Origin: Anaerolineae bacterium
GTDB taxonomy: Bacteria > Chloroflexota > Anaerolineae > Fen-1058
Length of the DNA stretch: 52,773 nucleotides
Direction of reading: 5' to 3'
NCBI GenBank assembly: GCA_003154115.1
Contig: PMCF01000171.1
Span: 10,903-63,675, forward strand
Part shown: piece by piece, positions 1 to 52,773 of the stretch
How positions within the stretch are numbered: position 1 is the first letter of the stretch
Layout: each line of letters starts with the position of its first letter
Translations under genes and position numbers: made by a program
The notes under the pieces: model-generated
The model's input: only the letters and a program-made list of their open reading frames with translations
What the model was told of the DNA's origin: nothing
Databases searched by the model: none

Positions 1-20
1 GTTCAAGATGTTAGCGAACA

Positions 21-1466
21 CTACACTTTAGAGATTCTTTTTGAAATTATGCCCTTAAGTACAGCAGCGTCTTCCGGCAGGAATCCTTTCATTATCCATA
101 ACGCGGCAAAGTACACAACCACGCCAATAAATATGTTAATTATCAAATGGCTAATGCCGAGAAAAAAAATGGCGACTGCCATTAACATTGTAGACAAAAA
201 CGGGCGAAAAGCGCTTTTCATCCGAAGGGAAGGAAAAATCGTAAGGTGGATATAACCATAATTCAACGAGAAAAAGATTAAAGCCGAGCAAGAACGAGAA
301 ATTGCAGCACCAATCGCGCCGATCTGTGGAATTAATAGGACATTAAGAATTACATTAACAACAGTACTAATCAACAACATTCTTACAAGAGATTTCTGGC
401 GATCTTTTACCAACATCAAACGATTGCAAGGTTCGCCTGCAAAAAAGAACAATAGTGAAATTGACAAAATCTGCAGCACGGGGATAGCGGGAATAAATTT
501 GATTCCAAAAACTAAGGTGACAATTTGAGGAGCGAGGATGATAAGTCCCATGACCATCGGCATAGCGATAACGGTCATGTAATAAATGGATTTTCGAAAA
601 AGTGTCTCTAGCCTTTGAGGTTCATGCTGAGCATGTTGAACCATCAATGGATAAACCGCAAACCGATAAGCTTGCGCTAATACGAGGAGGCTGAATGTGA
701 CCGTTGTCGCTGCACTGTACCATCCGACTTCCACTTCACCCCGAAAAACGCTCAGCAGGATCGTATCAACCTGGCTATCCAAAGCCGTTAAGGTCGTGAT
801 TGCGCAAAAGGTCATTGCCGCCCATCGGTGCGTCTGCAGTGGGGCAAAATTTAGCCAATGAGCGCGCCGTACTCCTCCCACTTGTCGAAATGCAGGAATC
901 AAAAGCGCCACCATTCCTAAGCTACTACCAATCACCCATAACCAGGCAATAGCCATGAGACTACCGCCACGCAACAATACAATTGCGCCGACGATAATCT
1001 TAAACAGATTAACTAAGCCTAAAATCACAGCGGGCGAGCCAAAGCGCCGTCGCCCCAACAAGATTGACTGCGCAACAAAGCCTAGGCTATCAGGGATCAC
1101 ACTCAGTGTCAGGATTACAATGGCTGCTGCGGTAGGTGGAGCATAATTGGGGCCGTACTGCAAAAATACTAGCAGGACGACATACAGCCCTGCTGATAAA
1201 GCGAGGCGTAACACCAAGAAATTACCGAAATAATCAGCGATTTTCTCAGGTTCACGCCCTATCTGGCGGATTAACAAGTCATCCAGACCACGCATGATCG
1301 TAGTGATGATCAGCAGATATGTGGTTGCCAGCGAAAAAACACCGGCCTGATCGGGGCCAGCTAATCGGCCAATGAAGATAAAAATCAGCACATTGGCGAA
1401 CCGCGGCGCCACATGAAAGACCATGGCCAGCGCCGAGTGGCGTACTAGTTCAACAAAGGTTTTCAT
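21..1466 (-). CDS. Wzx-type polysaccharide flippase (MATE/MOP superfamily)
   Basis: A 481-residue hydrophobic protein with about 12-14 predicted membrane segments, the usual size of Wzx/RfbX polysaccharide transporters. The family flips lipid-linked oligosaccharide repeat units across the cytoplasmic membrane. The N-terminus (residues 1-60) has the typical amphipathic start followed by FIFIGRLAGPDQAGVFSLA, which resembles the first helices of the family. There is no soluble domain. It is the last gene of the minus-strand glycan operon, 19 nt downstream of a methyltransferase gene. The ATG at 1466 has only a weak G-rich ribosome site. That it exports the glycan built by the preceding enzymes is inferred from position. 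Family assignment is confident; the substrate is unknown. Confidence 0.88.
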   Translation of the reverse strand: MKTFVELVRHSALAMVFHVAPRFANVLIFIFIGRLAGPDQAGVFSLATTYLLIITTIMRGLDDLLIRQIGREPEKIADYFGNFLVLRLALSAGLYVVLLVFLQYGPNYAPPTAAAIVILTLSVIPDSLGFVAQSILLGRRRFGSPAVILGLVNLFKIIVGAIVLLRGGSLMAIAWLWVIGSSLGMVALLIPAFRQVGGVRRAHWLNFAPLQTHRWAAMTFCAITTLTALDSQVDTILLSVFRGEVEVGWYSAATTVTFSLLVLAQAYRFAVYPLMVQHAQHEPQRLETLFRKSIYYMTVIAMPMVMGLIILAPQIVTLVFGIKFIPAIPVLQILSISLLFFFAGEPCNRLMLVKDRQKSLVRMLLISTVVNVILNVLLIPQIGAIGAAISRSCSALIFFSLNYGYIHLTIFPSLRMKSAFRPFLSTMLMAVAIFFLGISHLIINIFIGVVVYFAALWIMKGFLPEDAAVLKGIISKRISKV

Positions 1467-1485
1467 CGTGCCCCAACTCTATCTC

Positions 1486-2445
1486 TCATCGTGACGGCTG
1501 GCCGATGTATTGCGCAAAGACCGAAATGACCGGCCCGGTTTTGCGCCAATTCACAAATGAAAACCACGGCTCAAATAGCAATCGCACGCCCGGGAACGTC
1601 AACACGCGCATAATGGGCTTTACCCAACGCGGATGTTCAGCGGCCAGCTTGCGCTGTACACTCAAGATCCACGTGAAAAAGCCAGGCATAAAACATTCCC
1701 ACGCCAATACACGAAATCCAGCTTGCAACAGCATCGTCGTCAACGTCTCGCGTGAAAAGATATACAAATGGCGCGGGGTATCGAAGCCTTGCCAGTAAGG
1801 ACCATACGGACGGCGATCGAAGCTGTCCCAGTTGGGAACATTGATTGCAACCAAGCCACCCGGTTTAAGCAAATGTGCTGCCCGCTTCAGTTCGTTAGTC
1901 GGCGAAAAAGTATGCTCTAACACATCCCAAAACGTGATCACGTCAAACGCTTGTGCTGCAAACGGATCTTCGCCCAACAAACCCTGGAACACTTCCAACC
2001 CGAACCGTTGTCGGGCAAAATTCGCAGCCGATTGGACCGGCTCAACCCCCGCAGCCGACCAGCCGGCCAGCTGCATTTCGTGCAGGAAAAGGCCAGTCGC
2101 ACATCCCACATCCAACACACGCCCGCTGTTATGCCCACCGTATTTCTCGATCAACTGCCGTCGCTTGATTAACTTACGTCGTCGCATGTAACGCATGATG
2201 CCCAAGCGTTCATCTTCGATAGGAGGACGATAGGGCATATAATCTGGCGGATAATAATCGCTCAACGAAGCAGCTGTGGGACGCGGGCTCAGATATATCA
2301 GCCCGCACTGCAGGCAACGCCGCAGGGTAAACTTGCCTGGCAGGTGATGCAGGGTATCCGTCAAAACATACAAGTCGGTGTTCTCGCGCGAATGACACAG
2401 GTCACACGCGACTTCTTTCAGTTGAGGGGCTGTTGTCACTGACAT
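1486..2445 (-). CDS. Class I SAM-dependent methyltransferase with N-terminal zinc knuckle
   Basis: A 319-residue protein. The first 50 residues contain two CxxC pairs (CDLC and CLQC), forming a probable zinc-binding knuckle as found in Methyltransf_23-type enzymes of surface-glycan loci. The SAM-binding motif I, VLDVGCATG, lies near residue 110, with ITFWDVLEH (motif IV region) and LLKPGGLVAINVPNW following. The open frame extends upstream to 2502, but the ATG at 2445 overlaps the stop of the preceding glycosyltransferase by 10 nt and begins just before the zinc knuckle, so it is the better start. It probably methylates a sugar or a lipid-linked intermediate; the acceptor cannot be read from sequence. 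Confidence 0.88.
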   Translation of the reverse strand: MSVTTAPQLKEVACDLCHSRENTDLYVLTDTLHHLPGKFTLRRCLQCGLIYLSPRPTAASLSDYYPPDYMPYRPPIEDERLGIMRYMRRRKLIKRRQLIEKYGGHNSGRVLDVGCATGLFLHEMQLAGWSAAGVEPVQSAANFARQRFGLEVFQGLLGEDPFAAQAFDVITFWDVLEHTFSPTNELKRAAHLLKPGGLVAINVPNWDSFDRRPYGPYWQGFDTPRHLYIFSRETLTTMLLQAGFRVLAWECFMPGFFTWILSVQRKLAAEHPRWVKPIMRVLTFPGVRLLFEPWFSFVNWRKTGPVISVFAQYIGQPSR

Positions 2446-3614
2446 GCTTGATTCAACACATCCTCGTAAAATCTCTCCAACCGATTGGCGATCTGCTCCC
2501 ACCGAAATTCACGCTCGGCAAAGTCACGACCACGTTGCCCCATGGCAGTAAGGTCGCGAGAATCACGCCAGAGTGCGAACGTCTTTTCCGCCAGATCGTC
2601 GGGAGTATCCTGGCACAATACACCAAACTCGCCCTGCTGCACCCATTTGACCACATCGCCTACAGCAGTCGCTACGACCGGTTTACCCACGGCCATGTAA
2701 TCGCTAAGTTTCATGGGGAACCGGCCGCGATTTGCGCCGCTGTCGCACAATGGCAACCAGCAGACATCGCAAGCCGCCAGATAAACATTGATCTGTTCGT
2801 AACTGAGCGGCCCCGTGCGGATGACGGCTTCAGGAACACGCACGAGATTCTCCAGCGCAATATTGCAGTACCCGGCGACCAACAACCGTGCGCGTGGCTC
2901 TTGCTGCCGCACTCGATCAAAGGCTTGCGTCAACAATTGGGCATCACGTTGAAAGATCGCACCCAGATAACCAATCACCCGATCATCGGGCGACCAGCCG
3001 AGTTGCTGACGCGACTCTTGTTGCGATAAGGGATGCAGCACATCCACATCACTGCCATTGGGTAGATCAAAGATTTGAGAAGCGGGAATTCCTAATCGAG
3101 TGGCCCGCTCGCGCAGGGTCGAGTTGATCACCGTGGTGCCGTCAGCCCTGGATCGAAAATGATCCTCAAAGTATGTTTCAACTGGTCGCAGCACAGTTCG
3201 AGTGAGGGGATTGGGGCGTTCTTCTACCGATCCCCCTTTGCCAAACCAATCACACCAGTCGAGGATCAGCTTTGCCCCGCGCCGCTGCCAGGCGAGCGCA
3301 GGATAAATCACAGTAGGCCGCGACTCAAAAGCATGTACCAGATCGAACTTCTGCTCGCGTCGCCAGCGCAAGCGCATCCATGTGTTGAAAGGATCCCAAC
3401 CAGAGCGTAAAGCTCCGCGCATCCAATCGGATGACTCCACCAACGTCACGCCAATTTGCTTATCAGCCGAAGTAACGAAGTGCCGCCGTTCCTTTGGCGC
3501 AGTAGACATCACCGTCAGCGTGTGGCCGTGACGCGCCAATCCGCGCGCCAATTTCAAAGCTCGCCAATAGGTGCCCTTGCCTGTGACCCCAAAACAGATC
3601 ATCAGGATATTCAC
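2436..3614 (-). CDS. Glycosyltransferase family 4 (GT-B fold)
   Basis: A 392-residue protein with a GT-B layout. The N-terminal Rossmann half starts at MNILMICFGVTGKGTYWRA, with the glycine-rich loop used by retaining GT4 enzymes. The C-terminal nucleotide-sugar half carries KLSDYMAVGKPVVATAVGDV near residue 320. The start ATG overlaps the stop of the upstream GT2 gene by 4 nt (ATGA), and its own stop overlaps the next methyltransferase, so the three are translationally coupled. It likely transfers a sugar from a nucleotide donor onto the growing lipid-linked glycan at the inner membrane face. Donor and linkage are unknown. Confidence 0.88.
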   Translation of the reverse strand: MNILMICFGVTGKGTYWRALKLARGLARHGHTLTVMSTAPKERRHFVTSADKQIGVTLVESSDWMRGALRSGWDPFNTWMRLRWRREQKFDLVHAFESRPTVIYPALAWQRRGAKLILDWCDWFGKGGSVEERPNPLTRTVLRPVETYFEDHFRSRADGTTVINSTLRERATRLGIPASQIFDLPNGSDVDVLHPLSQQESRQQLGWSPDDRVIGYLGAIFQRDAQLLTQAFDRVRQQEPRARLLVAGYCNIALENLVRVPEAVIRTGPLSYEQINVYLAACDVCWLPLCDSGANRGRFPMKLSDYMAVGKPVVATAVGDVVKWVQQGEFGVLCQDTPDDLAEKTFALWRDSRDLTAMGQRGRDFAEREFRWEQIANRLERFYEDVLNQACQ

Positions 3615-4552
3615 AACCGCTCACCTGTTGTTACGATGGACATCCGCCACCCATCACGCAGACCACGCCAATAAGCACCGACCGAAGATGCGCGTCCCCG
3701 TTTGATCAGGCGGAACGTCGTCTTCACGGCACTACCTAGTCGATACGGGATCACAATCAGCCACTTCCAGCCCCGCACGTATTTGCGAAAATATCGCACG
3801 CTATGCCGCGCCATAAGATACCGTTCACGCGGCGAACCAGAACCGCCGCCGCTGGCCGAAACCTTGTGCCACATCTTCGCGCTTGGCACCAATAACAGCC
3901 GCAGCCCGGCGCGCCGGGCCCGTACACACACATCCGTATCTTCATAGTAAATGGGATGGAAGCCAGTGTCGAACATCCCTACTTCTTCCAACATCCGGCG
4001 CGTAATCAGCATGGCACAGCCCACCAGGAAGTCGCGCTCGATAACATCTTCCCACTGTCCTATATCGATCTGGTTGTCGCCCTTGTGCGTTATCTCAAGC
4101 GTAATCGGATGACAGTCGCCGCCCACCGACCAGATCCGGTTCGGCTCGGCGAAATAGTAAATCTTAGGAGACAGCATTCCCACATTTGGCAGTCCCGCAT
4201 ACGCCATCAGTTCGTTGAGCATATCGGGCTGCACGATGGTATCGTTGTTCATCACCAACACGAACTCGGCACCGTGCTGATAGGCATAGCGGATACCCGC
4301 ATTAAATCCGCCTTGGAAGCCCAGGTTTTGCGCATTGACCAACAGTTCCACCGCCGGATATTGAATCGTGATCGCGTCCACCGTCCCATCGGTTGAGCCA
4401 TTGTCAACCACTAATATCCGGAAGTTCGGATAAGTGAGCTCGTGCAATGAGGCCAGGCAATCCAGCGTATCCCGGCATTGATTCCAGGTCAATGTAATCA
4501 CATAGACCAGCGGCGATACCGCCCAATGCATTCGTTCGATCTTAGCCATCAC
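3611..4552 (-). CDS. Glycosyltransferase family 2, rhamnosyltransferase-like
   Basis: A 313-residue GT-A protein. It shows VVDNGSTDGTVD near residue 50, the metal-binding DxD-like LVMNNDTIV near residue 100, and the acceptor-side YYEDTDVCVRARRAG near residue 190. This pattern is typical of WbbL/RfbF-like GT2 enzymes, many of which add rhamnose. The C-terminal 60 residues are basic (RYFRKYVRGWKW), which suits peripheral membrane attachment. It lies 23 nt downstream of the phosphatase-superfamily gene and overlaps the next GT4 gene by 4 nt. MMAK at the start could equally begin at the second Met. The rhamnose donor is inference by resemblance only. Confidence 0.9.
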   Translation of the reverse strand: MMAKIERMHWAVSPLVYVITLTWNQCRDTLDCLASLHELTYPNFRILVVDNGSTDGTVDAITIQYPAVELLVNAQNLGFQGGFNAGIRYAYQHGAEFVLVMNNDTIVQPDMLNELMAYAGLPNVGMLSPKIYYFAEPNRIWSVGGDCHPITLEITHKGDNQIDIGQWEDVIERDFLVGCAMLITRRMLEEVGMFDTGFHPIYYEDTDVCVRARRAGLRLLLVPSAKMWHKVSASGGGSGSPRERYLMARHSVRYFRKYVRGWKWLIVIPYRLGSAVKTTFRLIKRGRASSVGAYWRGLRDGWRMSIVTTGERL

Positions 4553-4575
4553 ACACCAATCGCACTGCTCTACCT

Positions 4576-6267
4576 TTACAAGTAACCCAAGTCCTTTAAG
4601 TGCTGCGTAATAAGCGCTTCTTCTTCCGGCGTATAGTCATGCTCCGTGGCGGCTTGCTTCAGTTTAAGCGGAGTTTCAAACGTAGCCTGCTCGGGGCTGT
4701 TTGCCACGACAGCCAACGCGCGGCCATCCATGATCTCGGGCACGGGCAAATTCAATAGCTTGAGAATGGTAGGAGCCAGATCGAGCAGGCGTGCACCCGT
4801 AATCCGCTCCCCCGATCGGATCGCGGCGCCCCACAGGATCAAAATTCCCTCGGGGCGATGTGTGCCACTCAACGGTTGATCGCTGAAATCGAATTGGCGC
4901 TGCGCCTCAAAGACCGGTGTCTGATTCCCGTACAGGCCGCGTCCCCAGCAGGCATGATCGCGCCAGCGTACAATCAAGTCGGGCGCGTACTCCAATTCCT
5001 CGCCGTGATAAATCTCTTCGCGGCGATGAACACACGCGACGATCGGCGCGCCCGTTTCCGGATCACTCAGTTGTTGCAACTGTGCGATCAGTTCCGTTCG
5101 CACCTGTTCATATTCTGCGCCCGGCTGTATCACGCCCTGCGGTTCGCGTCCCGCCAGGTTCACAAAGATATTGCCGCCCGCGCCTAGTGAATAAGCCCGC
5201 GTTTGGGTCCAATCCACCACGGCCGTCACCAGCGCCGATTCAAACTCGCCCTTCAAGCGATGAAAGCGCTGCGCACCTAAACGGACGCGAATCGCTTCGC
5301 GCCACGAGGACGGCAGCATGCGCTTGTAAGCGTGCATCAACCGCTGCATACTCCTGGCACGCGCGTTCTTCAAGGCGCCAGTTTTTTCCGTCTGGAATTT
5401 CAGATAGCCGGCCTCGGCCAACCATTGATTCAAATTGATCATCCAGCGCAGGTCGCCCGCACCGTGATCGGACAAGATCATGACCGTGGTTGGGCGGCCC
5501 GTACCGTCGTTGGCGGCAAGCTCGATCAGGTGGCCGATCATCCGATCGATGCGTTGATAGACCTCACGGATCACATCGCGATAAGGCGCCAGCGGATCAT
5601 CATCCGCCACCGTCAGGCATTGCCAGAACGTATGCTGCACTTCATCCGTCGCCATGGTCACTACCGCGCAGACATCCCAGAGTTGTGTCTGCATCAAATG
5701 CGCGGCCACGTTTTCGCGCAGTTCCACTTCGTGCAGCAAAGCCTGGGCATATGCCGCGCGCGGATCGGTCGCGCGTGGATTGTATTCGGTCAAGATAAAA
5801 TAGTCGGGCGCAAGCGCCTTGATCGTTTCAAATAGCTCGGGGGGATAGACCACCTCGCGCGTGAAGGCCGGCGCGAACGGTCCGCCGACCATGACACCAT
5901 TCACGGCGCGTGGCGGAAAAGTGTACGGCATGTTTACGCTGATCACGCGCTGCCCATACTGGCTGGCAATCTCAAAAAACGTCGGCGCCTTAACATGGGT
6001 GGAGTTGGTCACTTCGACGTTGTAACTACCGGCGCGGCGGCGCACAAAATCATACAGGCCATGCTGACCTTGATTCACGCCGGTCATGAAGGTTGTCCAG
6101 GCTGGCGCTGTAGTGGGTTGCAAAGTGGAAGCCAGCGGGCCATGCGCTCCTTCTGCCATCAAGCGTGCCAGCTGGGGCAGATAACCTTGCGCCGCCCAGG
6201 GCTCAATCAGATCGAATGTGGCACTATCCAAACCGATAATCAAAACGCGTGGGGCTAACTCAGTCAA
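4576..6267 (-). CDS. Alkaline phosphatase superfamily phosphodiesterase/phosphohydrolase
   Basis: A 563-residue protein of the type I phosphodiesterase/nucleotide pyrophosphatase branch of the alkaline phosphatase superfamily (COG3379-like). Metal and nucleophile elements are visible: VLIIGLDSATFD at the N-terminus (first metal Asp), TTAPAWTTFMTGVNQGQHG near residue 55 (nucleophile Thr region), MILSDHGAGD near residue 275 and SGTHRPEGILILWG near residue 480. There is no signal peptide, so it probably acts in the cytoplasm. Homologs are common beside methyltransferases and glycosyltransferases in surface-glycan loci, where they may add or remove phosphate-linked groups. That role is inference; the fold assignment is firm. 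Confidence 0.88.
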   Translation of the reverse strand: MTELAPRVLIIGLDSATFDLIEPWAAQGYLPQLARLMAEGAHGPLASTLQPTTAPAWTTFMTGVNQGQHGLYDFVRRRAGSYNVEVTNSTHVKAPTFFEIASQYGQRVISVNMPYTFPPRAVNGVMVGGPFAPAFTREVVYPPELFETIKALAPDYFILTEYNPRATDPRAAYAQALLHEVELRENVAAHLMQTQLWDVCAVVTMATDEVQHTFWQCLTVADDDPLAPYRDVIREVYQRIDRMIGHLIELAANDGTGRPTTVMILSDHGAGDLRWMINLNQWLAEAGYLKFQTEKTGALKNARARSMQRLMHAYKRMLPSSWREAIRVRLGAQRFHRLKGEFESALVTAVVDWTQTRAYSLGAGGNIFVNLAGREPQGVIQPGAEYEQVRTELIAQLQQLSDPETGAPIVACVHRREEIYHGEELEYAPDLIVRWRDHACWGRGLYGNQTPVFEAQRQFDFSDQPLSGTHRPEGILILWGAAIRSGERITGARLLDLAPTILKLLNLPVPEIMDGRALAVVANSPEQATFETPLKLKQAATEHDYTPEEEALITQHLKDLGYL

Positions 6268-6294
6268 ACGACTTCTCCTACCTTCATGATCAAC

Positions 6295-7293
6295 TTAGCT
6301 GCGCTGGGCGACAGCGATGTGGCTGGGCGCGATGCGAGCCGTCAAGACGCGCAGCGGCTTCATCCGATTGACCTTCTCGGCCACAGCGCCTGCAGCACCG
6401 GTCGCGCCGTATGCTGCGGCTTCCGGCAACGTAATGCAATAGCGAGTTCCAAACGTCGCGCGCAGCGCACGTGACAGATCGCCATAAGATAATAGATACG
6501 TATGCGTTGCGGCGTAATCCACGCCGATGCGCCAGCGCACATAGGTCTCCATCCAACGACGCGGCAGCATCCCCACCCAACGCAAGCCGACATGCGGCTC
6601 TTTGAAAAAAAGATCAAAACGATTGCGTGAATCTCCCGTGAAAACACCCTGCGGCTTGAGCGTCCGCCGTACTTCGCCCAACATCTGCGCGGGCGTAAAT
6701 ACATGCTCCAGCACGTTGATGGCCATCGCAAAATCAAACATCTCCGCGGCAAAGGGCAGCTGATGCGCCGAGGCATGCACCAATTGAACGTTAGTCAAGC
6801 CCGCCTGTTCCACGACTTTGCGCGCAATCAACAGTGAAGACAGACTGATATCCAAGCCCACCACGCGTTCATAGTCTTGCGCCAACGCCAGCAAACCGCC
6901 GCCGATGCCACACCCAATATCCAATGCGACGCAACGCTCTGCCGTTGACCAGCCTTGTTGCCGCACACGCTCTTGAAACATGCGATAAAACGCCGGGCCG
7001 CGCTCGCGCAACGTGCGATGATACTGATTGTAAACGGTTCGACGATCTTCATTCGTCGCGCCGATCGCCAATCGTGCCGCCGACATTTCCTCAATGGTCG
7101 CCGTCGGATACATCGCAACCAGACGCGCGATCAGCTCACGCTCCTGCGGCTCGGGTTCGATCTCGCTTCCCCCCAGACTGGGAATGCCTAGCGTGACGGC
7201 AAAGGCCCGTCCGCACACCGGGCACGCGTCTGGTTCATTCAGGACTGGCATTGCGGCCCGACAAGCGGGACAGGCATACAGAATCACACTCAT
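6295..7293 (-). CDS. SAM-dependent methyltransferase with N-terminal zinc ribbon
   Basis: A 332-residue protein. The first 30 residues carry two CxxC pairs (CPAC and CPVC), a small zinc ribbon like Trm112/UPF0434-type heads fused to methyltransferases. The catalytic domain follows, with VALDIGCGIGGGLLAL near residue 120, VVGLDISLSSL (motif II Asp), FAMAINVLEHVF and TLKPQGVFTGDSRN. The C-terminal 100 residues are basic and aromatic and probably cap the active site. It lies 27 nt upstream of the phosphatase-superfamily gene and 15 nt downstream of a GT4 gene in the same operon. A role in methylating a glycan or lipid-linked intermediate is inferred from context. Confidence 0.87.
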   Translation of the reverse strand: MSVILYACPACRAAMPVLNEPDACPVCGRAFAVTLGIPSLGGSEIEPEPQERELIARLVAMYPTATIEEMSAARLAIGATNEDRRTVYNQYHRTLRERGPAFYRMFQERVRQQGWSTAERCVALDIGCGIGGGLLALAQDYERVVGLDISLSSLLIARKVVEQAGLTNVQLVHASAHQLPFAAEMFDFAMAINVLEHVFTPAQMLGEVRRTLKPQGVFTGDSRNRFDLFFKEPHVGLRWVGMLPRRWMETYVRWRIGVDYAATHTYLLSYGDLSRALRATFGTRYCITLPEAAAYGATGAAGAVAEKVNRMKPLRVLTARIAPSHIAVAQRS

Positions 7294-7308
7294 ACGTAGC
7301 TCGATAAC

Positions 7309-8508
7309 TCAACGTGCGACATCATTCATTCCATCGCTTAACAAGAGCGCCTCGATCAGGTATTGCCAGCCATAGCGATCGGCTTGCCGCACGATCGCGT
7401 TCCGAAAATCCGCGGCACACTCTTCTTGAAAGAAGCGCGTCATGGCGCGACTTAGACCAGTCACGTCGCCCGGTTCAATCAAGAAACCGGTCACTCCCTC
7501 GACCACGGTTTCATCCATCCCGCCGGTGCGCGTGGCTACGACCGGGACGCCCAATCCGAGCGCCAATTTTAACACAGCGCTGCCGGTCGCTTCACGATAA
7601 GGCAGTACGGCTAGATCGGCCGCCGCGAAATAACAGGCCGCTTCGTCATTGGACACATAGCGATCGACAAACTGCACTTTAGTCTGCAAATCCAGTTCTG
7701 CTACACGTAAACGATAGACTGTCGCATCACCCCAAATCTCGCCCACTACTAACAGCGTGGCCTCAACCTCCGCCAGGAAAGCCGGCAGAGCATCAATCAA
7801 ATCGAGCAAGCCCTTATAAGGCCGCACTAGGCCGAAAAACAGAATGACATTCCCCGTTAGGCCTAAGTGTCCCCGGGCGCTTTCGCGTGTCCAGGCGTTA
7901 GTCTGAAACGCCGCGTAAGAAGGCAATGAAACCACGCGCGTTATACAGCCGGGCAGCAATTCCTGTGCCACCGCCTGTTGCGCCGTGCTGTGCACGATCA
8001 ATTGATCAGCGTGACGCAAGGCCAGCCGCGCCAGAAACCGATCGATGCGACTACGCTCGTGCGGCAGGACATTGTGGCAGATCACGCTCGATCGGATGTG
8101 GGTGCGCCGCGCACGCGACAATAACCACGCCGTCATCGGCGCCATGAATGGTATCCACCATTGCACCACCACCCGATCGGGTTGCCACATCTTCCAGTCG
8201 TTTACCACGCGCTGCCAACTGAAGGGCCACCAGGGAATCAGCCAACGCCGGGCCTCGATCGGAGCAAGCGGTTGAGCCGAAGGATCGATCTGGCTGCGCC
8301 CCGGAAAGAGCCAGTTGGGATACTGCTGTCGAAAACTGTAGAGCCGTGTGTCGCAGTGACTGCCGAGCTGAGCAGTGAGCAGCGTGGTGTAATGAGCAAT
8401 TCCACCGCGAAAAGGATAGGTTGGACCAACAACGGCAATTCGCATCATGCTTCGCTCAGGCAATACCTCGAAAGTTGTGGGGCTCCCTTGATCGAGGAAG
8501 AGTGACAT
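7309..8508 (-). CDS. Glycosyltransferase family 4
   Basis: A GT-B protein of about 399 residues. The N-terminal half begins with IAVVGPTYPFRGGIAHYT. The C-terminal half contains VILFFGLVRPYKGLLDLIDA and LGLGVPVVATRTGGMDETVV, the usual donor-binding elements of GT4. Three starts are possible: TTG 8511, ATG 8508 overlapping the upstream stop by one base (TGATG), and ATG 8448 or 8445, directly before the Rossmann strand. I list 8508 because of coupling. The 20 extra residues do not resemble GT4 N-termini, so 8448 may be the true start. Sugar donor and acceptor are unknown. Confidence 0.86.
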   Translation of the reverse strand: MSLFLDQGSPTTFEVLPERSMMRIAVVGPTYPFRGGIAHYTTLLTAQLGSHCDTRLYSFRQQYPNWLFPGRSQIDPSAQPLAPIEARRWLIPWWPFSWQRVVNDWKMWQPDRVVVQWWIPFMAPMTAWLLSRARRTHIRSSVICHNVLPHERSRIDRFLARLALRHADQLIVHSTAQQAVAQELLPGCITRVVSLPSYAAFQTNAWTRESARGHLGLTGNVILFFGLVRPYKGLLDLIDALPAFLAEVEATLLVVGEIWGDATVYRLRVAELDLQTKVQFVDRYVSNDEAACYFAAADLAVLPYREATGSAVLKLALGLGVPVVATRTGGMDETVVEGVTGFLIEPGDVTGLSRAMTRFFQEECAADFRNAIVRQADRYGWQYLIEALLLSDGMNDVAR

Positions 8509-9077
8509 CAACGCCCGCGGCAGACGACCAGCTGGTTGATGCCCAGTTCAAAGTGCCTAAAGGCGACAATCTCAAAGCCGCACTCCGCCAGGAGCTCACA
8601 CAGGGCGCGTCGATCGTAGATCTGGACATGCTGCACGACGTGTTCCGGGTAGAACAGCTTCACGCGGCTGCCGACGCGGTGCACCCAATCGCCCAGCGGC
8701 GAGGGGGTGGTCAGCAAGAGATAACCGTCCGGAGCCAGATGGGGGCGCACGTCGCGCAGCGTCTCGCGCGGAAAATTCAAATGTTCCAACACGGCCATCA
8801 CCAACACGGTGTTAAACGGCTGGTCGTCCAACGGCATGGGTGCCCGGCCTAGATCGCACTGATAAAACGCGTGCTGCGGATAACGCTCGCGTGAAATCCG
8901 AATCGCTGCGGGCACGACGTCGACGCCCACGTAGCGTTGATCGGGCGAAAGCCGATCAGGTAAACGTGTAAAGCCGCAGCCAATATCGAGTACGCGCCCT
9001 CGCGCGTAAGGTAACACCATGCGCCAGCGCTGCTCCACTGCGTAACCCGATAGTAATGGTTTCATCGTGCCGTTCAT
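8508..9077 (-). CDS. Small class I SAM-dependent methyltransferase
   Basis: A 189-residue Rossmann methyltransferase. Motif I is VLDIGCGFTRLPDRL near residue 29, followed by YVGVDVVPAAI (motif II), FNTVLVMAVLEHLNFP (motif IV) and LAPDGYLLLTTPSPLGDWVHR. It is compact, with no extra domain. It lies between the large membrane protein gene (22 nt gap) and a GT4 gene whose start overlaps its stop. Such single-domain enzymes in O-antigen and EPS loci usually methylate terminal sugars and can set chain length, which is only an inference here. Confidence 0.86.
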   Translation of the reverse strand: MNGTMKPLLSGYAVEQRWRMVLPYARGRVLDIGCGFTRLPDRLSPDQRYVGVDVVPAAIRISRERYPQHAFYQCDLGRAPMPLDDQPFNTVLVMAVLEHLNFPRETLRDVRPHLAPDGYLLLTTPSPLGDWVHRVGSRVKLFYPEHVVQHVQIYDRRALCELLAECGFEIVAFRHFELGINQLVVCRGR

Positions 9078-9099
9078 CGCCCTTTCTGCGAACGGTCAC

Positions 9100-11022
9100 T
9101 CATGGCGCCGCGTTGATACGCAGAATCGTCACGCCATCTTGTTGATAGACCCGCTCCACCCCTGGCTCTTTACTCAAACGGGTAGGCCTAAGCGCTGGCC
9201 CGCTGAAATTCCCCTGCGGACCAATATACACATAGTCGACGCCGAGCGCGCGCAGATCATCCAAGGCGGCCGCGTCTTCCGTCAGTCGTTCGGCGGCTTT
9301 AGACCACTGATAGACCTCCTCGCGATACTCAGGCGTTCCTTCGCTGAACAACATCGCGCTGGCTGTCGTCTGTCGCCCGGTAAAATAGGGAATCCAGTAT
9401 CCTCCATCGGTGCCGTGCGGCGCGCGTGGCAACCAGAAATAAGTGTTAATGGCAAAGCGCGCATCAGGCGGCGTGTTGGCGCGGATCCAATCCATGGCTG
9501 CCACATCAGCCGCCGTCACAAAAAAGCGATAAGGTTCCAGTTTCATTACTTCGGAGTGACTGCCGACAAAACCGGCCAGGAGCGTTACGGCGACGATCGC
9601 GCTCCTGGCCCAGGCATATCTTCGAGCCGTCAGCCAGTGCGCCAATTCTTCCACAGCTGCGCCAATAATCAGCGCGATGGGCAGATACCACATCACCAAC
9701 ACCGCGCCGAAGTTGGTCACTTCCAACAACTGCTGACCGGTAAGATAGGCCAACCCGATCGCCATCAAGCTGGCGAACCACACCACCACCAATAGCACCA
9801 GGCGATTACGCCGGATCAACGCGAACAAGGCACTCACTAGGGTTAAGCCCATCAACCAGATCGGTGCGGCCAGGGAGGGGATCGAGTCCACAGGAAAAAC
9901 GTAATAGGCCGCGCGCGCTTGAGCGACTTCATCTGGTGTAAGCGTGACCGCCACTGGCGGTGTGCTGCGCCGCTCCACGTAAATGCGCAGCGCATCCCAC
10001 AACGCGGGTGTCACCAACAACAACGACAACAGGCCGACCACGCCAACGCCCATCACAATGGCCCGGCGTTGGTGTGTGCGTCCAGCGCGATAAAACTCCC
10101 AGACAACGATCAGGCCGACCAGAGGCAGATAAAACGCCGCCACCCGATAGTGCAGCAAAAAGACCCCGGCCATTAAGATGCTTGCCAACACCGTGTTCCA
10201 CATCGTCACTGCGCGCTGCGTGCGAAATTGCTTCCAGCCCACAATCGCTTGCCACGTAACAATCAAGGCGATAAGCAAGATGGTCTGAGACGCCACTTGC
10301 GTGAAGCGGCCCCAATTTACGTAGAAGGCCGGCTGAAACGACAACAAGCCGACGATCACCGCGCCCACGATCGCACCGACGCGCCCCACCGTTCGATCGA
10401 GCACCAGAAACACGCCCAGCCCGCATAAGCCGCTCAACACCTGCGAAGTCCACAACAAAGCGGAATAAGCCGGAATCTGTGCCAGCCATTCCGTACTGGC
10501 CGTTAAGGAGTACAAGCCAAGATGATACATCCCTAACGGAATAGGAAAGTAAGGCTGCATGTCAAACGGCAAGCGGCCCTGCTCCGCGGTTAGCTGCGTC
10601 AATATCGAATGATGCAGCGAATCCGACCAGGCGGGATACGGCTGGTCCCGAATGATCCAGAAGCGCGTAAACAGCGTGGCGGCAAAAACTCCCACGGCGA
10701 TCCATTCCAATCGATCAAAAGCGAATTGATCGCGCCACTGTCCCCGCAGTCGCCACACCATCACAATGGCACAGAGGACAAGTATGACGGCCAGCTTAAA
10801 CGGCCCCAACGCAAAACTTGGGAGAACGAACCGCAGCCCATAAAACAACACCGGATACGCCGCCACACTCAACCCGATCGCAACACACCAGCGCTGCAAA
10901 CGCGGCCAGTTCTGCCAGACCGGCACCAGCGACAACAGCGCCCAGCCCGGCACGGTCAGCATGAAACTCATGACAATTAGACTTCTTACTTCAGGAGACA
11001 AATTTAACCTCGCGACAAACAA
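9100..11022 (-). CDS. Multi-pass GT-C-like membrane protein
   Basis: A 640-residue membrane protein with about 11-13 hydrophobic segments in residues 15-480 and a soluble C-terminal tail of about 140 residues. The loop after the fourth segment contains IRDQPYPAWSDSLHHS, an acidic residue near the membrane as in GT-C enzymes using polyprenyl-phosphate sugars. The tail (DWIRANTPPDARFAINT onward) resembles the external domains of GT39/GT83-like proteins. The frame opens with TTG at 11022, 5 nt after the upstream stop; ATG 10971 is an alternative. It probably adds sugars on the outer membrane face, but it could be an uncharacterised membrane protein without catalysis. Confidence 0.75.
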   Translation of the reverse strand: MFVARLNLSPEVRSLIVMSFMLTVPGWALLSLVPVWQNWPRLQRWCVAIGLSVAAYPVLFYGLRFVLPSFALGPFKLAVILVLCAIVMVWRLRGQWRDQFAFDRLEWIAVGVFAATLFTRFWIIRDQPYPAWSDSLHHSILTQLTAEQGRLPFDMQPYFPIPLGMYHLGLYSLTASTEWLAQIPAYSALLWTSQVLSGLCGLGVFLVLDRTVGRVGAIVGAVIVGLLSFQPAFYVNWGRFTQVASQTILLIALIVTWQAIVGWKQFRTQRAVTMWNTVLASILMAGVFLLHYRVAAFYLPLVGLIVVWEFYRAGRTHQRRAIVMGVGVVGLLSLLLVTPALWDALRIYVERRSTPPVAVTLTPDEVAQARAAYYVFPVDSIPSLAAPIWLMGLTLVSALFALIRRNRLVLLVVVWFASLMAIGLAYLTGQQLLEVTNFGAVLVMWYLPIALIIGAAVEELAHWLTARRYAWARSAIVAVTLLAGFVGSHSEVMKLEPYRFFVTAADVAAMDWIRANTPPDARFAINTYFWLPRAPHGTDGGYWIPYFTGRQTTASAMLFSEGTPEYREEVYQWSKAAERLTEDAAALDDLRALGVDYVYIGPQGNFSGPALRPTRLSKEPGVERVYQQDGVTILRINAAP

Positions 11023-11027
11023 AGAAC

Positions 11028-12011
11028 TCAGGGGAGACGATCGGTCTGCAGTTGCTCGATCTGGGCAGCGGGCTCGCTCAATTCGATCCGCTTCAGGCGA
11101 TAGAGTTCACGCTCATGCAAGCGGCGATTGAACCCGATCAGATCGGCGACCAGACCAATAAGGCAAGTCTGCACACCCACGATCATCAAGATCGCCGCTA
11201 GAATCAACGACTGCACATGCCCTAGTGCCGCACCAAAGATAAAGAAGTAGAGGAACCGCAGCCCCAGCAGCACACCCAGAATCAGAAAGAACAAGCCGAT
11301 GCTCACGAAAGTTCGCAGGGGGCGATACATCGTGTAGGCCCGAATAATGGTAATGCCGGAATTCAGCAGATAATGCGGGATGCTCTTGGCCAGCCGTGAT
11401 TTGCGCGTTTGCGGATTGATCGTGATGGGCACAAATTCGATCGGGATTTTGAACATCCCGGCTTGAATCAGTGTTTCCAGCGTGTAGGAAAAATCACTCA
11501 ACACATTTAAGCGCAGGGCTGCTTCGCGGCTGTAAGCGCGAAAGCCGCTCGCCGCATCGGGGATGGGTATCCCTGCGGCTAACTGCACCACCCGGCTGCC
11601 GATGCGTTGCAGCGCGCGCTTCACCGGCGAAAAGTGCGCAACATGTGCCACGCCCCGATCGCCGACCACAATATCCGCGCGGCCCGTCAGCACCGGCTGA
11701 ATCAAACGCAGAATGTCTTCGCCGCGATACTGATTATCCGCATCGGTATTGACGATGATGTCGGCCCCCAGGCGCAAAGCTTCGTCTAATCCAGCTTGAA
11801 AGGTGCGCGCCAAACCAACATGGGCCCGCATCGGTAAGACGTGCTGAATGCCCAACGCGTTAGCCGCTTCCACGGTGCGGTCTTGACTGCCGTCGTCGAT
11901 CACCAACACTTCAAGCTCGTCGATCCCTGGCAGCGTTTTCGGCAAATCATGCCAGGTCTGTGGCAAGTGATGCTCTTCGTTAAAGCATGGAATCTGGACG
12001 ATCAGTTTCAT
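11028..12011 (-). CDS. Polyprenyl-phosphate glycosyltransferase, GT2 (DPM1/GtrB-like)
   Basis: A 327-residue protein with a cytoplasmic GT2 domain and two C-terminal membrane helices. Key motifs are MKLIVQIPCFNEE at the start, LVIDDGSQDRTVE near residue 45 and IVNTDADNQY near residue 95, the DAD metal site of dolichol-phosphate-mannose-synthase-like enzymes. The hydrophobic C-terminal part lies at about residues 230-300. These enzymes make polyprenyl-phosphate sugars that feed GT-C transferases, which fits the GT-C-like gene immediately downstream. The open frame runs to 12122, but ATG 12011 starts exactly at the GT2 fold and leaves 11 nt after the preceding stop, so it was chosen. Confidence 0.88.
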   Translation of the reverse strand: MKLIVQIPCFNEEHHLPQTWHDLPKTLPGIDELEVLVIDDGSQDRTVEAANALGIQHVLPMRAHVGLARTFQAGLDEALRLGADIIVNTDADNQYRGEDILRLIQPVLTGRADIVVGDRGVAHVAHFSPVKRALQRIGSRVVQLAAGIPIPDAASGFRAYSREAALRLNVLSDFSYTLETLIQAGMFKIPIEFVPITINPQTRKSRLAKSIPHYLLNSGITIIRAYTMYRPLRTFVSIGLFFLILGVLLGLRFLYFFIFGAALGHVQSLILAAILMIVGVQTCLIGLVADLIGFNRRLHERELYRLKRIELSEPAAQIEQLQTDRLP

Positions 12012-12022
12012 GGGAAATTCAT

Positions 12023-12991
12023 TCACGCGGCCCGCCAACGCACCAGTTGCACAGCCACCAATCTCTGCCGCCACGCGATTGCCGGCCTGGCCGGGTATTG
12101 GAACTGCGATCGTTTGCGCCATATCTTACCCCATCCCCGCAGTGCCGCCCAACGCCCCTGTAGCGCGGCGACATGGCGTCCGCGGATCGAAGTCACTAGG
12201 GCTGCTCCCAGGTCAAGCAGCAGCATCGCGGGCAAATAGTACCACAAGCTCGCAAACGGATAATTCTTAGCAATGACCCACCATTTATTGCGCCCCAACA
12301 GGCGCGCCTTAAAAGGCGAACCTAACTTGCTGGTGGCCGAATGGACGTGATGCACGACCGCACCCGGTACATATAGGCAGCGCCAGCCGGCCCATTGCGC
12401 ACGCCAGGCTAAATCGACATCTTCGTAGTAAGCGAACAAGTCTTCGTCAAACAGGCCGATCTGATCGAGCAGGGCGCGGCGATATAAGGCGGCGGCCCCG
12501 GACGGGCCAAAGACTTCACAGGGGGTGTTCACCAACCGATCGGTGTAAGGCCGCCCCCAGGCCCGGTTCCAGGCCACCCCCGCTCGATCGACTTCTATCC
12601 CCAACGAATCGATCACACCCGCCGGATCGCGCCGCAAGATTCGACACGCCAACATGCCCGCCCACGTTTCGCGCTCGGCTGTTTCGACCAGGACTTGTAA
12701 CCAGTCTGGTTCGGGCAGCGCATCATTGTTGAGCGCGACAATGAGGGGCGCACGCGCTGCTTGGAAGCCTTGATTGTTGGCAGCCGCAAAACCAAGATTG
12801 ACCTCATTGCGAATGACGATCACCTCCGGCGCATGATCCAGCAACCACTCGAGGGAACCATCGTGTGACCCGTTGTCGACGACGATGATCTCAAAATCGC
12901 GGAACGTCTGCGCCCGCAAAGCCGCCAGGCATTCAGTTAAGAGCTGACGGCCATTCCAATTGGGGATGATCACTGACAGATGTGGAGACAT
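12023..12991 (-). CDS. Glycosyltransferase family 2, rhamnosyltransferase-like
   Basis: A 322-residue GT-A enzyme with SVIIPNWNGRQLL at the N-terminus, IVVDNGSHDGSLEW near residue 38, VALNNDALPEPDW near residue 88 and AYYEDVDLAWRAQWAGW near residue 190. A hydrophobic stretch near residues 255-285 (ASLWYYLPAMLLLDLGAALV) may anchor it to the membrane. It is the first gene of the sub-operon that runs down to the flippase. A sigma70-like promoter lies about 43 nt upstream. The acceptor is probably a lipid-linked oligosaccharide. The rhamnose donor is a guess from family resemblance. Confidence 0.9.
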   Translation of the reverse strand: MSPHLSVIIPNWNGRQLLTECLAALRAQTFRDFEIIVVDNGSHDGSLEWLLDHAPEVIVIRNEVNLGFAAANNQGFQAARAPLIVALNNDALPEPDWLQVLVETAERETWAGMLACRILRRDPAGVIDSLGIEVDRAGVAWNRAWGRPYTDRLVNTPCEVFGPSGAAALYRRALLDQIGLFDEDLFAYYEDVDLAWRAQWAGWRCLYVPGAVVHHVHSATSKLGSPFKARLLGRNKWWVIAKNYPFASLWYYLPAMLLLDLGAALVTSIRGRHVAALQGRWAALRGWGKIWRKRSQFQYPARPAIAWRQRLVAVQLVRWRAA

Positions 12992-13033
12992 GGGAATCGC
13001 AGCGACACGGCCAACGCGATTGCGTGCGGCAGT

Positions 13034-13062
13034 ATCATAACATGCCGCCTATGAAGCGTCAA
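13034..13062 (-). promoter_or_regulatory. Sigma70-like promoter for the 12991-to-21 glycan sub-operon
   Basis: Read on the minus strand, the -35 is TTGACG (13057-13062) and the -10 is TATGAT (13034-13039), separated by 17 nt. Each hexamer differs from consensus at one position. It sits 43 nt upstream of the GT2 start at 12991 and points into the eleven-gene run that ends with the flippase. Confidence 0.6.
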
Positions 13063-13084
13063 CGAAATAAGGTGAAAATTCGCT

Positions 13085-13945
13085 TCACCGTCGGCTAGCA
13101 ATGACGGCTAAGGCCGGCCCGTTGGGATGAGTCGGCTCATCGAAGTTAAAACGCAGATCCGTAAAGCCAAAATACTGGAGACAGCGCACCAGATCGTCAC
13201 GACTCAACCAATTGCTGAGGGGAGCACTGCCGCCACAAAAGCCGTTCCATTCAAGGGCCTTCTGATATTCTTGTCGATAAAGGGTGTGCTTGAAACCGGC
13301 ATACTCAGCTGGCTGAGAGAAATTAAACCGGGGCGCGTTGATTTTGCTGGCAGAAATAATCGCCTGATCGTAATAGTGCGTCCATAAGAACAAATGCCGG
13401 GTACAGCGTTGCGCCAGCAACGCAATGAGCTCGACCGGATTCTGCATGTGATACAGAACCCCGCTGGCGACACCCACTTCAAAGTTCGGGCCTGCCTGCC
13501 GCAAGTATTCGATGCAATCACCACACAAAAAGCGCGTACGCTGAAGGTTAAGTAGTTCCTTGACGATCAAGCATTTTAGAAAGGCACGCGTATTGGCCTC
13601 TACCGCCGTAATCTCAGCGGTTCCCAGCTGGGCCAACATATACGTATGCCCTCCTTCCAAAGGACCCAGTTCCAAGACCGATTTTCCTGTGACCCCGCCG
13701 ATTTCACTTGCCAGCCACTTGATACGCCCATCGTCAAACAGTTCTATCGTTCCCGCCTGGCACTGCGCCAACGGCTCTGGGAGCCGCGAAGTCCATTCAC
13801 CTTGAAAAATATCCAGCGTCGTCTGTGGGTTGGGCGCCGTCTTGAGATAGCTATCCAAGACAGCTGTCTCGTGACGTTTAGGCAAGCGGCCAATCGTCTT
13901 TTCTTTCAGACGCGTGAACGGTCCTTTGATTTGAGACTCAGGCAT
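13085..13945 (-). CDS. Class I SAM-dependent methyltransferase
   Basis: A 286-residue protein with GKSVLELGPLEGGHTYMLA (motif I) near residue 87, ITAVEANTRAFLKC (motif II), FEVGVASGVLYHMQNP (motif IV) and a C-terminal NFDEPTHPNGPALAVIASRR. The open frame extends to 13987, but ATG 13945 is preceded by a strong GAGAGAGGAA ribosome site six bases upstream and is the likely start. It is isolated: a terminator lies upstream (13980-14023), and the next gene downstream has its own promoter at 13034-13062. Methylation of a glycan sugar is inferred from the locus. Another possibility is a small-molecule methyltransferase unrelated to the glycan. Confidence 0.86.
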   Translation of the reverse strand: MPESQIKGPFTRLKEKTIGRLPKRHETAVLDSYLKTAPNPQTTLDIFQGEWTSRLPEPLAQCQAGTIELFDDGRIKWLASEIGGVTGKSVLELGPLEGGHTYMLAQLGTAEITAVEANTRAFLKCLIVKELLNLQRTRFLCGDCIEYLRQAGPNFEVGVASGVLYHMQNPVELIALLAQRCTRHLFLWTHYYDQAIISASKINAPRFNFSQPAEYAGFKHTLYRQEYQKALEWNGFCGGSAPLSNWLSRDDLVRCLQYFGFTDLRFNFDEPTHPNGPALAVIASRR

Positions 13946-13979
13946 GATTGTTCCTCTCTCTTCAGGTCTTTGTACAGCA

Positions 13980-14023
13980 AAAAGCATCGCACCCTGTTTT
14001 CACGAATTATACAGGGTGCGATG
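13980..14023 (-). terminator. Rho-independent terminator of the secreted-protein gene 14055-15992
   Basis: A perfect 13-bp inverted repeat (arms 13985-13997 and 14011-14023, sequence CATCGCACCCTGT and its complement) with a 13-nt loop. On the minus strand the stem is followed by CTTTTTG. It lies 32 nt after the stop of the 14055-15992 gene. A TATAAT hexamer (minus, 14006-14011) falls partly in the loop and could also serve the downstream methyltransferase, but its -35 is poor. Confidence 0.85.
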
Positions 14024-14054
14024 AGATGAGCAAGGAAGGCGCGGTTGGGCCGTG

Positions 14055-15992
14055 TCAATGCGAAACGATCACAGGCGTCTCACTTACGGCTGTAGTCGTG
14101 TTGAAGCCATCAGTGGCCTGCGCGCACACATAGTAGGTGCCCGGCGCAACGGTTGACGTGTTCCATACAAAGTTGTCAGGTCCTCCAGTAGAGGTGCCGC
14201 CGGTCACCAACGGCAAGAAGACCTTATACTGTCCAGTCGGCGGCAGATTACCCCCGCCTCCCTGCCATTGATAAATCGGCGTGCCGCTGCGCAAGCAGGC
14301 AGTTTGATCCTGGCTGGCGTAAAAATTGATGGTCTTGGGTGCAGCGTCCGTAACCTGTGACCAATGCACCGCGAAAGAGGCATTCGCTACATCGTCGCCC
14401 GTCAGCTTGACATCGTCAAGATGAATGGGCCACGGATCGACGCCTTCCAAGAAATCAAACCGAAACGCATATTTGAAGCCGGTCCAAAAACCGCCTGTCT
14501 GGGGTTCCGAGTCCCAGTATCCCCGCTCAACCCCTTTAGACAGATCCATTTGATAGGTGTTCCAGTCATCAAATACAATTATCGCTTTTGTGCTATCTGC
14601 TTGGCTCAAACTGTGCGGCCACTCACTAAAAAAGATCACGCGTGTCAACCAGCCGGCCGGATAAACTTGCCGGGCTGTATCCAGGGATAGCCGATCACCG
14701 CTGTTCGCCCACCAGGGAGAGCGATCGATTTTATAACGGTAGGTCAGGTATTTATATTTAGAAGTATCAATCGGCTTATTGCGATTAACGTGCAAGTAAA
14801 CAAATGGATCGCCCATGCTAGACACGTCATTGCTATCGAATCGTCCCACCGTGCCATACATCTCACCGTTGGCAAAACACGGACACGGCGACTCAACGTC
14901 ATGGGGGAAGCGATATAAATCGTTGCTGGTAAAAATCGAGTTGCTGTCGCTCATGTCCCAGGGAACGCCCAACTCCACCGTGGCATAATCTGGGCCGCTG
15001 GTCATGCTGGGCGCATCGATGTGCAAGAGCGGCGCAGGCTCGATCGTCAACGCCCCGCTGCTCACACCGCTGGCAGTTGTCGTGCCATGCCGCACCACGG
15101 CCCGCACATAGTAGCTGCCGGGCGGCAGGTAGGCCGTGCGCCAGTCATATTGATAGGTACCCGGTGTGTCGACGGGAATGCCCGTCTTGATCGAACCACA
15201 GAAGCTGTCGGCGTCAACTTGTGATGTGGTGTAGCACTCAAGATCCACCAGGTCTCCCGCCTGCGTGCCGGCCACAGAAAACTTGATCGAGTAGACAGGC
15301 GAGGTGGTAGGATCAACTAATCGGATCCAGTCAAATTGATAATTGCCCGTCGTCAAACCAAAGCGAAAGCCAATACCATAGATGGCGGGGTTGTTCGTCC
15401 AGGTAGATTTGGATGCGAGGTTGGCGTTATAGACCTGCCAGCCGGTTAGATTTTGATAGACGCCATTATAATGGTCAACCTCCAACGTGAAACTAATGTT
15501 AGAGTATGAGACTTGCCACCACGGGTTACTTCCAGCACCGGCATCGTTGGGGGCTTTGATCCGAAAACTGATCTGTTTGTATTTGCTGGTTTGAACGGGG
15601 TAGTTCCCGCCCGTCTTGCCAATTTCAGCGACCGTATTTCCGCCAATGCTGTACCCCGGATACAAGGGATAAATCTCTGAATGACCACCTGTCTCAGTAG
15701 TGGTTCCGCTCCAGATGCCATTGGCAAAAGAAATATTGTCGATGCCAAATGACTGCCAGATGAGGTCCGTGTGGCGATCCATGGTGCGTGGTTCGTGCAG
15801 CACTTGTGTGAAGTAATCGTCGCCTTCGCCAATCACGTCGCTCGCTGCGCCACTGGGGGTCAGTACAGTCACCGTCATAGCATCCGGTTCAGCGATAGCG
15901 GTTAAGGCCCGTCCGCCTAACCACACGCTACTTAAGCCAATGGCGATCAACACCAGCCAAGTTTTAGTTTTGTCAGCCAATTGCAGGTTCAT
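14055..15992 (-). CDS. Large exported beta-rich protein of unknown function
   Basis: A 645-residue protein beginning with an apparent signal peptide or anchor (TWLVLIAIGLSSVWLGGRALTAIA). The rest is rich in W, Y, G, T and S and low in charge runs, typical of beta-sandwich modules. Two halves look alike: each has a block with the pattern FxxxxIxxxxxFANG or YxYxI followed by a W-I-D loop (residues about 80-230 and 355-550). Each is followed by a short Ig-like segment (about residues 235-330 and 560-640, both with GTYYVxA or GSYYVRA). KVFLPLV occurs near residue 598. The ribosome site GGGAGGAGG precedes ATG 15992. I see no catalytic motif. Carbohydrate binding is a guess from the fold style and locus. 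Confidence 0.75.
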   Translation of the reverse strand: MNLQLADKTKTWLVLIAIGLSSVWLGGRALTAIAEPDAMTVTVLTPSGAASDVIGEGDDYFTQVLHEPRTMDRHTDLIWQSFGIDNISFANGIWSGTTTETGGHSEIYPLYPGYSIGGNTVAEIGKTGGNYPVQTSKYKQISFRIKAPNDAGAGSNPWWQVSYSNISFTLEVDHYNGVYQNLTGWQVYNANLASKSTWTNNPAIYGIGFRFGLTTGNYQFDWIRLVDPTTSPVYSIKFSVAGTQAGDLVDLECYTTSQVDADSFCGSIKTGIPVDTPGTYQYDWRTAYLPPGSYYVRAVVRHGTTTASGVSSGALTIEPAPLLHIDAPSMTSGPDYATVELGVPWDMSDSNSIFTSNDLYRFPHDVESPCPCFANGEMYGTVGRFDSNDVSSMGDPFVYLHVNRNKPIDTSKYKYLTYRYKIDRSPWWANSGDRLSLDTARQVYPAGWLTRVIFFSEWPHSLSQADSTKAIIVFDDWNTYQMDLSKGVERGYWDSEPQTGGFWTGFKYAFRFDFLEGVDPWPIHLDDVKLTGDDVANASFAVHWSQVTDAAPKTINFYASQDQTACLRSGTPIYQWQGGGGNLPPTGQYKVFLPLVTGGTSTGGPDNFVWNTSTVAPGTYYVCAQATDGFNTTTAVSETPVIVSH

Positions 15993-16135
15993 CAGTTCCT
16001 CCTCCCGAGCTCATTGCGCTCTCGTTTGCAACGTTATGCGCTATTATCTTAACCCAGGCCAGGGAGGAAGATCAATAGGAGTAGAGGGTTTTTTTGACCG
16101 TAGCAATGAATCGTTAACGATCTTGCAAGCAATTC

Positions 16136-17425
16136 TTAATACTTGTGGGCTTCACCAGCGATCATTTTGTCAACACCGAGCAGTTGCGTAATTTGTTGCT
16201 GGGTCGCTTCATACTGTGGATCGAAGAAACTGAGATCGAAGGGACGGCCAAACAAAGCGAAGATATCTTCATCACGGCGGCGCCGCGCCGCTTGTACTGT
16301 GGCACGTTTCTCCAGCAGGTGTGGCAGTAGATCGACCACATCGTTCGCGGCCACCAGGTGCGCCAGCGCCAGGCGCGAGACCTGCTCATAACCAGGTTCC
16401 ACGCCGGGCAGCGTGTGTCGATCGGGCGGGGGATAAGCCGGATCGGTTTTGCCGAGTTTGCGCCGCACCAGTGAAATCGCGCGGCGATAAAATTCGATCG
16501 GGCCTTCTTCGCGCAGCAGCCTGATCCAGCGCGCACCTTTCACCGGCTTGGGCGGCGCGGCGATCTGCGGCGCAGGATAGCCAATCCGATAAGTGTTCGC
16601 ATCGATGCCGCTCATCAAGTACAAGCGCTTGATGACCAGCATCCACGCGGCCGGCCAGACGCGCGCCAGATTTTCGTCATCATAGTTTTTGATCATGGTC
16701 AGCATGGCGTTGCGTTCCAGCAGCGCACGCCGACTGGCATCGGGCACTTGCTGCTGTGTGCCATGATGCTTGTGAACCACCACGGCCGCGCCCACGTATA
16801 ACACTTTGTACCCCAACACCCACAGGCGCCAACCCAGATCGACATCTTCATAGTTGGCGAAGTAGTCTTCGTCGAAGCCGCCCGAGTCCAAAAAAATGTC
16901 GCGCTGCACGAGCAGCGCGCCGCCGCACGCAAAGATGACCGGGTGTGTCCCTTCATATTGAGACACGTTGCCGCGATCGTAACCTTCTTGATAGCCATAA
17001 CCGTAGAAGTTGATCGACGAACCGCCGAACTCGACGCGCTCCCCGGTGATGTTCATCAGGCGTGAGCCAGCGCAGATCACTTCGGGATCAGACCGGATGG
17101 CTTCGACAAGTTTACTCAGCCAATCGGGATACACGTGCGCATCGTTGTTGAGGAAGGCGATGGTGTCCGTGGAAGCTGCGCGCGCGCCGGCATTGTTGCC
17201 GCCTGCAAAACCCAGATTGTGATCGTTTAACACGAGCGTGACCTGCGGATAATGCTCGCGCATGAAAGCCACCGAATCATCCGTGGAGCCATTATCGACT
17301 AACATCAATGTCAACCGTTCGTGCGGGTAGTCCAGCGCCAATAACGAATCGAAACAATCGGCCAGATGTGTGCGGCCATTCCAATTCAAGACGATGACGG
17401 TAACCGTAGGCAATTGAGTTGTCAT
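16136..17425 (-). CDS. Glycosyltransferase family 2 with C-terminal extension
   Basis: A 429-residue protein. The GT2 domain has TVIVLNWNGRTHLADCFD at the start, LVDNGSTDDSVAFM near residue 45, IAFLNNDAHVYPDWL near residue 90 and NYEDVDLGWRLWVLGYKVLY near residue 190. An extension of about 130 residues after residue 300 is charged and partly helical, ending in QITQLLGVDKMIAGEAHKY, and matches nothing I recognise. The start overlaps the stop of the upstream methyltransferase by 4 nt. It likely transfers a sugar to the lipid-linked glycan at the cytoplasmic face. Confidence 0.88.
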   Translation of the reverse strand: MTTQLPTVTVIVLNWNGRTHLADCFDSLLALDYPHERLTLMLVDNGSTDDSVAFMREHYPQVTLVLNDHNLGFAGGNNAGARAASTDTIAFLNNDAHVYPDWLSKLVEAIRSDPEVICAGSRLMNITGERVEFGGSSINFYGYGYQEGYDRGNVSQYEGTHPVIFACGGALLVQRDIFLDSGGFDEDYFANYEDVDLGWRLWVLGYKVLYVGAAVVVHKHHGTQQQVPDASRRALLERNAMLTMIKNYDDENLARVWPAAWMLVIKRLYLMSGIDANTYRIGYPAPQIAAPPKPVKGARWIRLLREEGPIEFYRRAISLVRRKLGKTDPAYPPPDRHTLPGVEPGYEQVSRLALAHLVAANDVVDLLPHLLEKRATVQAARRRRDEDIFALFGRPFDLSFFDPQYEATQQQITQLLGVDKMIAGEAHKY

Positions 17426-18159
17426 GCGCGACCTTCAGCGTGAGACACTGGTTTTTCGGCCAGCAGACTTAGCGCGTGATACATGCCGCGTCCGTTGGGC
17501 GCATAATAATGTTCGACGCTGGCGTTGAGTCGAAACAACAGCTTCGCCAGCACGCGCGTCACGAAGCGCCAGCGCGGCTTGGCAATATCCCAGCTGCCGT
17601 CTTCCAGCATTTTTGCCGCGTTGAGATAAGCCCCTTTAGTCCAATCGGTTTCTAAATACACCACGCGAAAACCGGCAGATTCGAACATGCGCTGCAAGGC
17701 GCTGTGCGTGTAGCGAAAATAATCGTCGGGATAGCCATGATATTGCAGCAGAAAGGGCACTTGCACTTGCACACAGCCGCCGGGCCGCAACACGCGATAC
17801 ATCTCGACGATGGTCTCGCGCGGATAAAAAACGTGCTCCAGCACTGATAAACAATTGATGCTGTCCACGCTCTCGGAACGCAGTCCTAATCGATCGACCG
17901 TGGCGACAAGATCGGGTTGATTTTCCGTCAGCATATCCACGCCCACATAGCGTGCTGCCTCGCTGCTCAGCGCCACACTGCGCCGATCGCGCGGGCCGCA
18001 GCCCAGATCGAGCAGCACTGTGCCGCGGCTGCGCGCATTAAACTCGCGGCCGACATCGCGCGTGCCCGCCCCCCACAAGGCGAAGCGTTCGCTTTCGGGC
18101 AGTGCGTAATATTCGGCAGGATTCGCTGCCAAGGAACGGAGATAAGTGAGCCACTTCAT
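17422..18159 (-). CDS. Class I SAM-dependent methyltransferase
   Basis: A 245-residue protein with GTVLLDLGCGPRDRRSV near residue 47 (motif I), YVGVDMLTENQPDL (motif II), VDSINCLSVLEHVFYPRETI (motif IV) and VLRPGGCVQVQVPFLLQYHG. The C-terminal part (residues 175-245) is basic and aromatic. Its stop overlaps the following GT2 start by 4 nt, and it lies 13 nt downstream of a GT4-like gene, so the three form a transferase-methyltransferase-transferase unit. The acceptor is unknown. Confidence 0.87.
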   Translation of the reverse strand: MKWLTYLRSLAANPAEYYALPESERFALWGAGTRDVGREFNARSRGTVLLDLGCGPRDRRSVALSSEAARYVGVDMLTENQPDLVATVDRLGLRSESVDSINCLSVLEHVFYPRETIVEMYRVLRPGGCVQVQVPFLLQYHGYPDDYFRYTHSALQRMFESAGFRVVYLETDWTKGAYLNAAKMLEDGSWDIAKPRWRFVTRVLAKLLFRLNASVEHYYAPNGRGMYHALSLLAEKPVSHAEGRA

Positions 18160-18172
18160 CGACGCTGATCCT

Positions 18173-19942
18173 TCAAGCGTAGTGCTGAGCCAGCACTAGC
18201 TCACCATTCTCCCTATAACGAAACAACGTGACGCCATCGCTGAGCACCGCGTCCGGCGATTCCAGCCACGCATAGAATTCGCGCCCCGCCGAAGTGACGA
18301 TGGGTGGAAAGGCAAAAGTGAAAAATTCGCAATCCTGCAGCGCCAGGGCCGAGGCGCGCGCCGTCGCTACATCCGTCACAGCTTCGGGCGAGTCGCACAC
18401 ATGCACGACCACGTCGCAGGTATTGACGCGCCCGAATGTGCCGATCAACACCTCGAGGCCGTTCAGGTTCGGGGCGTAGGCTTGAAACGTCTGGCCGCGC
18501 CGCTGGCCGGGCAGCAGCACATCCTCCGCTTCGATGGGCCGTTCAAATAAGATATTCGTGTAGCGCTGTTTCAGAATCTGTTTGACGCTGTGCTTCAGCC
18601 GCGCGCTGATCCGCGCCCGGCGCGATCGCCGCACCTGGCGCACCTCGTCTTTGATCTGCCGGTTGAGGTTGAGCGTCGTTGCCAATTCGGTTCGATCGAG
18701 CTGTGTATCAGCCCGATCGAGATCCCGATCGATCGCAGGCTGCGGCGCGCGACAGAACTCCACTAACGGCCTCGCCACTTTCTCCCAGTAAAACGACTCA
18801 GCCACGCGCTGCACATTGGCCGCGCACGTTCGACGCAGATCGACATCTTCCGCCAGCTTCAAGATCGCCTGGGCCAGCGCCGCAGCATCTCCCGGCGGCA
18901 CGGTGAGGCCCAACTGTTCACGTTGAATCAGATCGCTGAAGGCGTCGCCTTCGCTGGAAATCAACGGCAACCCCGCCCACAGATAATCGAGGACGCGCGT
19001 GCGAAACGAGAAACGTGTTTCCAAATGATCGAGATGCGTGGTCACACCGATCGTCGCTTCCAGCAAGTAGTTTACTCGATCTTCATACGGCACCCACTCG
19101 TCGTTGAAGATCACGGTCCGATCGAGCAGGCCGAGTTCGCGGCTGAGTTCGATCGCGCGCGCGGCAATCGAGTGCGTGTCCGCCAGAATGGGATTGCGAC
19201 TGGCGAGGAAAAACAACTTCACATCGGCGCGCGCGGCGCGCACCTGCGCCATGGCGCGAATCAACGTCAACGGATCGAGCCAGTCCAACAGGCTGCCGCC
19301 CCAGATCAACACGATGTCATCCGGCTGAATGGCCGCGTGGACGCCGCGCAAAACCGATCGAGTGTGCTGCGGCCGCTGCGCCTGGAGGCCCATCGGCACG
19401 AGGGCGAGCAGCTGGCGCAGATCGCGATCGGCCACATCATACGATATGGGATTGATGCGCCCGGCGGTAGCCAGCATGCCCAGATAGTAATCGCGCTGGC
19501 GCTCATTGGCGCATAAGAAAAAATCACCCACCGCTAATTGGCCGTGCAAGGCCGACTGCACCTGGCGGTATTCGCGCAGCCGTTGCTCCAGCGCCACCTG
19601 CCGACCATGTTCTAGAATTTCCAGGTTCAACGGATCGTACAGATCGAACACCTTGACGCGATCGCTGAGCAGTAGTTTGGGATAGTTCAACGTGATCGAT
19701 CCCTGCGCGACGAAGGCGTCGTGCGCCTGCACCAGATCGATCAGATCGGCTTCGGTGATGAATGACTCTTGCGCCAGGCCGGGCGTGACGCGATCGATGG
19801 AGCGATACGCGGCGATCGTCACATCGGCCACGCGGCTCACCTGCTGCGCCAACTCCAGACAGCGGATGGCTGGGCCGGTAAGCTGCGCCTGGATCGGCAC
19901 GCTGCTGATGAATAAGATGCGCGCGCGGGAAGAGGATGCCAT
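18173..19942 (-). CDS. GT4-like glycosyltransferase with C-terminal beta-rich domain (paralog of 24780-26534)
   Basis: A 589-residue protein. Residues 1-390 are GT-B: ARILFISSVPIQAQLTGPAI at the N-terminus, DDIVLIWGGSLLDWLDPLTL near residue 205 and LDYLWAGLPLISSEGDAFSD near residue 320. Residues 390-470 are a charged helical linker with many Arg/Asp. Residues 470-589 form a separate beta-rich module ending in FAFPPIVTSAGREFYAWL and DGVTLFRYRENGE. The same module occurs in the paralog at 24780-26534 and in the membrane protein at 26607-28631. It may bind the glycan or stabilise a complex, which is inference. It stands 172 nt downstream of a methyltransferase gene, and that gap shows no clear feature. 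Confidence 0.82.
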   Translation of the reverse strand: MASSSRARILFISSVPIQAQLTGPAIRCLELAQQVSRVADVTIAAYRSIDRVTPGLAQESFITEADLIDLVQAHDAFVAQGSITLNYPKLLLSDRVKVFDLYDPLNLEILEHGRQVALEQRLREYRQVQSALHGQLAVGDFFLCANERQRDYYLGMLATAGRINPISYDVADRDLRQLLALVPMGLQAQRPQHTRSVLRGVHAAIQPDDIVLIWGGSLLDWLDPLTLIRAMAQVRAARADVKLFFLASRNPILADTHSIAARAIELSRELGLLDRTVIFNDEWVPYEDRVNYLLEATIGVTTHLDHLETRFSFRTRVLDYLWAGLPLISSEGDAFSDLIQREQLGLTVPPGDAAALAQAILKLAEDVDLRRTCAANVQRVAESFYWEKVARPLVEFCRAPQPAIDRDLDRADTQLDRTELATTLNLNRQIKDEVRQVRRSRRARISARLKHSVKQILKQRYTNILFERPIEAEDVLLPGQRRGQTFQAYAPNLNGLEVLIGTFGRVNTCDVVVHVCDSPEAVTDVATARASALALQDCEFFTFAFPPIVTSAGREFYAWLESPDAVLSDGVTLFRYRENGELVLAQHYA

Positions 19943-20114
19943 CAGTAAAAATCCATACGCGGGGCAAAGTTAATCGCGCCCAGGCATTACGCTTGAATTA
20001 AGCTGCGCTTGGCAAGTTCGCTCCGCGTGTTCCATAATCATCGGGTCGTTGACTCTTGACGCTCTCGGCAAGTTCTTACAAGCCATCTTTAAATTCCACT
20101 CTATGCAGATATTC

Positions 20115-20834
20115 TTAACCGCGCGAAAGCAGGCGGGACAACATTGAGCTGCCTTGCGCCGAAGTCTTCTTCCGCGCCCAGCCAATGCGCCCGCCATGTG
20201 TCAAGTGGAAGTCGCAAAAATCAGGGTGCTGGCGCACCATTAGATCGTAAACCATTTTGATTTGAAACGCGTCCAATTCCCGATCAGAGTAATGGCCATG
20301 CGTTTCCCGCCAGTTCGGAATCATCCGTAAGTTAAAGTTAATGTCGTCTAATGCGATCCACGCACCCGGCTTCAAGAGTTTCGCAATCAATTGAAAAGCT
20401 AGGGCATCCGGTTCCCATTCGTGCGCACCGTCGAGCAGGCAAAAATCGAACAACGGCTTGCACGCGTCGTTGCGTGTCTGCTGTTGAATCAAATCAGCCA
20501 GATACCAGTTGTACCCCAGCTTATCGGCGACCACTTCTACCAGCTGATGGTCCAGGTGTGCATGATCCAACAACACCTTCACATTCACGGGCTGATGCAA
20601 ATACATATCGATCGTGACGACGTGACCGCGCCCCAACTCTTCAACGGCGGCACCCAAGACACAAGTCGTCGCGCCGAAGCCAGTGCCCAATTCAATACAC
20701 GATCGCAGCTGCTGATCGATCACGAATTGATAAATGTCTCGCATCGCGTCTTCCGGCAGCAAGAATAGATTAGCCGGCCAATTTGCCGGCGGCGTGTAGC
20801 TATGCAAAGCCTCAAACACGGTTGCTTGTTTCAT
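20115..20834 (-). CDS. Class I SAM-dependent methyltransferase (Methyltransf_24-like)
   Basis: A 239-residue protein with SCIELGTGFGATTCVLG near residue 43 (motif I), GHVVTIDMYLHQPVNV (motif II) and FDFCLLDGAHEWEPDALAF near residue 128. The LDGAHE...ALDDINF pattern resembles Methyltransf_24 and cephalosporin-hydroxylase-like enzymes that methylate small sugars or hydroxyls with a bound metal. An AAGGA ribosome site lies 7 bases before ATG 20834. It follows a glycosyltransferase gene by 27 nt. The substrate is not readable from sequence. Confidence 0.85.
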   Translation of the reverse strand: MKQATVFEALHSYTPPANWPANLFLLPEDAMRDIYQFVIDQQLRSCIELGTGFGATTCVLGAAVEELGRGHVVTIDMYLHQPVNVKVLLDHAHLDHQLVEVVADKLGYNWYLADLIQQQTRNDACKPLFDFCLLDGAHEWEPDALAFQLIAKLLKPGAWIALDDINFNLRMIPNWRETHGHYSDRELDAFQIKMVYDLMVRQHPDFCDFHLTHGGRIGWARKKTSAQGSSMLSRLLSRG

Positions 20835-20861
20835 ATAATTTCCTTATCATTGGTTAAGCGG

Positions 20862-21926
20862 CTAATTTCTGCAAGTTTTTAACGCGCCCGCCCAGGCCTG
20901 ACCGCATTGTTCCAAGATACGAGCGTGCCACAGGTAGCAGCGGGCTGCCTGTGCCATTGTCGTTCGTGTTTCATCGTCTGTCACAAATTGTTCCACTGCG
21001 TTAGTCCACGCCTCGACCGTGTTCTCGGCCAGCCAGCCGGTTTCGCCATGCCGCACGCTGCTTTCATACACCGGCACGCGGCTGGCGATGGTGGCTGCAC
21101 CTAAACTGCTGTAATCCAGGAATTTCAGGTCAGACTTGCAGCGCGTGAAGGGCGTATCCAGCAGAGGGGCCACGGCAATATCCCAGCGTATCTGCCCCGT
21201 AAACCACAGCATAAACAACGGGTATTCCACTTCTTCCAGGCGCGGATGGATGACGCGCACTGGCACGCCCGCTTGCCGGGCCAGCGCTTGTGCCCGCTCG
21301 GAGATGCCGATCACTTGAAATTCAACGGCCTCGCGATGCCGCTCATACACTTGACGCCAAGCCGGCAGGATCAAGCGCCAATCGGCTTCGTGCGAGTACG
21401 TGCCCATGTACCCGATCACTGTCGGCCGAGGTCCAAAAGGCGTTTCCAAGGAGCGCGGCCGTTCGCCGATCAATAGCCGTTCATCCAACGCATTCGGCAC
21501 GATCACGCAGCGCGGATTGAACGGCAAGACGCGTTGCTGCAGCGGCAGCGTCGTAACCACCACCTGATCGGCTTCCCGCAGCCACAGTTCGACCACGCTG
21601 CGTTTGGCAGCGTTGAAATAGCCGGGCGCGGCTTCTTCGGACAGGGACAAAAAATCATCGTCAATGGCATAGACGAAACGCGCGCCGGCCCGCCGGACAT
21701 CTTGCAGCAACTGCTCCGCCGAGGGCAGGGACACATCGGGCCGCCACAGCCGATCGACGATGACGACATCCGCGAGTTCGCCGCGATAGGTCCAATCGAA
21801 AGTTACCTCAAATTGATCGCGCAGCACCGGATGGCTTAACGGGCGCAGCAAACGGATCTGCGCACTGCCAAAGGGGCGCGGATCGATGCCATGCTCATAG
21901 ATCACATGAACTCGCGGCTGGATCAC
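20862..21926 (-). CDS. GT4-like glycosyltransferase (GT-B)
   Basis: A 354-residue protein. The N-terminal half has PRVHVIYEHGIDPRPFGSAQ and LADVVIVDRLWRPD. The C-terminal half has RPTVIGYMGTYSHEADWRLI near residue 168 and DLKFLDYSSLGAATIASRVP near residue 270, the donor-binding region of GT4-like enzymes. Its start overlaps the stop of the 944-residue trimodular protein by 4 nt (ATGA). The N-terminal half is less conserved than in standard GT4 enzymes, suggesting a specialised acceptor. Confidence 0.83.
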   Translation of the reverse strand: MIQPRVHVIYEHGIDPRPFGSAQIRLLRPLSHPVLRDQFEVTFDWTYRGELADVVIVDRLWRPDVSLPSAEQLLQDVRRAGARFVYAIDDDFLSLSEEAAPGYFNAAKRSVVELWLREADQVVVTTLPLQQRVLPFNPRCVIVPNALDERLLIGERPRSLETPFGPRPTVIGYMGTYSHEADWRLILPAWRQVYERHREAVEFQVIGISERAQALARQAGVPVRVIHPRLEEVEYPLFMLWFTGQIRWDIAVAPLLDTPFTRCKSDLKFLDYSSLGAATIASRVPVYESSVRHGETGWLAENTVEAWTNAVEQFVTDDETRTTMAQAARCYLWHARILEQCGQAWAGALKTCRN

Positions 21927-24757
21927 CTAGGTTGTCCTCCGAATAGAACTTCCAATAGCTGGTACGCCGAGCGTTCAGGGAAGAACGCGCACACATCTTG
22001 TAATGCCTGCCACTGCAACCGGCGGCGTAATTCATGATCGTCGACGAGTTGTCGAAGCGCGCGCGCACAGGCGCGACGCGAAGACGTATCGACCACCAGG
22101 CTATTCTCGCCATGCCGCGCAAAACTCGTCGCACCGCCAAGCGCGGGCACAATAACGGCTGCACCGCAGGCCATCGCTTCTAACGCCGTCAGCCCCATGG
22201 CTTGATGGGAGGAAAAATCGACGAACACGTCTACTTCGTTCAATAAGCGCGCCACTTGTTTCTGGCTCAGGACGCCTGCCAAAGTATAAGGAAAATCACG
22301 AGGTAAGCCGTTGGAAGCCAGATCATTTTCCGCCGCCCCAAAGATCACGACTTCCACTTGCGAACCATAGCGGCGCGTCGTCTCCCGCAGCAGTTCCATC
22401 GTCAATTTTGGCGATCGGTAAGGCGACGCCGGGCGAACCATCGCGGCTACGCGGAGAGGCCGCTGGGGCCAGACCGGATCAATGGGCGGGCGGGGGCGCA
22501 ACAGATCAATGTTCAAGCTAACCCCAATTGGCACACAATCGGCGCCCGTGACCTTCAGCACTTCCTGGCGCGTCCACTCGGTCTTGGTAAAGGGCTTGAG
22601 CTGTGGGAATAAAGTGTACGATCGCAGCGCGCGTTGATATTCCGGCGTGCCTGCTTGATACATATACGGCTCAAAATCCTGCACATAGTAACCCAGCGAA
22701 GGATGATTGTCACGCTGGGCCAACGGCAGCAACCATTCAACCGAGGTATTGAAAGTGGCAATCAGGGCATCGAACTTGCGGCTTAGCTCAAAGAGCTGGC
22801 CGGGTGAATCGTAAATCACCGGCAGTTCCAAATCAGGATAGGCCCGCTCGAAGCGCGCCTGATGTTTGGGCAAGTTGAACAGACTGACCTCCACCCCCAT
22901 GCGACGCATGAGCAGGGCTTCATCAATGACGACGTTGCCACCGCCTCCTGGTTCCTGAATAGGCAGCAGGAACAAGAGCCGTTTGCCCCCGTAACCGGCC
23001 TGTCCCTGCCGGATCGCTGCTTCACGTTCCAGCATAACACGGCTACGCGCACGCAGCCCTAGCATAACAGGGTCAGACTGGCAGACTGCCACCCCTTGAT
23101 CGATCACGGCCTGACCATGCTTACCGGCCAGCGTCTGGCCGGCCTGCTCGCTCAGCGCCCGTCGTTTCTCATGAGAATAGCTGCGCGACTGGGCATGATA
23201 GACGTAAACATCGTCGGCAAGCACCGTCTGGAAACCGGCCTGACGGGCACGCAGCGTGAAGTCGTTTTCTTCACCATAGCCCCTGCCAAAGTTGGCCTCA
23301 TCCAGGTAACCAATTCGGTCGATGACGTCGCGTTTGATGCCGTAACAGAAACCGTTGAGAAACGGCAGCGCGGGATACAAGCGCGCCGAATACTGCGCCA
23401 CCCACTGTCCCATCTGCTCGATCGACACGCCCTCCGGCAAGGGATTGGCTGCCCAGTCGCCGTGATCCTCAAGCTCGGGAATCGATTGCCACGAAGCCGT
23501 GTTGGACAACGGCCCTAGCAACCCGATGCCGCTGTCTGATTCTCCGCACGCGACCAGCCGATCAAGCCAGTCGACCGTGACGATGGTATCGCTATTGAGC
23601 AAGATCACGTAGTCGGCAGTCGCCACGCGCAGGCCCTGATTGGCTGCACAACCATAGCCGCGCGCAGCATCGTTGCGAAGCAAAGTAGCGTGCTGCTGTC
23701 CGGCAAACTCGATCAGAAAATCGCGCGTTGCCGCCTCACTCCCATCATCAACCAAGATCAAAGCATCAGGTGGCAGCATGTACTGCACAACAGATTCAAG
23801 GCAGCGGCGCACATCGTCCAGCGCGTTATGCACGCACACGACGATATTAACGGTAGCCGCATGCGCCCGTACCGGCGCACGTTCTCGAATCGGTTCCACT
23901 TGAATCAACCGCGCGGCCGAACCGGGTGCGATGCGGCCTCGTATCACAACTCGCTGGATCATATTCTCCAGCAGTTGATCGCGCATGCTGTGCGGCGGCG
24001 CGAGCCGCGCGCGGAAGTTTTGCAGGCCAAATAATAAACGCCCTCCCAGGCTGGCTTCGAGTCGTCCCCAGCGATCTTCCCAGCGAGCATTCTGCTCTTC
24101 CCAGCGAGCATTCTGCTCTTCCAGCGCGCGCGTGACTTCATCATAGCGATCCGCTTTAACCTGTATCCGCTCGATCAGATCCGCGCGGACGGCCAGTTCA
24201 TGCCCTTGCTCCAAATTGAGTTCGCGCCGCGCCGTCGTCTCTTGCGTCAAGCGCCACAGGCGGCGCTCATACGCGGCGACCACCGGCCCGATCGCTTCCG
24301 CGCGCCCCCGGCGAAAACGCTGCGCCCACGCCGCAATGTACGACGCGTCGTAGTCCACGTCGTGAAAGAAACCCTGCGCCGCAAATTGAGCAGCCCAGTA
24401 ATCGGGCGGCTGCACGTTGCAGTGATCGATCGCTTTGAAATCGAAGGGCGTGGAGGAGAAGAGCATGTCGGCGGTATGTTGGCACAACGCGGCAATGACC
24501 TGCGCCGTCCCGGCCGCCGGGATTTGTTCCAACACATCCAGGCACACGATCAAATCGTAGGAGTCCGCTGCCTCATGCAGTTGGTTCACCCATGAGGCAG
24601 CGTCGGCGGCAGGACTCAGACTTGTCGCGGTTATCCCGCGCGCTTGCAACTTGTCGATCAGCGGCGCAGCACCGCTCACCTCCAACACCGTGCGCGGTCG
24701 AATCTCCGTCGCGATGTGCTCGGCTAACAAATCATAGAACTTGGCATCAAACGGCAT
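21923..24757 (-). CDS. Trimodular fusion: degenerate methyltransferase, GT2, GT4
   Basis: A 944-residue protein. Residues 1-165 are a methyltransferase-like Rossmann domain (VLEVSGAAPLIDKL, YDLIVCLDVLEQIP) whose glycine-rich SAM loop is degenerate. Residues 165-245 are a coiled-coil linker containing a tandem 7-residue repeat. Residues 302-560 are GT2 (VNIVVCVHNAL, LVDDGSEAATRD, VILLNSDTIVTVD, RGYGEENDFTLRARQAG). Residues 589-944 are GT4-like (KRLLFLLPIQEPGGGGNVVI, MGLTALEAMACGAAVIVPAL). The order fits a multi-step glycan-building enzyme that adds at least two sugars. The first domain may be structural only. It is coupled by a 4-nt overlap to the next GT. ATG 24757 lies 23 nt upstream, in the direction of the lower-numbered genes, of the next frame at 24780. 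Confidence 0.85.
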   Translation of the reverse strand: MPFDAKFYDLLAEHIATEIRPRTVLEVSGAAPLIDKLQARGITATSLSPAADAASWVNQLHEAADSYDLIVCLDVLEQIPAAGTAQVIAALCQHTADMLFSSTPFDFKAIDHCNVQPPDYWAAQFAAQGFFHDVDYDASYIAAWAQRFRRGRAEAIGPVVAAYERRLWRLTQETTARRELNLEQGHELAVRADLIERIQVKADRYDEVTRALEEQNARWEEQNARWEDRWGRLEASLGGRLLFGLQNFRARLAPPHSMRDQLLENMIQRVVIRGRIAPGSAARLIQVEPIRERAPVRAHAATVNIVVCVHNALDDVRRCLESVVQYMLPPDALILVDDGSEAATRDFLIEFAGQQHATLLRNDAARGYGCAANQGLRVATADYVILLNSDTIVTVDWLDRLVACGESDSGIGLLGPLSNTASWQSIPELEDHGDWAANPLPEGVSIEQMGQWVAQYSARLYPALPFLNGFCYGIKRDVIDRIGYLDEANFGRGYGEENDFTLRARQAGFQTVLADDVYVYHAQSRSYSHEKRRALSEQAGQTLAGKHGQAVIDQGVAVCQSDPVMLGLRARSRVMLEREAAIRQGQAGYGGKRLLFLLPIQEPGGGGNVVIDEALLMRRMGVEVSLFNLPKHQARFERAYPDLELPVIYDSPGQLFELSRKFDALIATFNTSVEWLLPLAQRDNHPSLGYYVQDFEPYMYQAGTPEYQRALRSYTLFPQLKPFTKTEWTRQEVLKVTGADCVPIGVSLNIDLLRPRPPIDPVWPQRPLRVAAMVRPASPYRSPKLTMELLRETTRRYGSQVEVVIFGAAENDLASNGLPRDFPYTLAGVLSQKQVARLLNEVDVFVDFSSHQAMGLTALEAMACGAAVIVPALGGATSFARHGENSLVVDTSSRRACARALRQLVDDHELRRRLQWQALQDVCAFFPERSAYQLLEVLFGGQPR
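24076..24117 (-). repeat. Two perfect 21-bp tandem repeats in the coiled-coil linker
   Basis: The unit starts cttcccagcgagcattctg on the plus strand and occurs at 24076-24096 and 24097-24117. A third partial copy diverges at 24121. On the minus strand it encodes a repeated seven-residue unit (ARWEEQN), matching one coiled-coil heptad, inside the 944-residue fusion protein. It is probably a slippage-prone linker. Confidence 0.9.
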
Positions 24758-24779
24758 CTCTGAAACTCCATTCAGCTCA

Positions 24780-26534
24780 TCAGGCGCGATAGACCGGCCG
24801 CAGCACCAGCTCGTCGCTATCGAGATAGCGGAACAATGTTACACCATCACTCACGATCGCGTCTGGCGCTTCCAACCAGACGCGGAACTGCCGGCCCGCC
24901 GAATCGGGCAGCGGTGGAAAAGCAAACGCGCACCATTCGCCGTCGTTCATTTGCAAGGCGTTCACGTGCGCCTTCGTCACTTCCGTTGAGGCAGCGCAGA
25001 CGTGCAGCACTACGTCACACGTGTTCGCACGCCCGAAGGTGCCGATCAAAACCTGAAAGCCGGTCAAGTTCGCACGCTCGATCGAAACCAGCTGCTCCCG
25101 GTGCTGATCACGTAGCAATACACCTTCGGCTTCGATCGTGCGATCACCAACAACGCTGATGTAGCGCCGCTTCAGTAAGTGCTTCACCGTCGTCTTGGCC
25201 TGGGCTGTCACGCGCGCTGAAATCGATCGGCGGCGGCGGCGCACCGTGGGCTTAATCCGCGCGATGAGGTCATCCGTCGGATCGATCAGCGCGCGCTGGT
25301 GCTCCAAATTTCGATCGATTGCCGGCTGCGGCGCGCGGCAGAAATCCACTAGCGGCTGCGCGACTTTTTCCCATTCAAATTCTTGGGCGATATCGCGGAC
25401 ATTCTCCGCGCAGGTTTTCCGAAACTCGGCATCACTCGCCAATTTCAAAATAGCTTGCGCCAATGCTTCGACATCGCCCGGCGGAACGGTCAACCCCAAC
25501 TGTCGTTGATCGATCAACTCGCTAAACACATCACCCGCACTGGAGATCAGCGGCAGGCCCGCCCACAAATAATCGAGCACGCGCGTGCGCACCGAGAAGC
25601 GCGTCTCTAGATGATCGCTATGCGTAGTCACGCCGGCGTTCGCTTCCAACAGATAGTTGGCGCGATCATCATACGCGATCCAGTCGCGATTGAAAACCAC
25701 CGCGCGATCGAGCAGGCCGAGTTCCTGGCTCAAAGTCACGGCTCTTTCAGCAATGCCGTGCGGCGCATCCACCACCGGATTCACGCTGGACATGAAGAAC
25801 AACTTCACAGCGGTGCGCTGCTCTTGCACGCGCGCCATGGCGCGAATCAACGTCAACGGATCGAGCCAGTCCAGCAGACTGCCGCCCCAGATGAGCAGGA
25901 AATCGTCTGGAGTGATCGCGGGATGGACGCCGCGCAAAACCGATCGGGAGTGCGTGGGCCGATCGGGGCTGAGGCCCACCGGCACCACGGCCAGCAGCTG
26001 CCGCATATCCCGATCGGCCACATCGTACGATAACGGATTCACCCGTCCCGCACCGGCCAGCATCCCCAGATAAAAATCACGCTGGCGATCGTGCGCGCAC
26101 AAAAAGAAATCGCCGGTAATCAACTGGTTGCGCACGATGGTCTGCACGGTGTGATATTCAGCCAGGCGCTGTGCAGCGGCGGCATGATAGCCATGCTCCA
26201 GCGTTTCCAGATTCAACGGATCGTACAGGTCAAAGACCTTGATGCGATCTGTCAACAACACTTTAGGATATTTGTAAGTGAAGTAACCCTGCGCCACCAC
26301 CACGTCGTGCGCCTGAGCCAGTTCGAATACTTCATCTTCGGTGGCAAACGGCTGCGGCGTCAGGCCGGGGAAATTACGATCGATGGTGTGCAGCGCAGCG
26401 ATCGTCACGTCGGCCACGCGGCTGACCTGCTGCGCCAGCTCTATGCAGCGAATAGCCGGCCCCGTCAGCTGCGCGCGCAGCGGAGCATCGCTGAAAAAAA
26501 TGACGCGTGGTCGCGTTGAAGTTGAGCTAAGCAT
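24780..26534 (-). CDS. GT4-like glycosyltransferase with C-terminal beta-rich domain (paralog of 18173-19942)
   Basis: A 584-residue protein closely resembling the 18173-19942 product over its whole length. It shares RAQLTGPAIRCIELAQQVSR, the central LIWGGSLLDWLDPLTLIRAM and LDYLWAGLPLISSAGDVFSE. The C-terminal module has FGRANTCDVVLHVC, FAFPPLPDSAGRQF and SDGVTLFRYLD. The frame is open to 26594, but ATG 26534 gives an N-terminus matching the paralog and has GAGAAG about 8 bases upstream. The pair is a duplication within the locus; the copies may have diverged in sugar specificity. GT4 assignment is confident; the role of the C-terminal module is unknown. Confidence 0.84.
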   Translation of the reverse strand: MLSSTSTRPRVIFFSDAPLRAQLTGPAIRCIELAQQVSRVADVTIAALHTIDRNFPGLTPQPFATEDEVFELAQAHDVVVAQGYFTYKYPKVLLTDRIKVFDLYDPLNLETLEHGYHAAAAQRLAEYHTVQTIVRNQLITGDFFLCAHDRQRDFYLGMLAGAGRVNPLSYDVADRDMRQLLAVVPVGLSPDRPTHSRSVLRGVHPAITPDDFLLIWGGSLLDWLDPLTLIRAMARVQEQRTAVKLFFMSSVNPVVDAPHGIAERAVTLSQELGLLDRAVVFNRDWIAYDDRANYLLEANAGVTTHSDHLETRFSVRTRVLDYLWAGLPLISSAGDVFSELIDQRQLGLTVPPGDVEALAQAILKLASDAEFRKTCAENVRDIAQEFEWEKVAQPLVDFCRAPQPAIDRNLEHQRALIDPTDDLIARIKPTVRRRRRSISARVTAQAKTTVKHLLKRRYISVVGDRTIEAEGVLLRDQHREQLVSIERANLTGFQVLIGTFGRANTCDVVLHVCAASTEVTKAHVNALQMNDGEWCAFAFPPLPDSAGRQFRVWLEAPDAIVSDGVTLFRYLDSDELVLRPVYRA

Positions 26535-26606
26535 GCCGGACTTCTCGAAATGATTCGCTGCAAACCGGATATCGTTTTTCCATTCGTCCGCCATCGTCCA
26601 TGCCGG

Positions 26607-28631
26607 TCACGGCTGACAACCGTAGCGGAAGACAAAATCGGCCTGCAACGACTGATTGTTAATCGCTGCCCCACCCGCCGGATAAACATCTTGCGTCGTC
26701 CGCCATAGTCCAAACGCGTTACCGGGTTGCGCGTCTGCTGACACGAGCGACATTCGATAATGTTTGCCCCGTGAGTCCGGCAGCGGATCGAAAGCGATTC
26801 GCAGCCATTGACTATCCGCAATGGTTGATCCCGGGATGGCCCGGTCAAACAATTGCTGATTGGCGTCCATGTCCCTGAAGCGCACATTCAAAGTGCTGGT
26901 GATGCCGCGGCCGTAGGTCGCCGGCAAAATCTCAAAGTAACTCAATCCGGCGCACTCGCTGGTGAAGGTCTGGAAATACTTGTGCCCCGGGGTGATCTCA
27001 CCATCAGGAACTTCTGCGCGGAAATCGACTTGCGGATATGACCTAGCATGAGGGCATTCCCGCGCCAATTCCGGAGAAATGTAAAATCCTTCTTCGACCT
27101 TTTGATAGTTAGCGTCAAGATAAGTTTTGAGCGGGGCCAGGTAGTTGTCGGCCCAATAGAGATTCCACAACGGAAATTGCCAGTCCACATAGACAACGGT
27201 CTTGCCCGATTGCAGCACTTGAATAACTTCCGGCAGCGCCACTTCCGCCACCCAGGGAAAGACATACAGGTATTTTGAGACAGGCGGTAAGCCTGTCAAG
27301 TAATTGAAGATGGGGTCGCCCGGATAGTATGCGAGCGACACATCCGGCTGCCCGCACGCTAGATCACGACGAATATAATCAGCCACAGCCGTGTCGTGAG
27401 CGAAACTACCTTCATAGGAAAGTTGTGGCTGATTCAGGCGGAGGGTATCCGCACTGCGCCACAACAACCAGGCAAAGCCGTATCCGATTACAACGCGTGC
27501 TGCCCAGGGCAGGCCGGTGCGCCCCAACCAGGAAAGAATAGTCTGAAAACGGCCCGCCTTTCCCGTGACCGACTGGGGCACAGCGCCAGCATCAAGGTTC
27601 CCAACAACTAACCAGATCGCTACGAAACTGGCGCTCAGCGCAAACGGCAGGAGGCGAAAGGTGAATTGGTTTATCGCCAGCAGCGCCACTGCGTACAGAT
27701 AAAGGTACCCAGCCAATACGAACCGCCGGCGCAGTAACAAAATAGCAGAGGCAAGCAGCATCGTTACGCGGAAAAGAAACCCGGCAAACAACCAGGATGC
27801 CATCGGCTCACTCCGGTATAGCGGCATAGATGGATCAGTGCGCCAGGCGATTCCTCCTAAATCGAGCGCGCTGCTGGCTAGTTTCAGCAGGTCAGTGATC
27901 CGTAACGGTTGCGTGTAAGCGTATTTGGCATACACCTCGGCGTTAAAGCGGATGGTGTCCAGATAGAATGCTTCTGCCGAACCGGAGGCCAGCAGATAAA
28001 GGCCGTATGCCCCCAGCGCGATGGCGATGACGCCGCCGACCACCAGAGTCCCTTTTAATCGGGCGGGTGATAAGGCCAGAAAAAGAAGCGCGCAGCCGAT
28101 GGGATAAATTGCTAGTGGATCGCTCAATACCGCAATGGTCGCGAAGACTCCCAGCGTTAGCAATTCCTTCCGGCCCGGCGTAATGCGCTTCCCGAGAATG
28201 GACACCATGATAATCAAGATGACGGCCAAGCTGACGCCGCTAAACCCGGTGTACAGCACAAAGTTGCTGTAGAAAAACAACCCGACAATGCTCCAGAGAA
28301 CGCCCAATAAGCCAATCAGCACAGAGTAACGCGTCAAGACCATGGCCCACGCCAACGCGCCGATTTGAAAGAGCAAGACCGAGAGACGGGCCACGGCAAT
28401 GGAAGGTCCGAACAGTCCGGCAACCGCTGACGCCCAATAATAAGCGAACGGAAAGTGATGCGAAAAAATGTCTCGATAGAGAACTGAGCCACGCGACAGC
28501 AGCAGGCCCATCACCAGGTTATCGCTCTCATCACCGAACGTTCCCCAGAACAGGGTAATAACGCCAATGCCAAAAGCAACAAGCAATAGTAGTCCGCCGA
28601 GCCAGTTTGCGCGCAACCAACGTTTTAGCAT
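26607..28631 (-). CDS. GT-C-like multi-pass membrane protein with C-terminal beta-rich module
   Basis: A 674-residue protein. Residues 1-410 hold about 10-11 membrane helices. The first external loop carries GDESDN and VLYRDIFSHHFPFAYYW, the acidic and aromatic pattern of GT39/ArnT-like GT-C transferases that use polyprenyl-phosphate sugars. Residues 410-540 are an external soluble region (DVSLAYYPGDPIFNYLTG). Residues 550-674 form a beta-rich module with YGRGITSTLNVRF and FDPLPDSRGKHYRMSLVSAD, related to the modules at the ends of the two GT4 paralogs. It probably acts on the outer face of the membrane. The neighbouring 28749-30371 gene is a close paralog lacking the last module. Confidence 0.8.
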   Translation of the reverse strand: MLKRWLRANWLGGLLLLVAFGIGVITLFWGTFGDESDNLVMGLLLSRGSVLYRDIFSHHFPFAYYWASAVAGLFGPSIAVARLSVLLFQIGALAWAMVLTRYSVLIGLLGVLWSIVGLFFYSNFVLYTGFSGVSLAVILIIMVSILGKRITPGRKELLTLGVFATIAVLSDPLAIYPIGCALLFLALSPARLKGTLVVGGVIAIALGAYGLYLLASGSAEAFYLDTIRFNAEVYAKYAYTQPLRITDLLKLASSALDLGGIAWRTDPSMPLYRSEPMASWLFAGFLFRVTMLLASAILLLRRRFVLAGYLYLYAVALLAINQFTFRLLPFALSASFVAIWLVVGNLDAGAVPQSVTGKAGRFQTILSWLGRTGLPWAARVVIGYGFAWLLWRSADTLRLNQPQLSYEGSFAHDTAVADYIRRDLACGQPDVSLAYYPGDPIFNYLTGLPPVSKYLYVFPWVAEVALPEVIQVLQSGKTVVYVDWQFPLWNLYWADNYLAPLKTYLDANYQKVEEGFYISPELARECPHARSYPQVDFRAEVPDGEITPGHKYFQTFTSECAGLSYFEILPATYGRGITSTLNVRFRDMDANQQLFDRAIPGSTIADSQWLRIAFDPLPDSRGKHYRMSLVSADAQPGNAFGLWRTTQDVYPAGGAAINNQSLQADFVFRYGCQP

Positions 28632-28699
28632 AGCTTAGGACGCCTCAGGACATTCACGCTTTTCTTCGTAGCGAGTGCCGGCCGGACTCATTGCCGGTG

Positions 28700-28751
28700 T
28701 TGCGTGCTCCACTGGGTCATCATTCTGATCGCCGGATCAACCTCACCATCA
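28700..28751 (-). pseudogene. Decayed start of the lost C-terminal module
   Basis: Immediately past the stop of the 28749-30371 gene, the minus-strand frame containing DGEVDPAIR aligns with DGEITPGHK of the intact paralog. Beyond that the similarity fades. The limits are approximate. It explains the short C-terminus of the paralog. Confidence 0.45.
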
Positions 28752-30371
28752 AGACGCTGGGCGTACAGCGGAACTCAAGGGTAGACCTGAGATGAAATGG
28801 CACGCCCGCCCCAGGTCAGGCGACACGTAGAACCCTCGTCCCGCGTCTAGATAGTTCGCTTCCAGATAAGTCTTGAGCTCGGCCAGGTAATCAGCCGCTT
28901 GGTATCTTTCCCACAGCACGGCGTTCCAATCGACATAGACAATGACTTTGCCGGTAGATAAACTGTGCAAGACGTCGGGCAGCGCGACTTCGGCCACCCA
29001 CGGAAACAGATACAGGTATTTCGATACGGGCGGGAACCCGGTCAAATAATTGAAGGTCGGCTCGCCCGGATAATACGCCAGTGACACATCCGTCCGGCCG
29101 CAGGCCAGATCGTTGCGGAGGTAATCGACCACGCTCAGATGAAAGCCCAGATTACGTGCGTATGATAACTGCCGTTGGTCTTGCATTAGCGTATCGGCGC
29201 TGCGCAGCACCAACCATAGGAAACCGCAGCCGATCACACAGCGCGCCGTCCAGGGCAGAACGGTCAGTACCAACCAGTTCGCGCGCCTGGCGATGCGATC
29301 ACTTCGTGATGATTTCTGAACCGTCGTTTCGCCATCAAGATTGTCAAAGATCAGCCACAACCCTACGAATCCGGCGGTCATGATAAACGCCGTGCTGTAA
29401 AAAGAGCCTTGATTCATCGCCAGCAACGTCACCGCGGACAGATACACAAAGCCGGCCAGAACAAAGCGGCGGTGCAGCGCCAGAATCAAAGCGGCCAGCA
29501 CGATCGTCAAACGGAATAAGAAACCCACAAACAGCCATTCGTCGAGCTGCCCGCGTTTCAAGATCATGGACGGATCGACTTGCCAGGCTGGCCCGCCCAG
29601 GTTGAGGGCGGTGCCGGTCAACTTCACGATGTCGTTTAAGCGCAAGGGTGACAGCGAGGTGTACTTGCTATACACCTCGGCGTTGAAGCGAATGGCATCC
29701 TGATAGAAGGCTTCAAGCGAACCGGAGGCAAGCAGATAAACGGCGTACAGCCCCAGGCCAAGCGTCACGAACGCGCCCACCTTGCAGCTGGTCTTGAAAC
29801 GCGCCGGCGACAAGGCCAGGAAGATCAACACGCACAGGACGGGATAGATCGCCAGCGGATCGCTCAGCATCGCAATGAGGGCGAAGAAGGCCACTGTCAG
29901 CCAGGTCTTGCGATCAACCGGCCGGCGCTTGCTTAAGATCGACACCATGACCACAAAGATCACGGTCAAGGCAACGCCGCTGAACAGCGTGTAAAGCACA
30001 TAGTTGCTGTAAAAGAACAAGCCGACGATGCTCCACAGAATGCCGAGCAGGCCGATCGGGATGAAATAGCGCGTCAGAACCATCGCCCACGCCAACGAGC
30101 CAATTTGAAAGAGCAAGGCCGAAACGCGCGCCGCGGTAATAGACGGACCGAACAATCCGGTGACAACCGCCGCCCAATAATAGGCAAACGGGAAGTGATG
30201 CGAGAAAACGTCCCGATAGAGCACTGAGCCACGCGACAACATTAGCCCGACTGCCAGGTTGTCCCCTTCGTCGGCAAACGTTCCCCAAAACAGCGCGCTG
30301 AGGCCAATGCCCAGCGCAATCAGCAAGGCCAATCCGCCCAACCAGCTATCTTGCGGCCAGCGCTTCAACAT
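28749..30371 (-). CDS. GT-C-like membrane protein, C-terminally truncated paralog
   Basis: A 540-residue protein strongly similar to the 26607-28631 product. The first 70 residues are nearly the same, with LFWGTFADEGDN and VLYRDVFSHHFPFAYYW, and the shared ANYLDAGRGFYVSPDLGRAC lies near residue 520. Then the frame ends with an unrelated LPLSSAVRPAS. The downstream bases in another frame read DGEVDPAIR, resembling DGEITPGHK of the paralog, so a frameshift probably removed the C-terminal module. The membrane part is intact and may still work as a GT-C transferase. The 117-nt gap to the next gene therefore contains decayed coding sequence. Confidence 0.78.
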   Translation of the reverse strand: MLKRWPQDSWLGGLALLIALGIGLSALFWGTFADEGDNLAVGLMLSRGSVLYRDVFSHHFPFAYYWAAVVTGLFGPSITAARVSALLFQIGSLAWAMVLTRYFIPIGLLGILWSIVGLFFYSNYVLYTLFSGVALTVIFVVMVSILSKRRPVDRKTWLTVAFFALIAMLSDPLAIYPVLCVLIFLALSPARFKTSCKVGAFVTLGLGLYAVYLLASGSLEAFYQDAIRFNAEVYSKYTSLSPLRLNDIVKLTGTALNLGGPAWQVDPSMILKRGQLDEWLFVGFLFRLTIVLAALILALHRRFVLAGFVYLSAVTLLAMNQGSFYSTAFIMTAGFVGLWLIFDNLDGETTVQKSSRSDRIARRANWLVLTVLPWTARCVIGCGFLWLVLRSADTLMQDQRQLSYARNLGFHLSVVDYLRNDLACGRTDVSLAYYPGEPTFNYLTGFPPVSKYLYLFPWVAEVALPDVLHSLSTGKVIVYVDWNAVLWERYQAADYLAELKTYLEANYLDAGRGFYVSPDLGRACHFISGLPLSSAVRPAS

Positions 30372-30429
30372 AGGCTACCTACCGCGCGTTAGTCTACTGA
30401 TTGTGTCATTCGGCGTTGATCACTTCACG

Positions 30430-31707
30430 TTAGCCGTGGCGCGTCTGATACAGCTCGCGCCGCCAACGTAGATAACCACGCGCTTCACGCAGCACTGCCT
30501 TCGGCCCTTTGTGCCGCAGCACGCCCCACGCCTTGCCGATCAAATAAGCGCTTTGTGTTTCTGGCAGTGCTGTTGAGGTTTTCACCCGTTCGCGGCGCGA
30601 CGGATTACGACAGATGGCGTCCAACGGCTCGATCGTGCGATCCCACGTCAGGCGCTCGCGCACCAGGCGCTGCGCATTGCGGCTGTATTCCTGCACTCGA
30701 TCGGGCTGCTCGAAAACTTCGCTGACCGCCGCGTGCAGCGCAGCGTGATCATTCGGATCGATCGTCCACCCGGCGCGATATTCGCGGATGTAGCGGCTGA
30801 GTTCGGCGTAGTCGCTGTAAATCACCGGCAGGCCGCACCACAAATATTCCACCGTGCGCGTGGTGAAGGCGAGTTCGCGCTCGGGGTTGCGCGCCATCAG
30901 ATCGATGGCGACATGTGCGTGGCGGTAGGTCTCGATCAGTTCGTCGTGCGCCACCATCGGCTGCACCTGCACCCGTGGATGATGTTCCAACTGCGCACGC
31001 AGTTCTTCAAACAGGCCGGTATCCACCGGATAAACGGGATGCTTGCCGCCGAAAAATTTCAGGCGACCCTGATCGCGCTGCTGCAACTGCGTTAACACTT
31101 CCTGCAAGCCCGCGCGCGGATCCTGCCACGGCAAAAAAACGCCGCCATACACAAAAGTGATCTCGTCAGAAAATTCGTGCGACGGCAGCTCGGGCGACAA
31201 CGAGATGGGAATGGAACACACGCGCCCGTCGTCGAATTGAAAACCGGCCTGCATCAGCCACGGCAAAAAGTAGAGCCGTTGCAAATCGCCCGCGCAGGAA
31301 AAATAATCGGCCTTGCTCAGCGCCAGCCGTTTGGCGCGCGCATTTTCCTCAAAGCCACGAAAGGCCGCTTGATACTGGCGCTCCAACAAATGCGGCCCGT
31401 GCTGATCGAGCACCAGCGGAACGGGGCAGCGATGAATGTTGGCGGCGATGGGCCAGTTGCACGCGACGACCACCTCGGCTTGCGAGTGCGCGATCACATC
31501 AAGCAGCGTGCCTAACGTCCACGCCAAAGCCTGGGTCGCAGCATCAGCCGATCGGTCTTGCAAGGCCGCGGCCGGCATGGAGAAAGACACGTCGTGTCCA
31601 CGCGCCCGCAAGCCTTGTCCGATGCCCCACGCGCGCAGGCCAGCGCCGGTAGTGGGCCAACCGGGCAGCGGCAAAATATCGGAACTAATAATCAGAACGC
31701 GGCTCAT
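30430..31707 (-). CDS. Glycosyltransferase family 4
   Basis: A 425-residue GT-B protein. The N-terminal half starts RVLIISSDILPLPGWPTTGA. The C-terminal half has ITFVYGGVFLPWQDPRAGL near residue 188 and TRTVEYLWCGLPVIYSDYAE near residue 285, which resembles the GT4 paralogs of this locus but without their extra C-terminal module. The last 50 residues are basic (RRERVKTS, GYLRWRRELYQTRHG). Its ATG overlaps the stop of the Wzt-like ATPase gene by 4 nt, so export and transfer are translationally linked. Donor and acceptor are unknown. Confidence 0.86.
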   Translation of the reverse strand: MSRVLIISSDILPLPGWPTTGAGLRAWGIGQGLRARGHDVSFSMPAAALQDRSADAATQALAWTLGTLLDVIAHSQAEVVVACNWPIAANIHRCPVPLVLDQHGPHLLERQYQAAFRGFEENARAKRLALSKADYFSCAGDLQRLYFLPWLMQAGFQFDDGRVCSIPISLSPELPSHEFSDEITFVYGGVFLPWQDPRAGLQEVLTQLQQRDQGRLKFFGGKHPVYPVDTGLFEELRAQLEHHPRVQVQPMVAHDELIETYRHAHVAIDLMARNPERELAFTTRTVEYLWCGLPVIYSDYAELSRYIREYRAGWTIDPNDHAALHAAVSEVFEQPDRVQEYSRNAQRLVRERLTWDRTIEPLDAICRNPSRRERVKTSTALPETQSAYLIGKAWGVLRHKGPKAVLREARGYLRWRRELYQTRHG

Positions 31708-32933
31708 GCTTCAGGATGATGTTGCCAGGTTGAGGGTAGATAGAACGTGCCATACTTCTCATCGATGATCGGATTGGGCTCAACCCAGAACGGATAGAGC
31801 CGGTGCTGATGATCGAAGGGATGACGGCCGTCGTGATCGTACACCGCGGCCGTAAACTCGTACGCGCCCGGCAACAGATTCAACTCGGCCACACAATAAT
31901 CAACCGAACCCGCACCCTCAATCGCCGAGATGGGGAAATTGGCAAGTTGCGTGTTCGGGCCATTGACGTGCGTGTCGTCGTCACGATGGATCGCCACGCC
32001 GAACATCGGATCTTCCACGCGACGTGCCGCCTGATAGTGCAGGCGCGCCGTAAAAGCCTCGCCGGTGCGGAAACGCGGCACGGCGTGCCCGGCCTGATCC
32101 AGAAATTCCACCCGCGTAATCTCGACTTCGCGCGAACCCCAGCGATGCGTATCCTTCTGTTGATCGTTGCGCACGCGAGCATAGGCCATCTGCTCCATGT
32201 AAGCGGTGACCACGTTATCGGCCTCGTCGAAAGCGACCATGCGCCCATCTTCAATCCATAAGGCCTGCCGGCACAAGTGGCGCACCATGTCGGCGTTGTG
32301 TGACACAAAGAGGACTGTCACGCCGTTGTCCTGCAAGATCTGGATGCGTTCAATGCACTTCTGTTGAAAACTCGCATCGCCGACGGCAAACACTTCGTCG
32401 ATCAGCAAGACGTCGGCTTCCGCGTAAATCGCTACCGCAAAGGCCAGACGCAAATACATGCCTGACGAATACGCCTTCACCGGCACATCGATAAAGCGCT
32501 CGATCTCAGAAAAAGCGACGATCTCGTCGAAGCGCTGCTGCATGACCGCGCGGGGAATGCCCACCAGGGAGCCGTACAGAAACACATTCTCACGCCCGGT
32601 GAGATCCGGATGAAACCCGACGCCCAGCTCCAATAGAGCCGACACGCGCCCGTGAGTGCGCACCACGCCCGACGTCGGATCGATCACCCGCGCGCACAGC
32701 TTCAACAGCGAGCTTTTTCCGGCGCCATTCTGGCCCACGACACCCAACGACGATCCCGCGGGCAGGCTGAAGCTCACGTCACGCAGGACCCAGACATCTT
32801 CAACCTGGTGATGACTGCGACGCAGCGTCCGCATAAAGCGCTCTTGCAGGGAGCGGGGACGTTCCGGCTCAATCCGGAAGCATTTTGAAACGTGTTCAAA
32901 TGTAACAGCCGATTTCACACTCAACTCCAACAC
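31704..32933 (-). CDS. Wzt-type polysaccharide ABC transporter ATPase with C-terminal glycan-binding domain
   Basis: A 409-residue protein. Walker A is VVGQNGAGKSS at residues 65-75, the signature is YSSGM at 155-159, and Walker B is LLIDE at 176-180 followed by VFAVGD. The insert EVFAVGD and a preceding GVGFHPDLTGRENV are typical of O-antigen exporter ATPases. Residues 265-409 form the Wzt C-terminal domain that recognises the non-reducing end of the glycan (VEITRVEFLDQAGHAVP). The start is GTG 32933. No Wzm permease gene lies beside it, so its partner must be encoded elsewhere. It heads the long operon and has its own strong promoter at 33012-33040. Confidence 0.9.
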   Translation of the reverse strand: MLELSVKSAVTFEHVSKCFRIEPERPRSLQERFMRTLRRSHHQVEDVWVLRDVSFSLPAGSSLGVVGQNGAGKSSLLKLCARVIDPTSGVVRTHGRVSALLELGVGFHPDLTGRENVFLYGSLVGIPRAVMQQRFDEIVAFSEIERFIDVPVKAYSSGMYLRLAFAVAIYAEADVLLIDEVFAVGDASFQQKCIERIQILQDNGVTVLFVSHNADMVRHLCRQALWIEDGRMVAFDEADNVVTAYMEQMAYARVRNDQQKDTHRWGSREVEITRVEFLDQAGHAVPRFRTGEAFTARLHYQAARRVEDPMFGVAIHRDDDTHVNGPNTQLANFPISAIEGAGSVDYCVAELNLLPGAYEFTAAVYDHDGRHPFDHQHRLYPFWVEPNPIIDEKYGTFYLPSTWQHHPEA

Positions 32934-32967
32934 CGCACCGCAAACGTGATCAACGCCTAACTGACGA

Positions 32968-33000
32968 GAACAGGTGACCTTGACAGCAGGTCACCCGTTC
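32968..33000. promoter_or_regulatory. 12-bp inverted repeat just after the Wzt-operon promoter
   Basis: Arms GAACAGGTGACC (32968-32979) and GGTCACCCGTTC (32989-33000), with one mismatch and a 9-nt spacer. It begins about 5 nt downstream of the predicted transcription start. No T-run follows in either direction, so it is not a normal terminator. It could be an operator or a 5' mRNA stem. Confidence 0.55.
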
Positions 33001-33011
33001 AAGCGGCGCGG

Positions 33012-33040
33012 ATTATAGTGCAAGGCCAACCCTTTGTCCA
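33012..33040 (-). promoter_or_regulatory. Strong sigma70-like promoter of the Wzt/glycan operon
   Basis: On the minus strand the -35 is TGGACA (33035-33040) and the -10 is TATAAT (33012-33017), with 17 nt between. The predicted start near 33005 gives a 5' leader of about 70 nt before GTG 32933. The same hexamers and spacing occur at 38078-38106. Confidence 0.75.
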
Positions 33041-33057
33041 GCAAAGTGCCCTGCTCG

Positions 33058-34578
33058 TTAGCGGAACAGCGCGGGCAGATAAACCTGGTGCGTACTGACC
33101 AGCGCCCAGCCAATCGCAAGGTTGTTGTTTTCATCCGTCTCGATGATGCTATGCGTCGAATCCACTTCGACGTAGAATTCGTGCAAGCCGGGTGATGAGA
33201 CGGTCCACGTCATACTGACTGTCGCAGCGCCTCCGCAACCGCTCAAGCCGCGCGGAATTTGCGCCTGCCCGATCGGCACGCCGGTGCCCGGCGGCCCATC
33301 ATAAAACGTTACCGTGAAGGGCACGCTAACCGAAATGTTGCCTTGATTGCCCACCGTCGCCTTCAGCATAAACGGGACAGGCTGTCCGGCCCACGGTGCA
33401 GCACTGCTGTCCGCCACGACATTCAAATCGACCGCGGGAGGTTGCTGAGTGGTATACGCGGCAAACGCCTGCCCCAACGGATTCAGGGCATGGGTATTGG
33501 TGTAAAACAGAATGCCGCCATAATTTATATCGTCAGAGCTATACCAGGACCAACGCTGCACTAAGCGTCCGCCGTCAGCACGATATCCAATATTGGGATC
33601 GACCAGCGTGCGTAGAATGTCGAACGTGTCGAGCATAAACGTTGCCGTGCGCGCCTCGGTCATCGGCACGCCGTTTTCATCCACATAAGGGTCGCCATCG
33701 ATGTAAGGCGGATAAGGAAACAACGTGCCATATTCGGTGATAAGCAGCGGCACATCGCGATAGCCATTGCGCGCCAGCCACTGGCGAAAATCGATCAGGC
33801 GCTGGCGGAAAATCCCCACATCAAACATTTGCGAGTAAGAGTACAACTTGCCGCGGGTGGCATTGATACCCGGCGGCACATACGCGCCCCATACTTCAAG
33901 CGATCCACCGTTATCGATCGCATCAGGATCATCGGAGGTGATCTCGCGCAGGATGTAGGAATGGGTATTCCACAGATCAGCGGGCAGGGTTTGGCTATAG
34001 TTGGCCCGATAGGCAGCCAACACCCGATCGAGATACTGAAAGCGGAGCGGCGTAGGCTGCACGATACCGCCCGCGCCAATCCTGGCAGTCGGATCGTAAC
34101 TTTTGATCAAACCATAGAGATGATGATAGGCCCGCGCGTACAATTCCGGTACCATGTTATCTTGCATGGGGCTATCCGGCTCATTGCCGATCAGCCAGGT
34201 AGCGCCTGGGTTCGCGAACACGGCGGCCTGCAAAGTGGCCGTGGGGGGCGAGAAGGTGAAGCCGTCGATGGCGGTTTGAACACGCACCACTTGCACATAG
34301 TCCGTCTGGCTAGGATGTGTTGGCGTAATGGTCGTGTGCCAATCCAAATACCAACCTAAGTTCAGAGCAGCCACATTGTAATCGACTGGTCCGCCCGCCC
34401 CCATCCCAAACCGGCAATTGGGATAGGCCGCACTTGCGCCGAGAGCCACCGGCGCGATCGAGCGGGCGTAGGCCGATTGGACGTCCGGGGCCCTCAACAA
34501 GCCGATGGCGACCGTTACGCCCAACGCGCTTAATCCGACAATCAGGCTGATCCGTTTGAGTAAAGTAGGTACCATCAC
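33058..34578 (-). CDS. Exported glycoside-hydrolase-like protein with C-terminal CARDB-like domain
   Basis: A 506-residue protein with an N-terminal signal anchor (LIVGLSALGVTVAIGLL). Residues 50-390 look like a TIM-barrel glycoside hydrolase: WLIGNEPDSP near residue 130 would hold the acid/base Glu, and PLLITEYGTLFPYP near residue 283 the nucleophile Glu. Residues 395-495 are a CARDB/Ig-like domain with PGLHEFYVEVDSTHSIIETD. The last residues are HQVYLPALFR, a motif shared with other exported proteins here. Its ATG overlaps the stop of the neighbouring hydrolase gene by 4 nt. It may trim or bind the surface glycan; no family number is assigned. Confidence 0.75.
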   Translation of the reverse strand: MMVPTLLKRISLIVGLSALGVTVAIGLLRAPDVQSAYARSIAPVALGASAAYPNCRFGMGAGGPVDYNVAALNLGWYLDWHTTITPTHPSQTDYVQVVRVQTAIDGFTFSPPTATLQAAVFANPGATWLIGNEPDSPMQDNMVPELYARAYHHLYGLIKSYDPTARIGAGGIVQPTPLRFQYLDRVLAAYRANYSQTLPADLWNTHSYILREITSDDPDAIDNGGSLEVWGAYVPPGINATRGKLYSYSQMFDVGIFRQRLIDFRQWLARNGYRDVPLLITEYGTLFPYPPYIDGDPYVDENGVPMTEARTATFMLDTFDILRTLVDPNIGYRADGGRLVQRWSWYSSDDINYGGILFYTNTHALNPLGQAFAAYTTQQPPAVDLNVVADSSAAPWAGQPVPFMLKATVGNQGNISVSVPFTVTFYDGPPGTGVPIGQAQIPRGLSGCGGAATVSMTWTVSSPGLHEFYVEVDSTHSIIETDENNNLAIGWALVSTHQVYLPALFR

Positions 34579-36026
34579 GGGTTATAGTGGATATAGATGG
34601 GATTGCGATCGACCATTAATTTGATCTTGCCGTCGATGACGCCGTCACTGGCATCGGTGAGAATCTGCAAGCTGCCCGTTAAATGATCGGTCACACCGAT
34701 CTTGGCGTCGTTCACGGTATAGTGAGCCGAAGAAGTACAATCGGTAGGCAGAGTACCTATGCCAACCACCAGGCTAGGGCAATCGTACCAGATCACGTCG
34801 ACGCGTTCTGGACTGGATGTGCCGACTTTGTCGGTGAAGACGTAGCCTTCCAGATAGGACGAGCGAGTTTCGGCGAAGGTGAGCGGCCGATCATAGCGCG
34901 CTGCGTGCAGCTGCTCATTGAGGCGCACCAGCGCGTAATAGCTTGGGCGCGGCTGATAGGCGTTTTCTGCACCGTCCAACAAGCCGGGCTGATCAGGATC
35001 GACGTCGGTCATGGCATACCAGTTAGTCATCAGCAGGTTGGCCGCGGCGCCGCGTATCATGGTCTTGGGCACATAGCGCGCCTGAACCGCCTCCCCGCCC
35101 CAATCTGTAGGCGGTCGCGGAGAAACGACCCAACTGGTTTCGGTGCTCATCACGGGACGCGAGTAACCGTGCGCGGCCAGCATCTGCCGAAAACCGGCGG
35201 CCTTGCCAATGATGTCGCGCCCGTACTTTTCCCAGTTCGCCCGATAGACAGGATAGTAATGGAAATTGCCGATGTCAAAGCAGGTCCCCGTGCAGGCGGT
35301 GAGCATGTCATTCAAGAAATTGCGATCGAAGCTGCCGCCTTCGTCGGTAAACCAATCCAGCGCAATGCCGCCCATAACCACCTGTGCCTGGGGATTGGCG
35401 CTCTTAATGGCCGAATACGCCGCCTTTAAGTGCGCGGCGTACACTGCCCCCTGCCTGCCAAAGTTGGAGATATTATCCGGCTCGTTGTAGATTTCCCAGT
35501 AATGCACTTGCGGATAGCGGGCCGCCACTGCGCCGACAAACTCCTGAAAATCGGCCAGGTTGTTTACCGGCCCGTGAGGTTGGGCAGACGCCCACGTCGG
35601 ATTGCCTTCCAGGGTCACCACCAGGTTCACGCCGGCCGTGACCGCGTTGCTAATATTTTTATCCAGCGTCTCCCACTGGTAAAACTCCGGCGTGGTGTTA
35701 GTTGGCTCAATGTCAAACCAGGACACGCGCAGCCGCATCCAGCGCACGCCGGCAGCGACCGCATAGTCATAGCCCTTCTCCGCATCCAACCGATCATACA
35801 TCTGTACCGCCCAGGGGCCATACGGGCCGCTGGTATCATGGTTGGCTATTAAGGGCAACCAGGTCGTGTAAGTCAAGGCACTCGTGTTAACCTGAGAGCG
35901 AATCACGGGGCTCTTAACGCTGCTATCTAGCTGAGCCGCCACCGGACGAGTCAGCCAGAAGAAACCCGCGGCCAACAACACCAGGCTGGCAAACATCATC
36001 TTGAACCGATTATTTATCACTGCCAT
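34575..36026 (-). CDS. Exported glycoside hydrolase, clan GH-A-like (GH39/GH5-like)
   Basis: A 483-residue protein with a signal peptide (MFASLVLLAAGFFWLTRPVAA). The barrel starts near residue 68 with PWAVQMYDRLDAEKGYDYA. Catalytic elements are YWEIYNEPDNISN near residue 180 (acid/base Glu in NEP) and PVMSTETSWVVSP near residue 295 (nucleophile Glu). TYTTWLPLIAN lies just after the signal peptide (residues 53-62). The C-terminal 100 residues (SSPERVDVIWYD onward) form a small beta domain. A GAGGTGAT ribosome site precedes ATG 36026. It probably cleaves a beta-linked polysaccharide outside the cell, possibly the one made by this locus. Confidence 0.8.
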   Translation of the reverse strand: MAVINNRFKMMFASLVLLAAGFFWLTRPVAAQLDSSVKSPVIRSQVNTSALTYTTWLPLIANHDTSGPYGPWAVQMYDRLDAEKGYDYAVAAGVRWMRLRVSWFDIEPTNTTPEFYQWETLDKNISNAVTAGVNLVVTLEGNPTWASAQPHGPVNNLADFQEFVGAVAARYPQVHYWEIYNEPDNISNFGRQGAVYAAHLKAAYSAIKSANPQAQVVMGGIALDWFTDEGGSFDRNFLNDMLTACTGTCFDIGNFHYYPVYRANWEKYGRDIIGKAAGFRQMLAAHGYSRPVMSTETSWVVSPRPPTDWGGEAVQARYVPKTMIRGAAANLLMTNWYAMTDVDPDQPGLLDGAENAYQPRPSYYALVRLNEQLHAARYDRPLTFAETRSSYLEGYVFTDKVGTSSPERVDVIWYDCPSLVVGIGTLPTDCTSSAHYTVNDAKIGVTDHLTGSLQILTDASDGVIDGKIKLMVDRNPIYIHYNP

Positions 36027-36069
36027 GAAATATCATCACCTCGTAGAAAGATGTACGTGAACGGATTGT

Positions 36070-37227
36070 TTAGCGAAGAATGACCGGTAAAAAGATATGC
36101 TGTGTTTCATAAGCCGCCAGCCAGACTCCGCCATCGTCTGCCAACGCTATCCCAGTAGGCCGCAGCCCTGTCAACGGCAGCGGGTACGACGTAAACTGAT
36201 GGCTGCCAGGGGGGACGAACACAAACCGCCCCAACTGCCCCAATCTATCTTGTTGAGATACCCACAACGTGTTATTCATCATGCGGGTCAAAAACATCGG
36301 CGCCGCCAGCGGCAAAAACTGCCGTGGAGCTGTGCCTAAGGTTCCTTTGAAAGACAGGCCCAAGGCGCCCCGGCCTGGTTCAGTAAACCACAAATTAGAT
36401 GACGCATCAATAACCATATCGGTGGGGGCATAGCCCGGTGGAATGCCCGAGGAAATCTGCACCTCTTGACTGCCCGGCGTGAGTAACCCGATGCTATTAC
36501 TCATTGGCGCAGCAAACGCGATCTGATAGCTCGTAGGTGGGTTGATCACGATCACATCAATGCCGAAAGGATCAGCTGGTCCTAGCGCGAGTGAACTTGG
36601 CGGGTGAGTTGGATATTCTTGAAACACGTAATCAACCGTCGATGTGATCACGAGCCGATACAAACGCTTGGCATATTGTCCAGCGATCCAGATCGAGCCG
36701 TCTGGCGCGGCGTTGAGATCGGCCAGTCCGGCATTGGCTGGCAGGCCGTGCCCGTCAAACTCGTCGATGTGACCGGTGGCCGCATTCAGGCGCCCAACTC
36801 GATTCGCCCCGCGTTCCGTGAACCAGACATCGGCCCCGTCGGCCGTGATCAAAAATGGGCCGCTGTTTGTCGGCGCAGAGAGGAGATACTCGGCGGCCAG
36901 GGTATAACTTGTAGTACTCGTGAAGACAACATGGGCGATACGGTTAAGACCATACTCGGTCACCCAGACATGTGTGGGATTAGTGCCGCTTACCGCCACG
37001 CCGGTCGGCAGCGCACCGCTCGACAATGGTATCGTGATGAACGTCTGTGTGTCCGGCATGAAAAGATAGAGGTAACTGGCATTGGGTACGGGCGAGTCGA
37101 GAATGTTAAGAGGCTTGACACCCGCATGCGAGACCTCGGTCGTGCCATTCCACACGAGAGCCAGACCGGCCAGTGCCAGGCCAGCCGTCAACAGCGCACG
37201 CTTCCATACTGAAAAGTTGCGAGTCAT
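36070..37227 (-). CDS. Exported beta-propeller protein (Vgb/NHL-like)
   Basis: A 385-residue protein with a signal peptide (ALLTAGLALAGLALVWN). Repeated blades contain a W-(F/V/I)-(T/A)-E/G pattern: HVWVTEYGLNRIAHV, DVWFTERGANRVGRL, SIWIAGQYAKRLYRL, NLWFTEPGRGALGL and TLWVSQQDRLGQLGRF. They match virginiamycin-B-lyase-like or SMP-30-like propellers. It ends HIFLPVILR, the short motif seen in other exported proteins of this window. AGGAGG lies 6 nt before ATG 37227. I see no sign of lyase activity, so a binding or scaffold role is as likely as an enzyme. Confidence 0.78.
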   Translation of the reverse strand: MTRNFSVWKRALLTAGLALAGLALVWNGTTEVSHAGVKPLNILDSPVPNASYLYLFMPDTQTFITIPLSSGALPTGVAVSGTNPTHVWVTEYGLNRIAHVVFTSTTSYTLAAEYLLSAPTNSGPFLITADGADVWFTERGANRVGRLNAATGHIDEFDGHGLPANAGLADLNAAPDGSIWIAGQYAKRLYRLVITSTVDYVFQEYPTHPPSSLALGPADPFGIDVIVINPPTSYQIAFAAPMSNSIGLLTPGSQEVQISSGIPPGYAPTDMVIDASSNLWFTEPGRGALGLSFKGTLGTAPRQFLPLAAPMFLTRMMNNTLWVSQQDRLGQLGRFVFVPPGSHQFTSYPLPLTGLRPTGIALADDGGVWLAAYETQHIFLPVILR

Positions 37228-37407
37228 ACCATGCCTCCTTTAGAATAAGCGTAGAATTTCTACAGAACGGACATCCCTACTAAATGCGCGGAGCGGATCA
37301 AATGCGCTGGCGCTTACACAGCAAAGCGGGCGACCTACTGCCCGTCGTCCGCTGCCCATCTTACCACAGCCTTTTGATCTGCTCCGCCCATCCCGGAAAG
37401 GGGGGCC

Positions 37408-38037
37408 TCACAATTTCGCGCCGCACTCCGGGCAGAACTTGGGACTGCCTTCAATTTTGGTGCCGCATTCCGTGCAGAACTTCTCGCGCGTGATGGGTTG
37501 GCCGCATTCTGCGCAGAACTTCGCGCCGGGCGCGACACTCGCCCCGCAGTTGGGGCAGCCGCCCACCACGGTCTTCTCGAATTTTTCTTTGGTGATGTAG
37601 GTCGCCTCTTGCGCCACCTGACGCGCCTGCTGCACCGCTGCATCCGTCTGCGCCGCCGAGTATTCGGCTTCCAGATCAGGCGCGCACTCTAAACACAGTC
37701 CCCGCTGCGGATTCCAGCAAGTGTCGTCCACCCACTTGGCACAGCGCTTGCACTGCTTAAAGTACGGCTTGACTTCTTCGATCGCCTTCTGAAATTCGGC
37801 GTCGTGCTGCTTTTCCCAGGCGGCCGAATGCATGCGATGACTGGCATCGGCCGCATTGCCAAACAACCCACCAAACAGCCCGCTCGCCACATCCAGTGCG
37901 TCATTCAAAGTGTTCGTGCTGGAACCGCGAAACGTGCTCTGATAGCCGCTGCCACAGCGATCGCAATAGAACTCAAATTGGAAACCGCGATCCGTGCTGT
38001 CATCCCGAAAGTTTCGAGTGAACTTGATCAGCGCCAT
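37408..38037 (-). CDS. Multi-zinc-ribbon cytoplasmic protein of unknown function
   Basis: A 209-residue protein with no signal peptide. CxxC pairs occur near residues 25-28 (CDRC), 94-118 (CKRC, CLEC), and in the C-terminal 55 residues, which hold three tandem zinc ribbons (CPNCGASVAPGAKFCAECG, FCTECGTKIEGS, FCPECGAKL). The middle part (residues 45-90) is small-residue rich with GLFGGLFG. It belongs to the bacterial zinc-ribbon proteins that often bind nucleic acid or partner proteins. It is monocistronic, with a strong promoter (38078-38106). Function is not known. Confidence 0.78.
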   Translation of the reverse strand: MALIKFTRNFRDDSTDRGFQFEFYCDRCGSGYQSTFRGSSTNTLNDALDVASGLFGGLFGNAADASHRMHSAAWEKQHDAEFQKAIEEVKPYFKQCKRCAKWVDDTCWNPQRGLCLECAPDLEAEYSAAQTDAAVQQARQVAQEATYITKEKFEKTVVGGCPNCGASVAPGAKFCAECGQPITREKFCTECGTKIEGSPKFCPECGAKL

Positions 38038-38077
38038 GCCACTTTCTCCATCCGTATTAAAATGACGATCGCGCGAG

Positions 38078-38106
38078 ATTATAGACGATGCCTATTTTTT
38101 TGTCCA
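38078..38106 (-). promoter_or_regulatory. Strong sigma70-like promoter of the zinc-ribbon gene
   Basis: On the minus strand the -35 is TGGACA (38101-38106) and the -10 is TATAAT (38078-38083), with a 17-nt spacer. It lies 41 nt upstream of ATG 38037. Hexamers and spacing are identical to the Wzt-operon promoter at 33012-33040. Confidence 0.75.
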
Positions 38107-38283
38107 CCGAATAGGGCCGGCAAGCCGCCGCCCGCCGATCGGGGCTTGACGCTCACCCGATCGAATGAGCATCATCCCGTGCGCCGATGACATTCGCCAC
38201 TCCCCGGCCGGCCATCTCATGGTAAACTGGAAGCGTACCTGATAGCGAACAGCCCATCTCTACATTCCATACAGGAGCGATCC

Positions 38284-39195
38284 ATGACAGCCCAACTCAT
38301 CGATGGAAAAGCCATTGCCGCCGCGATTCATGAAGAAGTGCGCGTAGCTGCCGCAGAACTGAAGGCCAAGCACGGCATCACGCCCGGCTTGGCCACGGTG
38401 CTCGTCGGCGATAACCCGGCCTCGCATTCATACGTCAAGGGCAAGCGCCAGGCTTGCGCCGAAGACGGACTCGAATCGTTTCCGAATGAACTGCCCGCCG
38501 ATACGCCCCAGGCCGACGTCATCGCTTTAGTGAAGCGACTTGGCGAAGACCCGAAAGTGCATGGCATTTTGGTGCAGCTGCCCCTGCCGGGTCACATCAA
38601 CGAAGAAGCCGTGCTGAACGCCGTACCCATCACCAAAGACGTGGATGGCTTCCATCCCGTCAACATCGGCAAGCTGGGCATGAAGAACCGCGAACCCTCG
38701 TTCGAGCCATGCACGCCCGCCGGGGTGATCGAACTGCTCGATCGGATCGGCGCCAAGATCGAAGGGGCAAGCGCCGTCGTGTTGGGCCGCAGCAACATCG
38801 TCGGACTGCCCGTGTCGCTCTTGCTGCTGGGCCGCAACGCGACCGTGACCGTGTGCCATTCGCGCACGAAGGACATCGCCGCGGTGGTACGCCAGGCCGA
38901 TATTTTGGTGGCGGCGATCGGGAAAGCGAAGTTCGTCAAAGCCGAATGGGTCAAGCCCGGCGCGGTCGTGATCGACGTGGGCGTGAACAGCCTCCCGGTA
39001 CTGAATCCCGATGGCACTCAAGCCATCAGCGAGAAGACCGGCAAGCCCCGAACCAAGCTCGTGGGCGACTGTGACTTTGAAGCCGTGAAGGAAGTCGCCT
39101 CGGCGATTACGCCGGTGCCCGGTGGGGTGGGCCCCATGACCATCGCGATGTTGATGAAGAACACCCTGCGCGCCGCGCAGCAGTCGGTGAAGTAA
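38284..39195 (+). CDS. folD: Bifunctional methylenetetrahydrofolate dehydrogenase/cyclohydrolase
   Basis: A 303-residue FolD. It oxidises 5,10-methylene-THF to methenyl-THF and hydrolyses it to 10-formyl-THF in the cytoplasm, feeding purine and formyl-methionine synthesis. Visible motifs are SHSYVKGKRQACAEDG with the catalytic Lys near residue 57, VQLPLPGHINEEAVLNAV, the NAD(P)-binding GRSNIVGLPVSLLLL near residue 168 and the C-terminal PVPGGVGPMTIAMLM. The ribosome site AGGAG (38273-38277) lies 6 nt before the ATG. Length is normal with no damage. It is convergent with the deacetylase-family gene, separated by a hairpin. Confidence 0.96.
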   Translation: MTAQLIDGKAIAAAIHEEVRVAAAELKAKHGITPGLATVLVGDNPASHSYVKGKRQACAEDGLESFPNELPADTPQADVIALVKRLGEDPKVHGILVQLPLPGHINEEAVLNAVPITKDVDGFHPVNIGKLGMKNREPSFEPCTPAGVIELLDRIGAKIEGASAVVLGRSNIVGLPVSLLLLGRNATVTVCHSRTKDIAAVVRQADILVAAIGKAKFVKAEWVKPGAVVIDVGVNSLPVLNPDGTQAISEKTGKPRTKLVGDCDFEAVKEVASAITPVPGGVGPMTIAMLMKNTLRAAQQSVK

Positions 39196-39199
39196 AACC

Positions 39200-39272
39200 G
39201 AGTGAGGGACAGAGAGAAGGAGAGAAGGAGAGACTGATAATCTCTCCTTCTCTCCCCTTCAATCTCTCTATC
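39200..39272. terminator. Hairpin between convergent folD and the deacetylase gene
   Basis: A purine-rich arm is followed by its near-complement. The inner stem GAGAAGGAGAGA (39222-39233) pairs perfectly with TCTCTCCTTCTC (39241-39252) across a 7-nt loop. The outer parts continue imperfectly. No T-run follows. Placed between convergent genes, it probably terminates or stabilises transcripts. It resembles the repeat family at 40885, 41911 and 45244, though its period is nearer 8 than 7. Confidence 0.6.
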
Positions 39273-39278
39273 ATCTGG

Positions 39279-40340
39279 TCAGGAACTGAACGGCTCCAGG
39301 AACGCCACCACGTTTTTCCCCAACACCTCCGTATTGTAGCCGCCTTCCTGGACGAGCACCGTCGGCAAGTTGAGGGCGCGTAAGCGCTGGGCCACCGCCA
39401 CATAATCGGATGTGATCAGATCGAATTTACTGATCGGATCGTCGCCGTACGTATCGAACCCGACCGCAATCACCAGCGCCCACGGATCGAATAAGCGAAT
39501 GCGATCGAAGACCAAGTCCAGCGTCTTGAGATACCACTCGCCGGTGGCGCCGGGCGGCAGCGGGATGTTGAGGTTGTAACCTTCACCCGCACCCGCGCCC
39601 ACTTCATCGGCAAAGCCCACGAAATACGGATAGTCCATGCGTGGATCACAGTGGATCGAGATCGTCAGCACCCGATCGTCTTCCCAGAAAATATCCTGCG
39701 TACCGTTACCGTGATGATAGTCGATGTCGATCACCGCCACGCGGCCGCGCACGCTCAGAATTTTGGCCGCAATCGCCGTGTTGTTGAAATAACAGTAACC
39801 GCCGCTGAAATCACGTCCGGCATGATGCCCCGGCGGGCGGCACAACGCATAGGCCGATCGGTCGCCGTACAACACGAGGTTGGCGGCCGTCATCGCGCAC
39901 GTGGCCGCCCCCAGCGCCGCTTCATACGTTCCCTCGATCAACGGCGCAGTGAGATCAAACGTGTAATAGCCGTAACCTTCAGCCGCGTTCAAACGCGCCT
40001 CGCCCTTTAACCTGCGGCGCGCGCGTGGCGGCGGAAAGCAAGACGGATAGTAGGTCGGCGGATACCCTTCGGGCAAGAGTGGATTCGTCGCCAGCCACTC
40101 CTTGAATCCGTTGCGAATGAACCACACATAGTCGCCGTCGTGCACCAGCAAGGGCAGGCTCTCGTGGCGGCCTTCTTCCGGCGTCACGATTTTCGCCCAC
40201 GACGTAGCCCGCAGCGCCTCAAGCATGATCTCGGCCCGCTGCGGCGATTCATAGTAAGGCATGATCCGGCCGCCCGACCCAATCTCAAACGTGGGATGAT
40301 GCCGCTGATAAGTTTCGGAATGAACGATGGGAAGCGTCAT
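39279..40340 (-). CDS. Histone deacetylase / acetylpolyamine amidohydrolase family protein
   Basis: A 353-residue arginase-deacetylase-fold enzyme. It has CRPPGHHAGRDFSGG at residues 167-180 (catalytic His pair), AVIDIDYHHGNGTQD at 202-216 (zinc-binding Asp-x-His), FNNTAIAAKIL and AVGFDTYGDDPISKF near residue 310 (third zinc ligand). Residues 85-125 form an insert rich in Pro/Arg. Bacterial members remove acyl groups from small amines or lysines, with a zinc-activated water. It acts in the cytoplasm. Divergent from tilS with an 81-nt gap. The substrate cannot be chosen from sequence alone. Confidence 0.88.
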   Translation of the reverse strand: MTLPIVHSETYQRHHPTFEIGSGGRIMPYYESPQRAEIMLEALRATSWAKIVTPEEGRHESLPLLVHDGDYVWFIRNGFKEWLATNPLLPEGYPPTYYPSCFPPPRARRRLKGEARLNAAEGYGYYTFDLTAPLIEGTYEAALGAATCAMTAANLVLYGDRSAYALCRPPGHHAGRDFSGGYCYFNNTAIAAKILSVRGRVAVIDIDYHHGNGTQDIFWEDDRVLTISIHCDPRMDYPYFVGFADEVGAGAGEGYNLNIPLPPGATGEWYLKTLDLVFDRIRLFDPWALVIAVGFDTYGDDPISKFDLITSDYVAVAQRLRALNLPTVLVQEGGYNTEVLGKNVVAFLEPFSS

Positions 40341-40382
40341 GGCTTATCTCTCCCGACTGTGACCAACTACCGCGTAGTCGTC

Positions 40383-40411
40383 TTGCAACCCTTACTGCTT
40401 GTCATTATAAT
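40383..40411 (+). promoter_or_regulatory. Promoter of tilS, suggesting a leaderless mRNA
   Basis: The -10 TATAAT (40406-40411) is perfect and the -35 TTGCAA (40383-40388) is partial, with 17 nt between. Only 10 nt separate the -10 from ATG 40422, so transcription should start at or within a few bases of the ATG. There is no ribosome site. Confidence 0.6.
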
Positions 40412-40421
40412 CCAATTTAGC

Positions 40422-41900
40422 ATGGATTTCCTGACTGATCTTCACCGCTTCATCACCCGCTACGATCTACTCCCGCGCGGCTCGCCCGTCATCGTCGGCG
40501 TGTCGGGCGGGGCCGATTCGCTGTGCTTGCTGCACACCCTGCACACGCTCGCGCCTGACAATGAGTGGCGCCTGCATGTCGCGCACCTCAACCATCAACT
40601 GCGTGGAGCAGCCGCGCAGGCCGATGCGGACTTCGTGCGCGACATCGCCCGGCAATGGAACCTGCCCAGCACGATCGAATCACGCGACGTAGCGGCTTTT
40701 GCGCGTCGCCACAAACTCTCGCTTGAGGAAGCGGCCCGTCAAGTGCGCTATGGATTCTTGTTGGAGGTAGCCCTCACCCAGCACAGCGACGTCATTGCCG
40801 TCGCGCACAACGCCGACGATCAAACTGAATCTGTCCTCATGCACTTGCTGCGTGGCAGCGGTTTGGCCGGTTTGCGCGGCATGCAATCTAAAATGTTGAT
40901 TGCTGATTTGCGATTGCTGATTGCCCGTTCATCTAATCAGCCATCAGCCATCAGCCATCAACAATCCAAAATCTATCTTGTGCGGCCTCTGCTCGAAACG
41001 CCGCGCTCCGCTATCGAAGAGTATTGCCAGGAGAATAATCTTCACCCGCGCCTCGATGCCACCAATGCCGACACCACCTACTTTCGCAATCGCCTGCGTC
41101 ACGAATTGCTGCCGACACTGGAGACCTACAACCCCAACATTCGATCGATCCTGCGCCGCACGGCGGACGTCATCGCCGCCGAGGTTGAAATCCTGCAAGC
41201 CCACACGAACTACGCCTGGGACATGACCGTCGTGGTAGAATCGACCACGGCGGTCACGTTCAATCTGTTATTGTGGCGCGAACAACCGATCGGGGTGCAG
41301 CGCGCTCTGCTGCGTAAAGCGATTCATCAACTCCGGCCGCCGCTGCGCGATATCGACTTCGGGCACATTGAAGATGCGCTCGAGATTTTGCAGCGCGCCC
41401 ACACCGGCGATCAAGTGACGCTGCCGCAGCATCTCTTGATCGAAGTGAGCTACGACACTTTTACAATTTCACCGCGCGAGGAACTGGCCCAACCCGATTG
41501 GCCGCAGCTGCCCGAAGGATTCACGTCGCTGGCCATCGACGTACCCGGTGTTACGCCTTTGCCGGAATCGATCTGGCGGCTGGAAGCAGAAATCCTCGCA
41601 GGAGAAGTTGAACCGACGGGAGGGTTGACCGCGCTCCTCGACGCCGCTGCACTGCCCGGCCCGCTGATCATGCGCCCGCGCACCAGCCGCGATCGCTTTC
41701 ATCCGCAAGGGATGCCGTCGCCCGTGGGGCTGAAAGACTGGATGATCAACGCCAAAATTCCGCGCGCCATTCGCGATCGCTTGCCGCTCATCACCTCCAA
41801 CGATCAGATCGTGTGGGTGCCGGGCTTCCGTGTGGGGCAGCCGGTCTTGGTGACAGAGAATACACGGCAAATAATCAAGCTGGAATTCAAGAAAGGTTGA
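40422..41900 (+). CDS. tilS: tRNA(Ile)-lysidine synthetase with an in-frame repeat insertion
   Basis: A 492-residue TilS. It ligates lysine to C34 of tRNA-Ile(CAU) with ATP, changing codon reading from AUG to AUA. The PP-loop VGVSGGADSLCLL is at residues 25-37, then HLNHQLRG and VAHNADDQTESVLMHLL. C-terminal substrate domains include DRFHPQGMPSPVGLKDW and VWVPGFRVG. The open frame runs back to 40140 inside the opposite-strand gene, but ATG 40422 fits the family start and the promoter. Residues about 155-184 are an extra segment rich in Ser, Gln, Ile and Leu, encoded by a heptad-phased inverted repeat. It sits between RGM and LVRPLLE, where relatives have a short loop. Confidence 0.93.
   Translation: MDFLTDLHRFITRYDLLPRGSPVIVGVSGGADSLCLLHTLHTLAPDNEWRLHVAHLNHQLRGAAAQADADFVRDIARQWNLPSTIESRDVAAFARRHKLSLEEAARQVRYGFLLEVALTQHSDVIAVAHNADDQTESVLMHLLRGSGLAGLRGMQSKMLIADLRLLIARSSNQPSAISHQQSKIYLVRPLLETPRSAIEEYCQENNLHPRLDATNADTTYFRNRLRHELLPTLETYNPNIRSILRRTADVIAAEVEILQAHTNYAWDMTVVVESTTAVTFNLLLWREQPIGVQRALLRKAIHQLRPPLRDIDFGHIEDALEILQRAHTGDQVTLPQHLLIEVSYDTFTISPREELAQPDWPQLPEGFTSLAIDVPGVTPLPESIWRLEAEILAGEVEPTGGLTALLDAAALPGPLIMRPRTSRDRFHPQGMPSPVGLKDWMINAKIPRAIRDRLPLITSNDQIVWVPGFRVGQPVLVTENTRQIIKLEFKKG
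40885..40975. repeat. Heptad-phased inverted repeat inserted inside tilS
   Basis: The left arm (40892-40923) is built from 7-nt units like GATTGCT/GATTTGC/GATTGCT. The right arm (40935-40962) is CAGCCAT repeated three times, then CAACAAT. The arms are imperfect complements around an 11-nt loop. The whole element is in frame with tilS and adds about 28-30 residues. Confidence 0.75.
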
Positions 41901-41910
41901 CCAGATGCAA

Positions 41911-41975
41911 CGTGGTGCGTAGTGCGTGGTGCGTGAAGCATGATCACGAAACACGCACCACGAAACACGCATCAC
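41911..41975. repeat. Heptad-phased inverted repeat between tilS and the EamA gene
   Basis: The left arm is built from units like GGTGCGT/AGTGCGT/GGTGCGT and the right arm from CACGCAC/CACGAAA/CACGCAT. The inner stem CGTGGTGCGTG (41925-41935) pairs perfectly with 41952-41962 across a 16-nt loop. It fills almost the whole 80-nt gap between tilS and the next ATG at 41981. Confidence 0.75.
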
Positions 41976-41980
41976 ACTCT

Positions 41981-42949
41981 ATGGACTTTCCACTCGACGC
42001 TCAAGCTCAACTGCACGAACGCGCACGGCTCAATCGCGGCTACACCCTCGGCCTGATCGGCATTGCCTTCTGGTCGACGACGGCCATCTTCATCAGCTAT
42101 CTGCTGAAGAACTACCCGCTGCAGCCGTTAACGTTAGCCTTCTGGCGCGATCTCTTTGTCGTCGGCGCTCTCACGATCGGGTTGGCCGTCTTCCGCCGCA
42201 GCGCGCTGCGCGTCGCTCCGAATCAACGCCGCTTTTTGATCGCCTACGGTTTCTCCCTGACGCTGATGAACATCTCGTGGACGCTGTCGGTAGCGTTGAA
42301 CGGCGCGGCGGTGTCCACCGTCATGGTCTACGCGTCACCCGGCATCACGGCCCTCGCCGCGCACTTCTTTTTCAAAGAGCGGATCAGTCCCATTCGCGTG
42401 GGCGCGTTTATCAGCGCGTTGCTCGGCGCGTTCTTCGTCGCCAAAGCCAACGATCCCGCGCAATGGAATATGAATGCGGGCGGCATCATCATCGGCGTGT
42501 TGTCGGCCTTTGGCTTTGCGTTCTACAGCTTGATGGGCAAAGCGGCAGCGCAACGCCGCATCAATTCGTGGACGGCGACGCTGAGCGCGTTTAGTGTCGC
42601 GGCGATCTTTCTGCTCCCCACCACGCTGATCACGTTAGCCATCGGCCAATCCACCGCTCCGATCGGCGCTGCCGCGTCCTACAGTTTGCTCTCGCTGGGT
42701 AAACAGTGGGATGGCTGGCTCATCTTGTTCATTCTCGCCGTCGTCCCCACGCTCGGCGGATTCGGCCTGTACACGGCCAGCCTGGGCTATCTGTCCGCCG
42801 GTACCGCCAACTTGCTCGCCACGTTGGAACCCGTGCTGACCACGATTCTGGCTTATCTATTGCTGCATGAATCACTGTCACCGACGCAGCTCATCGGCGG
42901 CGCGTTGATCGTCCTCAGCGTCATCTCCTTGCGATTGGAAGAAAGGTAA
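41981..42949 (+). CDS. EamA/DMT family membrane transporter
   Basis: A 322-residue protein with ten membrane segments in two repeated EamA halves. The first half begins GYTLGLIGIAFWSTTAIFIS and the second half NMNAGGIIIGVLSAFGFAFY. Each ends with a conserved YxSLxxGTANLLATLEPVLT-like or VYASPGITALAAHFFF stretch. Members export metabolites such as amino acids or purines from the cytoplasm. The open frame extends back to 41813 within tilS; ATG 41981 lies just after the hairpin and before the first helix. It is followed after 3 nt by the ModE-like regulator gene, so the two are coexpressed. Substrate unknown. Confidence 0.88.
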   Translation: MDFPLDAQAQLHERARLNRGYTLGLIGIAFWSTTAIFISYLLKNYPLQPLTLAFWRDLFVVGALTIGLAVFRRSALRVAPNQRRFLIAYGFSLTLMNISWTLSVALNGAAVSTVMVYASPGITALAAHFFFKERISPIRVGAFISALLGAFFVAKANDPAQWNMNAGGIIIGVLSAFGFAFYSLMGKAAAQRRINSWTATLSAFSVAAIFLLPTTLITLAIGQSTAPIGAAASYSLLSLGKQWDGWLILFILAVVPTLGGFGLYTASLGYLSAGTANLLATLEPVLTTILAYLLLHESLSPTQLIGGALIVLSVISLRLEER

Positions 42950-42952
42950 AAC

Positions 42953-43288
42953 ATGGAACCGCGTTTCAACATCTGGATCGAACACAACGGCGTGGTAGTG
43001 CTCAGCGAGTGGCGGGTGAAGCTCTTGGACATGATCGATCAGACCGGCTCCATCAGCCGCGCCGCCGAAAAGATGAATGTCACCTATCATCGCGCCTGGG
43101 AAAAGTTGCATGAGATGGAGGAAGGTCTGGGCTACAAGCTGGTCAACGCGCAAGTCGGCGGCGTGCATGGCGGTGGAGCCGAACTCACGCCGCAAGGCCG
43201 CGATCTCATGAAGAAGTTTCGGGCCTTTGATCAAGGTCTCGGCGACGAGATCGAGCAGCGCTTTGCTAGCGCATTCAGCGCAGAGTGA
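42953..43288 (+). CDS. ModE N-terminal-like HTH transcriptional regulator
   Basis: A 111-residue protein made only of the winged-helix domain found at the N-terminus of ModE. It has VVVLSEWRVKLLDMIDQTGS, then the recognition region SISRAAEKMNVTYHRAWEKL near residues 33-53, then LTPQGRDLMKKFRAF. The molybdate-binding domains of full ModE are absent. The start is 3 nt after the EamA stop. It probably regulates molybdate or tungstate genes, supported by the tup operon 1 kb downstream. Its last 21 codons are duplicated at 44033-44097. The final residues (ASAFSAE) differ from the copy (ANAFN), so the present C-terminus may be a product of the insertion. Confidence 0.85.
   Translation: MEPRFNIWIEHNGVVVLSEWRVKLLDMIDQTGSISRAAEKMNVTYHRAWEKLHEMEEGLGYKLVNAQVGGVHGGGAELTPQGRDLMKKFRAFDQGLGDEIEQRFASAFSAE
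43213..43277 (+). repeat. Direct repeat copy 1 (3' end of the ModE-like gene)
   Basis: A 65-bp segment matching 44033-44097 with five mismatches (43218, 43228, 43255, 43269 and 43273). Offset between copies is 820 bp. Three of the five differences are at third codon positions. Confidence 0.92.
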
Positions 43289-43348
43289 TGTTAGCCGCAG
43301 TAACGGGTTTGTCTTCGGGTATTGTTGAGCCATATGAGGAGGCTAAAT

Positions 43349-43801
43349 TTGAAGATACCATTTTCTCGCTTGGCCCTGGCAGGTGTGATCGTTTGCGCTC
43401 TTTTTATCTGTGGCTGGTTGGCGCTGGAGTTTTTCCAGCCTCTGTCCGCTGTACCCGAACCATACTCTGGTGCAGTTGTCACAACTAACGTGCATGGAGT
43501 CGGTAATTGGGGAAGTATGCGTGAACAAACATATCTGATTAACCGTTCACTAGCAGAAATGGAACAATATTATGAAGAGCAAATGCCACGGTATTGTGGC
43601 ATATCTGTAAAGTTTGCTCCTGCACCAGTACCTAACACATGGGGATGTCTTGAATCTGGAAACTCATGTTATATTGCCTCATGCAAGATACCTACATTAT
43701 GGAATTCCGATCAATTTCATGGGCAATGGTTTGATGTCGAATTATATGTGATTGACGAAAACACCACAAAAGTGATTCAGGTTACTTCTTGGACAGAGTG
43801 A
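43349..43801 (+). CDS. Small membrane-anchored protein of unknown function
   Basis: About 150 residues. A signal anchor is at residues 4-27 (SRLALAGVIVCALFICGWLAL), and the rest is probably outside the membrane. The outer part has five cysteines (YCGISV, GCLES, SCYIASCK), so disulfides are likely. The frame opens at TTG 43322 and has ATG 43334. The perfect ribosome site GAGGAGG (43336-43342) lies 6 nt before TTG 43349, which makes that TTG the best start. The segment is more AT-rich than its neighbours and sits inside the 820-bp insert between the 65-bp repeats, suggesting transfer. I recognise no family. Confidence 0.62.
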   Translation: MKIPFSRLALAGVIVCALFICGWLALEFFQPLSAVPEPYSGAVVTTNVHGVGNWGSMREQTYLINRSLAEMEQYYEEQMPRYCGISVKFAPAPVPNTWGCLESGNSCYIASCKIPTLWNSDQFHGQWFDVELYVIDENTTKVIQVTSWTE

Positions 43802-43835
43802 GAGGGCGAAAGCAAACACACGCCCGACGAGTGGC

Positions 43836-44034
43836 ATGAAAACAATACGAGTTCTCGAAAGACGAACGCGGCAAGTTTTATCGTCCGAATGTTTGATGGA
43901 TTTTGCCAATCTATCAAGATGAAGACATCGCGGCGTCTGTCGAGAAATACGCCAGACACAAACAGACGGATACCCGAACGGTAGTGAATCAAATTCTGCG
44001 GCGCAACAAAGAGATGCTGCAAGCATTGCGTTGA
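43836..44034 (+). pseudogene. Degraded CopG/RHH-like antitoxin gene
   Basis: With one A removed from the AAAA after the ATG, the frame reads YEFSKDERGKFYRPNV, then a stop (TGA), then LPIYQDEDIAASVEKYARHK and TVVNQILRRNKEMLQALR, then stop. This matches a common small antitoxin-like family that starts MKxxYDFSxxxRGKFYRPN and ends in a ribbon-helix-helix-like helix pair. A frameshift plus an internal stop make it nonfunctional. No toxin gene is visible beside it. It belongs to the insert between the 65-bp repeats. Confidence 0.68.
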
Positions 44035-44097
44035 AGTGTCGGGCCTTCGATCAAGGTCTCGGCGACGAGATCGAACAGCGCTTTGCTAACGCGTTCA
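44033..44097 (+). repeat. Direct repeat copy 2 (second 3' end of the ModE-like gene)
   Basis: A 60-of-65 match to 43213-43277. In frame it encodes RAFDQGLGDEIEQRFANAFN and then a TGA stop, a complete alternative end for the ModE-like protein. It begins on the last bases of the dead antitoxin gene. Confidence 0.92.
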
Positions 44098-44127
44098 ACT
44101 GATTGGCAGGCTTCGCCATGTTCCAGA

Positions 44128-44165
44128 TCTCCCGCCGACGCGCTATCGACGGGAGACTTTATTTT
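44128..44165 (+). terminator. Rho-independent terminator upstream of tupA
   Basis: Stem TCTCCCGCCG (44128-44137) with CGACGGGAGA (44147-44156), loop of 9 nt, one G-T-type mismatch, followed by CTTTATTTTTG. It ends transcripts of the ModE-like region and insulates tupA. Confidence 0.8.
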
Positions 44166-44168
44166 TGA

Positions 44169-44198
44169 TTGACAGCGGTATGTTTGTTTGGTATAACG
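44169..44198 (+). promoter_or_regulatory. tupA promoter with a ModE-box-like operator
   Basis: The -35 TTGACA (44169-44174) is perfect and the -10 TATAAC (44192-44197) has one mismatch, with 17 nt between. A partial inverted repeat CGGTAT (44176-44181) and ATAACG (44193-44198) spans the spacer and -10 and resembles the CGnTAT...ATAnCG half-sites of ModE boxes. The ModE-like regulator could bind here, which is inference. Confidence 0.65.
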
Positions 44199-44252
44199 AA
44201 TGTGAACCCCGATCGATTCAATATAGCAGTCAAAATTTCAGGAGGCCCTATC

Positions 44253-45242
44253 ATGCAAAACCGTTCGCTGTCCGTGTTCATGTTGTTGCTGTTGATCGCG
44301 TCATTCGTATTGTCGGCCTGTGCGCCCGCTGCTACTCCGTCGCCAACTCAACCGCCGGCGCAGCCCACTCAACTGACAGCCGCTCAACCCACCGCGCCCG
44401 CCGCGGCCACGCTGCCCAGTTTTCCCACAGCAGCGCCTGGTGATCCGGTTCACTTGCGTTTGGCCACCACCACCAGCACCGCCGACTCCGGCCTGCTTGA
44501 TAACATCCTGCCAGATTTTGAAAAAGTGTGTAACTGCAAGGTCGATGTCGTTGCCGTCGGCACCGGGCAAGCGATCGCGATCGGCCAAAAGGGCGACGCC
44601 GATGTTCTGCTGGTGCACGCTCGCAAGTCGGAAGACCAGTTCGTTGCAGATAAGGACGCCAGAGAACGTTTCGATGTGATGTACAACGATTTCATCATCC
44701 TGGGACCGAAGGCCGATCCGGCGAAAGCGGCCAGCGCGGCTTCAGCCAAGGATGCGTTCAAAGCGATTATGGATTCGCAATCGACGTTCGCCAGCCGCGG
44801 TGATAAGTCGGGCACGAATACGAAAGAGCTAAGCATCTGGTCATCGCTGGGCATCACGCCTACCAAAGACATGGCGTGGTATAAGTCGTTGGGGCAGGGC
44901 ATGGGCGAAACGCTCATCTTCGCCAACGAGCAAAATGCCTACACGCTGTCCGATCGCGGCACGTATCTATCGATGAAGGACAAGCTGCCCAACCTGATCA
45001 TCGTTCTAGGCGGCAACACACTGGCGGAGAATAAAGACAAATCACTATTGAACCCCTACGGAGTGCTGGCCGTTAATCCTGATAAGCATCCCGGTGTAAA
45101 ATTCGATCTGGCGATGCAGTTCGTCAAGTGGATCACGTCGGTGGATGAGCAGCAAAAGATCAACGACTACGGCAAAGACAAATTCGGCCAATCGCTGTTC
45201 TATCCCTCCTCGGTGGAATGGAAAGCGGCCCATCCGAATTAG
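44253..45242 (+). CDS. tupA: Tungstate ABC transporter substrate-binding lipoprotein
   Basis: A 329-residue lipoprotein. The signal peptide ends in the lipobox LSAC with the lipid Cys at residue 23. A Pro/Ala/Thr-rich tether covers residues 24-60. The binding domain has LRLATTTSTADSGLL near residue 68, VAVGTGQAIAIGQKGDADVL near residue 100 and ASRGDKSGTNTKELSIW near residue 185, the TupA pattern (TTTS and SRGDxSGT) for binding tungstate oxyanion. It captures tungstate outside the cell for TupB/TupC. The frame opens at 44169, but ATG 44253 has AGGAGG (44240-44245) 7 nt before it and starts at the signal peptide. Molybdate binding cannot be excluded. Confidence 0.92.
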   Translation: MQNRSLSVFMLLLLIASFVLSACAPAATPSPTQPPAQPTQLTAAQPTAPAAATLPSFPTAAPGDPVHLRLATTTSTADSGLLDNILPDFEKVCNCKVDVVAVGTGQAIAIGQKGDADVLLVHARKSEDQFVADKDARERFDVMYNDFIILGPKADPAKAASAASAKDAFKAIMDSQSTFASRGDKSGTNTKELSIWSSLGITPTKDMAWYKSLGQGMGETLIFANEQNAYTLSDRGTYLSMKDKLPNLIIVLGGNTLAENKDKSLLNPYGVLAVNPDKHPGVKFDLAMQFVKWITSVDEQQKINDYGKDKFGQSLFYPSSVEWKAAHPN

Positions 45243-45243
45243 A

Positions 45244-45317
45244 GAATTGGAAGTTAGAAGTTGGAGGGATCACTCGCTATGGCGGTGATACCCTCCAATT
45301 TCTAATCTCCAATTTCC
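45244..45317. repeat. Heptad-phased inverted repeat between tupA and tupB
   Basis: The left arm is built from units like TTGGAAG/TTAGAAG/TTGGAGG and the right arm from TCCAATT/TCTAATC/TCCAATT. The inner stem TTGGAGGG (45261-45268) pairs with CCCTCCAA (45291-45298), and ATCAC/GTGAT extends it inward with one bulged A. It starts 2 nt after the tupA stop and may stabilise the tupA end of the transcript. Confidence 0.75.
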
Positions 45318-45401
45318 AGCCTCAAGGATCACATCATCGAAGACTTACTCCACGCACTCACCAGTCCCGATCTGGCGGAGATTGTCGCGCTGACGCTGCG
45401 C

Positions 45402-45998
45402 GTGACGGGCATCGCGCTGATCATCAGCACGATCATTGGAGCGCCGCTCGGCGCGGTGATCGGGCTGGCCAAATTTCCCGGCAAGGGCGCAGTGCGGGCC
45501 CTGCTTTACACCGGCATGGGGTTGCCGCCGGTCGTCGTGGGTTTAGTCGTGTATTTGCTATTGTCGCGCAGCGGGCCGCTGGGGCCACTCGGGTGGTTGT
45601 TCACACCCAGTGCCATGATCGTCGCCCAGACTTGCATCGCCCTGCCGTTAACGATGGGGCTGACCATGACCTCGGTAGAAAGCGTGAACCCGGAATTGAA
45701 GCGCCAGGTCGTCGCGCTGGGGGCGACGCGCTTTCAATCGGCCTGGACGATCTTGCGGGAAGCGCGCATCGGCGTGACGGCGGCCATCGTCGCGGCCTTT
45801 GGCGGCATTATCTCTGAGGTGGGCGCGGTGATGTTGGTGGGCGGCAACATCGCCGGGCAGACGCGTGTATTGACGACGGCGATTGTGCTCAATACCCGTC
45901 AAGGTGATTTTAGTCTGGCGCTGGCCTTAGGGTTGATCTTATTGACGCTGACGTTTGTGGTGAATGTGGCCTTGATGAAATTACAAGGAAGGACATAG
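45402..45998 (+). CDS. tupB: Tungstate ABC transporter permease (N-terminus uncertain)
   Basis: At least 198 residues with five hydrophobic segments. The cytoplasmic coupling motif is VALGATRFQSAWTILREARI near residue 105, the EAA-type loop of ABC permeases. GGIISEVGAVMLVGG is typical of TupB. The first standard start in frame is GTG 45402, but the frame upstream to 45333 encodes IIEDLLHALTSPDLAEIVAL, which matches the usual N-terminus of TupB and has AAGGA in front. No ATG, GTG or TTG occurs there, so the start may be a rare ATC (45333 or 45336), or ATG may have mutated. Its stop codon TAG overlaps the left end of a MITE-like element. Confidence 0.85.
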   Translation: MTGIALIISTIIGAPLGAVIGLAKFPGKGAVRALLYTGMGLPPVVVGLVVYLLLSRSGPLGPLGWLFTPSAMIVAQTCIALPLTMGLTMTSVESVNPELKRQVVALGATRFQSAWTILREARIGVTAAIVAAFGGIISEVGAVMLVGGNIAGQTRVLTTAIVLNTRQGDFSLALALGLILLTLTFVVNVALMKLQGRT

Positions 45999-46121
45999 AG
46001 CGAATTCCAGTTTCATTTACGACTTTGCTCCTGCTGGATGGTTACATCCAGCAGCCCCAACGGCGGATGTGGCCATCTGCCGAGAGCAGATGTACCGTAA
46101 ATCAACTTGGAAACCGCTCTA
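45996..46121. mobile_element. MITE-like element with terminal inverted repeats and TA ends
   Basis: Ends TAGAGCG (45996-46002) and CGCTCTA (46115-46121) begin imperfect terminal inverted repeats of about 27 bp (45997-46023 and 46094-46120). Flanking TA on both sides fits a TA target duplication as made by IS630/mariner-type elements. Inside are a perfect 10-bp hairpin (46031-46040 with 46045-46054) and a 7-bp hairpin (46074-46080 with 46086-46092). It is about 122-126 bp with no coding capacity. Confidence 0.65.
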
Positions 46122-46288
46122 GCGGCCAGGGAACGGAAAGATAAAGAGTCCGCCGCGAGAATCGTGTATACTTCGGACATGATGCTCGCACTCGCTGGCA
46201 ATTTTGTGAGGTTGGGTTTACCCATAGCAGGCCACTCGATCCTGAAGAAGCGAGGCTTCGGTCGGTCGTGATCGTGTGGCGCATGGGC

Positions 46289-46528
46289 AAAGCCTTAATC
46301 TATCTCGCCAGTGGCGCGCTGCTGTTGTATCTTAGCCGTGCCACTGATCGTTTTATTGCTGCGCGCGATCGAAGCAGACTTGCTTCAGCAACTGGCGCAG
46401 CCGACCTGACGCAAGCCCTGCGCCTGAGCGTGTTGACTTCGGGCCTCAGCACATTGATCACCATTGGCGGCGGGACGCCGCTGGCCTATGTGTTGGCGCG
46501 GAAGAAAGTGCGCGCCCGACATAGAAAC
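46289..46528 (+). pseudogene. Remnant of a molybdate-type permease (ModB-like N-terminus)
   Basis: One frame reads LTQALRLSVLTSGLSTLITI and then GGGTPLAYVLARKKVRAR, the typical early part of ModB/WtpB permeases. Just upstream a shifted frame reads VPLIVLLLRAIEADLLQQLA, the expected preceding part, and before it the first frame again shows a hydrophobic start (ALIYLASGALLLYL). So one or two frameshifts interrupt it, and the rest of the permease is missing. It abuts the tupC start directly. The leftover suggests that a second oxyanion transporter was lost or merged here. Confidence 0.7.
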
Positions 46529-47239
46529 ATGACACTTTATCAACTCCGCGACATCCAACATCGCTACGGCACGCGCACCATCCTCGATCTGCCCGCGCTC
46601 GACATTCAGCGCGGTGAGGTGCTGGGGATCGTCGGACCCAGCGGATCGGGCAAGAGCACGTTATTACGCCTGCTGCAATTTCTGGAACCACCGACCAGCG
46701 GCTCGTTCACTTTCGATGGGACACTGCTCGACGGTTCCGTTCCGCTGGCAGTGCGCCGCCGCATTGTGACTGTATTTCAGCACCCGGCCCTGCTCGATCG
46801 ATCGGTGTTTGACAACGTGGCCTATGGCTTACGCTTACGCCGTCAACGCGACGGGCATGACTTGATCATGCAAGCGCTTGAACGCGTCGGCCTGCACGAC
46901 TATGCCCAGACACGGGCCAAGACTCTATCGGGAGGTGAAGCACAACGCGTCGCACTCGCGCGCGCGCTCGTTTTGAATCCAGCCGCTCTGCTGTTGGATG
47001 AACCGACGGCCAATCTCGATCCTTACAACGTCGGCTTGATCGAAGAGATCATTCGTGGACATGGTGACACCACGGTGGTGCTGGTAACTCACAACACCTT
47101 TCAAGCGAAGCGCCTGGCCGATCGCGTGGGGTTGCTGCTGAACGGAAAATTGATCGAACTCACCACCGCCGATCGGTTCTTCAACCACCCGATTGATCCC
47201 CGCACCCGATCGTTCATCAACGGCGAGATGGTCTATTAA
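46529..47239 (+). CDS. tupC: Tungstate ABC transporter ATPase
   Basis: A 236-residue ABC ATPase. Walker A is IVGPSGSGKSTLLRLL near residue 34, the Q-loop VFQHPALLD near residue 80, the signature LSGGEAQRVALARAL near residue 131 and Walker B AALLLDEPTANLDP near residue 151, with H-loop VTHN. It powers TupB-mediated uptake. The open frame reaches back to 46268 through the ModB-like remnant, but ATG 46529 matches the family start. There is no regulatory C-terminal domain. It may have belonged to the lost ModB system (ModC) and now serve TupB, since it is separated from tupB by a MITE and the remnant. Confidence 0.9.
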   Translation: MTLYQLRDIQHRYGTRTILDLPALDIQRGEVLGIVGPSGSGKSTLLRLLQFLEPPTSGSFTFDGTLLDGSVPLAVRRRIVTVFQHPALLDRSVFDNVAYGLRLRRQRDGHDLIMQALERVGLHDYAQTRAKTLSGGEAQRVALARALVLNPAALLLDEPTANLDPYNVGLIEEIIRGHGDTTVVLVTHNTFQAKRLADRVGLLLNGKLIELTTADRFFNHPIDPRTRSFINGEMVY

Positions 47240-47272
47240 CCTCACTTTTTCCGGACGTGCTGGAAGAGGCAG

Positions 47273-48550
47273 GTGGGGCTTGCCAATCATCCCTCACGCG
47301 TGTATCATCACCCTGTGACTGACCCAACTGTCGAGGCTCCTCCACTGGGCACCGAGTCCGAAATGGCCGGGACGCGTAATCGCATTCCGGGCGTGGCCAG
47401 CGCTCGCTTCCATCTCATCTTGCTGTTCAGCGTCAAGCTCAGCCGGCTGAACGGGATCTGGCTTGCCGTCTACATCGAATTCTTCACGCTGCTCACCTTG
47501 TTCACCTGGGCGACCCGCATGGAATCGTTGGACGTCGGTCTGGCGGTGGGCATTGCTTTCCTGACCTTGGCCGTGCTCGACTGGATCGCTTTAGCGCAGC
47601 TGCCGCGCCGCGGCCGATCGTTCGGGCCGGTCGCACCACCCTTATTCGTGTTGGTTCCGCTGCGCGCCGCCGTGACCATCGTGCCGGTGCTCGTACCGCT
47701 CAGCCCGCTGTGGATTGCGACCCTGGTAGAAGTCGGCAACTTCGCACTGACGGGCTATGTGCTCGACAGTTTGTGGGGGGAACCCTTTCGTCTATCTATC
47801 ACGCGCCTCACCCTGCGATCGTCTAAACTGCGCGGCGCGCCGCCGCTACGCGTGCTGCACGTGAGCGATTTCCACGTCGAACGCCTGACCCGCCGCGAAG
47901 AAAAGATGATCAAGTGGATTAACGAACTGCGGCCCGATCTCATCGTGTACACCGGCGATTTGTTGAATTTTTCTTATATCAACGATGAACGCGCGCGCGC
48001 CGATTGCCTGCGCTTGTTGACGCAGTTGCACGCCCCGCTGGGCGTGTATGGCGTCCCTGGCACGCCCCTCATCGATACGCCCGAAGTGCAGGCAGCACTT
48101 TATCCCCAGACACCGCACATTCATTGGTTGAAGAATGAAACGATCGAGATTGAGGGCTACCCCCAGCTGCAGCTCATCGGGCTGACCTGCACCCATGATC
48201 CGACGTTAGATGCGCCTAGATTCGCGCAGGTACGCGCCACCGTACCGTCCGAAAAATTCACGCTGCTGTTGTATCATTCACCTGACTTGATGCCAGAGGC
48301 TGTCCGCGCCGGAATTGATTTGTATCTGTGCGGCCACACGCATGGCGGGCAAATCCGGCTGCCCCTGTGGGGCGCCATCGTGACCGGGTCGCTGTATGGC
48401 AAGCGCTATGAAATGGGCCGCTATCAAAGCGGCAGCACCACGTTGTATGTCAGTCGCGGCATTGGCCTGGAGGGAAAAGGCGCACCCCGTATGCGCTTTT
48501 TGTGTACGCCGGAAATGGAACTGTTTGAACTACGGGGAAGCGAACCATGA
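47273..48550 (+). CDS. Membrane-bound metallophosphoesterase (YaeI/YkuE-like)
   Basis: A 425-residue protein. Three or four membrane helices occupy residues 45-165, then a calcineurin-type phosphoesterase domain. Metal motifs seen are LHVSDFHVERL (Asp-x-His) near residue 196, LIVYTGDLLNFS near residue 225 and YLCGHTHGGQIRLP near residue 350. The usual GNHD motif between them is replaced by YGVPGTPLIDTPE, so the catalytic Asn and His are missing. It may hydrolyse phosphoester lipids or act as a binding protein. Starts GTG 47273, GTG 47315 and ATG 47363 are all possible; GTG 47273 has GGAAGAGG 3 nt before it. It is 26 nt upstream of the subtilase gene. Confidence 0.83.
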   Translation: MGLANHPSRVYHHPVTDPTVEAPPLGTESEMAGTRNRIPGVASARFHLILLFSVKLSRLNGIWLAVYIEFFTLLTLFTWATRMESLDVGLAVGIAFLTLAVLDWIALAQLPRRGRSFGPVAPPLFVLVPLRAAVTIVPVLVPLSPLWIATLVEVGNFALTGYVLDSLWGEPFRLSITRLTLRSSKLRGAPPLRVLHVSDFHVERLTRREEKMIKWINELRPDLIVYTGDLLNFSYINDERARADCLRLLTQLHAPLGVYGVPGTPLIDTPEVQAALYPQTPHIHWLKNETIEIEGYPQLQLIGLTCTHDPTLDAPRFAQVRATVPSEKFTLLLYHSPDLMPEAVRAGIDLYLCGHTHGGQIRLPLWGAIVTGSLYGKRYEMGRYQSGSTTLYVSRGIGLEGKGAPRMRFLCTPEMELFELRGSEP

Positions 48551-48576
48551 AATCTCACTTTTAAGGAGAGTATGCG

Positions 48577-49947
48577 ATGAAATTACGATTTGTGGTTGTG
48601 CTGGGCTTGGTCGTGTTGAGTGTTTTGGCGCTCAGTTTGACGGCGGTGGCTCGGCCCGGCGCGCCGGCCAGCTTGACCACCAATCCGTCCGGGGTGTTGC
48701 GCTCATCAACCGCGTTGACTTACTCCGTTTATATGCCTGTGTTGTTTAGTTGCTACCCGATCTTGGGATATGATCCGTTTTATTCAACCTATCAAGGCGA
48801 CATGGTCGTGATCCATGCTGATGCAGCGTGGCGTGGTTGCCCCCTGGTTACCGGCAGCGGCGTGACCATTGCCATTATCGACACAGGAGTCGATCTCACC
48901 CATCCCGATCTCAAGGCGAACCTCGTTGCCGGTTACGACTTTGTGGATTCAGATGGGACGCCACAAGACGGCAACGGCCATGGCACCAATGTTGCCGGTA
49001 TTGCGGCGGCGGCGCTCAATGGAGTTGGCGTGTCAGGCGTAGCGCCAGCAGCCAAGATTCTGCCCGTACGTGTGCTGGACAACGATGGCAGGGGCTCTAC
49101 CAGTGGTGTGGCGGCCGGCGTCACTTACGCGGCCGATCGCGCGCAGATCTTGAATCTGAGCCTTGGCTCAGTCTATCCCAACACGACACTGCAAAACGCG
49201 ATCAACTACGCCGCGAATACCAAAGGGCGGTTGGTGGTAGCGGCCTCCGGGAATTGTGGTGACTTCTATTATCCTTACAATGGCTGCACGGTTCAGAATC
49301 AGCCGTCGTATCCGGGCGCCTGGCCGAACGTGCTGGCCGTCGCCGCCACCGACAACTATGACGGCCACGCCAGCTTCTCAACCTCAGGCAGCTATGTCGA
49401 TGTGGCGGCGCCCGGCGTCGACATCTACAACACCTACATGGGCAACTCTTACTATACCGAAAGCGGCACCTCGCAGGCGACGCCGCACGTGGCCGGACTG
49501 GCCGCCTTGATCTGGGCGAAGTATCCTTCCTACACAGCGGCGCAAGTATGGAATCGCATCACGTCCACGGCGGTCGATCTGGGTACAGCCGGTCGCGACA
49601 ATGTTTTCGGCGCGGGCCGCATTGACGTGAAGAAAGCGCTGGGGATCACCCTGGCGAGCGTGAACGAAGTCGCGGCGCAACTCAAGCAAGTTGAGCCAGC
49701 CGCCCCGATCGATCAACGCGCGGCTCCCATCGCGGCGGGCCGCGTCATCGTGAAATTCAAGTCGACGGGCGCGGCGGCGCAAACCTTGCAGCAGATGAGC
49801 GGCGTCGTCGTCATTAACTCGATCCACGGCATCGACGCGCAGGTGTTGCAGGTGCCGGCCGGCCAGGAATGGCAAGTGGTCGATCAACTGCGCGCGCAGT
49901 CCGGCGTGGAATATGCCGAACCCGATTACGTGATCAGCATCCAATAG
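48577..49947 (+). CDS. Exported subtilisin-like protease (S8) with C-terminal prodomain-like module
   Basis: A 456-residue protein. Signal peptide residues 1-26, then ALTYSVYMPVLF at 46-57. The catalytic domain (90-355) has Asp102 in AIIDTGVD, His135 in NGHGTNVAG, oxyanion Asn226 in ASGNCGD and Ser299 in SGTSQATPHVAG. Residues 388-456 (GRVIVKFKSTGAAAQ ... GVEYAEPDYVISI) match the fervidolysin/I9-like prodomain that normally precedes the catalytic domain. Here it follows, so the layout is permuted. The N-terminal region before Asp102 is too short for the usual prodomain. It is probably extracellular, with the module acting as inhibitor or folding aid in cis or trans. AAGGAGAG precedes the ATG. 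Confidence 0.9.
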   Translation: MKLRFVVVLGLVVLSVLALSLTAVARPGAPASLTTNPSGVLRSSTALTYSVYMPVLFSCYPILGYDPFYSTYQGDMVVIHADAAWRGCPLVTGSGVTIAIIDTGVDLTHPDLKANLVAGYDFVDSDGTPQDGNGHGTNVAGIAAAALNGVGVSGVAPAAKILPVRVLDNDGRGSTSGVAAGVTYAADRAQILNLSLGSVYPNTTLQNAINYAANTKGRLVVAASGNCGDFYYPYNGCTVQNQPSYPGAWPNVLAVAATDNYDGHASFSTSGSYVDVAAPGVDIYNTYMGNSYYTESGTSQATPHVAGLAALIWAKYPSYTAAQVWNRITSTAVDLGTAGRDNVFGAGRIDVKKALGITLASVNEVAAQLKQVEPAAPIDQRAAPIAAGRVIVKFKSTGAAAQTLQQMSGVVVINSIHGIDAQVLQVPAGQEWQVVDQLRAQSGVEYAEPDYVISIQ

Positions 49948-49986
49948 GCCAGTGGACCAGACAACTTAATATCCAGTTTTCGCTAC

Positions 49987-50026
49987 AAAAAAACGAGGCG
50001 AGCTCTCCACTCGCTTCGCTTTTTTT
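49987..50026. terminator. Bidirectional terminator between the protease and the importer operon
   Basis: A run of seven A (49987-49993), stem CGAGGCGAG (49994-50002) with CTCGCTTCG (50010-50018) and a 7-nt loop, then C and seven T (50020-50026). It can end transcription from both convergent directions. Confidence 0.9.
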
Positions 50027-50066
50027 GTTTAACGCGCTTCGATCAGATCAGGCAGCTGCGCCTGCC

Positions 50067-51167
50067 TCACTGTTTCTCGTACGCTTGCCCATCCGCCGCA
50101 GGTGGAACGGCACGACCAACGACCCCCGTCAACACGATCATGGTCAAGATGTAGGGAAGCATCTGCGGTAGTTGTGAAGGAATGTCAGGCCGGAAGATGC
50201 TTACGGTCGACGTGATGCTGTTGCCCAGACCAAAGATCAAAGCGCCAGCCAGTGCACCAAACGGGGTCCACTTGCCAAAGATCATCGCCGCCAGGCCGAT
50301 GAACCCCAGGCCATTGGTCATACCCGGATTGAACACATCCACTGCTTCCAACGTAAACCAGGCCCCACCCAGGCCGGCGATCAAACCACCCAGCCAGACG
50401 TTGGCATAGCGCATCTTGAAGACGTTAATGCCCAACGTATCGGCCGCACGCGGATGCTCGCCGACAGCCCGGGTGCGCAGGCCCCACGGCGTGTAGAACA
50501 ATACGTAGTGAATGACGAACACCAAGATCAGCATGATGTAGGTCAACGGCTGCTGCTGAAAGAGGATCCGCCCAATGATCGGGATGTCGCTCAAAACCGG
50601 GATTTTCCAGATCGGGAAAGTGCCCGGCCCGGCCGGTAAGTTTTCGGCCAGGTATTGACGATAGAGGAAACCGGTGATGCCGAGGGCCAGAATGTTAATC
50701 ACCGTGCCACTGATGATCTGATCGGCACGAAATTTGATGGACACGACCGCATGGAGAGCCGCCAAAATGAGAGCCGACACCAGGGCCGCGGCCAACGCGA
50801 TCCAACGGCTGACTATTCCAGCCGTCGCCGGATCCATGGTGGTCTTTAAGGATTGAAATACAAACAGATTGACGGCATAGGCGACCATCGCCGCCATAAG
50901 CATTTTACCTTCGATGCCAATGTCGACGACGCCAGACCGCTCGCACATGACGCCACAAAACGCGGCGAGGGCAATCGGCGTCGCGATGCGCAACGTCTGG
51001 GCCAGCGTATCGATAACACACTCGCCCTGGCATTCACCGCCGATGATGAGATTGAGCAGCGCCCAGACGGCAAACAGCCCAACTGCCGTAAAGATCGCTG
51101 TGATCCACCAGGTGCCGCGCCAATGGACGCGTCGTCCACTGTTGAGTGACTTGGTTGTAGTACTCAT
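50067..51167 (-). CDS. BMP-family ABC importer permease, second subunit (nucleoside-type)
   Basis: A 366-residue permease with about 9 membrane helices. It has YREYLAEN-like and GLRTRAVGEHPRAADTLGIN near residue 235, the conserved cytoplasmic loop of YufQ/NupQ-type permeases, and AGLGGAWFTLEAVDVFNPGM near residue 270. The cluster order ATPase, permease, permease on one strand is that of nucleoside ABC importers with a BMP-type binding protein. It lies 3 nt after the first permease gene. Extra N-terminal residues are Ser/Thr-rich. The binding protein gene is outside the window. Nucleoside substrate is by family analogy. Confidence 0.9.
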   Translation of the reverse strand: MSTTTKSLNSGRRVHWRGTWWITAIFTAVGLFAVWALLNLIIGGECQGECVIDTLAQTLRIATPIALAAFCGVMCERSGVVDIGIEGKMLMAAMVAYAVNLFVFQSLKTTMDPATAGIVSRWIALAAALVSALILAALHAVVSIKFRADQIISGTVINILALGITGFLYRQYLAENLPAGPGTFPIWKIPVLSDIPIIGRILFQQQPLTYIMLILVFVIHYVLFYTPWGLRTRAVGEHPRAADTLGINVFKMRYANVWLGGLIAGLGGAWFTLEAVDVFNPGMTNGLGFIGLAAMIFGKWTPFGALAGALIFGLGNSITSTVSIFRPDIPSQLPQMLPYILTMIVLTGVVGRAVPPAADGQAYEKQ

Positions 51168-51170
51168 GTA

Positions 51171-52547
51171 TTAACCTCCCCACCCGCGGGTCAATGGTGC
51201 TTCTTCTTCCGGGCGGCGTTCGCTCTTGATGCGATACATCCAGCGCACCACTCCTGGCGCAGCGACGAACAACAAGACCAGCGCCTGAATCAGCGAGATG
51301 ATATATTTCGATACGCCGGAGTTCAACTCCATTAGATCGGCGCCATTGCGCATCGCGCCGAATAGGAAAGACCCAGCGATAATGCCGAAGGGGTTGTTTT
51401 TCGCCAGCAACGCGATGGCGATACTATCAAAGCCATAACCGCTGGAGAAGAACAAGGGCAAACAGCGGCAGATCGAAACACCCAAAATCTCGATTGTCCC
51501 GGCGATACCCGCCAGAGCCCCGGACATGGCCATCGCCGTGACAATGTTGCGGGTGATGTTCACGCCCGCATAGCGTGCGGCGTTCGGATTCGCGCCGACC
51601 ATCCGCAGCGAAAAGCCGAGGGTCGTCTTAGCGAACAGCCACCACACGGCGACCGCGGCGAATATCGCCAGAATCAAACCCGTATGGAGTCGATCATATT
51701 GATCGGTAAACGGCCACCACGTCCGAGTTAAGACTGGCAGACCCACAAACACAATCATCCCGACGAACGCACTCACGCCCAACAGCACCGCGCGCCGTTG
51801 GCTTTTGCCGGCGATTCGTTTTTGCATGGACGGGCGTCCTACCACCCAGCGCATGATGAGCCAGGTGATGAAGGCCGCGATCAGGGCCACCGCAAATGCG
51901 TTCAACGGATCCTCTAATCGCTTCGGTACTGCCGCGAAAGTCCAGAGTTCTGCCGCAGGTGAGATACGCGGGGTCTGTGGCGCACTGGCCAGTTTGTCGC
52001 GGAGAGGGCCGCTGACGACGTATTCGGCGAAGCGGAAGGCAATGTAGTTCATCATGATGGTGTTGATGACTTCATGAACGCCAAAGCGGGCCTTGAGGTA
52101 ACCGGGAATGGCTGCCCAGATTGCGCCGCCCAGCGCTCCGGCCCCGATGGCGAGTGGCAGGGAGATGATGGCGGGCACGCCTTGAACCGCCTGCCCCACC
52201 CAGGCCGCAGCAACCGCACCAATATAGAATTGCCCTTCCACGCCGATGTTGAACAAACCAGATTTGAAACCCACGGCGACGCCCAAGCTAAGCAGAATAT
52301 AGGGCACCGAGGCAACCAAGGTCTCCGTTAGGCCGCGCTCCTTGACAAAGGCGCCGCGGAACAACCCCGCATAAGCCTGCACCACGGTGTCGAAACTTCC
52401 ACTCGTTATCCAGATGACCAGCCCACCCAACAAGAAGGCCGTAACCAACGCCAGCAACGACATTCCGATCGCATCCCACAGGCGTCGCAGAAATCCGCGC
52501 GCTGCGGGCTTAGACTGAGGCAGTGCCGCCTGTACCGAGCTAGACAT
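51171..52547 (-). CDS. BMP-family ABC importer permease, first subunit (nucleoside-type)
   Basis: A 458-residue permease of the YufP/NupP type. It has [20 protein letters not shown] near residue 100, the hallmark of this branch, [20 protein letters not shown] near residue 137, [20 protein letters not shown] near residue 307 and [17 protein letters not shown] near residue 375. About ten helices. An insert near residues 205-285 with a pair of extra helices makes it longer than typical (about 350 residues). Its ATG overlaps the ATPase stop by 8 nt. Confidence 0.9.
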
Positions 52548-52773
52548 GCAAATCCTCCTTCACACCAGCCATGAGCAACCCCAATTGTTCGCGCGTCGCC
52601 GCCTGGGCCTCAAGCGTTTCAAGAATGTGACCTTTATACATCACGGCAATGCGATCGGACAGGCTCATAATCTCATCGAGTTCGGCACTGATCAAAAGCA
52701 CGGCACAGCCGTTATCGCGCGCTTCGACAATCCGGCGGTGGATGAATTCGATGCTGCCCACATCCAGCCCGCG
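52540..52773 (-). CDS. BMP-family ABC importer ATPase, C-terminal part (cut by window end)
   Basis: The last 77 residues of an ABC ATPase; the rest lies beyond 52773. It reads [20 protein letters not shown] at the edge, then [20 protein letters not shown] and [14 protein letters not shown]. The RGLDVGS...ISAELDE pattern is that of the second nucleotide-binding half of RbsA/YufO-like ATPases, which carry two ATPase halves. It energises the two permeases downstream in the operon. Confidence 0.88.

Follow-up and report, generated by a model that had tools for sequence, protein, structure and literature searches.

Short tandem arrays are spread through the gaps between genes of a Chloroflexota genome, and each array consists of about four units that are 7 (or 8) nt long, with some 5 nt of every unit conserved as a core and one or two positions varying within narrow limits. 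Our reading, which we consider fairly probable, is that they are intergenic arrays of short tandem repeats at the DNA level, of the heptameric kind found in Xanthomonas and Nostoc, present here in a many-dialect form, and we propose that slippage or duplication, seeding and purifying selection generate them.

The window, that is, the whole stretch of 52,773 nt that was analysed, is part of contig C307 in the genome G000, a MAG of 7.7 Mb in 460 contigs with a listed completeness of 96 and contamination of 8.5. This Chloroflexota MAG is related to Thermoflexales, and the nearest named record is the Thermoflexales MAG L009 (contig C928 of genome G001), with a TilS identity of 69%. The catalogue of arrays was built from a 1.44-Mb sample of G000, part of which was selected around GTGCGTG matches, while 491 kb was, except for the window's own contig, sampled regardless of motif. 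Because the rest of the sample was partly picked around GTGCGTG, array density is given from the 491 kb only.

Elements of the window and excess over chance

The preliminary description of this DNA reported three inverted repeats of period 7 and one of a period near 8, and all four were found again at their places. The period-8 element at 39200, which spans positions 39204-39272 (no strand assigned), belongs to the GAGRGANN family and has two convergent arms, with an array at 39204-39233 and an inner stem at 39219-39255; it fills the gap where folD (plus strand) and a histone-deacetylase-like gene (minus strand) face each other with their 3' ends. The period-7 element of the GATTGCT family at 40894-40963 (plus strand) has arms of 29 nt, a loop of 12 nt and a lag-7 identity of 0.77, and it lies in frame within the variable loop that GLRGM and RPLL bound in tilS (40422-41900). 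The gap from the tilS stop to the next gene, which is of EamA type, is filled by a period-7 element of the GTGCGTG (CGTRRNN) family at 41912-41975 (no strand assigned), with convergent arms of 24 nt, a loop of 16 nt and a lag-7 identity of 0.82. The last element, of period 7 and the TTGGAAG family, occupies 45245-45314 (no strand assigned) and begins 2-3 nt past the stop (45242) of a tungstate-binding-protein-like gene; its convergent arms are 24 nt long, its loop is 22 nt and its lag-7 identity is 0.65.

Long stems were far more frequent than chance would allow, with 46 stems having arms of at least 18 nt in the 491 kb compared with 2 and 0 in two dinucleotide shuffles, and the best lag was 7 in 14 of these 46. 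Tandem runs with a score of at least 13 numbered 20 for period 7 and 5 for period 8, and sequence resampled from an order-2 Markov model had none of either; the remaining lag peaks fell at 14 (a harmonic of 7) and at multiples of 3 (coding), with little else. The scan over shuffled sequence that the preliminary description had proposed thus reveals a large excess at periods 7 and 8. In total, 231 arrays with a median of 4.3 units were found in the 1.44-Mb sample, and the density of period-7 arrays in G000 was 6.7 per 100 kb at score 11 (491 kb). The period-7 families were CGTRRNN, AGTGANN, AGTAANN, GCARGAN, CAATGNN, GATTNNN, TTGGANN and GGAATNN, and those of period 8 were GAGRGANN and ACAAGNNN; the 14-mer GTGCGTGGTGCGTG had 48 exact matches in the genome.

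Several other repeats were seen along the way. The 3' end of a modE-like gene in the window (43220-43288) is repeated about 800 nt downstream (44040-44098), and the DNA between the two copies is richer in A+T and contains a small ORF (43322-43801) that resembles a membrane protein; a single copy of this 3' end was seen in L009, and the arrangement resembles an insertion whose end was duplicated. At L091 3827-3901, an inverted array of period 10 (GATGAACGCGGATTCACGCTGATC) suggests that further period classes exist. The hairpin CACGAAG/CTTCGTGG, with a period near 8, lies at L207 6527-6592 and has many similar copies in the genome G002, where the orthologous gap holds other repeats. A non-periodic palindrome, GTCATTCCCGCGAAGGCGGGAATCCA, is present in several copies (L089 3130-3192, L074 12807-12869), and a separate inverted-repeat family with GGATGGTCACATCC-like sequence occupies several sites (L075 12951-13012 and 13537-13667, L093 5169-5275).

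Units, pairing and orientation of the arrays

The 205 period-7 arrays yielded 60 consensus unit types, compared with about 188 expected from random heptamers, and 58 of the 60 units were joined in one single-substitution network, for which random sets gave about 13 and genomic heptamers 25. Core positions were conserved at about 90% or more in the AGTGA and AGTAA families, and the two bases after AGTGA were AG, TG, CG or AA in 122 of 125 instances. Units shift step by step within some individual arrays; along one of them (L129:4275-4368), they form a gradient from CGTAAAA through CGTAATG to CGTAGTG. These results bear out a family with a common period and differing units, far above chance, as first proposed, and show it to be more widespread than first described. 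They also correct how its sequences were described. A common architecture without a common sequence holds locally, as a small-sample effect, whereas genome-wide each unit has a many-copy family; the units, once called unrelated, form one connected lexicon linked by substitutions, and every unit family is itself widely dispersed, although dispersal of one sequence had been set aside.

With an inverted partner defined as an opposite array within 80 nt, 87 of the 231 arrays were paired (about 2% by chance). Because most arrays (144/231) are unpaired, the hairpin is one of several layouts and does not define the arrays. The polarity was convergent, with the purine-rich array first and the pyrimidine-rich array second, in 82 of the 87 (82:5). 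Family orientations were assigned after the list had been read, and an independent purine test therefore matters: the purine-richer arm was the 5' arm in 62 of 73 periodic stems, compared with 33 of 68 non-periodic stems. Each arm is an array in its own right and not a register-matched copy of the other. The in-register match of the arms was 0.837, compared with 0.795 when units were permuted, and unit order seldom agrees between paired arms; given so slight a gain and such rare agreement, the idea that one arm arose as a fold-back copy of its partner was rejected for recent events. A Mantel test on arm distances was left out because differing phases confound it. The idea that solo arrays are half-decayed hairpins was also dropped, since on average they have no decayed partner, yet the threshold missed some partners.

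Orientation was then related to gene borders, with purine content as the only measure of orientation and with approximate borders from simple ORF and codon-usage calls. Where a single border adjoined the array, the purine-rich strand ran outward from the gene in a ratio of 46:0 on the stop side and 35:12 (35/47) on the start side, and in other genomes it did so for 10 of 11 stop-side and 3 of 6 start-side arrays. Array-free gaps had no comparable base bias (0.51 vs 0.58-0.60). Many arrays start inside the stop codon or right after it, and all three frames are closed by stops in the outward strand of 113 of the 231 arrays but in the inward strand of 16. The outward strands are stop-rich, and part of the stop-side rule is therefore accounted for; as the sole cause of orientation, stop codons are insufficient, since the stop-poor GCARGA and GAGRGA8 families keep convergent polarity. 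Orientation is thus the main regularity of the arrays, and an imperfect hairpin results wherever a gap has an array at each of its two borders, the two arrays then facing one another.

Relatives, orthologous gaps and TilS

The density of period-7 arrays per 100 kb was 12.9 in G003, 10.6 in G004 and 8.2 at other Anaerolineae loci, while it was 0.7 (139 kb read) in G001, a species of the same genus as G000 in which arrays are nearly absent. Of 150 genomes in the class, 27 had one AGTGA pattern and 69 had one CGT pattern, for which the reversed control was informative for AGTGA and uninformative for the mirror-symmetric TGCGT core, and the presence of the patterns varied widely inside families. 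TTGGARR arrays are plentiful in the genomes of L018 and L020, and the Nitrospirota locus L030 carries ACTCATC and CAGTGAA arrays. A blastn search did not find the elements in plasmids.

The genomes compared at orthologous sites diverge by at least 17%. Arrays between the same genes were kept relative to G003 and G004 at several sites and were not kept relative to G001; for example, two gaps of L126 have CGT arrays that persist in G003. The gap at 39200 again carries the period-8 GAGRGANN family in G004, with changed units, and it carries a non-periodic stem in G001, with about equal gap length. In G004, the gap at 41911 (L203:10544-10594) keeps the CGT family, with other variants of the unit and a loop of reduced length. 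A counterpart of the element at 45245 is absent from L009, whose gap differs. At one gap, G000, G002 and G004 have three different families. These observations support the phase-keeping process suggested in the preliminary description, in that orthologous gaps in other genera retain the array while the unit variants differ. Residual period 7 in the gaps of G001 was considered as proof of decay, and no signal was obtained. Relative to G004, G002 contains a 30-nt in-frame GCAGGAT-like expansion where the native gene reads GCAAGATGCAGG, in a comparison of two species of one genus with 83% identity.

Across the class, the length of this TilS loop (GLRGM to RPLL) is variable, and the arrays within it are all in frame: the GATTGCT hairpin of G000 (L041 11796-11865, which is 40894-40963 of the window), a period-7 TTGGAGA hairpin in L014 (near 1530-1591) and period-7 TTGGAGA-like arrays in L010 (near 6486-6590). 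Period-7 arrays were absent from this loop in G001/L009 and G004. Because the native codons that adjoin each array (DLRL, DLRLE) resemble its own unit, the sequences suggest that the TilS arrays may have been seeded by local similarity. Heptamer repeats can thus also build protein sequence.

Origin of the arrays and known systems

For arrays with the excess, lexicon, orientation, independent arms and site persistence under changed units described above, we infer the following generating mechanism. Slippage or local duplication in steps of 7 or 8 nt would hold the phase and spread point variants along an array; with variants spreading in phase, the units would drift together and the lexicon would remain connected. 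New arrays would be seeded by copies of existing ones or by unit-like native sequence and would presumably reach new sites in this way, and purifying selection would clear those that break coding or ribosome-binding sequence. Local slippage alone leaves unexplained the lexicon common to unrelated sites and the outward facing of the arrays, and a dispersal step and a cause of orientation are therefore missing from it. No slippage event was seen directly between genomes that differ by at least 17%, and, against slippage, the orthologous pair at 41911 kept the unit number of its left arm and changed by substitution.

Other origins were weighed against this mechanism. The arrays might be selected binding sites for a protein that tiles DNA at a pitch of 7 or 8 bp, as at ribbon-helix-helix operators, with selection holding the core and the pitch while the edges vary. 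The strongly conserved core of about 5 nt with two restricted edge positions, the symmetric convergent layout, and the persistence of arrays at orthologous gaps between genera though the flanking gap sequence has diverged are all consistent with such sites. However, a single sequence-specific protein could not serve the roughly 60 unit types of this one genome, and the arrays are nearly absent in a same-genus species and adjoin unrelated genes, which makes this origin unlikely. We consider it quite unlikely that the arrays of 7- or 8-nt units are placed at gene borders and kept uniform by an active system, cellular or mobile, that works with the purine strand outward and largely independently of the unit in many lineages, with its loss in some (e.g. 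G001) leading to erosion. If this were true, the array-making system would also account for the heptamer repeats of Xanthomonas, Nostoc and Beggiatoa.

It is highly doubtful that a transposase moves the arrays as non-autonomous hairpins, in the way that a Y1 (RAYT-type) transposase serves REP/REPIN elements. Neither array-rich G066 (97% complete) nor G124 was found to have a Y1 domain, arrays with a score of at least 9 were absent beside two own Y1 genes examined, and RAYT-driven spread is thus unsupported, with a weak correlation between array count and Y1 genes (rho 0.24) in its favour. The hundreds of dispersed copies, the intergenic preference, the discrete ends with unrelated flanks and the patchy distribution among relatives would suit mobile hairpins, but loops are not common to copies, 144 of the 231 arrays are solo, and at two sites the gap length is about equal in G000 and G001 with and without arrays. 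The target-site duplication that a MITE would leave was not seen at these two gaps, where junctions cannot be placed precisely owing to the divergence of G001. A role in the transcript, as terminators or as other RNA hairpins, might be expected of arrays that can fold and are often found just past stop codons, one element lying between convergent genes. However, a T-rich tail followed the stem in only 3 of 58 cases, a terminator scan of the region was no better than shuffles, and the L104 array lies upstream of a separate terminator-like stem that G003 shares; intrinsic termination was rejected on this evidence, and the sites do not reduce to ordinary terminators, as the preliminary description had allowed that they might. 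Mismatches on the transcribed strand (59 G-U vs 57 A-C) lack the G-U bias that selection on RNA would give, and matches in Rfam were all far under the gathering cut-offs, the weak miRNA matches being dismissed as generic hairpins. The stems show no constraint at the RNA level, and a role in the transcript is extremely improbable.

As repeat arrays generated at the DNA level, the preferred reading, these sequences have several known counterparts. The STRR sequences of cyanobacteria (Calothrix, Nostoc) comprise several heptamer families per genome, which are tandem, dispersed and intergenic. The arrays here share these features and the STRRs are probably of the same kind; the named STRR units, as given in a secondary source, are absent among our consensus units. 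REP/REPIN elements are likewise short dispersed intergenic palindromes, but their arms are non-periodic, whereas the arms here are periodic, without fixed sequence and without a consistent link to a Y1 transposase. Rickettsia palindromic elements, like the tilS element, are palindromic repeats tolerated in frame within a protein, and they are sequence families that are not known to have a 7-nt period.

Heptameric repeats, a little-understood kind, are reported to outnumber other long simple repeats in the genomes of many bacteria, and both papers on them cite an older proposal that a slipping polymerase prefers steps of 7 nt (PMC4692102, PMC4679880). MacGregor 2015 described TAACTGA direct repeats of Beggiatoaceae, Cyanobacteria and Bacteroidetes, whose arrays differ between near strains mostly in 7-nt steps (PMC4679880). 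Like the arrays here, they are intergenic heptamers, patchy across lineages, and some overlap the stop codon of the upstream gene; unlike them, they have one main unit, one inverted repeat in 170 sets and mostly face the downstream start codon (PMC4679880). The closest match is provided by the heptameric repeats GGGAATC of Xanthomonas and GGGGA(C/T)T of Nostoc (Rehm et al. 2015, PMC4692102), which also have a tandem 7-nt unit with a conserved core and variable positions in about four units. Convergent inverted pairs, which the preliminary description had thought undescribed for heptamer repeats, number 70 and 75 for GGGAATC arrays in two Xanthomonas genomes, and their published layout and orientation are matched here (PMC4692102). 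Because the layout is the same, we file the arrays with the known heptameric repeats. Xanthomonas and Nostoc have one G-rich quadruplex-forming unit per genome, whereas about ten unit families and a period-8 class are present here; the G3+ quadruplex pattern was found in 1 of 231 arrays, and the arrays therefore fall outside the G-quadruplex subtype and under the broader heptameric kind only. Since about ten unit families of a single genome share the layout and the outward orientation known from quadruplex-forming units of other phyla, we argue that quadruplexes do not cause this layout, and that the layout at gene borders stems from a general mutational or selective process, which the patchy presence among close relatives opens to comparative test. 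What is new here relative to the known systems is the many-unit lexicon without quadruplex potential, the period-8 class, the patchy class-wide presence and the in-frame TilS arrays of three genomes.

Follow-up and report, generated by a model that had tools for sequence, protein, structure and literature searches.

The window, comprising 52,773 nucleotides of a contig from an Anaerolineae bacterium of the phylum Chloroflexota (GenBank assembly GCA_003154115.1, contig PMCF01000171.1), contains an ORF of 456 amino acids (48577-49947, + strand) which, judged by its sequence, codes for a putative secreted thermitase-like S8 protease with its prodomain at the C-terminus and none upstream of the catalytic domain. 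The features of this ORF and of its upstream neighbor are:

47273..48550, + strand, upstream neighbor, an ORF coding for a calcineurin-like phosphoesterase (metallophosphoesterase)
48577..48651, + strand, signal-peptide-like N-terminus (residues 1-25), with Lys/Arg followed by a hydrophobic run to LTAVA
48721..48747, + strand, tag 'YSVYMPVLF' (residues 49-57), a YLPLV-type motif
48766..49665, + strand, thermitase-like catalytic domain (residues 64-363), from the Pfam S8 match, the 1thm alignment, the fold match, and motifs
49666..49731, + strand, flexible A/P/Q-rich linker (residues 364-385), unconserved in relatives
49732..49944, + strand, C-terminal prodomain (residues 386-456), from PF22148, the secondary structure of the model, and alignments

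The catalytic domain is recognized by the Pfam Peptidase_S8 model (residues 93-347, E 9.7e-59), displays the S8 catalytic triad by motif (D102, H135, S299), and has thermitase (1thm) as its closest solved structure, residues 66-355 aligning with 5-277 of 1thm. The original prediction had placed a fervidolysin/I9-type prodomain at 49738-49944 (residues 388-456), and this is borne out by a match to the Pfam family Fervidolysin_NPro-like (PF22148) at residues 386-450 (E 5.5e-13; 49.6 bits against a curated cut-off of 21): a C-terminal prodomain on an S8 ORF is confirmed as a real observation. Its further claim that the N-terminus lacks space for a propeptide also stands, in that residues 26-63 give no prodomain match, and no N-terminal prodomain is concealed by a wrong start because the upstream metallophosphoesterase ORF runs to its stop at 48550; a ribosome-site-like AAGGAGAG precedes the subtilase start at 48577. 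The signal-peptide-like region forms a helix (residues 2-24) in a single-sequence model (pLDDT 36), the assignment being based on the sequence and this model. Across the whole genome, the tail of this ORF is the sole match to PF22148, and the S8 profile has 15 matches. The organization departs from the canonical signal-Pro-Cat order, the prodomain not being N-terminal to the catalytic domain; there is no Pro-Cat autocleavage junction, the chain instead terminating at the P1 column; and the prodomain shares its ORF with the protease rather than occupying a separate small gene like the stand-alone I9 inhibitors. We refer to this order as permuted.

A structure model was obtained from a 22-row alignment, drawn from the window and from viral-contig loci, including six catalytic and 15 prodomain fragments; as these fragments were chosen for bringing the tail into register with known prodomains, its alignment there is not independent evidence. 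The model has a mean pLDDT of 70, and its catalytic part is a subtilisin fold (Z ~25 over ~212 residues, ~3 Å rmsd). The tail shows a β-α-β-β-α-β order that fits the propeptide, the fold-match lists being filled by the catalytic domain, and its pLDDT is 82-94 over most of its length, with the last block at 56; this low value counts against the tail acting as an inhibitor.

The original prediction had suggested looking for further S8 proteins of this order, and such proteins were found. The protein query against 41 genomes recovered several matches spanning the catalytic domain and the tail. A profile of the junction (the last part of the catalytic domain, the linker, and the prodomain), built with seven of the permuted proteins and then run on 298 genomes of the class, the remainder being discovered by it, reaches its end in at least 26 of these genomes with 105-235 bits, 25 matching over the whole profile length and one being cut by a contig end. 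The result is two-humped, the best remaining genomes matching the catalytic part only, and the genome counts are lower bounds because at most 12 candidates were scored per genome. The layout spans 11 families of the class (group codes f1, f5, f7, f9, f10, f25, f33, f36, f41, f45, and f50), and a search of 400 genomes of the phylum added one further genome from another class, bringing the total to 27. Pfam's own PF22148 model, which is independent of the junction profile, detects 19 of 26 permuted tails (this protein's and 25 from other genomes) at E <= 0.01. In every permuted protein the only prodomain is C-terminal; in every canonical relative whose match is clear, the only one is N-terminal. 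Elsewhere, a scan of the species collection returned only two matches, both to distant S8 proteins, and a prodomain scan of viral contigs returned one locus. Proteins of Streptomyces and Arthrobacter with plasmid tblastn matches across the junction were rejected as chance extensions, since they reach less than 7 bits with the prodomain profile and their chains continue well beyond the match.

The phosphoesterase-then-permuted-subtilase pair is also found in another genome of the genus, G001 (positions 1-2013 of locus L038 against 47273-49947 of the window). The catalytic part is 79% identical to that of this same-genus copy, the tail 56%, and the linker 27%; the tail has a dN/dS of 0.19 in this comparison, and seven pairs give values of 0.13-0.54. 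Purifying selection acts on the tail, and the linker drifts; in relatives, the latter measures 21-41 amino acids by profile boundaries and is rich in A, P, S, G, and T.

The point at which the chain ends is itself conserved. For 25 permuted proteins the catalytic domain was available; the last residue falls precisely on the P1 column in 16 of these and one position further on in six. The other three extend 5-8 residues past it, which counts against an inhibitory tail. In the canonical proteins, the 'PND' of the mature start lies two residues after the P1 column in 13 of 21 cases and three residues after it in three more. The mature thermitase chain (Y-T-P-N-D) has the same spacing, D66 of our protein aligning with its D5. 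With the cleavage point of the canonical relatives inferred from thermitase, this spacing indicates that the permuted chain terminates where a canonical enzyme would cut. Gln occupies the terminal column in 15 of 25 permuted proteins, distributed over several families, versus the P1 position in 1 of 27 canonical ones (Fisher 1e-5, with kin not independent). In a comparison of the tail profile with the prosegment of subtilisin BPN' (1spb_P), AEPDYVISI aligns with VEEDHVAHA at an E-value of 0.087, weak alone; by this same alignment, Gln456 is the residue following the aligned stretch and falls on the last (C-terminal P1) residue of 1spb_P, and E448/D450 fall on its E-x-D pair. The alignment behind this profile and behind the viral-contig scan contains one erroneous residue, Tyr for Phe at the beginning of its second row. 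In BPN', these prosegment residues, E69 and D71, cap two helices of the enzyme (PMC6993865). Of this Glu-x-Asp/Asn capping pair, the second position is D/N in 26/26 tails and the first is E/D in 21/26.

The N-terminal side is likewise distinctive. Of 25 permuted proteins, 18 have a YLPLV tag of the strict pattern immediately ahead of the catalytic domain, versus 0 of 38 canonical ones; most other permuted proteins carry a relaxed form of the tag, and the version here, YMPVL, fits the relaxed form only. A YLPLVxR/N-type motif also terminates many secreted-looking proteins of the class (14 of 264 distinct ORFs vs 1 in shuffles), and the YLPLV-type ending is possibly a sorting tag. Two ORFs of the window on the - strand (33058-34581 and 36070-37239) have such terminal motifs, viz., QVYLPALFR and HIFLPVILR, and comparable endings occur at the loci L004, L028, L032, L039, L043, and L188. 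The large extra regions of the permuted proteins are N-terminal, with up to ~930 residues before the catalytic domain (in stop-to-stop frames), and include a CARDB domain in L080; those of the canonical proteins are C-terminal, with a median of 204 residues after the catalytic domain. We infer that maturation with a C-terminal prodomain leaves the N-terminal part uncut.

In trees built on the catalytic domain, permuted and canonical proteins are intermixed, implying five to seven changes, at least two of which are forced by starred branches; the prodomain is too short for a resolved tree. As a single permuted clade is not rejected (AU p 0.11), we do not claim a repeated origin. In one genome (G077, contig C143; loci L072 and L101), the end of a permuted subtilase gene adjoins a canonical, prodomain-first subtilase on the same strand, and genes placed side by side in this way could give rise to a Cat-Pro fusion. 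Among other unusual relatives, the permuted L085 (genome G068) carries Ala at the position of the catalytic Ser in a GTA(Q) motif, the Ser being present in its close kin L080; it is either a naturally inactive enzyme or the product of a sequencing error, and its retention of the tail counts against an inhibitory tail. L093 (genome G234, contig C159) combines in one ORF an S8-like domain, a tag, and a permuted S8 domain with a C-terminal prodomain; the first S8-like domain has GARAAAAHV in place of GTSxAxPHV and no catalytic Ser.

The comparison with known systems underscores both the commonalities and the differences. With the S8 proteases of the thermitase/fervidolysin type (fervidolysin, PDB 1R6V), the permuted protein has in common the catalytic domain (1thm being its best solved match), the prodomain family, and the capping pair; however, PF22148 is N-terminal in the former, whereas here the prodomain follows the catalytic domain, there is no Pro-Cat bond, and the chain ends at P1. 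Likewise, it shares the subtilisin fold with pro-subtilisins BPN' and E (1SPB, 1SCJ), the tail aligning with the prosegment up to P1, but in these the pro segment is N-terminal and removed by the enzyme itself. The C-terminal propeptides of certain other S8 enzymes, namely aqualysin-like keratinases and Tk-SP, are of an unrelated fold. These enzymes resemble the permuted protein in having a C-terminal pro region, but additionally carry an N-terminal propeptide that is absent here (PMC5498600). The stand-alone I9-type inhibitors (POIA1, yeast IB2, TgMIC5, SUB1-ProM) similarly employ the prodomain fold with no cleavable Pro-Cat junction and end in the active-site groove (PMC6993865), but are untethered products of separate genes, unlike the tail fused here to an S8 domain. 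Finally, the tail in its proposed role may be likened to the prodomain of Clostridium CspB, which works as a separate chain and whose residues P3-P1 remain in the active site and inhibit it (PMC3567191), although the CspB prodomain is N-terminal and autocleaved first. A literature search covering few subscription journals found no description of the permuted order.

We propose that the protein is probably a natural permuted zymogen, in which the tethered, pre-cut prodomain would serve as both a folding aid and a product-like inhibitor, with the N-terminal part retained. What sequence evidence establishes of this proposal is the domain order, the one prodomain, the chain end at P1, the caps, the purifying selection, and the presence in 27 genomes. 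Under the proposed layout of signal peptide, short YLPLV-type tag, catalytic domain, flexible linker, and prodomain, the last would, after export, fold onto the two helices on the surface of the catalytic domain, in the manner of N-terminal prodomains, and assist the folding of that domain. The original prediction had held that a module made last cannot be a cis chaperone, which is too strong: CspB-type prodomains aid folding as separate chains (PMC3567191), and late synthesis therefore need not bar such a role. The last prodomain strand would occupy the S4-S1 sites, with Gln456 presenting its free carboxylate at S1, so that the enzyme would begin 'already cut' and product-inhibited, a state that ordinary subtilases reach only after self-cleavage. 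Activation would then follow once a second copy of the enzyme, or a different protease, destroys the prodomain or cuts the linker, and in a known case a non-covalent propeptide complex is activated when other proteases degrade the propeptide (PMC10580911). Because nothing would be cut at the N-terminus, the tag or domains located there would remain on the mature enzyme, and this retained part may explain why the layout is kept.

Of the two functions that the original prediction had offered, a built-in inhibitor and action in trans, the anatomy favors the former, with the tail end at the P1 column and the capping pair retained. That the tail acts mainly in trans, being freed to inhibit or help fold other subtilases of the cell in the manner of stand-alone I9 proteins, appears unlikely. 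The variable linker is a possible cutting site, propeptide-like inhibitors are known as stand-alone proteins (PMC6993865), and the genome has many other S8 matches, but the tail is the one PF22148 match in this genome, which leaves no evident sibling S8 proteins of that propeptide type; moreover, every permuted tail is fused to its own S8 domain, and a prodomain can discriminate in favor of its cognate enzyme (PMC10580911). We consider it just as improbable that the tail, though still of the prodomain fold, stays outside the active site and now has another use, such as that of a C-terminal module for secretion or stability. The retention of the tail in L085 despite its dead catalytic Ser and the loss of the first cap in 5 of 26 tails would be in keeping with such reuse, but the constancy of the chain end at the P1 column in many families and the invariance of the second cap speak against it, since a secretion or stability module would have no clear reason for either.

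An error of the gene model or assembly, or the recent, accidental joining of this gene to the beginning of another subtilase gene, might be entertained for an assembly of 460 contigs with an estimated contamination of 8.5%, particularly as tandem S8 genes do occur (L072/L101). This has a negligible probability, being in effect already refuted by the recurrence of the same order with nearly the same chain end in 27 genomes; the tail is also under purifying selection, and no S8 remnant follows the stop codon here. For the permuted zymogen, the recurrent layout and a chain end at the would-be self-cut point suggest a protease made with its inhibitor already in place.

As textbooks present it, subtilisin has an intramolecular chaperone at its N-terminus and cuts this off itself; self-cleavage is thought to be the first step of subtilases. 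We give even chances to the broader proposition that the permuted proteins constitute a class of zymogens born product-inhibited and never self-cleaving, with the N-terminus free for attached domains and perhaps with several origins. The conserved permuted set offers a ready experiment on whether the order of synthesis and self-cleavage are required for folding and inhibition, and its layout suggests a design for proteases that would retain N-terminal fusions through maturation.
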